Assembly: GCF_022539665.2 (NCBI RefSeq)
Contig: NC_081335.1
Coordinates: 3,906,001-3,970,000, forward strand
Reading direction: 5' to 3'
DNA: 64,000 bases
DNA from: Daphnia carinata
Taxonomy: Eukaryota; Arthropoda; Branchiopoda; Diplostraca; Daphniidae
Shown here: positions 1-64,000 of the stretch, one piece after another
How the letters are laid out: every line of letters starts with the position of its first letter
How positions within the stretch are numbered: the first letter of the stretch is position 1
Notes under the pieces: model-generated
The model's input: only the letters and a program-made list of their open reading frames with translations
What the model was told of the DNA's origin: nothing
Databases searched by the model: none
Translations under genes and position numbers: made by a program

Positions 1-249
1 GAATTTAACATTTCTTGGTACATGAATATGGCAATCCGTTTTACATAAAAAAAAAAAAAAAAATGCGGAAAAAAAAAAAAAAAAAAAAAAAAAAAACTTT
101 TTTCTCTTTTTTCTACCCGTAGCCATCTATCAGTCGGTTTCGTTATTACAGGCATGTAAGCAATTTCAGTTAATTGTATCCCATTAGCAGTTAATTGAGT
201 AGCGTGGCTGGAGAACAACGCGTGGCTGGAGAACAACGCCTGGCTGGAG

Positions 250-1560
250 GATCAATTGAAAAATGGATAAGATAATAAAACAAAAAAATGGTAAGTATAA
301 ACATTATTATATTGGTTTTCAATTATTAATTATTGTTTATTAGATCAAATTATGAAGCTGCAGGCCCAATTATTGGAACAACACAAAATATTAGATAACA
401 GCAAAGCTAAGGATGGTAAGGCCTAATACGTAATGATTCTATTTATTTGCTTTTATTCATTTGTGTTTTGTAGCTCAAATTTTGAGTCTACATGCTCAGT
501 TACTGGAAAATAAACAAATTAGAATGGGACACTTTCCAAACAGTGAAGGAGGTTTTTCCAAACTCATCCCTAACTGAACGTGAGGATGAGTTGGCGTTAG
601 GCGAACACAGTCAGGTACCTAAACTTTTCAAATAAGAATTCAAAATAAGTATAGAATTTTAACAAACAATTATTTATTGTTAAGTTATTCAGTCTACCAC
701 CTGACAGTGTGTTAAAGTTAAATTCTGTTAGTGCTGCACTAAAAGAATTGTTAGTAATAAGTCTATGGAGCGAAGGAAGTGAACAATTGTGGGACCGTAT
801 TTGGGCTGAAAATGGATGTGGTACGGAAACCCAGAAATAGCACGAGTTCAACATAAAACATGAATTAGGTACTTTTCAGTTTTTTGTCTATCGAAAAAGT
901 ATTTTTAATGCTATTATTTTGCATTCACAGAATTTTAGTGGGGGATCAAGTCATGTCTGGAAGTGTTACAGGATGGAAGAGTGAGCCTACAGTTGAAAAA
1001 CACTGAAAGTGCATTACCCTTAAGGTATAAGGTAAAGTAATAGAGTATGCACATTGTCTAATGAGAAGTACCATCTTGTGTGAATGAATCCTGTATAACA
1101 GCAATCCTTTATAGTTCTGTCACACCTAGAAGCCTCAAATAATTCTGCTTCTCTTGCTAAAGAACAACTTGTCCTTTACGTTCAGAGTGTTGGTGAAGCT
1201 GGGTACTTAAATGGCCCTAAAGATGTTTCATTTCGTTGGCATTGCAGCGATGAACATCATACATGGACTTTTTAGGTATGAAAGGAATTTTCTTGAAAAT
1301 TTTTTGAATTTATGACAAAGCATTTCTCCTGCTTTTTGCCAACCATGTCTAATCTAAAAAAAAATTTATCCAATAGGAAAGGATTTTCAGCATCCTGGGA
1401 ACACAACTATCAACAATGCAACATTCTACAGGTGCTAGTTTATCATTCAAGAGCCTTATACAATGAAGTTAATCTGCAATTTGTATGTCCTTTCCCAAGC
1501 TTCCACCAGAAGTTGAATCTATGAGTCATGTAAGTTCCATGATCAACAATTGATGTGTTT
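250..1560 (+). pseudogene. Decayed spliced coding region inside the left arm (unknown protein)
   Basis: A short exon (ATG at about 263, encoding MDKIIKQKN) ends at a GT donor. An exon at about 344-417 (DQIMKLQAQLLEQHKI) is bounded by ttag and gtaagg, and another follows from about 474 (AQILSLHAQLLENKQI). The two exons share a QLLE-type coiled-coil repeat. Further open blocks lie at 680-870 and 1140-1275 (including LAKEQLVLYVQSVGEAGYL) but are broken by stops. The inverted copy in the right arm carries the same blocks. I do not recognise the family; it could be the remnant of the element's own protein. Confidence 0.45.
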
Positions 1561-1702
1561 AACGGTGTTGTTTTTCTTTTCTCAATATAGGTTAATAGTA
1601 ACATTGGATCTGAAAAGATTCTTGGTTGGGGCAAGACACTGAATAAATTGTATTGATTGGATGGATGACATGACATTGCTATACTTAATTCGGATTCCCG
1701 AG

Positions 1703-2165
1703 ACGGTATTTGATATTAAAAAAATTGAAGTGCATATCTGGGCTCCCTTCTTTTCTGAAGCCCCGTTTCCCCTTGACTCATAATAAGCCCGTAGGGGGTC
1801 ATGCCCCTACTGTACGGTATATATAAAAACAACATATACCGAGGTTTGGAGGGCTCTGGCCGGAAAGGGGACGTGGGGTGCCGCTTCGTCCGATGATGTG
1901 TTCACGGAGGGTGACGTGGCTGCCCACAAATCCGAACTAAAGGTTAATCGCTCCTGTAAAAATGTTCCAAATCTTCAGCTCTTCTTCCGGCTTCTCTTAG
2001 CCAATCACCGGGTAATCTCCCCGGTGGGTCAACAAGGCAGTGTCTCCCCCTGCCTGGGTTGACGGCAACTTTTGAAAGGGTTATTGTGCCTTTTTAAAGT
2101 TGCAAAAATAATTGTATTGTGCAGAGAATTGTCAATAAAATTTTTTTTATAAAATATTTTTTGCA
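1703..2165 (-). repeat. Inner module, copy 1 (inverted)
   Basis: This 0.46-kb GC-richer module is inverted relative to 2975-3436 and nearly identical to it. It contains a perfect 7-bp-stem hairpin (gtagggg...cccctac, about 1791-1810) and a block rich in c/g runs. A third, more diverged copy lies at 4955-5365. The module ends near the tetranucleotide-like 'aaatacc' on all three copies. Confidence 0.8.
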
Positions 2166-2316
2166 AAATTTTTTTCTTTCATTGTCTGTGTAAGCTGTGT
2201 TCACACATTACAATTACGAACTTTTTTTTTTGCTTTGCTTTATTTGTTTTTATCACCTTTGATAGTAAGTATTGTTTCCATTGGTTTATCTTTTATCTGT
2301 AAGCATTCTATTATTA

Positions 2317-2378
2317 TCCAGGGATCGAACCCTCGATGTTCGGCATACCGCGCCGATGCTCTACCAATGAGCCATGAA
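2317..2378 (-). repeat. tRNA-like sequence in the palindrome apex (left)
   Basis: On the minus strand the sequence shows a tRNA-type A box (tggctcattggtagagc), a 5-bp anticodon-like stem (tcggc/gccga) and a B box (gggttcgatccc). The acceptor stem is not convincing, so this is called a tRNA-derived sequence rather than a functional tRNA. It is homologous, in inverted orientation, to 2667-2732. Confidence 0.55.
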
Positions 2379-2499
2379 TTATATGATGTCAAGTTGGCTT
2401 TTTTCTAGTCACTTGTGGACTTGCATTTACACTTAGAATAAAACTGAAATCAATTCTGTAATATACTCTTCTACATTTATTCTACTTCATTTTTACACA

Positions 2500-2566
2500 T
2501 CTACTGAGGTTTGAACCCAGGGTAACAGGTATCGCAGCTAAAGGCTCTACCACAGAGCTATGGACT
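2500..2566 (-). repeat. tRNA-like sequence near the centre of the palindrome
   Basis: The minus strand carries a D-arm (gctctgtggtagagc) and a T-arm (ctggg-ttcaaac-ctcag) at tRNA-like spacing. The anticodon arm does not pair well, so it is probably a tRNA pseudogene or tRNA-derived promoter. It lies in the unpaired loop and has no obvious inverted partner. Confidence 0.5.
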
Positions 2567-2666
2567 TTATGAATGCAAAAGAAAGATAAACATGTAGTTG
2601 TGAAAGACTGCATAAACATCCTAGACGATAACATATGATATGCAATAATAAAATATTTAGATATAT

Positions 2667-2732
2667 CTCGTGGCTCAATGTTAGAGCATCGGCGTTGCAC
2701 GCTGAATGTCTGGGGATCGGTTCCCATACGAG
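2667..2732 (+). repeat. tRNA-like sequence in the palindrome apex (right)
   Basis: On the plus strand ctcgt...acgag can pair as an acceptor stem, gctc...gagc forms a D stem, and tcggc-gttgcac-gctga forms an anticodon arm whose loop would place TGC in the anticodon position. The T arm is irregular (tgggg atcggtt ccca). It looks like a decayed tRNA-type sequence; a functional tRNA is unlikely but not excluded. Confidence 0.5.
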
Positions 2733-2974
2733 TAAAACAAAATACAAAATTACTTCAAAACATATCCAGATATTACACGTTGTTCCTTGAATCTAAGTTG
2801 AAGAATTCAAAGAGTGTAATAAGTAATAATTGAATACTTACAGGTAAACGATAAACAAATGGAAACTGCTTACCATGAAAGGTGACAAAAAATAATAAAG
2901 CAAAGAAAAAAAAAAAAAGCTCATAATTGTAATGTGTGTACACAGTTACACAGACAATGAAAGAAACAAATTTT

Positions 2975-3436
2975 ACAAAAAATATTTTATAAAAAAAATT
3001 TTATTGACAATACTCTGCACATTACAATTATTTTTGCAACTTTAAAAAGGCACAATAACCCTTTCAAAAGTTGCCGTCAACCCAGGCAGGGGGAGACACT
3101 GCCTTGTTGACCCACCGGGGAGATTACCCGGTGATTGGCTAAGAGAAGCCGGAAGAAGAGCTGAAGATTTGGAACATTTTTACAGGAGCGATTAACCTTT
3201 AGTTCGGATTTGTGGGCAGCCACGTCACCCTCCGTGAACACATCATCGGACGAAGCGGCACCCCACGTCCCCTTTCCGGCCAGAGCCCTCCAAACCTCGG
3301 TATATGTTATTTTTATATATACCGTACAGTAGGGGCATGACCCCCTACGGGCTTATTACGAGTCAAGGGGAAACGGGGCTACGGAAAGGAAGGGAGCCCA
3401 GATATGCACTTCAATTTTTTAAATATAAAATACCGT
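2975..3436 (+). repeat. Inner module, copy 2
   Basis: Reverse-complement partner of 1703-2165 with very few differences, including the same hairpin (about 3329-3348). The near-identity contrasts with the more diverged outer arms and suggests either stronger constraint or recent conversion between the arms. Confidence 0.8.
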
Positions 3437-4954
3437 CTCGGGAATCCGAATTAAGTGTAGAAATGTCATGTCATCCATTCAATCATTACGATTTATTCAG
3501 TGTCTTGCCCCAACCAAGAATCTTTTCAGATCCAATTTTACTATTAACCTATGGTGAGAAAAGAAAAACAACACCATTAAGCATCTCAATTGCTGCTCAT
3601 GTGACTTACATGACTTATAGATTCAACTTATGGCAGAAGCTTGGGAAAGGCCATACAAATTGCAGATGAAAATCATTGTACAAGGCTCTTGAATGATAAA
3701 ATAGCATCCCTAGAATGTTGCATTATTGATAGTTGTGTTCCCAGTATGCTGAAAATCCTTCCCTATTGGATAAATTTTTTTTTTTAGATTAGACATGGTT
3801 GGCAAAAAGCAGTAGAAATGCTTTGTCATAAATTTTCAAAATTTTCAAGAAAATTCCTTTCATACCTAAAAAGTCCATGTATGATGTTCATCGCTGCAAT
3901 GCCAACGAATGAAACATTTTTAGGGCCATTTAAGTATCCAGCTTCACCAACACTCTGCACGTAAAGGACAAGTTGTTCTTTAGCAAGAGAAGCAGCTCAT
4001 ACCTTAATGGTAATGCACTTCAGTGTTTTTCAACTGTAGGCTCACTCTTCAATCCTGTAACACTTCCAGATTTTACTTGAACCACCACTAAAATTCTGTG
4101 AATGCAAAATAACAGCATTAAAAATACTTTTTCAATAGACAAAAAACCGAAAAGTACCTAATCCATGTTTTATGTTGAACTCATGCCGTTTCTGGGTTTC
4201 CGTACCACACCCATTTTCAGCCCCAATACGGTCCCACAATTGTTCACTTCCTTCGCTGCATGGACTTATTATTAACAATTCTTTTAGTACAGCACTAACA
4301 GAATTTAAATTTAACACACTGTCAGGTGTTAGACTGAATAACTAAACAATAAATAATTGTTTGTTAAAATTCTATACTTATTTTGGATTCTTATTTGAAA
4401 AGTTTATGTACCTGACTGTGTTCGCCTAATGCCAATTCATCCTCATGTTCAGTTAGGGATGAGTTTGGAAAACCCTCCTTCACTGTTTGGAAACTGTTCC
4501 ATTCCAATTTGTTCTTTTCCCCTTAGCTGAGCTTGTAGACTCAAAATTTGAGCTACAAAACACAAATGAATAAAAGCAAATAAATAGAATCATTACGTAT
4601 TAGGCCTTACCATCCTTAGCTTTGCTGTTATCTAATATTGTGTTGTTCCAATAATTGGGCCTGCAGCTTCATAATTTGATCTAATAAACAATAATTAATA
4701 ATTGAAAACCAATATAATAATTTTATACTTACCATCCTTTAGTAGTATTATCTTATCCATTTTTCAATTGTTCCTCCAGCCACGCGTTATTCTCCATCCA
4801 CGCTACTGAACTAACTGTGAATGGCATCCAATGGACTGAAATTGCCTACGCCAGTAATAACGAGTCTGAGCGGTAGATGGCTACGTGTCGGAAAAAAAGA
4901 AAAAAGTGCGATTTTTTTTTTTTTTTTTATGTAAAACGGATTGCCCTTAAAAAA

Positions 4955-5365
4955 GACAAAATTTGTATTGGCAATACACTGCACAATCCAAAGACTTGCA
5001 ACTTTAAAATGACAAAATAGCCGATTTCAAAGTTGCTGTCAACCAAGGTAGGGGGAGACACTACATCAGCTGACGCTTGGCTAAGAGAAGCCGGAAAAAG
5101 AGCGAAGGTTGCGGACAAGCTTTTACGTGAGCGATTAACCGTTAATTCGGATTTGTGGGTAGCCCCAAAGCCCTCCAAAAGATATCACCGAGCCAGGGGG
5201 ACCCCCACGTCCCCTTTCCGGACAGCGCACTCACAACCGTTACTGCTGATCACAGTAGGGGCATGACCCCCTACGGGCTTATTACAAATCTAGGGGAAAC
5301 GGGGCCACAGAAAAGAAGGGAGCCCAGATATGCACTTCAATTTATGTATATCAAATACCATAATG
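4955..5365 (+). repeat. Inner module, copy 3, directly outside the palindrome
   Basis: Starting about 10 bp after the right terminal repeat, the sequence again follows the inner module in the same orientation as 2975-3436, with many substitutions and several indels. Shared landmarks are the 'gggggagacact' block, 'ggctaagagaagccgg', the gtagggg...cccctac hairpin (about 5256-5275) and 'gggagcccagatatgcacttcaatt'. It therefore behaves as a module that can exist outside the palindrome. Confidence 0.75.
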
Positions 5366-7151
5366 CGAGCTAATGTTGCTCTTTCCATGGGTAATTTCAA
5401 TCGTGTTTCCAAACGTCAGCTTCAATAAAATCCAGCCTCGTTTTGAAGCCTCATTTCCGATCTATTATGGCTATACACCTAAAAAAGGCAAAACAAAAGC
5501 AAATCAATACATAACGGTTTTGCTCGTGGAACTTACTTTAAACAGTATTGTGTGTAATCCTTCTAGGGGTTTATACTTGAAACGCTTCTGACAGAATTTC
5601 TAAGTGAAATCCAAACACAACATAGTATGAACACCCAATTATTTATGGTAACAGAAAATTTTATGTTCAGTAGAGGTGTTCCTTTCCGATATGGCTAATA
5701 TCCTTTTAGTATAAATAAGTAGAAAGGTAAGTTAGCATATCGCCAGAAAACAGTTATTAAATAATATTGAAGTAGGAAAAAATACACAAACCGTGTGCAA
5801 AACAATGCAAAAGCCAAAGGAATACTTGTTTTCCATAAGGCTATGCCATTATTTGCTGTTTCCCGTTAGAATTTCCGTATCCAATGGTTCAGTGAACAAT
5901 TGTACGACACATACCCAGTGCAATGTGGCATAGATGTCTTTAAAAAAATTTTCAGCTGACCCAATGAACTCTTGATTTCAGTTATTAGCATACCTGTTAT
6001 CCAATAATGGAGATTAGAAAACAGAATAATAAACATGTCAGAAGAAGAATTTAAAAAGATAAAAAAAGGTAAAAAACTTTAAGCCTGAACTTGAATTTTC
6101 CTGCTGTATCCTTTCCGTGATGTTTGGTCAATCACAACTGAAAACACCAGTGAAAAATGGTAAAACTTACAACATAACCAGGGGTGATTCACAAATATTT
6201 ATCAAAGTAATCGTTTGCTGGCAGCCAATAAGAAAATGAAATCCTTTTAACTGAGTTATTTCAAGAATGCATTATGAACAAAAAATATTTTAAACAAACT
6301 AACTTTTTCAGGAACAAAAAGATTAATAGTAGTAGTAGTAGTAAAGACACTAAAGAGCCATGTACAATCCATGAGGCAACAGATTTTACCATATTACCTT
6401 TTCCCACTAAATAGCTTTGTCACTGTAGTGCAATCGATGTATATTGCCAGTTTCAACGCTAGATGTCGTTTTCGGTGTCCGTAATTAACAGAACTCTTGT
6501 AGGGAAATTCAAGCATTTGGATTGTTGGCGAGGAATTTTATTTTATTAAAGAACAGTACAGTCGAACCGTTAAAGTAAAGGAATAATAAACTGGCAAATA
6601 GGACAAAGGATTTGGAAAAACAACAAAATAACGTGGACTCAAAGGAAACCAATTGCCAATTTACTCACCAAAAGCCGATGCTTTGTAACATTAATCCCTT
6701 GCTGATACACCAAAGAGTTAGCCCGAATGTTTTTGCAAAGCAAAAGAGATAGCAAAAAGAACTTCACCATGACCACGCTTCATCACTCGAAATAACAGAG
6801 TCACTGGTCATACAGCAACACAGAGGAGGAAAGAAGAAGAAAAATATATAGGCTATATATCTAAACACAATGTCTAAAAAAAGGTGCCGTTCTTGATGGG
6901 TTGCATCTGCTGTACAATTTTTCTGAAAGAGAAACACCCTTCGTCTGGAGTGATGACGATACTGAAACATTGTAGAGCCTTCATTGAGGCAAATGACGGC
7001 AGTGATAAAACTTCTGCGCAACAATGGATGAATCACAGTCACATTAACTCAACACACACACAAACACAAGGTCATTATTACAGGGTGGGTTGTCATAAAA
7101 CTAAGAACCACTTTCTATCAACGGATATTCCACTTTCTTCTTCAATCTAGT
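5366..7151. other. Intergenic, no gene recognised
   Basis: AT-rich sequence between the repeat module and the 3' end of the peptidase gene. It has a short agt microsatellite at about 6328-6343. The open frames here are short and lack family resemblance. The right end probably contains the 3' UTR of the minus-strand peptidase gene. Confidence 0.5.
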
Positions 7152-10519
<3,368 letters not shown>

Positions 10520-11065
10520 CCAAGTCCTGGAGTGGACAAAAGATTGCTTTAAAACATTGTGTCATTAATTTTGAGTAAGCTAATGGAAACTTAATAAACT
10601 TTTCATGGAAGTCGCAGTTTAAAAAGACCGCAAATTTATACTGGCTGTAGCCTAGAAACTTATTTTTATAGGTTTGATTGAAAACTACCTCTTTTTTCGG
10701 TAAATAATCACTACTTAATCCTTTCACAAAAGGGTTAGAATAACGATTCCTTTTAAATTTATCTACCCTTGGTCAAGGATATCCTTCTGTTTTTTTGTTT
10801 GATAAAAGCAAGAAAACTTTTTCAAAAGCGGGCACTGGCTCACCAACTAGGAAGTTTTCGAAAGATGTCAAAACGATGACACCTTGTTTCTGTGGAAGCT
10901 GACAGCAGTAGTTTAACTCCAGTCCCAGCTGATTGCTTTCCGTGTAGTCTGCTATATTGTTGTTTCGGTGAAACGCTTCTTGCGAGATCTTTTCATTCGT
11001 GCTGAGTGTACCTAAAATAATCGAATGAAAATTCTGGATGAAAATTCTAAGAAAGACTTATTATC
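10520..11065. promoter_or_regulatory. Divergent promoter interval, peptidase / BTB gene
   Basis: Only about 550 bp separate the start codons of two oppositely transcribed genes, so their promoters must lie here. The interval also holds the unassigned open stretch. I saw no clear TATA box. Confidence 0.5.
10773..11011 (-). other. Open, splice-flanked stretch upstream of the peptidase (unassigned exon or 5' leader)
   Basis: After an acceptor-like ttttag, the minus strand stays open for about 78 codons (including QGVIVLTSFENFLVG), with a good donor (gtgagc) inside at about 10842. Joined to the peptidase exon by the obvious acceptor, the frames do not match, so it may be a 5' leader exon of the peptidase or a chance frame. 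I recognise no domain. Confidence 0.3.
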
Positions 11066-13083
11066 ATGAATCACCAAAATCGACCAGGCCCATTAAATGA
11101 ACATGATTACTATAGTACAAGGGAGCACACAGAGGCTCAGCAGAATGAATCATCCCAGCAAGAGGTTCATATTGATGGACTACAAGTGTGTAATTTTTTC
11201 TTTTAAGTTTTTTTTTACCTATTAAGTTTGATAAAAATTAACAACCAAACCCATTATCAATTACAGGTGGACAACTCATCAACAGTTCTTAACAAAATAG
11301 CCAAATTGTATGCAGAAAAGTTGATGAATGATGTGTGCTTGGTAGTTGGTGGAAAAGATTACCTTGCTCATCGCCTGATATTATGTGCCTCTAGTGAAGT
11401 CTTCCATGTAAACTCCTTTTTTGCATATTTTTGTTTATGTAAAACATTAAATAAATTATTGTACATTAGGTTATGTTAATGAACCCAAATTGGACAGAAT
11501 CACACAACAAAAGAATAACATTGCAAGAGCCATCTCAATGTTGTAATGTATTTGGTGACTTTTTGGCTTATCTCTATACAGGTATTTGATTTTCTTAAAA
11601 ACACCCTAGCCAATATTACATGTATATTTATTGCAGGACGTATACAAATCTCTCATGCAACTGTGATGCCAGTAATGGCTTTAGCTGACAAGTATAATGT
11701 ACTTGACTTGATGAGCCTTTGCAAAAATTTCATGATAGAAAACATCCCATCTGCGTCAAGATGCAACCAACTAATGAACTGGCTACAGTACAGTTTCGCG
11801 TGTGGCCATCAGCAGTTGGCAAATGCTTGTCGGTAAGAAGGAAGTTATTTTACGTGATTATGGTAATAGCTCTGTGGTTAACGCTTCTTGTATTGTGTGG
11901 CAGTGACTATGTTCGGTGGAACTTTCAAACCGTGGCCACCCAGGACGACTTTGGAACGTGCGAAGTGGATGTGTTAATATCTCTGATTCACATGGATGAC
12001 CTGGCCATTTATGATGAAATGACTCTTTTCCACTGTCTAGTCAAGTGGATAGAGGCTCAGGATGACCACAATGAAAACCTTATTCGTCAGGTTTTTGCAT
12101 ATGTTAGGTTCCCCATGATGACTCCGAGACAGTTGGCTGATCTGCTTCTATGTTCACTAACTCAACGATATAAGGAATTTTTCGTCGAGCGTATGGCAAT
12201 AGCTATGGCCTTTCATTCAGGTGAGTATACTCTGAGTTTAACCAAAATTCAAACGCCTACATTTACGACTATATCAAATCTCGTTAAAAATTTACAGGTC
12301 AAAAAGAGCACTTCACAGAAGCATTGTTGCAGCAGAATAGCCCCGATTCCCAGTTGTTCACCCCACGCCTTTACACTTCAGAAAAGTGGGGCACTCACAT
12401 CACACTGGAAAACTTCCCATCTTTGCAGCCCTATCATACGCGAACTCTGTTGCTCTCTTCTCCAACGTCGTGTGCCGACTTCGAAACAGATGCCTATGAA
12501 TGGGTAATCGAATTTTCGCCTAAAGGTATGACCTATTCAATGCGATACCTAGATTTTAAATTTTAACGAAACTGTTTTTAAAACAATGAAAACTTATAAT
12601 AATAAATAAAATAAAATACTATTTACATAGGAGTTTGGTTTCGGCCTTGTTGTTTAATCGTGTGGCAAGGGAATATCGAAATCCCAGAAACGGTACTGCG
12701 CACCGTACGGCTTTCCGTCATGCTTAAGGTAATGGGAATTTATTGAATTGTTTTTAAATTATCTTAAAACTTCTGTTGTTAATTAATTTTAGGAACCAAA
12801 CGAAGCCCATGTTCGCGTGGCTGTGCTCGTTTACGGCGTACATGGGGGGGTGGAACATGTGCGGAGTACCACGGTGCGAAATTTTATATTCTCACCGGAA
12901 GAGCCTGTATTGCGATACGAGAACCTTCTTCCGTATTCTGATATCAATCCGGACAGGTTTGATTGTGGCCAGACGCAGCCGAACAGTCCTCCATCGCCTT
13001 TCCTTGTTGGACCCCGGCGAGATACGCTTAAGGTCCAACTTATCATTCTACCTCAGCGACCGTATAAACGTAGAGAAAGATGA
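11066..13083 (+). CDS. BTBD17: BTB-BACK domain protein, BTBD17-like (multi-exon)
   Basis: The model starts MNHQNRPGPLNEHDYYS at 11066. The BTB/POZ domain spans exons at 11267-11407 (VDNSSTVLNKIAKLY, DVCLVVGGKDYLAHR), 11470-11581 (VMLMNPNWTESHNKR, VFGDFLAYLYTG) and 11637-11832 (RIQISHATVMPVMALADKY). A BACK-type helical region follows (HMDDLAIYDEMTLFHCLVKW, MTPRQLADLLLCSLTQRYKE), then a C-terminal beta-rich part (WVIEFSPKGVWFRPCCLIVW, VLVYGVHGGVEHVRSTTV). All splice phases join in frame. BTB-BACK proteins often act as Cullin-3 substrate adaptors; the C-terminal half resembles BTBD17 rather than Kelch proteins, since there are no Kelch repeats. Family membership is firm; the orthologue name is less certain. 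Confidence 0.8.
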
Positions 13084-13287
13084 TACCTTAGAAAGGAGAA
13101 CCATCAAACGAATAAACCAACAAGAAAGAAAAACAGCACACAAATATTTATATAAAAAATAAAACTTGTGATTACCATACTTGTTCAACTGAATAATGCT
13201 GAGTTTGGCTTCCAATGAAGATTAACTTTACTTTCACAAAAACGACACTTGTATTTTATTCTCATTGAAATAGATCCGTCAATGTGT

Positions 13288-15384
13288 TCAAGGTCGCCAC
13301 ATTCTCAGGAATCCGTCTTCACTGTAGGTACATAAAAGATTTTGGTGTGGGTGATGGCTGATGCCAATGACTTCTTTCTCGTGTACCTAAGCAACCCACA
13401 CATCCCCGAAGGAATTAGTACTTAAAAAACGTAGCAGAAAGAAGCAATAGTAGTACCGTCAACGTCTTTTCAAGTTTGCCAGATGCAATTGAAAAACAGT
13501 AAAGAACCATGTCTTCACCGATGCAGTAAATCCATTCGCCCTTCGGAGATAAAGTACAGCAAACGAAGTCACCACCATCGCGCTTACCGCTCGTAAACGA
13601 CCTAACAATCTTTAAAATTTCGGCATAGATTGAATGGTGCGCTGTAGGTGACACATCTAAGATAATCGTTTACCTGTCCCTGCATGTTCATGATAACTAC
13701 GGTGCTGCTTTTGTTGCTGACGATAAATTGTTCTGGGTTTTTGGGTAGGATGGTAATAGTATGAATTGTTAAATCACCGCTGGCTGTACCACCTAGCGAT
13801 TTGTACGTGGAGACACACTCGCCCGATTTCATACTCCAAACTTTAACACTGCCATCACACGAAGCACTCAATACATGATGGCTGTCTGCTGTGAAGATGG
13901 CCTCATTGACGAAAGAAGTATGGCCACGAAATTCTTTGAGTGTCTTGCCGGATTTCAAACCGTGGATTCTGCAAAGCAAAATGTTCGTACGGTTATTAGG
14001 GTCTTTAGATTCTATCCCCTAAGAAACACGTTTGGATACCTGACGGACATGTCGAATGATCCTGTCAATAACTGACTGTTGTCTTTAGAGAATTGCATAC
14101 TAGTCACACCTTTACTATGAGCTTTTTCAAATTTCCGCAAACATTGACCTGTTTGAATTTTCCATACTTTAATTTTTCCATCTTGTGAGCCACTAGCTAG
14201 CATTTCAGAATCGCGACTGAAGGTTAGGCAAAGAATAGCGTCTTCCATCATCATAAAGTTGTCCTGTTGATTGAACGAACACATGTAAGCAGCGTACATG
14301 TACAAAACAGGCTTAAAAATTACCTGAGCTTGATATTTGAGATCTTTTCGAATTTTGCCGGTGGTAAAGTTCCAAACTTCAATAAAACCATCGACAGAAC
14401 CAGTTACGAGATACTGTCCATCAGGTGAAAATTTTGCACACTCAACGTGTGATTTTTGACCGAATTTGATGTGCTTTGTAAGTTGGGTAGGTGGCTGCTC
14501 TTCTTCCTGTTCTTTGATGGCTGCTTTACCGCGGAAAAGATCGATACTAGTTCCAGGAGGCAACAACCCTTGATGCTGCTGCCATTTCAATGATTGGCCA
14601 AGCAGAGCGAGTAGACGAGACGGTGGTACGACTGATACTTCTCCGCTCAAGGCTTGAGCAATAGCCGCCCGCCGCTTTTCTTTACTGCTTCCTTCAGGAT
14701 ATGCCTCACGTGTGTCGAAATAAGATCTAGCCAGTAGGTTTTCTGTGAAAGGCAGTGAGCCAAGAAAAGTGCTATTGATGAAAGATAATGAACAGCCTAA
14801 TTCATGAAAACCAACCTAAGCTCAAGTATCTGTCAGGTTCTTGTTGTTTCATAAGGGCCATTGGATCTGTCTGACGTAAAAGGGATCTGGCTGCTCCCAA
14901 CTCACGGAGTTCAATTAGTTCTAAAACAACCTAGAAAAGTGTGGGTTGGAAAATTATCATTTATTGACTGTAGTAATGATATAATTGTAACAGATATGGT
15001 ACCTGCTCGTAAAGGTCAATTAATTTTTTGTCTGGAAGTTTAAGGGACTGTGTTGCTTTTAAAACTGTATCCCAGTGTCCACTGAGAATGTCATCTGCAA
15101 AAGATTCCACTGAGTCAACTGTGTTGAGTGAAATGCCTGTTTCATCCTTAATATAATGTAATGTTCAGTAATTTTAATTATTGGCGCTGTCTGCAGAAGC
15201 ATAAACATAGGCGGCATGCTTTACCTGGAGAATTTGAAGAGTCCTCATCAAATTCGACTCTTTCAGAAATTGCTGGATAAGACGAATGACACTAAAGAAA
15301 TGAGAAAACTGATTTAATAAAGGACACAAAGCTATTCAAATATATATATTTTACATACTCGGCTGATTCAATTTCAATAGACAT
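13288..15384 (-). CDS. smu1: SMU1, WD40-repeat spliceosome factor
   Basis: The protein begins MSIEIESAE at 15384, the N-terminal LisH region of SMU1, and ends [20 protein letters not shown] at 13290. A CTLH-type helical region with the family block [10 protein letters not shown] lies at about 14830-14900. The linker [20 protein letters not shown] and the strongly conserved [20 protein letters not shown] are at about 14390-14650. WD40 repeats follow: [38 protein letters not shown] and [23 protein letters not shown]1 works with RED/IK in activating the spliceosomal B complex. The gene is convergent with the BTB gene, with about 200 bp between stop codons. Confidence 0.95.
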
Positions 15385-15829
15385 TTTCTAATGTGGTTTT
15401 GAATGATTGTTAATAAACTTAGCTTCCTCTCTGCTGTCAGAAGTTTATTTCTCCGAAGAGCCATCTAGGGGCGGAGGCAAAAGTACGCTTCACGCACTTA
15501 AAATTCAAATCAATTGCAATAATGGTTGTATTTAATGTTGTTAATTATTTATTAGCCATTAATTTATTTATTTAGCCTGCCTATCTAAATTTATCCTGCC
15601 GTACTAAAACAAAAACTTATTGGTATCGAAGAGGGTCACATATTCCGATAATTAGCTGCCTGCATCCATGAACCTAGTGGCCATGGGGAGGCTTACGAAC
15701 AACCTACAGTCCACGATTACCTCTTCTCTACCCTTCAGTTTGTTGGTTGCGATCTTTAACATGTAGTGAACGGTACTACAGATCGTTTTTTTGTGCCATT
15801 ATTAGCCCTTTATAGTAGGCATGGCTCTT
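15385..15829. other. 5' flank of SMU1, otherwise featureless
   Basis: About 445 bp upstream of the SMU1 start codon; it should include its promoter and 5' UTR. I see no further gene. Confidence 0.4.
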
Positions 15830-16160
15830 CTTTTTTCTCTTCTTTTTTCATTCTTCTCTTCTTTTTTCTTTTTTCTTCTTCTTTCTTGAGCGTTGTAGAT
15901 GATGTCCGAAGCGATGAGATGAAGAATCTTGAGAATCCGCTGTAATGAAGATGCTGAATGTTGCGTAATCCAATGAAGATGAAGTGAGATGTGAGATGAA
16001 GAATCTTGCGTATCTTGAATGATGATATTGGAGGGAGGAGAGGGTGGTGGGAGGAGAGCATGGAGGGCTTGGAAGTTGGAGGTGGCGGGACTTGAACCCG
16101 GGACCGACAGAATACAAAGCGTGGGTGATAACCACTGTGCCAGGACCGCACATCCCAACC
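15830..16160 (-). mobile_element. tRNA-derived SINE candidate
   Basis: Read on the minus strand, a tRNA-like head at about 16160-16080 has an A box (tggcacagtgg) and a B box (gggttcaagtcc). It is followed by an unrelated body in which aagattcttcatctca occurs twice, and by a tail of AAG/A-rich repeats at about 15890-15830. Head, body and simple-repeat tail are the expected order for a SINE. No target-site duplication was resolved. A single degenerate tRNA gene next to a purine-rich tract is the alternative. Confidence 0.5.
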
Positions 16161-18238
16161 AAATTTTGTTTTCGGTGTCACCAATTCAACTAGGTGTCTT
16201 ATGTATAAAAACAAATGAGTGAAGTATGGCGCTGTAGCATAGTTCGCGGCTGCTATTCTGTTTCTTCGGTTTCGAATCTTTGGTATTATATTATTTATTA
16301 TTATTATTTTATCATTTTTTTAATTGTTATATTATTTATTAATTTTATGATAATTATTAATTCATTATTTTCTTTATTATTATATTATTTATATAATTTT
16401 TTTTTACGTTTAGCAACGCACCCGTTATCCCTGTCCCTTACTTAATCTTCGGTGTAATATTATTTAAATATATTTTTTTTTCGCGTTTAGCAACACACTA
16501 GTCAAATATATTCCACAAACAACCCATTTTCTATGAAACCGAGTCACGGGCGTGCCGCACCTAATTTTCGTCGTGTTGTCACCAACCTTATGAATAATTT
16601 ATTTATGCACAGAATTTCGTGCATTGCCATTCAGCTGATTAGCTACCGGTTCGCCTCGACCAGTGCAACCCGATAACAACATACCTTTTGGCAAGGCTTT
16701 TTGCAATCGAATCGTTATTTCTTTATGCATAAACGGGGGAATTTTCAGACTAATTCGTACACCTTGTATTTTATAAAAAGATTGGAAAGTCACCTAATAA
16801 AACAGTCAAAGAGTCTTTGCGACATCCTTCAACGGAAAAGTGGGGAAAGTTCTAGCCTGCTGTTGCCATAGTTAATTTGCTGAAGGAAACAAAACCAACA
16901 ACAATGGAAAAGGAAAGGATAGAGCTGTCTTTGCCTTTTTTCTTTTTGTATTTAATCAAGAGTTAGTTAACTGTCTGTTTTCCACTCTCTGCTTCCCCAT
17001 TCCCGACTTCTCGTGCCTGTTAACTGTTGGGTAATAAAAGGAAAAGAAATGGCTAGGGGAGAGTGCCTTTTTTTTCTCTCTCTCTTTCTACGGATGACAT
17101 AACATTCATGGAAGAAAGAGAGACGGGGAAGGAAAAAAAAAAAATACATTTCTCCCTTCCCCCCAAAAACACCATCGGCTAAAATAAAATAACAAAAAAA
17201 AAAATAGTTTTTCCATTTTAGAAAGTGAGAGTGATTTCTGTCTGGTCTGACTGTTCTGTCTTGCCCTTCACCTAGATCACTAGACCCGTGCAGCTGGAAA
17301 TGGTGGCGACCCGTCCACTTTGGTCAAACAGACTGTATCCAATAGAGGTTCGTATTTTCCTTGTCGCTCCGCATGAGTGCCTCTTTTGCCCGCTTGTCAT
17401 ACAAGTTTTTTTTTTTATGGCCTACTTATTTTTTTTTTTCCTTTTAACCTAACCCCCCCCCCCTCTCTCTATTGCTCATCGTCTTTTCACCTCTGACTTT
17501 GCATTGAGGTACGTGACAAGAGTCAAGGCCAAGTAGTTAGAGGTTTCAACAACCCTACAGATATTGGGTTCAAAGATACGTACTTTGTATGGTAGACTTC
17601 CCCGATGAACGTACATCAATTCCCTGCATACTGTGCACACAGGTAGTAAAACAACATTTTCTCCCTTTCGACGTAGGGACGTTGTGTTCAAGGACTCACT
17701 TTCCATTTCATCCTCTCTAGAAAAGGTTTGGCCTCGACATTTGGAAGAGGTGGGCTGCTTTTAACATTGGTCGTATATTTTGGAGGTGAGGAAAAAGGCT
17801 TTGAAAATTGAGCTTTCCATTTCATTTCTGTTTATTATTCAAAATCTTATAGCAAAAAAAAATGTGTAGCGAAAAAAATAAACTCAATACAAAAGGATGG
17901 GAAGGAATTAAACAAAGATAATGTAGGCAGAGCACTCATGTGGGCAGTGCTTTTGAACACGGGGAACAAAACAAAAGGCAGGAAACGTTTAAAGAGACAG
18001 GCGGGTTGTGAGGTTCTTTAAAAAAAAAAACCAAAAAAACAAAGGTGGAAAAAGAGAGAATCATTTACACGTAGCAACAAAACAAAAAAAGGCATACCAC
18101 AAATGCGAATCAAGTTATTCGAATGGGCACTTCATTTCGAAGATAACGAATAGAATTATGGCTATGCGCGTGTAATTGATTTCAATCTTTTGTTTTTGCT
18201 GCCAAATTTTTAAACCACGTTTTTTCATGCTGTTTGTT
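16161..18238. other. AT-rich intergenic region
   Basis: It contains a very AT-rich stretch at about 16270-16480 with repeated tattatttatt motifs and two related copies of 'cgtttagcaac(g/a)cac' (about 16408 and 16485), homopolymer runs and a poly-C tract near 17451-17463. The minus-strand frame at 17476-17706 has no family resemblance. The 3' UTR of the phospholipase gene should lie at the right edge. Confidence 0.45.
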
Positions 18239-21200
18239 TTAGCCGAGACTTCTGAGCGGGTTGGACGGGCAGGTAGTCTTCTTCGCCGGGCACGGATAAT
18301 TACGGATGCATTCGGCGAACTGTCGGTCGCATTCGCACAGGTGATGTGCGCAAATGTCGCTAGCCTTCATTTGCCCGTATCCCGTGACTAGATTTGAACG
18401 AAACAATTATTTAAATAAAAATAGACTGATTAAAACATGTTCTCTGTCAAAAAAAAAAAAAAAATAGAATGGCATAACGGCTGACCGTCTGAACAAAAAT
18501 AAAAGTCTGCAAAGAAAACAAAAAAGAATGTTATGGACACAGACATTAAGTTTTGGGCGTCCCCGTGAATACGTAAGAGACTTTCCCTTTCCTGTATAGA
18601 CAGGAAGAAGGAAAAATGGTCGGCACAATTCCGCAGTGCGTGTTTCTCGTGTGCATGGCGTCACGGCCGAGTGAAAGTGATCCCCTCATTGGATACGCTA
18701 GCGAAATACCTTAGGAACCCAAAACACAACCCCATTTTTCTTTTCACTTTCCAGCTTCTTTAATTTCACTAACCATCGTGGACCGACCGTTTGGTTCGCT
18801 GCAGGAAGGGAAGAATTTTGCAATGAACATAGCCACAAGTTGGTTGGTTAAGGGCTTACCATAAATGAAAAAACCCTTTCTACCTGTGCGACTTACTCTG
18901 TTTGCCGTTGCCTGGTTGCTTTTGAAGGGATTACTAATCACGTTGACTTCAATAACCTGCCGAAAGTGAACAAGAAGAGGAAACCTTGACCCTAAAAAAA
19001 AACCCAGCAAGACAATGAGAAAAGATCCTTGTTTTTTTTTTTTTTTTTTTTTGTGTGTTTTGCTGAACAAGATGATGACACTATTCTTTTAAAGCCTTTA
19101 ACATTTAACGATAAAGATGCTCCGGTCAGCTTTCTTTCACATGGAAAGAAGGAATAAAAACTTTCACTCCAAAAAGAAAGAAAACAAATCGCATAATTGA
19201 TTTTAACTTTAAAAGATTTTCTTTCGAGCACCATGTCATTGGTGGAGCCAAAACGCTCACTTTTCCTTTACCGTCCAACGATGAATTCACTGACAACAAC
19301 AACAACAAAAAAATGCTATTCTTACTTAACATTTAAAAGGCAAAAAACTTAGCCTACTGTGCTGGCTGTTGTACAACAATAAGGGTAGCCAGTTACGGCA
19401 ATCGGCAGGGGAAAGTTCATTTTCTTTTCAACAAAAAAAAAAGGGGGGATGCAAATATAATAGTAAGAGAAGAGAGAGAGAGAGAGAAAAGTTTTCTGTT
19501 GTTGGTTGGGGCCCGTAATGTAAGCCCTCACCTTCTCCTTCTGTAAAGAGAAACGATCAATGGAGGACGACGGACGCGGGGCCCGGGCCCTACTTTCTCA
19601 AATCAAAAGGGACGAACCAAGCGACTTCAACTCAAGTCTCTTTCTAACCAAACACGACTGATACATACTTAGTACTGTCTTATTGACTTCCCGACTCTTC
19701 TTCTCATTTTTTTTAAATTTTTTTAAACGCCAACCCAAAGAAAGAAGAAGAAATGTTAGAATAAAACACAACGTTTTTCTGTTTTTGGCAGCATTTCTTT
19801 TAAGAAAGAACGCGCGATATCAGAGAAAGTTGCTGCGCAAGTTGAGAGAAATTCATTTTTTTTTGTTTTCTTTAGCCTTTTTGGTATGTACGGCTACTGC
19901 TGTTCGTCTATATAGTGTTCGCCGGTGCGCACCGGAAAATGGATTATTCTTTTTAAATAAGAAAAAATGTCTAAAGAAAATGGACGGCCTCTTTCACATA
20001 GGAGACGTACGCCTATCCGGTCCACTTTCACTGCCCATCGGCTTTCGGTAAGAGTCAATAAAAACGTTGCGATGATAGCTGCGCCTTTTCGTAATCATTT
20101 TCAAAAACAAAACTTTCAAAAGATAAAATTGAGCACGTTATGGCGTGTAATATGAAATTGTCCGTTTTAAAAAAGCATTTAGTTGATGTGAAAACGACGA
20201 TATTTAGGTTAAAGAGACTATGGTGGGCGCGATCCATGTGTGACGATGTTTTATACAATGTCGGACGATAAGGTGTGAAGAAAGGTATTTTTTTTTTTTG
20301 CTTTCACCTGAACTTGATTCGCAGCTTGTCTATACTCGTCTATTTACGACCTTCACAACGGGGAAAAAAAATAAATCAAACTAATTCGGGGAAATGCTAA
20401 ACGTGAAATTTTCACCTAAAGTGAAGGACGATAGAAAGGGGAGAAATTTTGCCTTTTTGAATAATATCAACACCTGATTTGTTGCACACCTTTGCAGACA
20501 CACAACGCCAAACTGTCTGAGAGTGAAAGGTTTTTTGTTTTCGTGAAGGTTTGAACGCCCAAATTAGCAACCCGTTGTCTTCTGCAGTCAAACGTGAACG
20601 GTGGGTTAAAAAAAAAAAAAATTAGATTGTTTTGTCATCGTCGAAAAAAAGAGATTGTCCAAGAGTTACACAGTCAGTCGGTTGGAAATGTTTGAAATGT
20701 TACCGCAATAAGGATGGCCGCCGTTGCATTTCCATTTGTACGGAACAAAGTAGATAAGCGACTGCCATATGCAAATGCAAACAAATGAAGACATCATTTT
20801 TCTATTAGTATTTTGTTTTCATGTGTTAAAAAAAAAAAAAACCATCATCAACGGTCTACGAAAAAAAAAAATGTACCTGGTGGCGGCAAGGAGTTGCTCC
20901 GTAACAAAAATCGTGTTTCTTGCAACACCTTTGTGATTTTTCAAATGACCAGTTTTCCACGGTCGGAAGGACAACGTATCATAGCAAGAAAAAAACAAAA
21001 ACAAAAGAGCAAGTGAAAATTAATACACGATGTGAAAGTGTTCCCTTTCAACCATGCTTGTCCTTTGGTTCATTAAAATAATTTTCTATAATCAAAAGGA
21101 CAACAACAAAATGATTGCGATAGCTACATTCCACAATTTTTTTTTTAAGGCCATTGTTAACTACAGGAATTTCGCGAAAAAAAAAGCTCAGTTTTAATGG

Positions 21201-21921
21201 AGGGACAAAAAAAAAAAAAGCCAAACAATAAAATAACATTAACTGGAAAGAAAAACTGCCAATGTCGAAACGATGAAATAACAAACAATTCCCAGTAAAT
21301 TGGAGGAACTATTATTGCGTTTGCGCAACGCCAGCACCGCAAATCGAGTAGGAAGAGATAATAATAAAGAAAAACAAAAAAAAACAAAAAACAGTGGCTA
21401 TCGCATTTCATAACAGCAATTTAAGGCGGCCTGCAGTGCAATCTATTTTTGTTTTTCTTTCCAAGAAGAGAAATCCTTTGATGGGCCACACACCCGGACA
21501 TGAGTTATAGATACATAACACAAATACAATGGCGAGTATCTAGATTGTATATATATATATATATATATAAACCAAAAGAAGAGAACAAAAAAACAAAACA
21601 AAAGCCTTGCGTTATAGTGCCCCATACCTGTCGATGGCGTCGACGGTGAGCCCGGAGCCGAGAAAGCCGCAATAACAGCCGTAACCTTTGTAGGAAAGTG
21701 GATCGCAGTGCGTGGTGCAACTCATCATGTTGTAGAGGTGAAAGATATCGCGCTTGGTGCGGCCGGCGCCATCGCCGGCCGTCCGTCTTGACTGAACCAT
21801 CGCCATCGATGTCACTATCTCATCGTCCGATCCTTTGTCTCCCCTCGCTCCCATCCAGTGTGTCCTGTTCGCTGGATGGCCATCTCCCTCGTATGGGCTC
21901 GTTTTCAATGATTGCTGGCAC
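18239..21921 (-). CDS. Secreted phospholipase A2 (5' end not resolved)
   Basis: Four minus-strand exons join in phase into a group I/II-type PLA2 domain. Exon 21628-21921 has NMMSCTTHCD and the calcium loop YGCYCGFLGSG, ending in AIDR. Exon 20877-20928 (52 nt) gives CCKKHDFCYG, with the catalytic His-Asp pair. Exon 20704-20761 gives YFVPYKWKCNGGHPYC. Exon 18239-18387 gives YGQMKASDICAHHLCECDRQFAECI and the stop codon. The enzyme hydrolyses the sn-2 ester of phospholipids and is normally secreted and disulfide-rich. A basic dibasic-like site (RTKRD) just before the domain could be a propeptide cleavage site. The signal-peptide exon was not found; a splice-flanked 60-nt segment at about 22030-22095 is a weak candidate. 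The last intron is about 2.3 kb, long for this region. Confidence 0.85.
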
Positions 21922-24743
21922 CTGACCAGGATAACTGTGTTACATTTGAAAATATAAAAAGGGGAGATGTCTTCAATCTGTTTTTCTTTTTTTTTTTTTG
22001 TTTTCTTTTCATTTATTTGATGAATTGAATTTACCTAACGAGATGTATGCAAAGATTCTCCACCACAGCTTCCTATCCCACGGATACACCATAGCTTAAA
22101 GAAGAACAAGACAAACGAGGGTGCTGTCACAGTCAATAAAGGCATGAATCACACACTTGTATCACACGATTGATTTTTTTTTTTACGGCCACTTGCAAAT
22201 CAGGAGCGCACACATGTAGAAACAAAAATCACATCCGAAGCTTCCGCACACCTTTTTTTTTCACGTTCTGTTCATCGTTGATTTAGAATTTTCTTTCTTT
22301 TTTTTTTTTTTTTTTAAGGGTGTTACAGTTGATTTCTTTAATTGTGCGATTTGAAAATCGCGATTTCCACCACAACCCGAAAAATAGGCGCACTGATTGA
22401 CGTGTGTGTGTGTTCACTTTTTCGTACACAACAGGCGACGTAAAAGGCTATCCAATTAGAAGTAAAAACCAGGTGAGGTAGAGCGAAGAAAAAAAAAAGA
22501 ACAAGAACAGAATTTTTTGTTTCTTTTCTTGAACAGCAATCGAAAAGCTCGTAACCAGTTGTGTAGAATGGCCGATGCAAAACTGCCGTCCGGTCCGGCC
22601 CAGCAGCGTGAACTTATCATCAAAGTAAAAGGGAAGAAGGAGGTGGACTTTTTTTTTTCTTTTTTTTATTTTTTATTATTTTCTTTCTTGTTCTTTTTTA
22701 CTTCTTCTTTCTTTTCTTTTCCCAACGGCCAGAAGACTCCGCCTCCTTCTTCTTCTTCTCAAAAGCACCAACTGTATAGCGTCTCTATGCTATACACCTT
22801 TTGACTTTTTTTTTTTTTTTTCAAATAAAATAGAGTTTCCAGGCCCAGGTGTTGTTGTAGTATATCAAAAGGGAAAGAACATTTTCACTTTCCGTCCGCG
22901 TTTATGTCAGCCAATCAAACTAGCGTTAGGCTACATATTGCTGGTTATAGCCCACATGCGTAACACACACACACACATAGAAACTTGTAAACCTTTTATT
23001 ATGTTTCAAGGTCGTCCAGGTACGCTAAAAATCTTGATACATCAGGGTCCTGGAAACACAGACACACGCAGTTTGAAAAGATTATCTCAACAAAAATGTT
23101 GGTGTTAGTTAAAAAAAAAAAAAAGAAATAGGAGGGGTTTGAATGTATTTACGTAAAGTCCATTTCAAAGGTGTGTTTGCGTGTGGAAGCTATGTAGAAA
23201 GTGATGATGACGCGCGTCCTAGCTAACATAAAAGCAACCTTCACTTTCTTCTGCGTGTGCGATTGTGTTTTGTTCAGCGTGTATTTATTTATTTTTTATT
23301 GCATTTTTTCCTTCGTTCTTTCTCTCGTCGAAAACAACACGAGAGAAGGCCGGGAACACACAACAACAACAACAAAAATGTTCTTCTCTTCTTATATATA
23401 AAAACGTAATAAGCTATCTTTGGTAATCGGATAATATGGCCGTTACACGCCAGTACTGATGATGATACGCCGTCATGGCAGTCAGCTAACTCAGCAATCA
23501 AGGGGGGGGGGGGGGAGAAAACTGGGTAGCACTTTCTCTCCATTTCCAGCAGCAGATGCCGGTACGGCTTGACACGAGCATTCGGATGAAATGCATCCGC
23601 CCGGAAAGGTCAACAACTTTATTGTTTTGAAGGCCGTCGTCTTTTTTCAGTATTTTTTTTTTTTTCTTTTGAAAATATGTTTTATCTTTTCGTGACCTTC
23701 AGCAGAATGTCGTGTATATTCAAATTGCTTTTTCTACTCCACCCGGCTATCTTTGAATCTTATTTTTTTTTTTTTTTTAAATAATAGTAAAAAAAAAAAA
23801 ACGAGAACACGAGATTAATTTTTGTTGTTGTTGTGTTTTTATTTGATTTCTTTTTATGGCGGCACATGGACGCGTGCCCTTAGCAGAGTGAAAGCGCACA
23901 CGAGCGTGACTTGCTAATTTATTATTTTTTTATTTCTTCCCATCTTGCGGCTTTTCGGCATCTTCCACACCGGAACAAAAAACATGGAACGTTCAAGAAA
24001 ACAAGTAAAGTGCGCGTTTGGATACGTTTGAGGACGTACACGCGATTTTCGTCCTGCATAACTTGGATATCCAAGAAGATCGATTGGAACTCAAAAAAAA
24101 AAAAAAAAAAATTGCATACGTTTTTTTTTTTTTTTTGTTTTGTTTGTTAACTTGCTCTCTGCTGTGTTAGTTTAAAAAGATCTTGCCGGTGGTGGTTTGC
24201 TGGTGTGAGTGAGGAGAAAGTGGGCTTTGACGGATTGAGGGAAATTCTTTTTTTTTTTTTTTTTTTTTTTTTCATTTTCTTTCTATTTGTTTATTCATCT
24301 GGAGCGCTTCATCATGTTGGCGAATATCATCAAGTGGAAATACGAACGAAGAAGAAGAAGAAAAAAAACCAATGATGAAAAATTGGTTGAAGCATCCAAG
24401 TATGGCCGAAACTAAACCGTTGAGAGTGCCAACACACACACACACACATACACACACAGGGAAAAATTTTCTCTTTTTCACTACAGCACGTACAGAATCT
24501 ATAGACTACAAATCATTGCAGTATATTCATTTAGTCACGACGTTGCATTCTCAGCCAATGAAATTCCAATCAACATCTAACGGACTTTTATACACAAATG
24601 GACTAGCCCAATAGGAAGAACGCTAAGGGTTTTTGAATGATAATTGAAGAGGTCGAGGTTATTGATTGTGGCATTTTTTTTTTTTTTAAATTGTTATTTC
24701 AGCAGATTTGTGCTCTTTTTTTTTCCTGGCGTGCAACTGCTGA
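21922..24743. other. Intergenic or upstream part of the PLA2 gene
   Basis: Poly-T/poly-A rich, with a CA repeat at about 24433-24459 and a 15-nt poly-G run near 23501. A possible minus-strand exon (acceptor at about 22097, donor at about 22034; reads MVYPWDRKLWWRIFAYIS) could belong to the PLA2 gene, but the phase to the next exon only works with an alternative acceptor. The plus-strand stretch MADAKLPSGPAQQRELI (about 22568) is compositionally coding-like but isolated. Confidence 0.35.
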
Positions 24744-25469
24744 TTAGGAGAAAACGGGGAAAGTGGCCAATTGGAGACGCTCGAAGCGCTGATCCAATTC
24801 GTCCACAAGCTTGCGCTGATCGGCCCGTTTTTCTCTGAGCTGCTGCCGTTGGTGCAGCATCTTCTCCCTTTTCAGTTTGTGAACCCCCCATGGAGAAGTT
24901 CCAAAAATAATAGAAATTCTTTACGGTTATTCATCAAATTTCTCCGGTACGTATAAGAATGTAGTACCTCTGGTGAATGTAGTGGTGGTAAGCCTTTTGA
25001 TCGTCGTTAGCCAGCAGTTTCCTGTTGGATAAAAAGGCAGCGATAAGTTCATTAAAGTGTACAAATCTTGTCCCTGTACATAAAGAAACAAACGATTCAC
25101 CGTAAATTTTCCACGTTGTTGCGGCAGTGGCCGATCTCGGTCAAGAGGCGTAGGTTCTCGTCGCGTAAGGCTGCCAGACGCTGTGCGTAAGTCGGACATG
25201 AAAACATGCAAATTGGCGTTGTGCCCAGCTGTGCATAAATCACTTACCTTGGCAAGTCGTGCTTTTTCTGATTGATTTTGCCGCTCTTTCCTCAACAGTT
25301 GCTGTTGCGTTAATCCAAACGTTCGAACATATGCAAATGCAGAAATGTTTATGAATATGGTGACCAAGTTGGAATGAATGGACAACTTATTTGTCCAATT
25401 AAATGCTAATGTTTCAAACGAAAAAGAAAGACTTACGAGGAGCTGATAGATTTCCTTCTGGTCCGACAT
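24744..25469 (-). CDS. Small coiled-coil protein (unrecognised)
   Basis: Five short exons join in phase from the ATG at 25469 (MSDQKEIYQLL) to the stop at 24744: QLLRKERQNQSEKARLAK, RLAALRDENLRLLTEIGHC, KLLANDDQKAYHHYIHQR, and REKMLHQRQQLREKRADQR... ending FERLQLATFPVFS. The product of about 115 residues is almost entirely a charged heptad-type coiled coil. An upstream in-frame extension (IDRSEAIQIAT) exists, so the true start could be further 5' and the protein could be the C-terminal end of something longer. I cannot assign a family or function. Confidence 0.6.
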
Positions 25470-25574
25470 GGTCGCGATTTGTATGGCCTCTGATCTATCG
25501 ATCAAACGGAACTGTCAGCGTAGCATGTACACACAACTTGTTTTGCCTGTGGTTGACCAAATGATCCGTTTCAA

Positions 25575-25793
25575 TTGAAGCAAAATGTTTTTATAGCAAC
25601 TTGTGTCCATTTCAGCCATGATTATCGAAAAAACAAGCCCGTAGAGATGACTTGGTCGCGTAAAAAGATTGGAACTCGGTGGGATTCGAAGCCTCGGCTG
25701 GCCAAGTGCGAGTGGGGTACACTAATGCCCTGCAGCCATGAAGGAGGCCATGTTCCGTACTGCGATCGACCAAAGTGTGCTTTTTTCAACTAA
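25575..25793 (+). CDS. Small Cys/His-rich reading frame (unrecognised)
   Basis: The plus-strand frame ends at 25793 with the compact motif CEWGTLMPCSHEGGHVPYCD followed by RPKC. An acceptor-like ttcag at about 25615 suggests that only the later part is an exon; an internal ATG at 25648 (MTWSRKKIGTRWD) would give a 48-residue protein. Codon composition resembles real exons more than the flanks do. It begins near the divergent start of the coiled-coil gene. Cys/His spacing might bind metal, but no known zinc-finger class fits clearly. Confidence 0.4.
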   Translation: MKQNVFIATCVHFSHDYRKNKPVEMTWSRKKIGTRWDSKPRLAKCEWGTLMPCSHEGGHVPYCDRPKCAFFN

Positions 25794-26564
25794 ATATCGC
25801 GATTGTATTCCAATGTGAAAAGTAATAACAATTATGTTAAATGAACTATAATGCTTGCAATATTTACTTTCTATTTTTATAAATGTTTGGTTAAAGTAGT
25901 ATGTTAAACCTTGAAAATATTTGTATCATCTGGAAAATGATTCGCATAAGAGGTTTTGTTGCTCGAATGAATAAAAGGGGGTTGGATTCCCAACATCTTT
26001 AGCTTTGCGCAGTGGCAATATCGTAACCGATGAGGGTCTCCCGAGGTGCGATTATTGCTAGTTGAAAACTTTAACCAATACCCCGCCACGATGGAGTGAA
26101 ATATTCTTCGTCGTCGGCAATTTTTGAAGGTCCCCAAAGGGACGGTGAAGAAATAAAAAGTAATGCGACTTAGAACATTTGGTATACGTGCTTTCAAACC
26201 ATACGAAAAATGGTGTTTGATTTCATACAAAAATTAAGTATTAATCCCGATGAGACTGATAAATTTTTTATCATCGGTTAGTGAAATGGATACCATGGCA
26301 ACATGATGAATGCATGTTTCAAGAATTTAACTAGGTATATTTGTTTGTTTGCAATTCGTCACCCAGTGATATAAATTCCCCCTACAGCATATCACAAGAA
26401 ATAATGTCGTGAAAAACATGCGCCACTCTCCACTACTGAATGAAGCTCGAAATTACATTACTTAATATCTTCTCAATGACGGTAATATAAATTCTACAAC
26501 GTCATTGGTAGTCTAACGCTGCCAACAACAAAAAATAAGGACCTTCAAATCAAAGTGAACAGAT

Positions 26565-27523
26565 TTAAGGCACTAACCGAAGTAATTTGGCAATGGTAAT
26601 TATGGTGGATAAAATCCCAAGCAAGCCAATATGCCTAGGCTTAAGTTTACCTCCCCACAAAAAACCAGGGATGGAATTTACTGCTATACCCATGTCTGAC
26701 AATTGCTGAATAAGTGACAAAAGTTCTTGGATAATCCCACGACGGAATTTAACGCAATCACTGTCTGAAGGTTTTCCAGAATTTATGGTATGTCGCCGGT
26801 GCTGGACTAACATTGATATGGTTCTCACTGTCCTAAAATGGAAAGATTTTTAATATTTGTTGCTTTTATTAATAATTTCTTTATTCTCTCACACCTCACT
26901 ATTGCTAGATACATGGAAGAAGCCCAGCAATACGAAACACCTCTCCAGAATGTTTTACTCTCTAAATAGTGTCATCCTTTAATACAAAAATCTTATTGGC
27001 AAATTAGGAAATATGTCTTACCAACTGCAAAAACTCCATGATCTCCAGCCCAAGCAATATGCTCCAGTGGGTAGTAGCAGGTATTGATGATATTTGATAA
27101 CAGGTTAGAGATTCGGATGATCTGGTCTTTTTCATTAGAACCAATCCCATAACTAAGTGTACGATTGAGCATTGGAAGGTCATCGAAAAGCCTGTTAATG
27201 GTCCTACTGGTACTTATCTGCCTATAATAAAGTTAAGTAGTTTTTAGTCATTCTGTTTCACGGTAGTTAATGCTGGTCTGTTTCACCTGCCTACTATGCT
27301 CATCCTCTTGGCCAGTGGAGTGTCTCTGGTCCCCTAGAGTAAAAATCTGATGTAGAGAAAATATGATTGACACAACAAATATAAAAACTTAATGAAATTT
27401 TACAGGTAAATCAGAAATAAGGGTGCAGATATATCCAGTTATCCTCAGGATTTTATCCCTTCCTGAATGGACATCTAAAAGCTCGCACCATTTCCGCAAG
27501 GCAATTTGTAAAGACAAATCCAT
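26565..27523 (-). CDS. PEX11G: Peroxisomal membrane protein PEX11, gamma type
   Basis: The start is MDLSLQIALRKWCELLDVHS at 27523, followed by GRDKILRITGYICTLISDL (the conserved PEX11 N-terminal block). Later exons give FDDLPMLNRTLSYGIGS, NIINTCYYPLEHIAWAGDHG, SKTFWRGVSYCWASSMYLAI, and the last exon (26565-26822) the amphipathic segment ELLSLIQQLSDMGIAVNSIP and LKPRHIGLLGILSTIITIAK. PEX11 proteins elongate the peroxisome membrane before fission; the YYPLEH(V/I)AW block and C-terminal order match the gamma form. All exons are short and separated by introns of 60-100 bp. Confidence 0.9.
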
Positions 27524-28812
27524 TCTGTCAGCATGGGTATATTGGCGACTGACGAACTAAAATTTGTTCAGGCGTAGTGCACAGTCATCAAGAAGCCTGT
27601 TGCATCCGATGAATTTTTGATCAAGGTTGCTTTCAATCTGTGAGTATTGTTATTTATCATGTTACCAAAGGTTAAAGATTCTTGGTTGATTATGGTGTAT
27701 GTGTATTTACTAATAATAAATACGGCATCCAACAGAGTCATCTAGCCAGGATTTTGAATACTATCTGGGAAATCCCAGGTGAACTGATTGTTGAACGATG
27801 CAAGTTCTTTTTTTTTCTTCTACACTGCTTAGTATTCTATAATCATGAAAAACGTAATAAAATGCTTAACTTTGTTTATTAAAATTTATACGCATGAACA
27901 TCTTTGACGATAGCATCGTTTGTTGGAGCGATTGATATTACTAATCTGCGCTATGTCAACAAAAATTGAAAAAGAAAAAAACAGTTTGAGACTTTTCAAG
28001 AATCAAAACCAGAAGAAATTTTGTGAACCGTTCAACGTTGCATTTTTACTTTAGACACACCTTGAGCTTGTTAATCCAGACCTCGTGACTGGCTACTGAA
28101 CGGATTTCCAACGTAGAACGAACAGATCATGATTATAATATAAAATTATATTTTAAATAATCTCTTGATAACTTTAGTTTTGGTGAGCAGCACTGCAAGT
28201 AGATTATTAATAACATATTGTCGATATGAAGATGAATTCGGTAACCGCAAAAACTGAACATTAATCGCTACTTGAAAAAGAATTTTTTTTGGAAGCAGCA
28301 TGGAAGGTTTTACATATGTTAAAAAGCTAATAACTTTTCCGTATGGGTTCGCAAAGTATGCACTTTTATTAACCAATGGTTATTTTTGTCTTTCGGCATT
28401 GTTCCAAAGAACCAATCCGTGATCCGGCAACGTCGCCGAACGTCACTTCCCTTTCCCTACCTCCTGTCCTCCTCTACCCGTTATACTAAGCCATTTTACT
28501 TGAGCCAGAGAGACTCTAGCACACAGGACTCCAACACCGGTGAGTGAAGAGTTGTTCTATATTATCTGCTCTCATCTACCTTAAATTGAATTTCGTTGCT
28601 GAAATTTCACCTTTTCTGGTATCTTCGATTCGATTATCGCTTCTTTTTGAAGAGAAGTGTGGTTTTTTCTGTCGAATTGCTAGATTGAAATTTCAACTTC
28701 GTAAATTCCCTGTCCGCCATAACCGGCAGAAAACTAAAATGGCGGATTTGTTCTATTTTCTCCGTATTAGTGTTTCTTTGTCCACACACAGCCGACCGAA
28801 GAAAATATCAAT
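27524..28812. other. Intergenic interval with ATP synthase c leader exon
   Basis: The left part is AT-rich and has no recognised gene. At about 28500-28540 a probable non-coding first exon of the ATP synthase gene ends in the donor ccg|gtgagt, and the acceptor cacag at about 28787-28791 opens the exon containing the ATG, so the 5' UTR is split by an intron of about 250 bp. A pyrimidine-rich stretch (28445-28480) upstream would suit a TOP-like transcription start. Confidence 0.5.
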
Positions 28813-29465
<653 letters not shown>

Positions 29466-30208
29466 ATAAAACAAGAGCCAAGTCACCTTGTTCACTCTCC
29501 CCCCCTCAAAGATGTTAGTAAATTTCCATTTGTCTTAGTGCATATCCCAATCTGTAGTAATATCGGGAACTTTACGTGTAAAACATCCGTAACCATCAAG
29601 GGGCTGTGTGTGGGATATGTACGACTTTCAATGATGTAAAACCCGAGTTGCTGTAGATTGGTGAATACATGAAAAAAACGAGATTATTATAAATAGTTGT
29701 TCAGTTTTTTTATTAACAGCATGTTAGGTTGTAAGGTTGGTAGTTACCGATATACTATGAATATTCTGTATGAGAGTAAGTGATAGTTTAAGTATGAATG
29801 AATATCATACGTAGAACGGATAATTTAAGTGTATAATAGAATTCATTCATACTCGACTCAAATAAGAAATATGTGAGTAAATAACAAAGGAATTTCTAAA
29901 AATCTGGCATCACTGACGCCATTTTGTGGCCATCAATTATTTTAATATAGGCAAAATTCTCGAGGATAAGAAACAACCCTTATCCGTGTGCATCAAAAAC
30001 ATCTGTTTAAATAACAATTCTTAGCATGATCTAAAACGATTAGCCATTTTTGTTTTAGATTTTTCCCTCCTTTATAGTTAACTATCTACTGTCTCGGGTT
30101 GTGTTGAATAAAATTCCCGTTGGGGGGTGTCGGTAGACAGTCGTTGTCAAGTTGTCCGCCAGTATAGGTGCTTTGTAATTTTCATTCCCCCCTTTCTTTC
30201 ACACAACT

Positions 30209-31497
<1,289 letters not shown>

Positions 31498-32739
31498 AAG
31501 ATACTAAACAGACAACAGTAACAAAACAAAACGACATTACGATTGAATAAACAACAGATCGTTAGCCTATACCTTTATTCCTCTTCAAAAAAAAAAAAAA
31601 AAAAAAAAAAAAAGGGAAAAGAAATCGTTCTGTGTGGCGTTATTGCAGTTGAGGAACTTCTGAAAAGCAAGGGGAATTCATGTTCTCCAATGTGTCCATA
31701 TAGAAACAAAAAACAAAAATAAAATTCACTATCGACGGTATGTTGCGCGTGTGATCTTGTTAATCGGGACTTTTCCGTCGCCGTTTCTCTTTGACTTTCC
31801 TTATTTTGATGGGCCTTCATCTGGCTACTTAAAAGACGGCTTTTCGTTTTCAAAGCATTTTTCCTTTTTCGATTCCTATATATATCTTTTCTCTTTTGCC
31901 GAACTGTATGCTCCTCCCGTCTTAAAATAAAGTAAACCATCTCCCGCCATCAATTCCAATGCTGGTTTAATTCCTTTCTTTATACATTTCTGGTGTAAAT
32001 GTGGAGTTGGCGATTTATTTTGTGGATTGCAGTGCCTGTCTTTTTTCTAATTAGCAGGAATCGAATTGAAAAAGGAAATTGTTGCTGGTGTAAGAACGTC
32101 GGACTTTGTTTTGTCTCCTTTTTCCCGCTTAATGACTGTCATTTCGATTAATGGTTGTCTATTCCGTTTTCTGCTTTAGCACTATCTTGGACGCAATAAT
32201 GATAAACTGGAAATAAACAGCGATGTATCCATCCGTGAAGGAAAGATAGAAGCATCGATTCCTACACCCTTCCCTGTAACTTTTTTCTGTCACCTTCTAT
32301 TGCTCTATAATATACGCAGGAATCTGAAGAAAAGAATGAAAAGATGCACTTGAAAAATACACTAGAGAAATACAACCAGCGTTGCAAAATTAAATTAAAT
32401 TCGAATGAAAAATTTTATAACCGATCCAGTCGTTTCCAAGACTTCCCATCGTGGTGGCTGGCTATCACCTCATCTTGCCATCAATCATCATTCTGTTACT
32501 GATTTTGTGACTGGTCTATGGGACCACTACTTGCAGTAAAGTGTGTAGTGATGTACTAGCATTCCCAGTAGAGTTAAACTCGAGATCACGCGGTGTGTGT
32601 CACATACCGCGATTTTCTGGTACTGCCACTATAATAGATAATTGGAAGGCAAAAGCGAAGTTTGGAAATTGTGTATTCCAAAGAGCACCTCTCGCATAGT
32701 TCCAGTTCTTGCCGGAAATATCGTATTCTCTCAATAGCT
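31498..32739. other. Rab11 3' region and intergenic
   Basis: An AATAAA-type signal lies near 31546, followed by a 28-base poly-A run at about 31586-31613. The remainder has no recognised gene; the right edge is the 3' UTR of the minus-strand thioredoxin-like gene. Confidence 0.4.
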
Positions 32740-33995
32740 TTAATTGGATTTTTTTACACTTTTCTTCGTTTTTGTTGGTTTCTCGGGCTTTCGACTTTTC
32801 CAGGCGTTGAAACCGACAGCCAACAGAATGAGTATGAGAGCAATACCAGCTCCTGGTAATATCAAGGGGTTTTCTTTCAGCATGAATACAGCTCGATCAA
32901 CCAATTCATCACTAAATCATAATTTGGTTTGAATATTTAAACTAAAATGAATTAGAACAATAATATTTACAATGGTGTCTTTGGAGAAGGTACATTCTTG
33001 GACGGAACATTTTTGTACCAGCCAAGAGCAAAATCTTGAAAAGCTTTACTATCAAGCTTAGGGAGATCATAGTTGAATATCTTTCCTTGGCGAAAACTGT
33101 ATGCAAAAACAAACAATTTCGATCTGTGCAATATTAAGTTTACATAAAGTCTGTTTCTGCCTACAAGAGAAATGCAGGAACTTGTTCCACTCCGAAACGA
33201 CTTCCTGTTGAGATCCCATCATCCTTTATGTTAACTTTGGCCAAATTAATCCTTCCTTTAAGCTGTGAGGCAATATATTCCCATTTGGCTAAGAACTTCA
33301 CACAGGGCTCAGAGTCATCTCGATAGCTTAAAAAAGAAGACTAGATAAATTTTTAGATCTACAGTTAAGGTCTCAAACACACAAACTATTACTTACAACA
33401 TGACAAACCAGTCCCCAGTTGTTGCTCCCGAGGCTGCTTGAGTCAAATGTTCAAAAGAATCATCATTCAGATGACTAACAGCAGCTTCTTTATTTTGAAC
33501 AAATGTTTCTAGGATTACCTCATCATTCAATGGGCCTGGAAGTATAGAAAACTAGTAATGGTCATGGGACAAGAAAACCTTAGTATCAAGTGTTATACCA
33601 TCATAATGAAGAGGAACACTATGTCTGAAGTAAACAACAAGTGGTTTTCCCGAATCCTTTCCTGATGTAAAGTTGGCCACTAGTGGGCTAGACACAGCCT
33701 TCACTACCCAGGCGTTCAAAGAATCGACTAGATCTTCTCTAATCGAGGAAAGTTGTGCTTCCAGTTCATCGCAGCCCTTGCAAATTTCTAAAGTAGTACA
33801 CGCAAATGAAAGATGTGGATGTCATCAACATTTTTGAACTCCGGAAAACCTACCATCACGAAACAAAACTATGACAAACTTTTCATTGGCGATCAATTTC
33901 TCTAAATCTGTATCATTGACTTGTTCGAGATTTCCAAAAACAGCGGTGACGAATGACGACAGAAAGACAAAAAGAAATAAACAACTCGTCAACAT
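32740..33995 (-). CDS. ER thioredoxin-fold transmembrane protein (PDI/TMX-like)
   Basis: A signal peptide (MLTSCLFLFVFLSSFVTAVF) opens the protein at 33995. The first thioredoxin-like domain has CKGC after a beta-strand (FVIVLFRD); a later domain has DWFVMLYRDDSEPC, then GRINLAKVNIKDDG and the cis-Pro block VEQVPAFLLFRQGK. A single membrane helix (about LILPGAGIALILILLAVGF) is near the C-terminus, followed by a basic tail ending KKSN, a dilysine ER-retrieval signal. The domain order resembles metazoan TMX/PDI relatives, but I could not fix an orthologue. The second motif has only one cysteine, so it may be redox-inactive. The start is about 150 bp from the divergent formyltransferase gene. 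Confidence 0.75.
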
Positions 33996-34141
33996 TCTTG
34001 AACCTCAGGTCAAATCGTGTGTTTCGGTAACGGAGTAAAACACATCATTCGCTATACAGTCACCATCTTGTGGCGAATTATTGCAGCTGTTGTTAGACAT
34101 TTCCATGGAAACGGAAAAGCAGACGATTACCTTCGGAGAAC
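33996..34141. promoter_or_regulatory. Short divergent promoter interval
   Basis: Only 146 bp separate the start codons of the thioredoxin-like gene (minus) and the formyltransferase gene (plus), implying a shared bidirectional promoter. Confidence 0.5.
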
Positions 34142-35553
34142 ATGTTTTTTGTGAATTTCAGAACTCTTCTATTAAAAACTGTGAAAAATGTGACCGTTTT
34201 AAAATCTAGAACGTATTGTTTAGGTGGAACTAATAAAAAATGGAAGATAATGTTCTTTGGAACCGACGGTTTTGCGTTAAAAAGCCTCGAGGAACTACAT
34301 AAAGCCATGTTAGTAGATGCCGGTCCGTGGCTTCATAGATTAAATATTTTTATCTGTGCATCATACATATTTGTATTAATTTGAATTATTCAGGCAGGAA
34401 GGACGCATGGTAAGTGAATTATCTGTGGTAGTTCCGGCCCCCAAACCCCATCCTTGTCTGGTTGCAAAATATGCAATGAAACATAACCTCCCAATCTCAG
34501 TATGGCCACTGCCTAAAGAGCAACCACCAAAAGACTGTTGGGAGTTAGGGGTCGTAGCTTCTTTTGGGCATCTCATTCCTAAACGAATCATCAATAGTTT
34601 CCCACAGTAAGTGGCATATTTTTGCCTTGCTAATTTGTGGTATGAGAGTCACAAAATAAACTATTATTTTTAGAGGCATGCTAAATATCCATGCCAGTAT
34701 TTTGCCGAGATGGAGAGGTGCAGCCCCAATAGTGCACGCCATTATGAATGGAGACGACGAGACAGGAGTAACAATCATGAGAATTAAGCCCTACCAGTAA
34801 TGAACTGTAACGAAGCAGGTTTGCGGCTATTTGAGTTCGGACATTTTCTCCTAATGTCTGTGGCTCAAGTAGTCGAAATTAGTTGGAAAATTAATCACGT
34901 GAAACAGCCACATTCAGTGGGATTTCTTGCAACAGTTTCGATGTGGGTGACATTGTGCAGCAGCAGAGTGTCCCGATTGACCCGAACATTTCTGCCGTGC
35001 AATTAACCGATCGATTAGCAGACATGGGCGCTAATTTACTTGTACGCTGCATATCCGATCTTCATTATCATCTAAATCGATGCACTCCACAGCCGTCTGA
35101 AGGTGTTACTTTAGGTATGTATGAGGTGCATGCACGCATTGCTCGTCTATTTATGCCATCTCTTTCTTTCACCGCCGACTTCTAGCACCCAAAATTGACG
35201 CCACCCTATCTCACATCGATTGGAGTTCAATGAATGCTGCCCAAATCTACAATAGGTGGAGAGCGACTCGGCACCTGTTTAAACTACAGACTTTCTTCCA
35301 CGGCAACAACGTCAAATTGAACGACGTGGAACCACCCACGACAAAGCCACCCCCGATGTTTACAGATCTCGTCGATCGGCCAGGCCGCATCATTGTCGAT
35401 CGCCAGCGAAACTTGCTGTTCGTCCGTTGCCAAGACTGGGTAGCCATTCGCCATGTAACCCTTCACCGGCGACCAGTCATGAGCGCACTAGATTTTTTCA
35501 ACGGCTATTTGCAAAAGAAAGCCATAGATCAGCATTATTTCGATGTCCACTAA
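34142..35553 (+). CDS. MTFMT: Methionyl-tRNA formyltransferase, mitochondrial
   Basis: A basic N-terminal presequence ([20 protein letters not shown]) is followed by the fold's first strand [18 protein letters not shown]. The catalytic block [20 protein letters not shown], then [19 protein letters not shown] and [11 protein letters not shown], contains the Asn/His/Asp-type active site and the SLLPRWRG-like loop of this family. Exons 34407-34607, 34674-34798, about 34939-35114 and about 35187-35553 join in phase. The C-terminal domain includes [16 protein letters not shown]. The enzyme formylates the initiator Met-tRNA for mitochondrial translation. Confidence 0.93.
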
Positions 35554-38500
35554 AGTGCGTAAGTCATGTTCACTTTGTATGCGTGTGCGTGTGCGTGTAG
35601 GTGCCTGTATGTCATGGGCATCGTCGACAAATAGAAATATTATATTAACTTCATATGTTAGGGCCTTGGACACATTAATCCGTCACTAACGGACGAACAG
35701 ATGGATATTATAATGGTAGAGCACACGCACGCTCGGTAAATCAATGACCAGTGGGTTCTCTGTCTCTTCGAAAGGGAGGGTCATTATGATCTATGTGCTG
35801 GGCGTCGACACCCTTCTATGGCTGATCGTATAGCAGTTGTACCAGCAGAATGCTTCCGATAATCACATTATATAGCAACGTCCAGCGACTGTTGCTAAAA
35901 ACCGCCAAATGAACACGAAAAAAAGACGAGAATCGTTATTATGGATTATCGACTGTACTGTACGCTCCGACGCGCAACGTTACCTACCAGTAGATAGCGG
36001 CCACCCGCAAGTGCTACGTGTCTATGGAAGCGGCCCTTTTTTCGAAAGGCGAGAACCAGTTGCCCTGCGCATCCGCCGTGAGTTGGACATACGCGTAGCA
36101 AATGGCTAGAATAAAAAAAAAAAAATAGAAAGGGAAAGCAAAAAAAAAAAAATAAATAAATAAAGTGGGTGGAAGAGTAAAGAGAGGGGGGTAGGTTGAT
36201 ACTGGCTGTGTATCCTGACCGGCAAGTTTTAGAGACACCCAGTACAGTACTTGTCTGTCCTCCGGGCCGGTCATTTGTGCTTCTTGTTGAACAAGGAGAA
36301 CATACGTATTTTTCCCGAACGTTATATTTCGTGTGCTCGTTCAACGTATCCGAGGCGATCCGCATTTGGAATTCTCTCGTAGCGGTATGATCATACCTTG
36401 AAAATTTTGAAAACGTTAAGCAATGTGATTACGTGCCTTAGATCTTTGTAGTTTTCATTTTGACTTGATCTCATTCGTAGTTCTCCGTGACGGGTAGTAG
36501 GTACCATCATTTGCATCCGCCAATGACATTTTGTTTTCTTTTTCCTGTGTTTTCTACTTGACAAAAATGTCATGTACAGTAGCAGAGCAGAGTTCCATGC
36601 ATTTCTGGAATAGTTAATGTGCCTCGCTCACGGTTGGATAGGATATATTATGCGCTTTTTGAAACATTCGTGTCCCAACATATTTACTAAAACAGGAGCA
36701 GCTCAATCCCAACGGTACGCATCTTATGATATCATCTACTTTCTTTGAAAAGAAAAATACTATTTCATTTCTTATGCGACAAAAAAAAAAGGGCATAGAA
36801 AAAAAAAGGTGGGAGGATCCCGAATCCTATGCCGAAAATGAAACAAATGCTGCGATGAGAACACCATCGTGCGCCTTAATTAGTTTCGCATTCAGGTGCA
36901 CGTGTCTTCATTCAAGGTTTCTCTCCCCTCTTTTTGCTAGAGGACATTATTTTCTATCTTTCCATGATTTTTTAAACATCCATGATTGCAAAGTCTCGAC
37001 GAATGGATGCGTTCACGTTTTGCGTGAAAACACTCTCTTCACACAGCGACACGACGGGCTAGAAAAATCAAGAAAATCAATGGTTTCATCAAGTATGAAT
37101 GAGCTTGTTTCTTCTTTTTTTTTTTTGTTAACTCTACCTCCTGTTTTCTTCTTAAAAACTTTAAATTCCTCCCCTAAAAAAGAAGAAAAAAGCTAAAAAA
37201 CAATAGTTATGCCTAAGGTTAAAAGAATTCTTCTTTTGCTGTACCTCCCCCGCACTTTTTTCTCTGCTGGATCGTTCAGTAGTTAAGAAACAATGGCTCT
37301 CACAACTCTCTCTCTCTCTCTCTCGTTTTCTGCAGTTGTCTTTTGTTGTGCGTGTGGCATCATAAAGTCGGTGCGGGGCCGTAGTCACTAGTAGCAAATG
37401 TTCCAATCTTGTGCACCCAATTTCAACTCATATGTATTATATAGACGTCTAAAGCGGAACAAGTAGACGCAAGGAGTTAAAGAATCTCGTAGTTGTGAAT
37501 TCCTGTCATGCCATCCGCAACGAAATAAATACATCCAACTCTGGTTGGAAGAGAAAAAAAAAGGGAAAGTTAGTCGGGCCAAACGTCTGCGCACAACTGT
37601 GCGGAAAGAAGAACGAAAAAAAAAAATCAGGGGGACTTGGAAACAGAGCCCGTAGGTCACGCGATCCAATCAGCACGTGCTGCCAGCAGCTCTTTTATGA
37701 GAATCAAAGGTAATCCCAACTTTTTCTCATTTTTTTTTTTTTTTTTGGTTTTGTACGAGCTTTAAATCGTCGAGAAGACGGCAAAACGAGCAAAGTGGGA
37801 AACTTGCTGGATTTTTTTTGGGGGGGATATATGTGGACTCTGTCTAGCTTTTAAAACCATTGATCGTAATACAAGTGTTAGTCTGACAACGAATGCAAGT
37901 GACGTCCAAAAGAAAACGACAGTTGATCCAATAGAGAAAAAAAAACAAAAAACAGGCGGGACTGAACAAGTCGGTTGCAGTGCGGAAGTGTTTTGGACAC
38001 AGGGGTCCCGAAAAAAAAATCGGTTTTTCATCGCCAACTGAGCATATATATTTTAGCTTGGTTACAGTTAAAGATAAGCTAGCATATAGGGCCCTGAGGA
38101 TGTCTAAAAAAAAAAAAATGATGGCCTATTTAAGGGTGGCCAAAAACCATGGGAAATGAGCTCTTTTGCAGTTCTAGTCGCGTACGACTTAATTGACAAA
38201 GTCTTTTGGGAAATCTTTTAGCCGTCGCTCAACTAGCGTATCTGTCGTTCAGGCCATCCGACAACTCATTTTCTTTTTCTCCCTTCTTTATTATGATGGA
38301 GTTCTTTTTAAAGGTAGATAAAATAGAATTTCTCATCGTGTACAATCCATTCAGACTAGCGTTCCATGTTTTCGCACGCACTTGGAAGTCGATCCCGCGG
38401 GAGCTTTTGGCGGTCATCGCACGTCTATGACACTCACCGTTTTTCTTTTCCCCCTCGCCTTCATAACTGTCGTTTTTTACGTAGAGAAATTCCCAGAAAA

Positions 38501-41304
38501 AGATCTAATACTATAAGATCGTATAGATCTTGTTTGTCGTGCGTGATCGATCCCCTAGGCAAATACCTTGACACTTTACGAACTGTAAGAGTGCAAAAAA
38601 AGAGCTACATACGCTTTGTACATCATTCCATTAAATTCTTTTATTTATTTGATGCGCGAATGCCCCGTTTATTGTGCCCGTCGCCTTTGATTGCCGGAGC
38701 GGCTGTTTGCATGCGAATATAGGAGTGCATTAAAAAGTAGACACGAGAGCGTCAATGTTGCGCGACGTTTCAATTTATTTGTACGGAAACCGGTGGCGTT
38801 ATTTCGTTAATGCGCAAATGACACGAGTTATAATAACACTAAGGTTTCCACATACTTATCATTGACACCTTTGATCTTTTATACATCACTACAAGTTCAG
38901 GCCGTAGTTTCTCAAAAAAATATATATATAATTTCCAACGGAGGGCTACGATAGAATTGCTAAGAAAAAATAGGGAAGACTTAAGTTGTGTTACGAGAGA
39001 CCTTAGAAAAAAAAAAAAAGTCTTTCGTTAAGTATCTATGTATGCGACGCGGGAAAAAGTAAATTGAATTAGTGTTTTTTTTTTTATCTTTTAAGAGTTC
39101 GACCTTTTGCGTGGAGCGTTTGTTTAATCACAGGCGATTGTGTATGTGTACATTGGCTACATACATTTCATCACGATGAGCTGATTGAAGAGAATTGGGC
39201 GTGATAAAGCATCACAAAGGGATTAACCAGCATATTGCTCATCTTTTTCCTGCGGAAGTCGCAGCCGAGCTGGGAAATGTCGTGCGTGCTGCGCACAGAG
39301 GAATGATGTGTAATAATTAATTGGATCCATCGATTCTCGTCCGTCATTCGTTAATTAAGGCTTTCCGTTTAGCGTGTGTAGTGTACAGTTCTCAAATTTA
39401 TTAGGGGCACGCAAAATTCGCTGAATATTCAAATGTTTGCAATACGAGCCCGCAGGCGAATCACGGACACATTGTGCGCGCGCCAATCCAAAACGGCTTG
39501 CAGCCAAATTTTGTTTTCGACAATAGCTGTAATTAGACTAAAAAGCTCTATTCCAAGTTTTGATTGCAAACGAAGCAGACTAACGTAACTATTCAAGTTT
39601 CAACTCCTCCCAGCGCTGTGCAAGGTAGCGAAGAGAGATGAGAAAAGGGTCCCGGCAATAACTTTGCTGTAAAGCCTTGCAATTGGATTTGAAATGGAGG
39701 CATTAGATGGCCATGAATCGAGTCTTGGGAACCTCGTCCATACAACACAAAGTAGTTGAGCATAGCCTATATGCACCCTATAATCTCGTAATAGTATCAT
39801 TTTCCTTTCTTTTTTTTTTTTTTTGCTCTCCCCCCCTCCCAGCGGCGTTCAATCCCGAGGTGGAAGCCTCGCCAATGTGATGAAGTCAAAGAAACGCCTC
39901 GTGAGCACGTCACGGGACTAAGACCAGGGTCCGTACGTAGACGTACACGAGCTCGCACAGGGCGTGACTCGGGGACACTGAAGTCCTATATTTGAACACG
40001 AAAAGATTTTCCCCTTCAATATTTTTTCTTTAGACCTTCTTAGACGGACCGTCACGATTCCACTAAAAAACAGAGTGGCTTGCGCAATTGGCCATAGCCA
40101 CCCGTGCAAAAAAAAAAAACGATGTGAAAGAAAGGAAAGGTCGAATGACTCGTTTTCTCATTTTTGATCCTCCTTGATCCGTTGCGGAATTTCATTCACG
40201 CAAGAGGCCAACACCGTTCTCGTGTACCGCACGAAGGGCTGCAATTTCCGCTGCCAAACGTCCTCCGTTTTACTCCGCCCCAATGCGAAGAGGAGGGGAG
40301 CAAAGAGAATGTGTCTATAGGCCATTTTTGTTTTGGTTTATAGCGTACTATTTTTTTTTTTTTTCGTGCGTCTATCTTTCTTCTGTTTGTGTGACTTGTT
40401 TGTTTTATTGTTTCTTGACGGCCGGGACAATTAGATTCTTCCGTGTTGGCGGATATATTCGATCGTTCAGGCGATTATTGCGTTTTTGCTCCAATCGATC
40501 GCTGGCCGCGTACGCGAAAAAGAAAAATAGAGGTGGAGATGCGCAACGCCGTTTCGTCATAATGACAACTACGCCTCATCATGGAACAATTTTCTTTCAC
40601 GTGGAGAATCAATCTCTATATTTTCTAAAAAAAAAAAAAAATGAAAGAATCGATCCGAATTGTACCGGAGACGGCCCGGAAAAAAAACGGCCAATTTTTC
40701 ATTATTTACAGCTACGTTTTGAAGGCTAGCTGTCGATCAACAGTGCGCAATGTGGATGTCTATTGACATTTTTCTTTTTCCAACGTCGAAATTTAAGGCG
40801 GGGTCGATGTTTGTTCATATAGACAACAATGCACAAAAAGTCCTACTTTTTTTGGGGGGTATTCAACTCCGCAGTTTGAGGATGTCTATTTTATGCGTAT
40901 ATCCGGGGCATAGTAGATAGCGTACACTTCAACATTATTGGACTGTGGCAGAAACAATAAAAACCATAGATATGTATATAGTTTGATTGACAAAGAAAAA
41001 AAAAAATCTTGCCGTGTCCAGCCAGCAAGAAAAAAGAAATGCACCATCCGCTTTAGCAAATATTTGAACCCATTTTTTTTTTTTTTTTTTTGTTCACTAT
41101 TCTCTCTATATATGACCAAAGACTTTATTCAGTTTATTATATAGACACACACAAAAGGGAGATATGTATCCCTTGCAGTCTTATTGACACAAAGGCTTTA
41201 GACCTTTTCCCATAGGCTGTGATGGAACATGTTTCCTCTATGTGTGTCAATAATACCAGATGAAACATATTTTTTTTTTTCATTCTTTATTTTTCAGAAA
41301 TGAC
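35554..41304. other. Long non-coding interval upstream of the kekkon-like gene
   Basis: 5.7 kb with no recognisable exon. It has many homopolymer tracts, a CT repeat at about 37303-37325, and AT-rich homeobox-type motifs (for example taataattaattgg at about 39311 and cattcgttaattaagg at about 39345). An acceptor at about 41297 just before the receptor's start codon implies at least one 5' UTR exon in this interval. It probably holds regulatory DNA of the receptor gene; this is inference. Confidence 0.45.
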
Positions 41305-43968
41305 ATGCTGGAATCGAAGCTTGCCCGGAAGATGAGATTGCCGTACGGAATAAAAAAACTGGTCGTTTTCTTCATCGTTTTAGCTGGATGTGTTGGCTCG
41401 ATAACGTGCACGGCCGTCGAGCAGGGCAATGCTTGCCTTAAACCGTGCGTCTGTAAATGGAAAGGCGGGAAAGAAAGTGTTACTTGCCACCAGGCCGGCT
41501 GGACTGAAGTACCATCCAGCGGATTAGAAAGCACTATTCAGGTTTTTAAAGAGAAAAAGAAAATTGGAAAATTTTTCTTTTTTGGAATGGTTTGTTTATT
41601 GTGTTGGCGGGGCAGGTACTGGACTTGAGTGGCAATCCGCTTTCGCAGCTGGTGGCCAACGAATTCCGGCGGCTGGGGCTGACTCATTTGCAACGCGTTA
41701 TTTTGCAACGTTGCGCTCTTCGGCATATTGATGGGACGGCTTTTGCCGGGCTGACCAATTTGATCGAGTTGGACCTCAGCCACAACGTGTTGTCTTCGAT
41801 ACCCACTCAAGCGTTTCAGCACTTTCCCGAACTGCGTGAGCTGAAACTCAATGGCAACCCGTTGATCCGATTGGCCGGCCACACGTTCGCTTCCGCTTCG
41901 AAATTGATCCGTCTAGAAGTTGCCAATTGCCAATTGAATCACATCGATCACAAAGCGTTTCATGTAAGCGTGTTCCTTTTTTTTTTTTTTTTTTTTTTTT
42001 TTTGGCTACTGGACTGATTTCGACACATTGGGCTAATTCGATGACATCCGTTCCCTTGTCCGTTAGGGTTTAGAGCTGCTGGAATGGCTTCGCTTGGATG
42101 GCAACTTAATTGAAGTGTTGCCTACGGCTACGCTGGGCCCATTGCGCACTCTGAGAGGCATCGATCTTCATCACAATCCGTGGAATTGCACCTGTCCACT
42201 GCGGCCATTACGATCGTGGCTGGCCGCCCGCAACATGCCATTCTCCGTCCCGCCACTCTGCCTCTTTCCAGCCCGTTTGCGGGGCCTATCCTGGAACCGA
42301 ATGCCGTTAGAGGAGCTGGCCTGCTCGCCTAAAATTCATCCGGTTGATTCATTGGTTCAAGTCGTGGCCGGACAGACTGCCAATCTCACCTGTCACGTCG
42401 TCAGCAATCCGGAAGCGTCCGTCTTGTGGTTCTTCGCTGATCGGCTCATCGTCAATTTGACGACGCCGGATGAGAGTCCGCCTGCTGTCAATCAGGTGTA
42501 CTATTTACGCGAGGCCAGCGATAGGATCGACAGGACGGACAAGACCAGCACTTTAATGCTGGCCTCTGCTCGCGAACAGGATTCAGGTTTCTACGTGTGT
42601 CAGGCCACCAACCGGGCGGACAAAGTCTCGGCCAACATCACGCTCTTAGTCAAATCGAACGGCATTGATTTGGCTGCCGGCCAGTTGAGTCGCGGACTCA
42701 TGGCCGGCCTCATCTTGGCCATTTTCGGTATGCTAATCCTCGTCCTTTTGATCTGCTGTCTGTGCTCTTTGAAACGTGCACGCATGCACGCCAGCTTACG
42801 TCACAGACGGCCATCGATGGTCATGGGAGTGCCGTCCATGAATGGCAATTCCGGAGGCATGTTCGACAAGCTGGATCAGACGGATCATTTCTTGCGCAGG
42901 CAATCAACAGCGTCCGACAATTACAAGAATCACAACGGATCGCTATACAAAGGAGAGGACAACGCGGAAAGCGTTGGATCGTCTCATCCGCACGAAGCCA
43001 AAGTGGAGACTCGGTTCCCGGACAAGCAATGGCTGGTGAGTAACCAGCCGAGCAAACCTTCCCTGGACATCAAGCTGCCGACCAACGATGCGGAAGTAAT
43101 GACGGAGCCGATCGTCGACGGACACAGACAAATAGCCATGTACCAAAACAAAGTCAAGTTCAATGCGGAAGAGACTACGCCTCGTCCGATCCTGAAATCG
43201 GAGAAAGTGTCGTCTCCGAGCCCGACGCGCAACTATCCGGATTTGGTGGACCTTTTGCCTTCGGCCGATTATTCGGGATCTAGCGACGTGACTTCCAATC
43301 AGGACGAAATGGAACTGATCCAGCTGAAACGTGAGCGATCATCGCCGCCCATTTATCCGACCTCGCGCTACTTTCAACCAACACGTCAGCAGGAAAGTGC
43401 GTTTCCAGGACGGAGGGCCGTCGTTGCGGTGACGGGCAATCGTCGACGGCTGTCCGATTGGGAAGTGAACGAATTGGACGACGACCAGGAGCATTGTGCG
43501 AACGTGTTCTACCAAACGCAGCACGTTCCCGTCTCTTTGCGGAGGGACAGTTACGATTCGGAATTGGACGCGGGCCAAACTGAATTGATCCGCCGTCATC
43601 ATTCGGAAGAGTTTGACGAAGATTTTCACCGACGTTACGCCTATCACACGGGCCAACTCAATCGCTTCCTGTTCGAATATCGCGCCCTCCAGAAACGTCT
43701 TGCACAAATGCAGGACACTTGGGGCCGTTGCCTAGACGACGACATCGATAGATCCGTCCGCCACCATCATCGTCATCATCATCATTCGAATCATCAGCCC
43801 AACGCCCAACGGCCTTTGCGTCCCATCCTGAAAAATCGATTGACGTTGCCCCAACAGACGAGGAGATGGTCGTGCGACGAACAAGAGCCGGAAGATGGTC
43901 TCGAACCGGAATTGCAAGGCAGTAACTACGAAGTTTCATCGGCTGTTGAGGAGCTGTATTACAGCTGA
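41305..43968 (+). CDS. kek: Kekkon-like LRR-Ig transmembrane receptor
   Basis: Three coding exons (41305-41541, 41616-41963, 42067-43968) give 828 residues. A signal sequence (LVVFFIVLAGCVGSITC) is followed by an LRRNT with CLKPCVCKW, leucine-rich repeats (VLDLSGNPLSQL, NLIELDLSHNVLSSIP, ELRELKLNGNPLIRL, WLRLDGNLIEVLP) and an LRRCT (NPWNCTC...EELAC). One C2-type Ig domain runs from about residue 290 (ANLTCHVV) to 375 (DSGFYVCQATN), and a membrane helix lies near residues 405-430 (GLILAIFGMLILVLLICC). The cytoplasmic tail of about 390 residues is Ser/Arg/Asp-rich with a histidine cluster (about 43765-43785). Kekkon proteins modulate EGF-receptor or BMP signalling in insects. The ATG at 41332 is an alternative start. 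A short out-of-frame ATG at 41300 precedes it. Confidence 0.88.
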
Positions 43969-44657
43969 TAACATCCCATGCCTGCCTTGCTTACCATTCA
44001 TCATAAATGTACAGCATTGTAATTTTTTTGCCTTTTGAATTCCGACCGAGTTGGGCCAGCTCCTACAACATTTTCTCACGTCGAACGTGGTGTGTGCGAC
44101 AGAACAAAAGGACGACATGCAATGCAATTAGCTTCTTCTCGGTCCTTCTTTTTCATAATTAGCTCGTCCATTTTCCTCTCGTCAAATCATAGTGTTCCAC
44201 TCAAATTGATTACGAAGACGGCATCCCAGCTGTGTGGATTACATCTCCCAATTGGCATCAGCTTGTGATGAATTGCAGCCTTCCGCCGGATCATGGGGGA
44301 AATGACATTATGCTCGATTTGCTAGATGGCTTTATTGTATAGCGGTGGTGGATCTCATTTTTGAAAAAAAAAAAAACGTTTTTACTTAGCTGGGCTATTT
44401 TCACGAAAGACTTCGTAGGGTCGGGAATTCAATGTATTCTCATTTAGCATGTACATATGTATATAAATATCAAGTGCAATGTTCTCACACTCTTACGAGA
44501 GGCTTAAAGAATATGTATATTTATATATAATCTTCAAAGTTGATTTCAGTTGAAAACATCACGACTGCCATCTTTGAACAGAGGGAAATCCGATGTAAAG
44601 GCAGATAACAAAAAATCGGGACATACAAACTCCACATAGACGGGCGTGTAGGTTGAC
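43969..44657. other. 3' UTR/intergenic between convergent genes
   Basis: Holds the 3' UTR of the kekkon-like gene and the 3' end of the SH3 gene. An AT-rich segment at about 44450-44530 (atgtatataaatat) may contain polyadenylation signals. No further gene seen. Confidence 0.45.
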
Positions 44658-46651
44658 TCAGTGCTCCAGGCGGACAAAAGATTCGGGGAATTGACCTCGC
44701 CGACCGGACAAATCCTCTCCAAAAAGCCAGCCGTTGCCAACAGATTCAATCACTCGAACAATATCACCTTCCTGTCGTTCCAGCCAAACCATAACAGAAT
44801 TTTTGCTTCAATGTAATTTGTGACTATCTCTTTACCTTTAAACTCAAATCCTGATCGGTTTCAGCTGTAAAGGCGTACAAGGCCACTGCTCGATTTGAAT
44901 TGGACTTGCGCTCCAACGGCACGTCGATGCGAACAAAACTTGCTGGAAACATTCCTTCCGAAGAACCGATGGACCCTCTGTACCATTCATCGTTCACTTG
45001 AGATATCAAGACGATCCTGTCTCCTTCCTGTTTAGAAATGATGATACGTTAATTACGAAAAATCGGACGAATGGCATGCGGCGAAAGCGAAATCTTTTCG
45101 CCAGTACGTGTTTAAAGCAGACTAGTCTTTAAAGAGACACGGGTCAATGAAGCCCTTGGGATGTAAGACTAAACTCGTGCAACCAATGCCAGGCGACCGT
45201 GCATTCACGCAGAAAACCCCTGGCTCGAATTTCGCTAACTTTTGCGTACAGGAAGACGGATAAATTTCATTTAGACACCTAGGAAAGTTTGCAGCGCGTG
45301 TGTGTCCTGCCAAACACGAAGGATTTGTGATGCTCTTTTACCTTAAAGTTAAGATCCCCAGAGTGAGAACTCTGGTAATCAAAGAGAGCCACAGCCGATC
45401 CAAGATCGTGCGAGTCCAGTTCGAGGGAGCGTGGGGGCGACGAAGAGGAAAGAACGGCAGCAGCAGCAGCGTTGACAAGAGATGAATCCAGCAGAAAGGA
45501 AGGCGGAGCTGGTGGCGGAATGGAAGGCTCTGGGGGCGAGTAATCGTCCTCCGTGACGTCCAAATCGAGCAAATCGGCCAAGTACGGCGAAGACGATCGC
45601 GGATGGTTGACGGGCACAACTGGAATGGAGGTAATCTTTTCCAAGACTTGCAGATGGGTCGAAGATTTTATGGCCGGAGGTGGCGGTCTGGATCTATTCG
45701 GCCGTATTATTGTGGGCATGGTGAAGGGTTTCAGGTTCTCTGCACAATAACAAAAACAATGCCAACATTTTAAATGTCACGATACTCAAACTGAGAAATT
45801 TGAGGATGGGGGCGTTATTCGATATCGTGTTTACAATCTTATCCCGACGTCTACACCCATTTCGTTCACGGTGGTGCATGAGAACGCACTATGTGAGGCG
45901 TTTTGGATCGTTTACCATTTTTGGCGGGTGCGGCTGTAGTGACAGCTGTTTCACTCCATGCGTCGGGTTCACTCTCAAAACCACTTTCGCTTCGAGTCAT
46001 CGTGCTGAATGCGCCATGTGTCCCGCTGCTGTCTGACCCAAAGCTCTTGAGACTTAGACCATCGCTGGATGATCGGCCAGGAGTTGGTGACGTCGGCGGT
46101 GAATCCCAATTGATTAAGAGATCTGGTGCAGTCACCGATGAGGTCAAGAGAGCCTGATTTTGTTTCTTGGGCTGTGAAATCATTCCAGCGAAAATAACAG
46201 CACTCTGAACTGCCTTGAGCTGGGCACTGGCCTTGGGTGGAGGAGGCCTTGGTGGAGCAATTTTCTTCTTGGGTTCTGCAGATGGTCTTGGGGGTGCCCT
46301 AGTACTGGATCACAAATAAGTGTCAAGTTATTTGCAAGGTTATGGCCTTAGGATTGTAGGTCTTCAATAACAGCTTGAAGAAGTATGACATGTATAAAGA
46401 AAGAGGTGAGATACACATTTGGCTAATGCAGCCAAGTCCTTAGTTACACTACACATTACAAGCACAAATAAAAAATTTGAAGTTTTCTGCCTCCAGGCAA
46501 TGTGGAAACAAAGAAAATACCCAGAATACCTTGATGATGCTGGGGCTGCATGTTGCACATGGGATGTGTTGACTTTTGCAATGTTTAATGGTGGCGGGGG
46601 AGCAGGCCTTACAGGAGCCTTGACTGAATTGGAAATCAGATCAACCAATAT
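44658..46651 (-). CDS. SH3-domain adaptor, SH3D19-like (N-terminus unresolved)
   Basis: Two SH3 domains lie at the C-terminus. The first runs AVALFDYQSSHSGDLNFK (about 45345-45400), then EGDRIVLISQVNDEWYRG and MFPASFVRI. The second runs AVALYAFTAETDQDLSLK, then EGDIVRVIESVGNGWLFGED and FPESFVRLEH before the stop at 44658. Upstream is low-complexity, proline-rich sequence (RPAPPPPLNIAKV; RPPPPAIKS; PPEPSIPPPAPP) and a Ser-rich stretch with TAPDLLINWDSPPTSPTPG. The arrangement fits adaptors such as SH3D19/EVE-1 that link membrane proteases or endocytosis to actin. The first coding exon could not be joined in frame; a short exon near 46700 is likely but unconfirmed. Confidence 0.7.
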
Positions 46652-47638
46652 CTTAGAAAAACAACTTTGGAAGATAACACGATATTATTGCCTCACCATT
46701 CAACGATAGAGTTCTCTGCGCCATTGGTTAAAATAAATCCTATCTGTAAAAAAAAACAACCTAGCAGCCTGGCGGATAAAACTAACTGAAGCTAAAATAA
46801 AATATGATATGAAGAACCAAGAAGGTTACTATAAAATTTGGTAGGGAAAAAATAAAAAGAAAAAACAAAGAGAAAGAACTCGTATCGCTCCCACCGAACA
46901 CTGCAGACCAACTAAACAGCTGACAAGCCAGGCGTTACTACGATGGCCTATTTTTTTTTTTTTTTTTACTTCCGTTAGCATGTCGCCAGCGATGACCGTT
47001 AGAGAGAGCCAGTCTTAAAAGAGAGAAAATTCGGGAGAAATTTTTGTAACCACCACTGTATGGTGTGGTATATTCAGCCAACTTCGCATGTGAGTACAAT
47101 CTCGTATTTTAGAATGGCTTTCTTATTTTCACTTTTCTACCGTTGCTATCCCTCGTATCCACAGCAACAGCAAGTCAGCAACCCAATGCCGTTTAACAAA
47201 ATTCTCACAGGAAGATCTTGTTGGTAAAAGTATTGACCGTGGGGATTTTTCAGAGATTATATGTAGTCAAAGAAAATTAAACATAGTATAAAATAACCCT
47301 AGGGGGCGGGCCAAGCCAAACGTATGCTTTTTTAAAATCTTGATTTTTATCTTTTCGGGAGATTGGGTCAGCTGCCAATTTAAAGGCAATATTGCTAAAA
47401 TTCTGTTGCTGTCAGATGATTGTTTGAATATATCGGTACGTTGTCTATATCTCAGTGCCCTAAATATCATCATCATATATCGGTACGTTTATCACCTATA
47501 TATCAAAATAGATATCAATATAAGATTATGTTAAATTGGAAAAATTTCCTGCTTAATGTGAATTTTACATTCCTCCATCTTTTTAAAAAAAATTCAGATA
47601 CAAGATTTTGTTGCACGTTCATGAAAAAGAATTCAGAA
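46652..47638. other. Divergent interval between SH3 gene and MZT1
   Basis: Contains the probable 5' exon(s) of the SH3 gene (about 46690-46750), a poly-T run at about 46951-46968 and 5' sequence of MZT1. Two copies of atatcggtacgtt (about 47430 and 47479) lie 50 bp apart. No other gene recognised. Confidence 0.4.
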
Positions 47639-47911
47639 ATGGGATCTACGTCTCGAGCAAGCACTAGCAGCAATGCTGGAAGTGGGTCCAACCAAACTGT
47701 TGCTGCTCGAGAAGCTTTCCAGGTTCTTCTGGAGTTGTCAAAGCTCCTTAATACAGGATTGGATGCTGAAACATTGGCCATCTGTGTCAGACTTTGTGAA
47801 AATGGTGTTAAACCAGAAGCTCTTGCCCTCGTCATCAACCAAGCAAGACAAGGAGTGTCCAAAAGCAATTCATCGAGTAATGTTGCCACCAACTTTGATG
47901 CCAAGCGCTAG
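47639..47911 (+). CDS. MZT1: Mitotic-spindle organizing protein 1 (MOZART1)
   Basis: A single-exon frame with the complete MZT1 helical core: [52 protein letters not shown]1 binds the gamma-tubulin complex proteins and helps recruit gamma-TuRC to centrosomes and spindles. The ATG at 47639 ([14 protein letters not shown]) gives 90 residues, close to the usual family length; the upstream in-frame ATG at 47621 would add MKKNSE and cannot be excluded. Confidence 0.93.
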
Positions 47912-48165
47912 TTCTTACCTAGAGGCATTCTCTGTTAGTTAATGTGGCTTGTGCATGCCTAAGGTGAATATTAAGGTGTAAAGGTGATGATTTTGCTTAT
48001 TTTTCAATAAAAAATTTTGAAATAAGGCTTGTAATTAAAATGGATTAAAAATTTCCTTGTATTCAATGTTCCTTGTACTTGTTCATTATCTTATTTTTAA
48101 AGATAATAGTTAATAAAACTAAATGGAATGCTGAAGTAAAAATAGAACAGTTTTTTATTTTTATT

Positions 48166-48740
48166 TTAGTAATAATAGTCTGGAACTGGGGAGGTAACAA
48201 CCTTGATGAAATCTTCATATTTCACTGGTGCATTTGGCTTTATGTGTGCTTCACGAAAAATTTGCTCAACTAGAAAACATACATTTTAGAAACCATGTTC
48301 CACGCAATAGTAAAGGTAGAATATTATGATACCTTCTTTGGCTGTGAGCTTTTCTCCCCAGCCACTGAGAATATGGTGCAACTCTTTGTAGGAGATAACA
48401 CCTCTTCCATGTGTATCAGCAGCTTTAAATGCTGCCTGGATATCCCTGGATGACTTTTCTTTTACAGTATGAGTATGCATGATTTCTAGAAAATCAGCAA
48501 AGGATATTTTCCCATTTTTCATGTACTGCTTTAGTTCAGGTGGTGTGGGACTTGTCCTGAGGGATCTCATGATGACCATTAACGTTTGCAAGCTATCAAC
48601 ATAGTCATTTCTTGCATACAATGAAAAACAGTCTCTGAATTCTAAAATATGGTACAAAATATGTTAGCAAAAGACTAAAAGTAGGGACAATGTATGGTTT
48701 TACCTGCAATATCTTGTTCTTTAAAATGCCTGGCCTGCAT
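48166..48740 (-). CDS. CALML4: Calmodulin-like protein 4 (EF-hand family)
   Basis: Exon 1 (48705-48740) encodes MQARHFKEQDIA; the next gives EFRDCFSLYARNDYVDSLQT, SLRTSPTPPELKQYMKNG, ISFADFLEIMHTHTVKEK, AFKAADTHGRGVISYKELHH and GWGEKLTAKE; the last gives VEQIFREAHIKPNAPVKYED. Four EF-hand-like units are visible but several loops lack canonical calcium ligands, as is typical of CALML4, which is a myosin light chain of microvillar/ciliary myosin VIIb in vertebrates. It is convergent with MZT1 and divergent from dolichol kinase. Confidence 0.85.
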
Positions 48741-49240
48741 TTCATAGATTTAAAATCATAAGATAAATATTTCTTGGCTGTACTGTAATGAAAATTAATA
48801 AGTATTTACCATTTTTGGCGATTAACCAATACAAGAAGCAAAAATTCCAAGAACAAAGCTGGGAAATGAAAGTTTTAATGGGGTTTATTGCACTTTTGGA
48901 TAACGAATAACGGATTTCGCAAGCAGCCGATGCTGAGCTGTCAAAACACGATAACATGCATTTACGAGTTGCAGGTCTAGGTATAAAAGCCAAAACAATT
49001 TTTATAAATTTAACGAATAACAAAATTTATTTTTTATGAGAAATTTCCGTATTTAACTTAATATAATTAAAGATTTTTAATAACTTCATAATAAGTTACG
49101 AAATGTCAAAATACTAAATTTCCCAACAGATGGCTTTTACTCTTACACAAAAACAATCCAACGTGCACTCCATCGTGCGCCAGAAAGAAGACAAGATATT
49201 GGCAACACTACTGATCGCACAGTCGTCTTTTTAAACTATA
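48741..49240. promoter_or_regulatory. Divergent interval CALML4 / dolichol kinase
   Basis: 500 bp between the two start codons; it must include both promoters. AT-rich, with no further coding signal that I trust. Confidence 0.4.
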
Positions 49241-50879
49241 ATGGATTTATCCAGTAGAATGGAAAATCCAGCGAGTTATAAACTCAGTCAACACATAAGA
49301 TTAAGGTAAAGAACAACCAGTAGTTTTCTATTATCTTTCTAACTTTAATTATGTGCAGACCAGGAGCTAAAGCTGGATTATGGTGTGCTTTAATACTCCC
49401 ACTTTCCATGATCTTATCTTGTTTAAAATACCAGGAATTGGTATCTAGAAGCTATGTGTTAGCTACAGCTTCTGCAGCAATGTCATGCATCTACTTATTC
49501 ATGAACCTGTATGGTACTGTAAAGTCAATCATCACCCATGCAATTGTGATAGCCATGGCTATCTATGGCTGTTTGGTAGCAGGGCTTGATCTAATAACTG
49601 TGATTTATTGGACAAGTCTTCTAATAATCATCAATATACCAAGTTATACATTATTATGTAAACTCCTTGAGCGATTTCCGTGTAGCTTCTCAATTGGTGA
49701 AGCAATGCTTGTTGTTCAGGGTACAAGTGTTTTTGTTTTTGTTACAATATCAAATTGCCTGTTGAATAGCAGTAACCTCAGCACTGTGTTTTGTCAGGTA
49801 TATATTACATTATTAACAACTCATCTTCACTTAATATTATTCACAATGGTTTTATTTCACACAGATTGTTCTTTTCAGCGTTGGAATTTTTCTTCTGGGG
49901 ACTGATATGATTCCACAATTCCAACAACTCTTAACTTTCAGTATACTGTTTCTCACAGTGATTGGAACTTTGACATTACCTGTCCTATTTTTGGTCCTCA
50001 AGAAAAACCCTGTTGTTTGGTTTTTGTTAGATTTTGTTTTTCTAAAATCAACAAGGGTATCAAACAAATATGTTTTTGTGGAAATTTAAATAACTTATCT
50101 TACATTCATTTTGCAGGTGTATCTAATTATATATTGGTTTGCTTGCACTCTGTTGGCACTAATAATTGCATGGCGCTTCGGTAGTGGATCTTCGGTGAAG
50201 TTAACAGTCCTTCGCAAATATTTTCACGGTGTCATAATCGCCGTTTTTTTGCCTGGAATTTTCTATGATGTGCAACTACTCTTTGTGGCCTCCGTAATAA
50301 TTTTGGCTGCGTTTCTTCTTTTGGAAGCGTCTCGCCTTCACAATCTGGATTACGTGGCGGAACTTCTGAACAAGAATATGATTGGATTCCTGGATGAAAA
50401 GGACCAAGGAACCTTAATACTTACGCATATTTACTTACTGATTGGCTGTTCGTTGCCAATCTGGATATTTCCTCTCACATCGGCAACGGACGCAACAGAC
50501 TACCTACTTTTATGTTCTGGTATAATTTCACTTGGAATAGGAGATACAGCTGCGAGCATTGGCGGAACATTGTGGGGAAAAACTAAACTGCCTGGAAGCT
50601 CGAAAAGCATCGAAGGAACAATTTGCTCCATTATGGCAGAAGTTCTTTTCATACTTGCCTTGTTCTATTTCGGTAGGACCGACATCAAAATTTTTCGAAA
50701 TCAAATTTCTCATAGAATGTCTTATATTTTTATTAACAGGTATGTTTGGAGTATCTTCTCATTTACCGTGGTTCAGCTTTATCGTTTCTTCAATAGTCAC
50801 TTCGCTTGTCGAAGCTTGTACGTCTCAAGTTGATAACCTGGTTTTGCCATTGGTCATGTACATCGTTTTTATAATCTAG
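49241..50879 (+). CDS. DOLK: Dolichol kinase
   Basis: The protein begins MDLSSRMENPASYKLSQHIR at 49241 and is built of many hydrophobic helices (for example GLWCALILPLSMILSCL, VIAMAIYGCLVAGLDLI). The C-terminal catalytic region has LRKYFHGVIIAVFLPGIFYD, FLDEKDQGTLILTHIYLLIG and the CTP-binding block GIGDTAASIGGTLWGKTKLP followed by GSSKSIEGTICSI, ending SLVEACTSQVDNLVLPLVMY. It phosphorylates dolichol with CTP in the ER membrane, the last step in making dolichyl phosphate for N-glycosylation. Exons at 49241-49304, 49359-49797, 49864-50055, 50117-50671 and about 50741-50879 join in phase. Confidence 0.93.
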
Positions 50880-51707
50880 TATAATTTTTTACTTGTGGGG
50901 ACGTATATTTTCCTGAAATTGGGGAGCTTTGTTATTATTTTTCCGTACAGTTGTTTATTCTGCCATTCGTTTAGTGATAAATATGTCAATGTTAGGTGAT
51001 AATTTGTCAGTGTTAGCATATTCAGCAAGATTTTGACGTTCCCTAAATCCATCAATGGTTTGAGATTATGCATGAGACGTCTATGCTTTGATATTTGCCT
51101 TCCATGCCATACATGTGATAAGTTATCTGTTATAACCATATTGCCAGCGCGTAAGTTACTACTACGTTTCTGTCATGGCAGGAGCGAATTATTTTGGCCG
51201 GAGTAGGCAATTCCCAAAATCAAGAGCCTGGTATTGTTGATGGACCAAAGGCTAATGCTGCTCGTTTGCAAATCCGTGTTGAAATTGCAAACAGTTGCAT
51301 GGACTTTCATAAGACAAAAATCTAAGTTTGTATTTACATAGTGTTCAAATTTGGCTAAATCTAATTAATTTATTAAAAATTTGTGTGATTTACAATATGC
51401 AGGGTAAATTTTTCTTTTATTTCCATGTGCAAAATGTACCTAGCCTTTCGGTTTTTGCGCGGCAAAATGAACCTAGTCTTTTGGTTTTTGCGCGCCATAA
51501 TGAAAATGAGACCATTTCCGTTGTAAACGTCGCTAGATGTCTCGTCGGAAGATGTGTTGTGGGCACTTCTCACTTTGGCTCAGTCTTTGAACTTCAAGGC
51601 CGCATTTAAGGTATTACGCACCTGTTTTATTAAACTTAAATCTTTCCCGTTTACTACTTTTTTTGTATAAAATTAAGGTATTCTTGTTCTTGCATCTTCG
51701 TTCGCCA
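50880..51707. other. Interval between dolichol kinase and ALDH
   Basis: Apart from the NHL-like fragment, it contains an imperfect direct repeat at about 51440-51500 (ctagc/tctt ttcggtttttgcgcg(g/c)caaaatga) whose two copies are about 36 bp apart. The ALDH promoter should lie toward the right. Confidence 0.4.
51182..51325 (+). pseudogene. NHL-repeat-like coding fragment
   Basis: After an acceptor-like ggcag, 47 codons are open to a stop at 51323: RIILAGVGNSQNQEPGIVDG then PKANAARLQ, resembling a single NHL/6-bladed propeller repeat. It is preceded by 3' flank of dolichol kinase, and no neighbouring exon was recognised. It may be a gene fragment or an exon of an unrecognised small gene. Confidence 0.35.
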
Positions 51708-54046
51708 TGATACGCTTACTCCACAAAGCTGCCACTGTCAAGTGCAATATTAATAGTTTAGTAACAAGATGCATGTCTGGGGCGGCTCCATCTTCAGCAC
51801 TGCCATCACCCCAGACAAATCCTGAAATATTATATCAGGGTGTAAGTTCAACTTCCAATATTAGTCAGTTCATCTTTTATGGTGTTTTCTGCAATGTTTA
51901 TTGTTATTAGATCTTCATCAACAATGAGTGGCATAATGCTGCGTCTGGAAAAACTTTTCCTGTTTATAATCCTTCAACAGGTGAAGCTATTGCAAATGTA
52001 CAAGCTGCTGAAAAGGTGAACACTTAAATTACAAATTCATGGTAAATAGACTATTATATTAATGTTACGATTCAGGAAGATGTAAATAAGGCTGTGAAAG
52101 CTGCTCAAAAGGCATTCCAGTTGGGCTCGACATGGAGAACTATGAATGCTTCCCAACGAGGAAACCTTTTGAATCGTTTGGCAGACCTGATGGAAAGAGA
52201 CCGTGTCTATTTGGCAGTAAGATCACAATTATCTAGAGAATCGCAATGCAATATCTGATGGTTGATTGATTTATTGAAGAGCTTGGAAACTCTGAATAAT
52301 GGAAAACCCTATAGTGCGGCCTATGTTGCAGATTTGGAACTTAGTATTAAATGTCTGCGTTACTATGCTGGTTGGGCCGACAAAGTCCAAGGAAAAACAA
52401 TTCCAGTTGATGGATCCTTCTTTGCATACACTCGCCACGAACCTGTCGGAGTTTGCGGCCAAATCATTCCATGGTGAAAACAGTAGGCGTTTCTCAATGC
52501 AAAAAAAAACAACTTTTAAAAGATTTACTTCGTACAGGAATTTTCCTTTGTTGATGCAAGCATGGAAGTTGGGTCCAGCTCTAGCAACTGGTTAGAAATC
52601 AAGTTTATTAATCCACCACAGGTTAATTTGTCTTACTGAATGATTGGAAATGTAGGAAATACTGTCGTCATGAAGCCAGCCGAACAAACCCCGCTTACTG
52701 CCCTTTATGTCGCCGAGCTTATCAAAGAGGCTGGTTTTCCGCCAGGAGTAGTCAACATTGTACCTGGTTTCGGACCCACAGCTGGAGCTGCTATCGCCTC
52801 TCACATGGTAAAGGCTTCTTCCATCAAACTTAGATGACAAAATCTATATCTCCTGTTCATTCTTTAGGGTGTTGACAAAGTAGCTTTTACTGGATCCACC
52901 GAGGTAAATTTGCCTTTAGATTATTCTATACTATTTGAGCATTAAAATTTGATTGAATTTGCATGTAGATTGGACATCTGGTCATGACTGCAGCAGCTCA
53001 ATCAAACTTGAAGCGTGTTACTTTAGAGCTTGGTGGCAAATCGCCTAACATTATTTTCAAGGATTGCGATCTCGATCATGCCGTGGAAACAGCACACTTT
53101 GGACTCTTCTTTAATCAGGTATGACATTCTCACATTATCGCTTTGGAAGTTTGAAGTAATCCTTATTTTTTTGCTAATTCTAGGGCCAATGGTAAGTGCA
53201 AAGGAGTAAACAAATTTGGGACAACGTGAAATTCATCTTTTGTTTTCACCGTATTTTTAATCTAAGCTGTTGCGCTGGTTCTAGAATTTTTGTCGAAGAC
53301 GCGATCTATGATGAATTTGTCGCTCGAAGTGTCGAGCGTGCTAAGAATAGGACCGTTGGCAATCCTTTCGACTTGAACGTCGAACAGGGACCCCAGGTGG
53401 ACGAGGATCAGTTTAAAAAGATTCTGTCGCTCATCGACGCCGGCAAAAAGGATGGTGCCAAACTTTTGGCTGGTGGTCAACGATACGGAGATCGCGGTTA
53501 TTTCATTCAACCGACCGTGTTTGCCGATGTCACAGATGATATGAGGATTGCCAGAGAAGAGGTAATGAACGATGCAACGAAGCGCAACTTGCATTGATTG
53601 GTAATGAATTTTTCCCATTGTCTTTTAGATCTTCGGTCCAGTGCAACAAATATTGAAGTTTAGTAGCATGGAAGAGATTGTTGAACGTGCCAATAAGACA
53701 ATTTACGGCTTGGCCGCTGCCGTTTTCACCAAGGATTTGGACAAGGCGATGTATCTATCGCAAGGACTGCGCGCCGGAACTGTCTGGTAGCGTAAACGAA
53801 TACCCATCCCTGTTTCATCTAACGGTACGTACTAAACCTTTTTTTTTTTTTTTTTTTTCTTTTTTTTTTCTGTTTTGCTGTGCGTTCGGGCACAATCAGG
53901 GTCAACTGTTACGATGTCTTGGAAGCGCAAACGCCTTTCGGTGGCTTTAAGATGTCGGGTATCGGCCGCGAGTTGGGCGAATACGGCCTGCAAGCTTACA
54001 CTGAAGTCAAGAGCGTCATTGTCAAAATGCCACAGAAAAATAGTTA
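51708..54046 (+). CDS. Aldh2: Mitochondrial aldehyde dehydrogenase (ALDH1/2 family)
   Basis: A basic presequence ([20 protein letters not shown]) precedes the ALDH core: [85 protein letters not shown] with the general-base Glu, and the nucleophile region reading GQCCCAGSR. The last exons give [47 protein letters not shown] and end KMPQKNS, the usual ALDH2 tail. It oxidises aldehydes to acids with NAD+. The catalytic Cys triplet is assembled from exon ..FNQ, an 8-nt microexon (53184-53191) and the exon starting at 53267. The exons before and after all join in phase. Confidence 0.94.
53184..53191 (+). other. 8-nt microexon of ALDH
   Basis: The bases ggccaatg are bounded by ttctag and gtaagt. 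Only with this exon do the flanking exons (..TTTAATCAG and CTGTTGCGC..) join to read GQCCCAGSR at the active site. Confidence 0.85.
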
Positions 54047-56708
54047 AAAACTATCTTCGATGTTTTGGGTGAAATGGTCATAAGGTTTCCACTTGGTGGA
54101 GTGAACGAGATCTAAAAAATTGTTTTTGTTTCTTTTTCTCTTTTTAAATTGTTACCTTCCTTGGGTTGAAATTGTTTCGGGTCTATCAGCAATATATCTC
54201 TCTATTATTGGATAGGCTAAAAAAAAAGATCTTTGTTTTGTAGCAAGTGTGTAGTGGGTGGGAGGGGAATCGTGGGGTGGTAATGAATCGAATAAAGGGG
54301 ACAATGAATGGGCTGGGCGGAGGTAATCAATGATTCCGAGGGGAGCGATTGAAGAGAATGAATAGCCAGCGTTTGGCGAGCCGGACGATAAATGAAAAAG
54401 ACGGACCGTATATATTCGTGCGTTTCGCTTGTCTCTTAACTGGGGTGGAGAGAAAGAAAAAAAAAAGAGGTTAAATCCCCCCCCTGGCTTGCCGGCCAGT
54501 GTCTTGTGTGTGACCAGGCACGGTTGATGGGCCCTCATTAGGAGGTGAAGAGTGTTAATTAGCTGCGCATTTCCTCAAGTCGTCCCTTTGGAGATGAGCC
54601 AATTAGACGCGACATCGCTCCAGGGTCAAACTCTGTTCTCTAGCCAATTCTCCTCCCTTTTATTTCTTCGTCTCTGGAGGGCCTCAAAAGTTTCTGATGA
54701 AAACTCATCTCGAATGATCCATTTCCCCCTTCCTTTTCTTTCCATGACGTGCAATCCGCACACCATCCACATACCAATCAGCCATCGCGATTCACAATTA
54801 CCCCCCGTCGTGAACTCTTTTTCTTTTACACAATCCAAACTGTAAGGCGACGAACATCTCGGTACTCCCATCCACGAGACTTGGGTGGTAAGAACTTGAC
54901 CGATGGAATCATAACTTATCCCGAGTTTTACTATTCATCTCGGAAAGAGAAGCAAGAGTCGACACCGTTGAACGTCCAACGATCCCCCCCAACGCCGCCT
55001 TCCCTTCCTCCTCCAACCCTAAAAGTATATCTATTGAAGCTAAATTCTACGACTCTATCGGGACTGGAGCGTCTGCGTGTTTCTTCAATGAGTGCAGTCT
55101 ACGGATTGGCTCTTAATTAAAACTTTCTCCCGGAGGCTCGTGGCTTTTTTTTTCTCGTCACGGCGCGTTGGCTAATGAAAAAGAGAAAGGGCACAAATTC
55201 TATACGAACTATACAGGGAGACTTTTTTTTTTTTTTTTTTCTAAGTGAGGCGACGATAAAAGCCTCTCTGGTGACTTTTGGTCACGTTGGACATATCTTT
55301 CTTTCTTCTTTTCGTTTGATGATATCCAACGACCGGCTATGCAATTCATCCGCCGTAATCGACCGTAGTGCCAGTGATCATGACCGTATAGAATGTAATA
55401 TTCACTAGTGTTTTGTTTTGTGTCCCTTCCTCCCCCCTTACTACAGTCACGAAAAATCCCGTGACTGGCCAATAGGATTATTTGTTTTAATTCCCGTCCT
55501 CTCCTTTTTGTGATACGCAGACGATGGATGGTGACAGTTATGCGATGAGGTCAGAATGCGAGCACTCTGATAACTACGGATATGATTCGCCTTCGCAAGG
55601 AAAGAGGGGGGATGGGTTGTTGGTAGGAGGACTAGCTCTGTTCGGTCAATCTACTCGATGGACACAACAACAACAAGAAAATGTAGTAACCTACAACTAC
55701 TATTACTGCTGCGTGCTCGACGATCTCTTTCAGGCGATTTTCACATGGCCGATGTGAAACCATTAGCATGATGAAATCAGGCGAGTGAAAAAGAAGGGTG
55801 TCGCCAAGACCGATCACGAATCAAATGATGTATTGACATACACACACAGCCATGAAAAATGAAAGATCAAAAGAGAACAGTGGACGAAAAAGAAGGAACG
55901 TGGTTGGGCATCTTTAAAAAATACGACAAAAAAAAACAATATGTTTTTATTTTAAAGGGGGGAAAGGTCGTTTCAACAAATTGCGGTCATATTCTGTACA
56001 GCACGCGAGTTTTTGAGAATTATATATCCTTTTGTCGAAGGATTACACGAACGATTTTTTTTTTTTTGGCGAATAACTCAGAAAATTGCACATTCAAATT
56101 CAAATGGAGAAAAACTAGAAGAGGGGGGGGGGAGAAAGCCGTGGCTTATTTGGTTCCAAATTGGTTATATAGATGTACATAAAAAAAAAAAAAGGAAGAG
56201 GAGAGATATCGTCGCTATGTTGAATAGAAAAGATGGAGAGAGCCAATAAGACAAAGTGGGATCCGCCCCTCCACGCAGACGCCACAGAGCGCTGGCAATC
56301 GTTTGTCATCAAGCGTTATTCCACTAGACGATTTACAACGGCTTGTTTTGTTACCGTTTTTTTTTTTTTTGTTATGTGGTTTTTCTTGTTGTGTTTTATT
56401 ATTTTTTTTTTTGTCCGTTCTTCTGTGTGTGTGTGAGTGTGTTCTCGGGAGGGACCTTCTGACAGGGCAGATTTTCCGCTCGGCGTCCTATATGACCGAT
56501 GATGTCTGTCCGCATCCATTGTCTGTATTAAATCATCCGAGACCCGAGAGTGGGGAGGAAGAATAAAAGCACATACAAAAAAAAAAAAATGATATGGGAG
56601 AGAAGAAATGGATCGCAATAGTCCGGGGGAGGGGCTGGGCAATCAACTAAAAATGTGCGTTTAACATGTCGGTCCATGAATGGTTTGCTAATCAAAAGAT
56701 GGGTCTAA
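54047..56708. other. Intergenic between ALDH and homeobox gene
   Basis: Contains the ALDH 3' UTR, long poly-T tracts and GT/AC-rich low complexity (about 56425-56443). A frame at 55524-55757 (plus, MDGDSYAMRSECEHSDNYGY) follows an acceptor-like sequence but has no known domain. I cannot support a gene here. Confidence 0.4.
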
Positions 56709-60847
<4,139 letters not shown>

Positions 60848-63800
60848 AATTCGGTTGAAGATGATGAACCGGTAAATAAAACCAAAACGAAAAAATTTTG
60901 AAATGCAAATCGATTTCAACTTGTCTTTGTTTTTGTTTTCAGTTATCCGCTGGCTCTCGTAAACGTATAGCGGCCGGAACTGAGGTTGAGTAAAGGGCGA
61001 CTGGGCCTGGAACCATCACCTTTGGGGTAAGAGTACACACATCGTGGAACCGAAAACGCATATGTATATATATTTTTCGTGTTCGTTCACATGAGCGAAA
61101 AGGAGGGTTAAAGGTGGGGGGGGGGGTGTGCAGAGAAGGACAACACAGAAGAACCCGGAGGGGCGGAGTTTGGGCCAACTAGTCATGACGGCCAGCCAGT
61201 AGAATGATAAAGCTTTGTCTCCCTTCTCTCCAATCGCAGAGTACGACTCGCATCCGAATGGGAGTGGCTTAAGGATCTACCAGCCGGACAAGAGACTTGT
61301 TCCTTTTCACCGGATTGATCTCTCATCTCGGTGTGTACGTCATTTTCCCCAACTTTTTTTCATTTCCGATGACTCCAATCACTACTTTTCTCAAATGATG
61401 GCTGTCATTTTTCAACATGGCTCTTCGTCTATTCTTTTTAACCAGGGGGGCCTTATTTGACACGAGACAGTGTAAGTACAGGGGGGGGGGGGAGGCTGAC
61501 GTCCGGCTTTTTTATAACTCGTTCTTTCTCTGTGGTCGGTGTAGGTTAATCAGATGCATGAACAAGCTTGCAGCTTCACTTGCATTATGCTAATGAAATG
61601 GGTTTAGAGACAGCGGGTAGTTGATTGAACCAACTTGCTTTGAGATCGAGCAAACGGAGAGCAGCCGGGCAAAAAAACGGGGCGACACATGTCGACAACA
61701 ACAAAAAAGAGAGCCACAACATGCAAACTTCTCTCGCGTTTAATGACCGTGTCTTTGAACCCCGGGCTAAAAAGAATGTCTTTCTCCTTGGCGTCGGATA
61801 TAGGCCATCATAAAACACTACCGGCTGGCCGGGCCACTGTACACGTTTCGTGTCTTGTACAGCGCCAGCGCGTTGAGTGGATTTTGAAAAAAAAAAAAAA
61901 AAGACTTGAGGTGTTTGCTTAACCGAAAAAAAAGGGGGGAGGAGAAGGTGGGGAGGGAGAAAGAAGAAGTGGATGTTAAACGAGGGACTGGATTTTTTTT
62001 TTTTTTTTTTTTCGTCCGGCCCCGTGTGTTTGCTTAGCGTCGGATAAAACGCGGCTAACGAGAGCTAACGAGGTTGGCAGAGCAAGCTCTTTGCCGGCGG
62101 CCTTGATTCGATTAGACGCCATTTGGTCTCGTCACCTAACAGCATTAAGACTCGTTCGATAAAATCCAAAAAAGAATTTGTATATTCCTTCCCCTCCTTT
62201 TTTTTATTTTCTATTCTTCCGTCTTTTGTTTTGTCTGCTGATGCTACTGCAGTTTCAGCATTGCGTTCAAAGTTGTGTGTTTATCCAATAGCAGTGATGC
62301 AGACTTTTTGTGTGTCCCCTTGTGCTGTGCTCTATTGCTGGTGGTGCGGAGAAGGACGCTTTTGGACGCTTTAGGGACGAGCTACGAAGTCTAATCCGAT
62401 TGTGCGACTACTCTCTGTTGTATAGTCGGTCGTCATCGTTGTCGGACGCTCGGAATAATAATCAAGTCAACAGTGGCCACCGGCGTGTTGCTGCTGTGCT
62501 TTGCTCTTCTCTCCTTTTCCGCTCTAAAGTATCATCGAAGACGGGACACACACACGCAAAAACTGAATTGGATTACTCTCGCTTTCCAACGCATCGTTGA
62601 TTACATTAAAGCCTCCTTTTCGCTTTCCTGGCTCGCTAACTTCCACAGTCAGTCAGAGAGACGGACGCTGGAGAGGAACTTTCAATTGGCTAGAATCAAC
62701 ACAGCTCGATGACACAGATGGCTTCACGGCAAACGTGTTTCCTAGCGGTCATATCAGTCCTGATTGGCCAAGGAAGCGTCCGTTGAACGCTTCAGGGATC
62801 ATTTTAGCCTATTGATTTAATATTTTGATTGAGTTTTGTTCACCCTCGGTTTTCATTCAAAGTTAACAAAACACAAGCATTGCAACTGTCTTACCTTTTT
62901 AAATGGCCCAATATTTCATTTTTAATGTACCATTTTGTTCTGCAGAGTTAAATCACGTTCTGGATCGCAGTTAGTTATTGCAGAACAACGTCCTTCTAAA
63001 CACATGCATTTTTTTAACATCGGTTGGTATCAATCAGTAATTTGGCGAGAGTTGGCAATATTTTATGAATGCAGGTAATTGTTGTCAGTATGTTGAATGC
63101 TCCTTAAATGAAAGAAAGCTTTGAGACAACGATCTTATTTTCATTTTATGTCGATGTGGGACGCGATTTAATCACACGTATTTATAGCTAATAGAGCCCT
63201 AGCAAATGGCAAGGGGATTGAGCCACAATGCAGCTGATGAAGCAATGGTAATTATTTAAGTTATAGAGTTTTTTTCTTCTAATAATTCCTGAACTATGGA
63301 AACCAAACAAAAGCTAAGCTAAAAGCCTAACGTTTTGTACAAAACGTCTGGCTTGTTCAGTTGTTTTTTTTTTGTTTCGAGAATTCAAATTTGTTGCGAT
63401 AAAGTCTCTTTGTTCCGTTTTGTTAAAAGAATCCACATAATTAACGTGACAATTTATCACAGTCTGGAATCGACATTTAATTTTGGTTTCAGTGATAGGT
63501 TTCATCGAATTCCGGGTTACAAGTAAAAATCGGTAAAGGAAAAACAGACGTAGTGAATGAAGAGTAAAAAGAGAAACTTCAAGAGCTCGAAAATGATGGA
63601 TGTTCGTGTATACTTATTGACGTTCATTCAAACGACACAAGGAAAACAAGAAATCTCATCATCGAAATCGAACTTTCTTTGTTTTCGTTTGTCTCAGCAA
63701 CCACCGAAAGACGACGATTTTTTGCGCAATGTGGCAAACGTGGATCGGTTAACGTAGTTAATTGAACTTTTAATGGGCAAAAGCAGGCGGTCGTGGACCG

Positions 63801-64000
63801 CCTCTCCAGGCAACCAACTCAGCATTAGGTACTAATCTCTTTTACAATTTTAGACGACATCCAATACGTCACATCAATTAAATTTTAACTGTTTTTATTA
63901 GATTAAAATGTCTGCTAGCAAGGATGAGATTCGGGATTGAGAATACAAAGACAACAAAGAGCCCATATTCACGTTGTAGCACAAAACTTGTACAACCGTG
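60848..64000. promoter_or_regulatory. 5' flank of the homeobox gene
   Basis: 3.1 kb with no recognised exon. Poly-G runs lie at about 61117-61126 and 61481-61491, and poly-T/poly-A tracts near 61890-62010. The sequence at 62820-63300 is unique-looking AT-rich DNA. The open frames are short and without family resemblance. It should include the promoter and 5' UTR of the homeobox gene. Confidence 0.4.

Follow-up and report, generated by a model that had tools for sequence, protein, structure and literature searches.

Fold-back elements with long terminal inverted repeats are already known from several animals, and they differ in the superfamily to which they have been assigned. Tm1 of root-knot nematodes (PMC3169594) and Tetris of D. 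virilis (PMC4079207) are fold-backs which, in the parts of these reports consulted here, were placed by their authors in Mutator, and for Galileo of Drosophila an exchange between copies was proposed by the authors (PMC3573991, PMC4168063). Two further groups are relevant for comparison, namely IS3EU/GingerRoot, described in the section consulted as having TA...TA termini and 6-bp target duplications (PMC10045372), and the Dada transposons, named after Danio and Daphnia (PMC3706591). Among the literature titles searched, a scope without most subscription journals and Repbase, none describes the element reported here. It was found in a window of 64,000 nucleotides of Daphnia carinata (NC_081335.1, positions 3,906,001 to 3,970,000), the whole stretch of DNA that was analysed and to which all positions below refer. 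The palindrome at 30-4945 is one member of a dispersed family of several hundred elements of about 5 kb; the fold-back class is known already, and the combination of features is new.

In a self-comparison of the window, almost all of 30-4945 was found in inverted pairs, as stated in an earlier interpretation made without database searches, referred to here as the sequence-only reading. These pairs include 1356-2193 with 2946-3783 (838 nt, 95% identity), 383-1007 with 4019-4643 (625 nt, 94% identity) and 75-153 with 4850-4928 (79 nt, 81% identity), which agrees with the greater divergence of the outer arms noted in that reading, while the exact inverted ends, given there as 17 bp, actually measure 35 nt (30-64 and 4911-4945). 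The left arm (30-2317, + strand) and the right arm (2824-4945, - strand), which is of another subfamily, enclose an apex (2318-2823, + strand) that occurs among the copies in either orientation relative to the read strand. The two arms are 4.8% apart in their inner part, or about 5% as an overall statement, and a left-arm stretch at about 1032-1144 has no counterpart in the right arm. The left terminus TATGGCAATCCGTTTTAC (27-44, + strand), the reverse complement of which ends intact copies, occurs in 803 exact copies genome-wide (control 0) and places the true left end at 27 (TAT). At the right terminus (4931-4948, - strand) the last three bases are CTT where intact copies have ATA, so that the right end lies at 4945 with the final ATA missing. 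A 6-bp target duplication was looked for in the flanks and is absent, and the right end is adjoined by what is left of a relative of greater divergence (4958-5359, + strand), whose module is 75% identical overall. The window copy is of the arm-swapped type.

The terminal word was found at 412 genome sites with at most one mismatch (reversed control 0), and one internal 25-mer of the module discussed below at 931 sites (control 0). A typical copy has a length of 5.0 kb, consisting of two mirror arms of ~2.25 kb and an apex of ~0.5 kb, and the full element runs from TATGGCAATCCG to CGGATTGCCATA. As in other fold-backs, long inverted repeats make up most of the element, and no protein was recognised in its middle. 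The copies compared in the following were chosen by their similarity to the window copy and not randomly.

Three tRNA-like sequences are present at the apex, as claimed in the sequence-only reading, and they are not recognisable as tRNA genes. Those at 2313-2381 (- strand), 2496-2567 (- strand) and 2664-2735 (+ strand) reach 26.6, 19.5 and 23.1 bits, respectively, all under the Rfam RF00005 gathering threshold of 29 bits, and ARAGORN (bacterial setting) reported 0 tRNAs in the window and 1 in 28 loci. The third is the least variable portion of the apex, with 14 of its 72 sites varying. The decayed spliced coding sequence proposed earlier was recovered by tblastn with three predicted D. carinata proteins (P0001-P0003). 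In each arm these proteins match its exons in the right order, interrupted by stops and frame breaks: the 5' part of the gene lies at 263-990 in the left arm (+ strand) and the same gene, also broken, at 4036-4681 in the right arm (- strand). Matches of the carried gene are confined to Daphnia proteins of unknown function. No Pfam domain was found in P0001-P0003 and no match of the gene among solved structures; the only domains seen in its scanned relatives are a weak, sub-threshold Tyrosinase match in P0007 (E 0.07) and a glycine-cleavage domain in the fused P0012. The codon positions of three exons gave no clear third-position excess of change, and a search with a second gene, taken from the left arm of L023 towards its outer end, gave nothing.

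The Pfam scan of three frames of the left arm revealed no transposase, which upholds the sequence-only reading in this respect, and a scan of pieces of relatives also gave nothing. Likewise, neither the pieces scanned nor the genome profile searches in D. carinata yielded a transposase that has these ends. Matches to DDE_3, DDE_Tnp_4 and rve_3 (for the last, 150 of 510 candidates were scored, the best being at C7:1393622) exist in the genome and are not joinable to these ends; since none of the matches listed is on C1 and the terminus positions listed (100 of 803) are all on C1, these searches are uninformative either way. A 9.4-kb terminus pair on C1 was considered as an autonomous element and rejected, because 6.8 kb of its middle (L045) consists of a truncated arm and DNA otherwise unlike the element.

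In a set of 24 copies, the two arms of one copy differ by a median of 0.8%, as opposed to means of 3.6-4.5% for arms of different copies. In 12 of the 24 the arms are at most 0.5% apart, and in six they are 4.0-6.6% apart. Ten of the 12 arms of these six diverged copies lie within 1.7% of an arm from another copy, those without a close relative in the sample being the right arm of the window copy (2.7%) and one arm of L017 (3.6%). Mosaic arms whose identical portion is on the apex side were found in L010, L013, L016 and L020. This polarity (4/4, sign test 1 in 16) is suggestive only, as just four copies have a mid-arm breakpoint.

TAT and ATA border nearly all copy ends, with the termini TATGG...CCATA. 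Both ends could be read in 15 copies, of which L010, L027 and L028 have a perfect 6-bp target duplication (6/6) and 11 have at most four of six letters matching. The element does recur with fixed ends, a point that the sequence-only reading had proposed to check. L025 matches in five of six letters, which is weak because 2 of 132 mismatched flank pairs also do so; none of these 132 reaches 6/6. A related 723-bp fold-back element has the duplication AGTGGA, and 6/6 was obtained in one of two short relatives. An empty-site comparison was made for one copy, L028, in which eight letters of the joined flanks (the TA of the element and one GGATAT) are absent in five related repeat copies. A TA target duplication had initially been deduced from TAT and ATA at the ends and was abandoned given this empty site. 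A Tc1/mariner-type origin with duplication of TA, which the same flanking triplets would favour, is very improbable, as the empty site of L028 and likewise the 6-bp duplications put TAT and ATA within the element. Because of the TA...TA termini and 6-bp target duplications, the family instead fits IS3EU/GingerRoot, and the earlier statement that it matches no DNA transposon class was wrong or too strong, also in view of the long-repeat fold-backs already described.

Common ends, some target duplications, dispersal, and mirror arms that are identical within many copies and mixed between copies characterise the family. It is probably a fold-back DNA transposon of the non-autonomous kind, ending in TA...TA and duplicating 6 bp of its target, whose arms are homogenised within copies and swapped between them. 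The element would be moved in trans, most likely by an IS3EU/GingerRoot-type transposase, which in autonomous members is an IS3/IS481-like DDE enzyme; copying from arm to arm on the apex side, by gene conversion or hairpin-type repair, may keep the arms alike, and exchange with other copies would produce chimeras. On this reading the window copy is one of these chimeras, and this would account for the divergence of its arms as well as its missing target duplication. A one-off inverted duplication or an assembly hairpin, as the identical arms of some copies could suggest, is refuted for the family and has practically no chance of being correct: hundreds of copies that share their ends and core stand at unrelated places, which rules out a chance origin, and in the window copy the two arms are 5% apart. 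The sequence-only reading had rightly argued against a hairpin artefact, from the divergence between the arms. It is rather unlikely that in the same transposon every near-identical pair of arms is made afresh through fold-back replication, a hairpin-primed copying of a single half, in place of conversion between arms already present. This route would account for L022 (C8:4092244-4097272), where the mirror symmetry extends into the flanks for 2.2 kb or more at 99.5% (an assembly error is possible), with 1.8 kb of it found complete at these two places only, and for C1:3695554-3700576, where it extends 424 bp into the flanks at 97%. By coordinates, parts of the L022 flanks are also symmetric round two places on C4 that hold the module, a point on the same side. 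However, past the first 5 bases the flanks are unrelated in 12 of 13 copies tested and in one further pair, and the route would not yield the matching 6-bp duplications at both ends of three copies.

A low-variation module lies at 1720-2100 in the left arm (+ strand), as seen by comparison of the arms, and at 3039-3419 in the right arm (- strand), as placed by the inverted pair I1. The 25-mer at 1788-1812 is found in 30 of 30 arms compared, as is AATAAA at 2134-2139 (+ strand), a putative poly(A) signal. In each arm, copy-specific changes are much scarcer in a block of ~300 bp than outside it. It is quite possible, if short of probable, that this is an effect of copy number, either by conversion among the ~930 copies or by short-read polishing towards the commonest form. 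The module is also present in related elements outside palindromes, and its 25-mer has 931 sites, twice the 452 of the commonest arm 25-mer tried, both of which favour this explanation, but the surrounding arms in the same copies show, per site, a four- to eightfold higher load of copy-specific changes, and some blocks are kept between elements that are 75-81% alike overall. The fold of the module is better than that of shuffled sequences (z -3.55 and -4.88), but a structured RNA is doubtful, there being no match in Rfam and nearly no covariation: 1 of 52 pairs shows a double change (8 sequences), and every one of five relatives breaks 5 to 23 pairs of a single-sequence fold. Since the best-kept blocks are letter-for-letter identical among aligned relatives and give no sign of replaceable codon positions, the module is unlikely to be coding. 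One module 25-mer had no exact match in viral contigs. A more speculative and rather unlikely reading is that the palindrome, rewritten from its apex, is the unit kept alive, by which a transposon without an enzyme of its own would escape decay. The module and the third tRNA-like sequence would then be working cis-parts of this process, serving as a site of breakage or replication or as a transcription boundary, and would stay constant across the ~930 scattered copies of the module despite the decay of the surrounding gene.

If the family is indeed a fold-back transposon of this kind, the genome of a single small animal would offer a series of several hundred natural palindromes, each of 5 kb, for the study of palindrome survival, conversion and arm swapping, and the minor superfamily IS3EU would gain a fold-back branch. 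The sharp drop of copy-specific changes in the module is a testable puzzle, as a protected block is unexpected in dead transposon copies. Compared with IS3EU/GingerRoot as described in the section consulted, the Daphnia palindromes share the TA...TA termini and 6-bp duplications (PMC10045372) and differ in their ~2.25-kb mirror arms and in that no transposase was found. The Dada transposons, according to the portion consulted, resemble them in 6-7 bp duplications and in the involvement of tRNA genes, which in Dada, a group that inserts into small RNA genes, are the target and not the content; Dada-U6 and Dada-U1 lack terminal inverted repeats (PMC3706591), which the palindromes possess. Tm1 and Tetris share the fold-back shape, and Tm1 also carries a gene inside and has terminal inverted repeats that are on average 93% alike within the same element (PMC3169594); the target duplications reported for both in the parts consulted are 8-10 bp long (PMC3169594, PMC4079207), a Mutator-type length not found here. 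Galileo, in the excerpts consulted, likewise has long inverted repeats, arms of differing subfamilies and copies with mismatched flanks, but it has 7-8 bp duplications and a P-superfamily transposase, and a gene in both arms and a tRNA-like centre belong to the Daphnia element and do not appear in these descriptions of Galileo (PMC3573991, PMC4168063).

Self-comparison of the window copy, which lies on contig C5 of the D. carinata genome, confirmed the palindrome proposed at 30-4945, with arms of approximately 2.1-2.3 kb (left 30..2317, right 2824..4945) around an apex of about 0.5 kb without pairing (2318..2823). The inner modules are near identical and the outer arms diverged, as the sequence-only reading had held, with ungapped pieces sharing 94-98% in the inner part and 81-89% in the outermost ~270 bp. 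The inverted exact ends are also present, but the exact stretch comprises 35 bases instead of the 17 bp stated. Likewise, all three tRNA-like sequences described in the apex were recovered (2313..2381, 2496..2567 and 2664..2735), but their respective scores of 26.6, 19.5 and 23.1 bits are below the Rfam threshold of 29. ARAGORN in the bacterial setting found no tRNA genes in the window and one among 28 loci, a Thr-GGT gene in locus L032. Across 24 apexes, 14 of the 72 sites in the third tRNA-like sequence were variable, compared with 177 of 347 elsewhere in 2382-2800 (p 5e-7); for the first and second sequences the counts were 24 of 64 and 44 of 72, respectively. The unusual constancy is thus limited to the third, which was singled out after all three had been viewed. 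Because the inverted pair that two of the tRNA-like sequences form in the apex (2321-2384 with 2661-2724) is just 73% alike, the mirror arrangement appears to predate the similarity that the arms now show.

Both arms contain a spliced gene oriented from the end towards the apex, which would leave the pair convergent about it. The coding sequence had been described as decayed, and stops and a frame break are indeed found in the window gene. The gene matches the predicted D. carinata proteins P0001, P0002 and P0003 (3, 9 and 30 member sequences, respectively); no Pfam domain was found in it, and relatives of the protein exist in Daphnia magna, whose function is likewise not known. All 30 arms compared have conserved an AATAAA at 2134-2139. 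In the predicted D. magna protein P0012, a fragment of the glycine-cleavage P-protein is combined with an arm-gene relative; this probably reflects a repeat fused into the gene model.

The element belongs to a large family, for which 45 loci were fetched from the genome; the copies were chosen by similarity to the arm, apex or terminus of the window copy and form a non-random sample. A 21-base terminal word gave 412 genome matches with at most one mismatch (reversed control 0), the 18-base word TATGGCAATCCGTTTTAC, which shorter relatives also carry, gave 803 exact matches (control 0), and the best 40 of 416 candidates for the apex all matched at 93% or more. An internal 25-mer from the low-variation module (1720..2100 in the left arm, 3039..3419 in the right) matched 931 times, split almost evenly between the strands (466 and 465). 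Among its first 100 listed places, all on contig C1, 82 form 41 mirror pairs at spacings of 1,475-1,603 bp, and the other 18 have no partner; extrapolated to all 931 matches, this pairing gives some 380 palindromic cores, which would take up ~2 Mb of a 108-Mb genome. General positions of termini were taken for C1, among the matches listed. The interval C1:6.78-10.07 Mb (3.3 Mb) has no termini, module words or arm words among the matches listed, which are frequent on either side, and may be a genuine element desert or a stretch outside the sequence searched.

The termini of the copies examined are nearly always TAT|GGCAATCC and GGATTGCC|ATA. TA as the target duplication, the first reading of TAT/ATA, was overturned by the flanks of the L028 insertion, which sits inside a dispersed repeat. 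Five other copies of this repeat, those aligning across the junction among the fetched loci, are without eight letters of the joined L028 flanks, namely the element's TA plus a single GGATAT. This gap is contiguous and at the junction to within two bases in L044, L020 and L017, contiguous but displaced by a few bases in L024, and fragmented in L011. From the comparison of the L028 flanks with these five empty copies we infer that the element is TATGG...CCATA with a 6-bp target duplication. The duplication was then scored in the 15 copies whose two ends could both be read (a set of 12 together with the window copy L009, L016 and L027), omitting those with one unreadable end, for example in L011, L017, L019, L023 and L026 and the second of the L010 copies. 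It was complete in three (L010 TAAAAA, L027 ATAGCC, L028 GGATAT), matched at five of six positions in L025 and at four or fewer in 11. Among 132 mismatched flank pairs none matched at six and two at five, so L025 counts for little. In the window copy, both the 6-bp duplication and the final three bases of the terminus are missing. A related fold-back element of 723 bp (L012:9060-9783) has the same ends and AGTGGA on each side, and its interior appears mirror-like by eye; for a second short relative (L017:8275-8443) a duplication was looked for and none was found. Another terminal-like word lies within 30 bases outside 19 of 52 distinct ends (L009-L028, L037-L044), compared with 136 of 11,200 random 30-mers. 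Some come from an adjacent copy, and often a truncated terminus directly abuts a full one; nested insertion, footprints or slippage are candidate explanations. In L010, L012, L015 and L041, adjacent element ends lie end to end, 12-30 bases apart.

Arms were compared in 24 elements with extractable inner arms. Within an element the median difference between arms is 0.8%; between elements the mean is 3.6-4.5%, according to which arm classes are set against each other. The within-element difference is at most 0.5% in 12 of the 24, 1.1-2.6% in six and 4.0-6.6% in six, and in this last group 10 of 12 arms have a match within 1.7% in another element. The window copy belongs to it: its own arms are 4.8% apart, while the left is 0.7% from an L010 arm and the right 2.7% from its nearest other. 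A simple two-state fit to 15 full elements classes four as diverged and two as alike over the whole arm; in seven the alike part is on the apex side and in two on the outer side. Of the seven, three break nowhere but in the variable outermost stretch (130-136), and the breaks of the two outer-side cases fall in the last ~110 bp at the apex. At the four mid-arm breakpoints (844, 1249, 1394 and 1780), the identical part adjoins the apex in every case, although by binned divergence the L016 breakpoint is equally compatible with a position near 330; this polarity is suggestive, not proof. In L023:202-1605 the left arm opens with sequence of a different subfamily, which carries a different broken gene, and switches to the present subfamily near arm position 504.

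Variation in the module was assessed in 30 arms of 15 elements, counting alleles limited to one element. There are 13 such alleles over the 381 sites of 1720-2100 as opposed to 197 over the 1,420 sites of 300-1719 (Fisher p 5e-10), and 5 over the 300 sites of 1730-2029. The module 25-mer is present in 30 of 30 arms, and a non-module 25-mer among the best conserved, present in 29 of 30, has 452 genome matches, the excess of the former arising in part because module copies sit in other elements. The module also occurs in more diverged relatives, with some blocks unchanged at 75-81% overall identity. A spared block is not expected from neutral decay of inserted copies, so the explanations to be weighed are selection during spread, conversion between copies and assembly polishing. 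The mirror symmetry of L022 extends into both flanks, over at least 2.2 kb (99.5%), and 1.8 kb of this flank was found in full at those two places only in a genome search; the flank consists partly of dispersed repeats, some placed, by coordinates, symmetrically round two module-bearing places on contig C4. At C1:3695554-3700576 the flank symmetry covers 424 bp (97%). Each of these two flank palindromes may reflect either a genuine hairpin-type event or an assembly error. In 12 of the 13 copies compared, all but L022, the flanks are unrelated.

A transposase was looked for and none was found for the element; the best rve_3 match of the genome (C7:1393622-1393807) lies within a 265-aa open frame. 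By ends and duplication alone, the element would be placed with IS3EU/GingerRoot, with which it shares TA...TA termini and 6-bp duplications: according to excerpts of PMC10045372, TA...TA termini are invariable in complete IS3EU families, in which the duplications are usually 6 bp long, and GingerRoot has 6-bp duplications and mostly TA...TA. The chimeric arms resemble Galileo, for which excerpts of PMC3573991 report 12 chimeric copies among 170, with non-matching 7-bp flanks, and the homogenised arms recall Tetris, whose authors, in the excerpted text, mention homogenisation.
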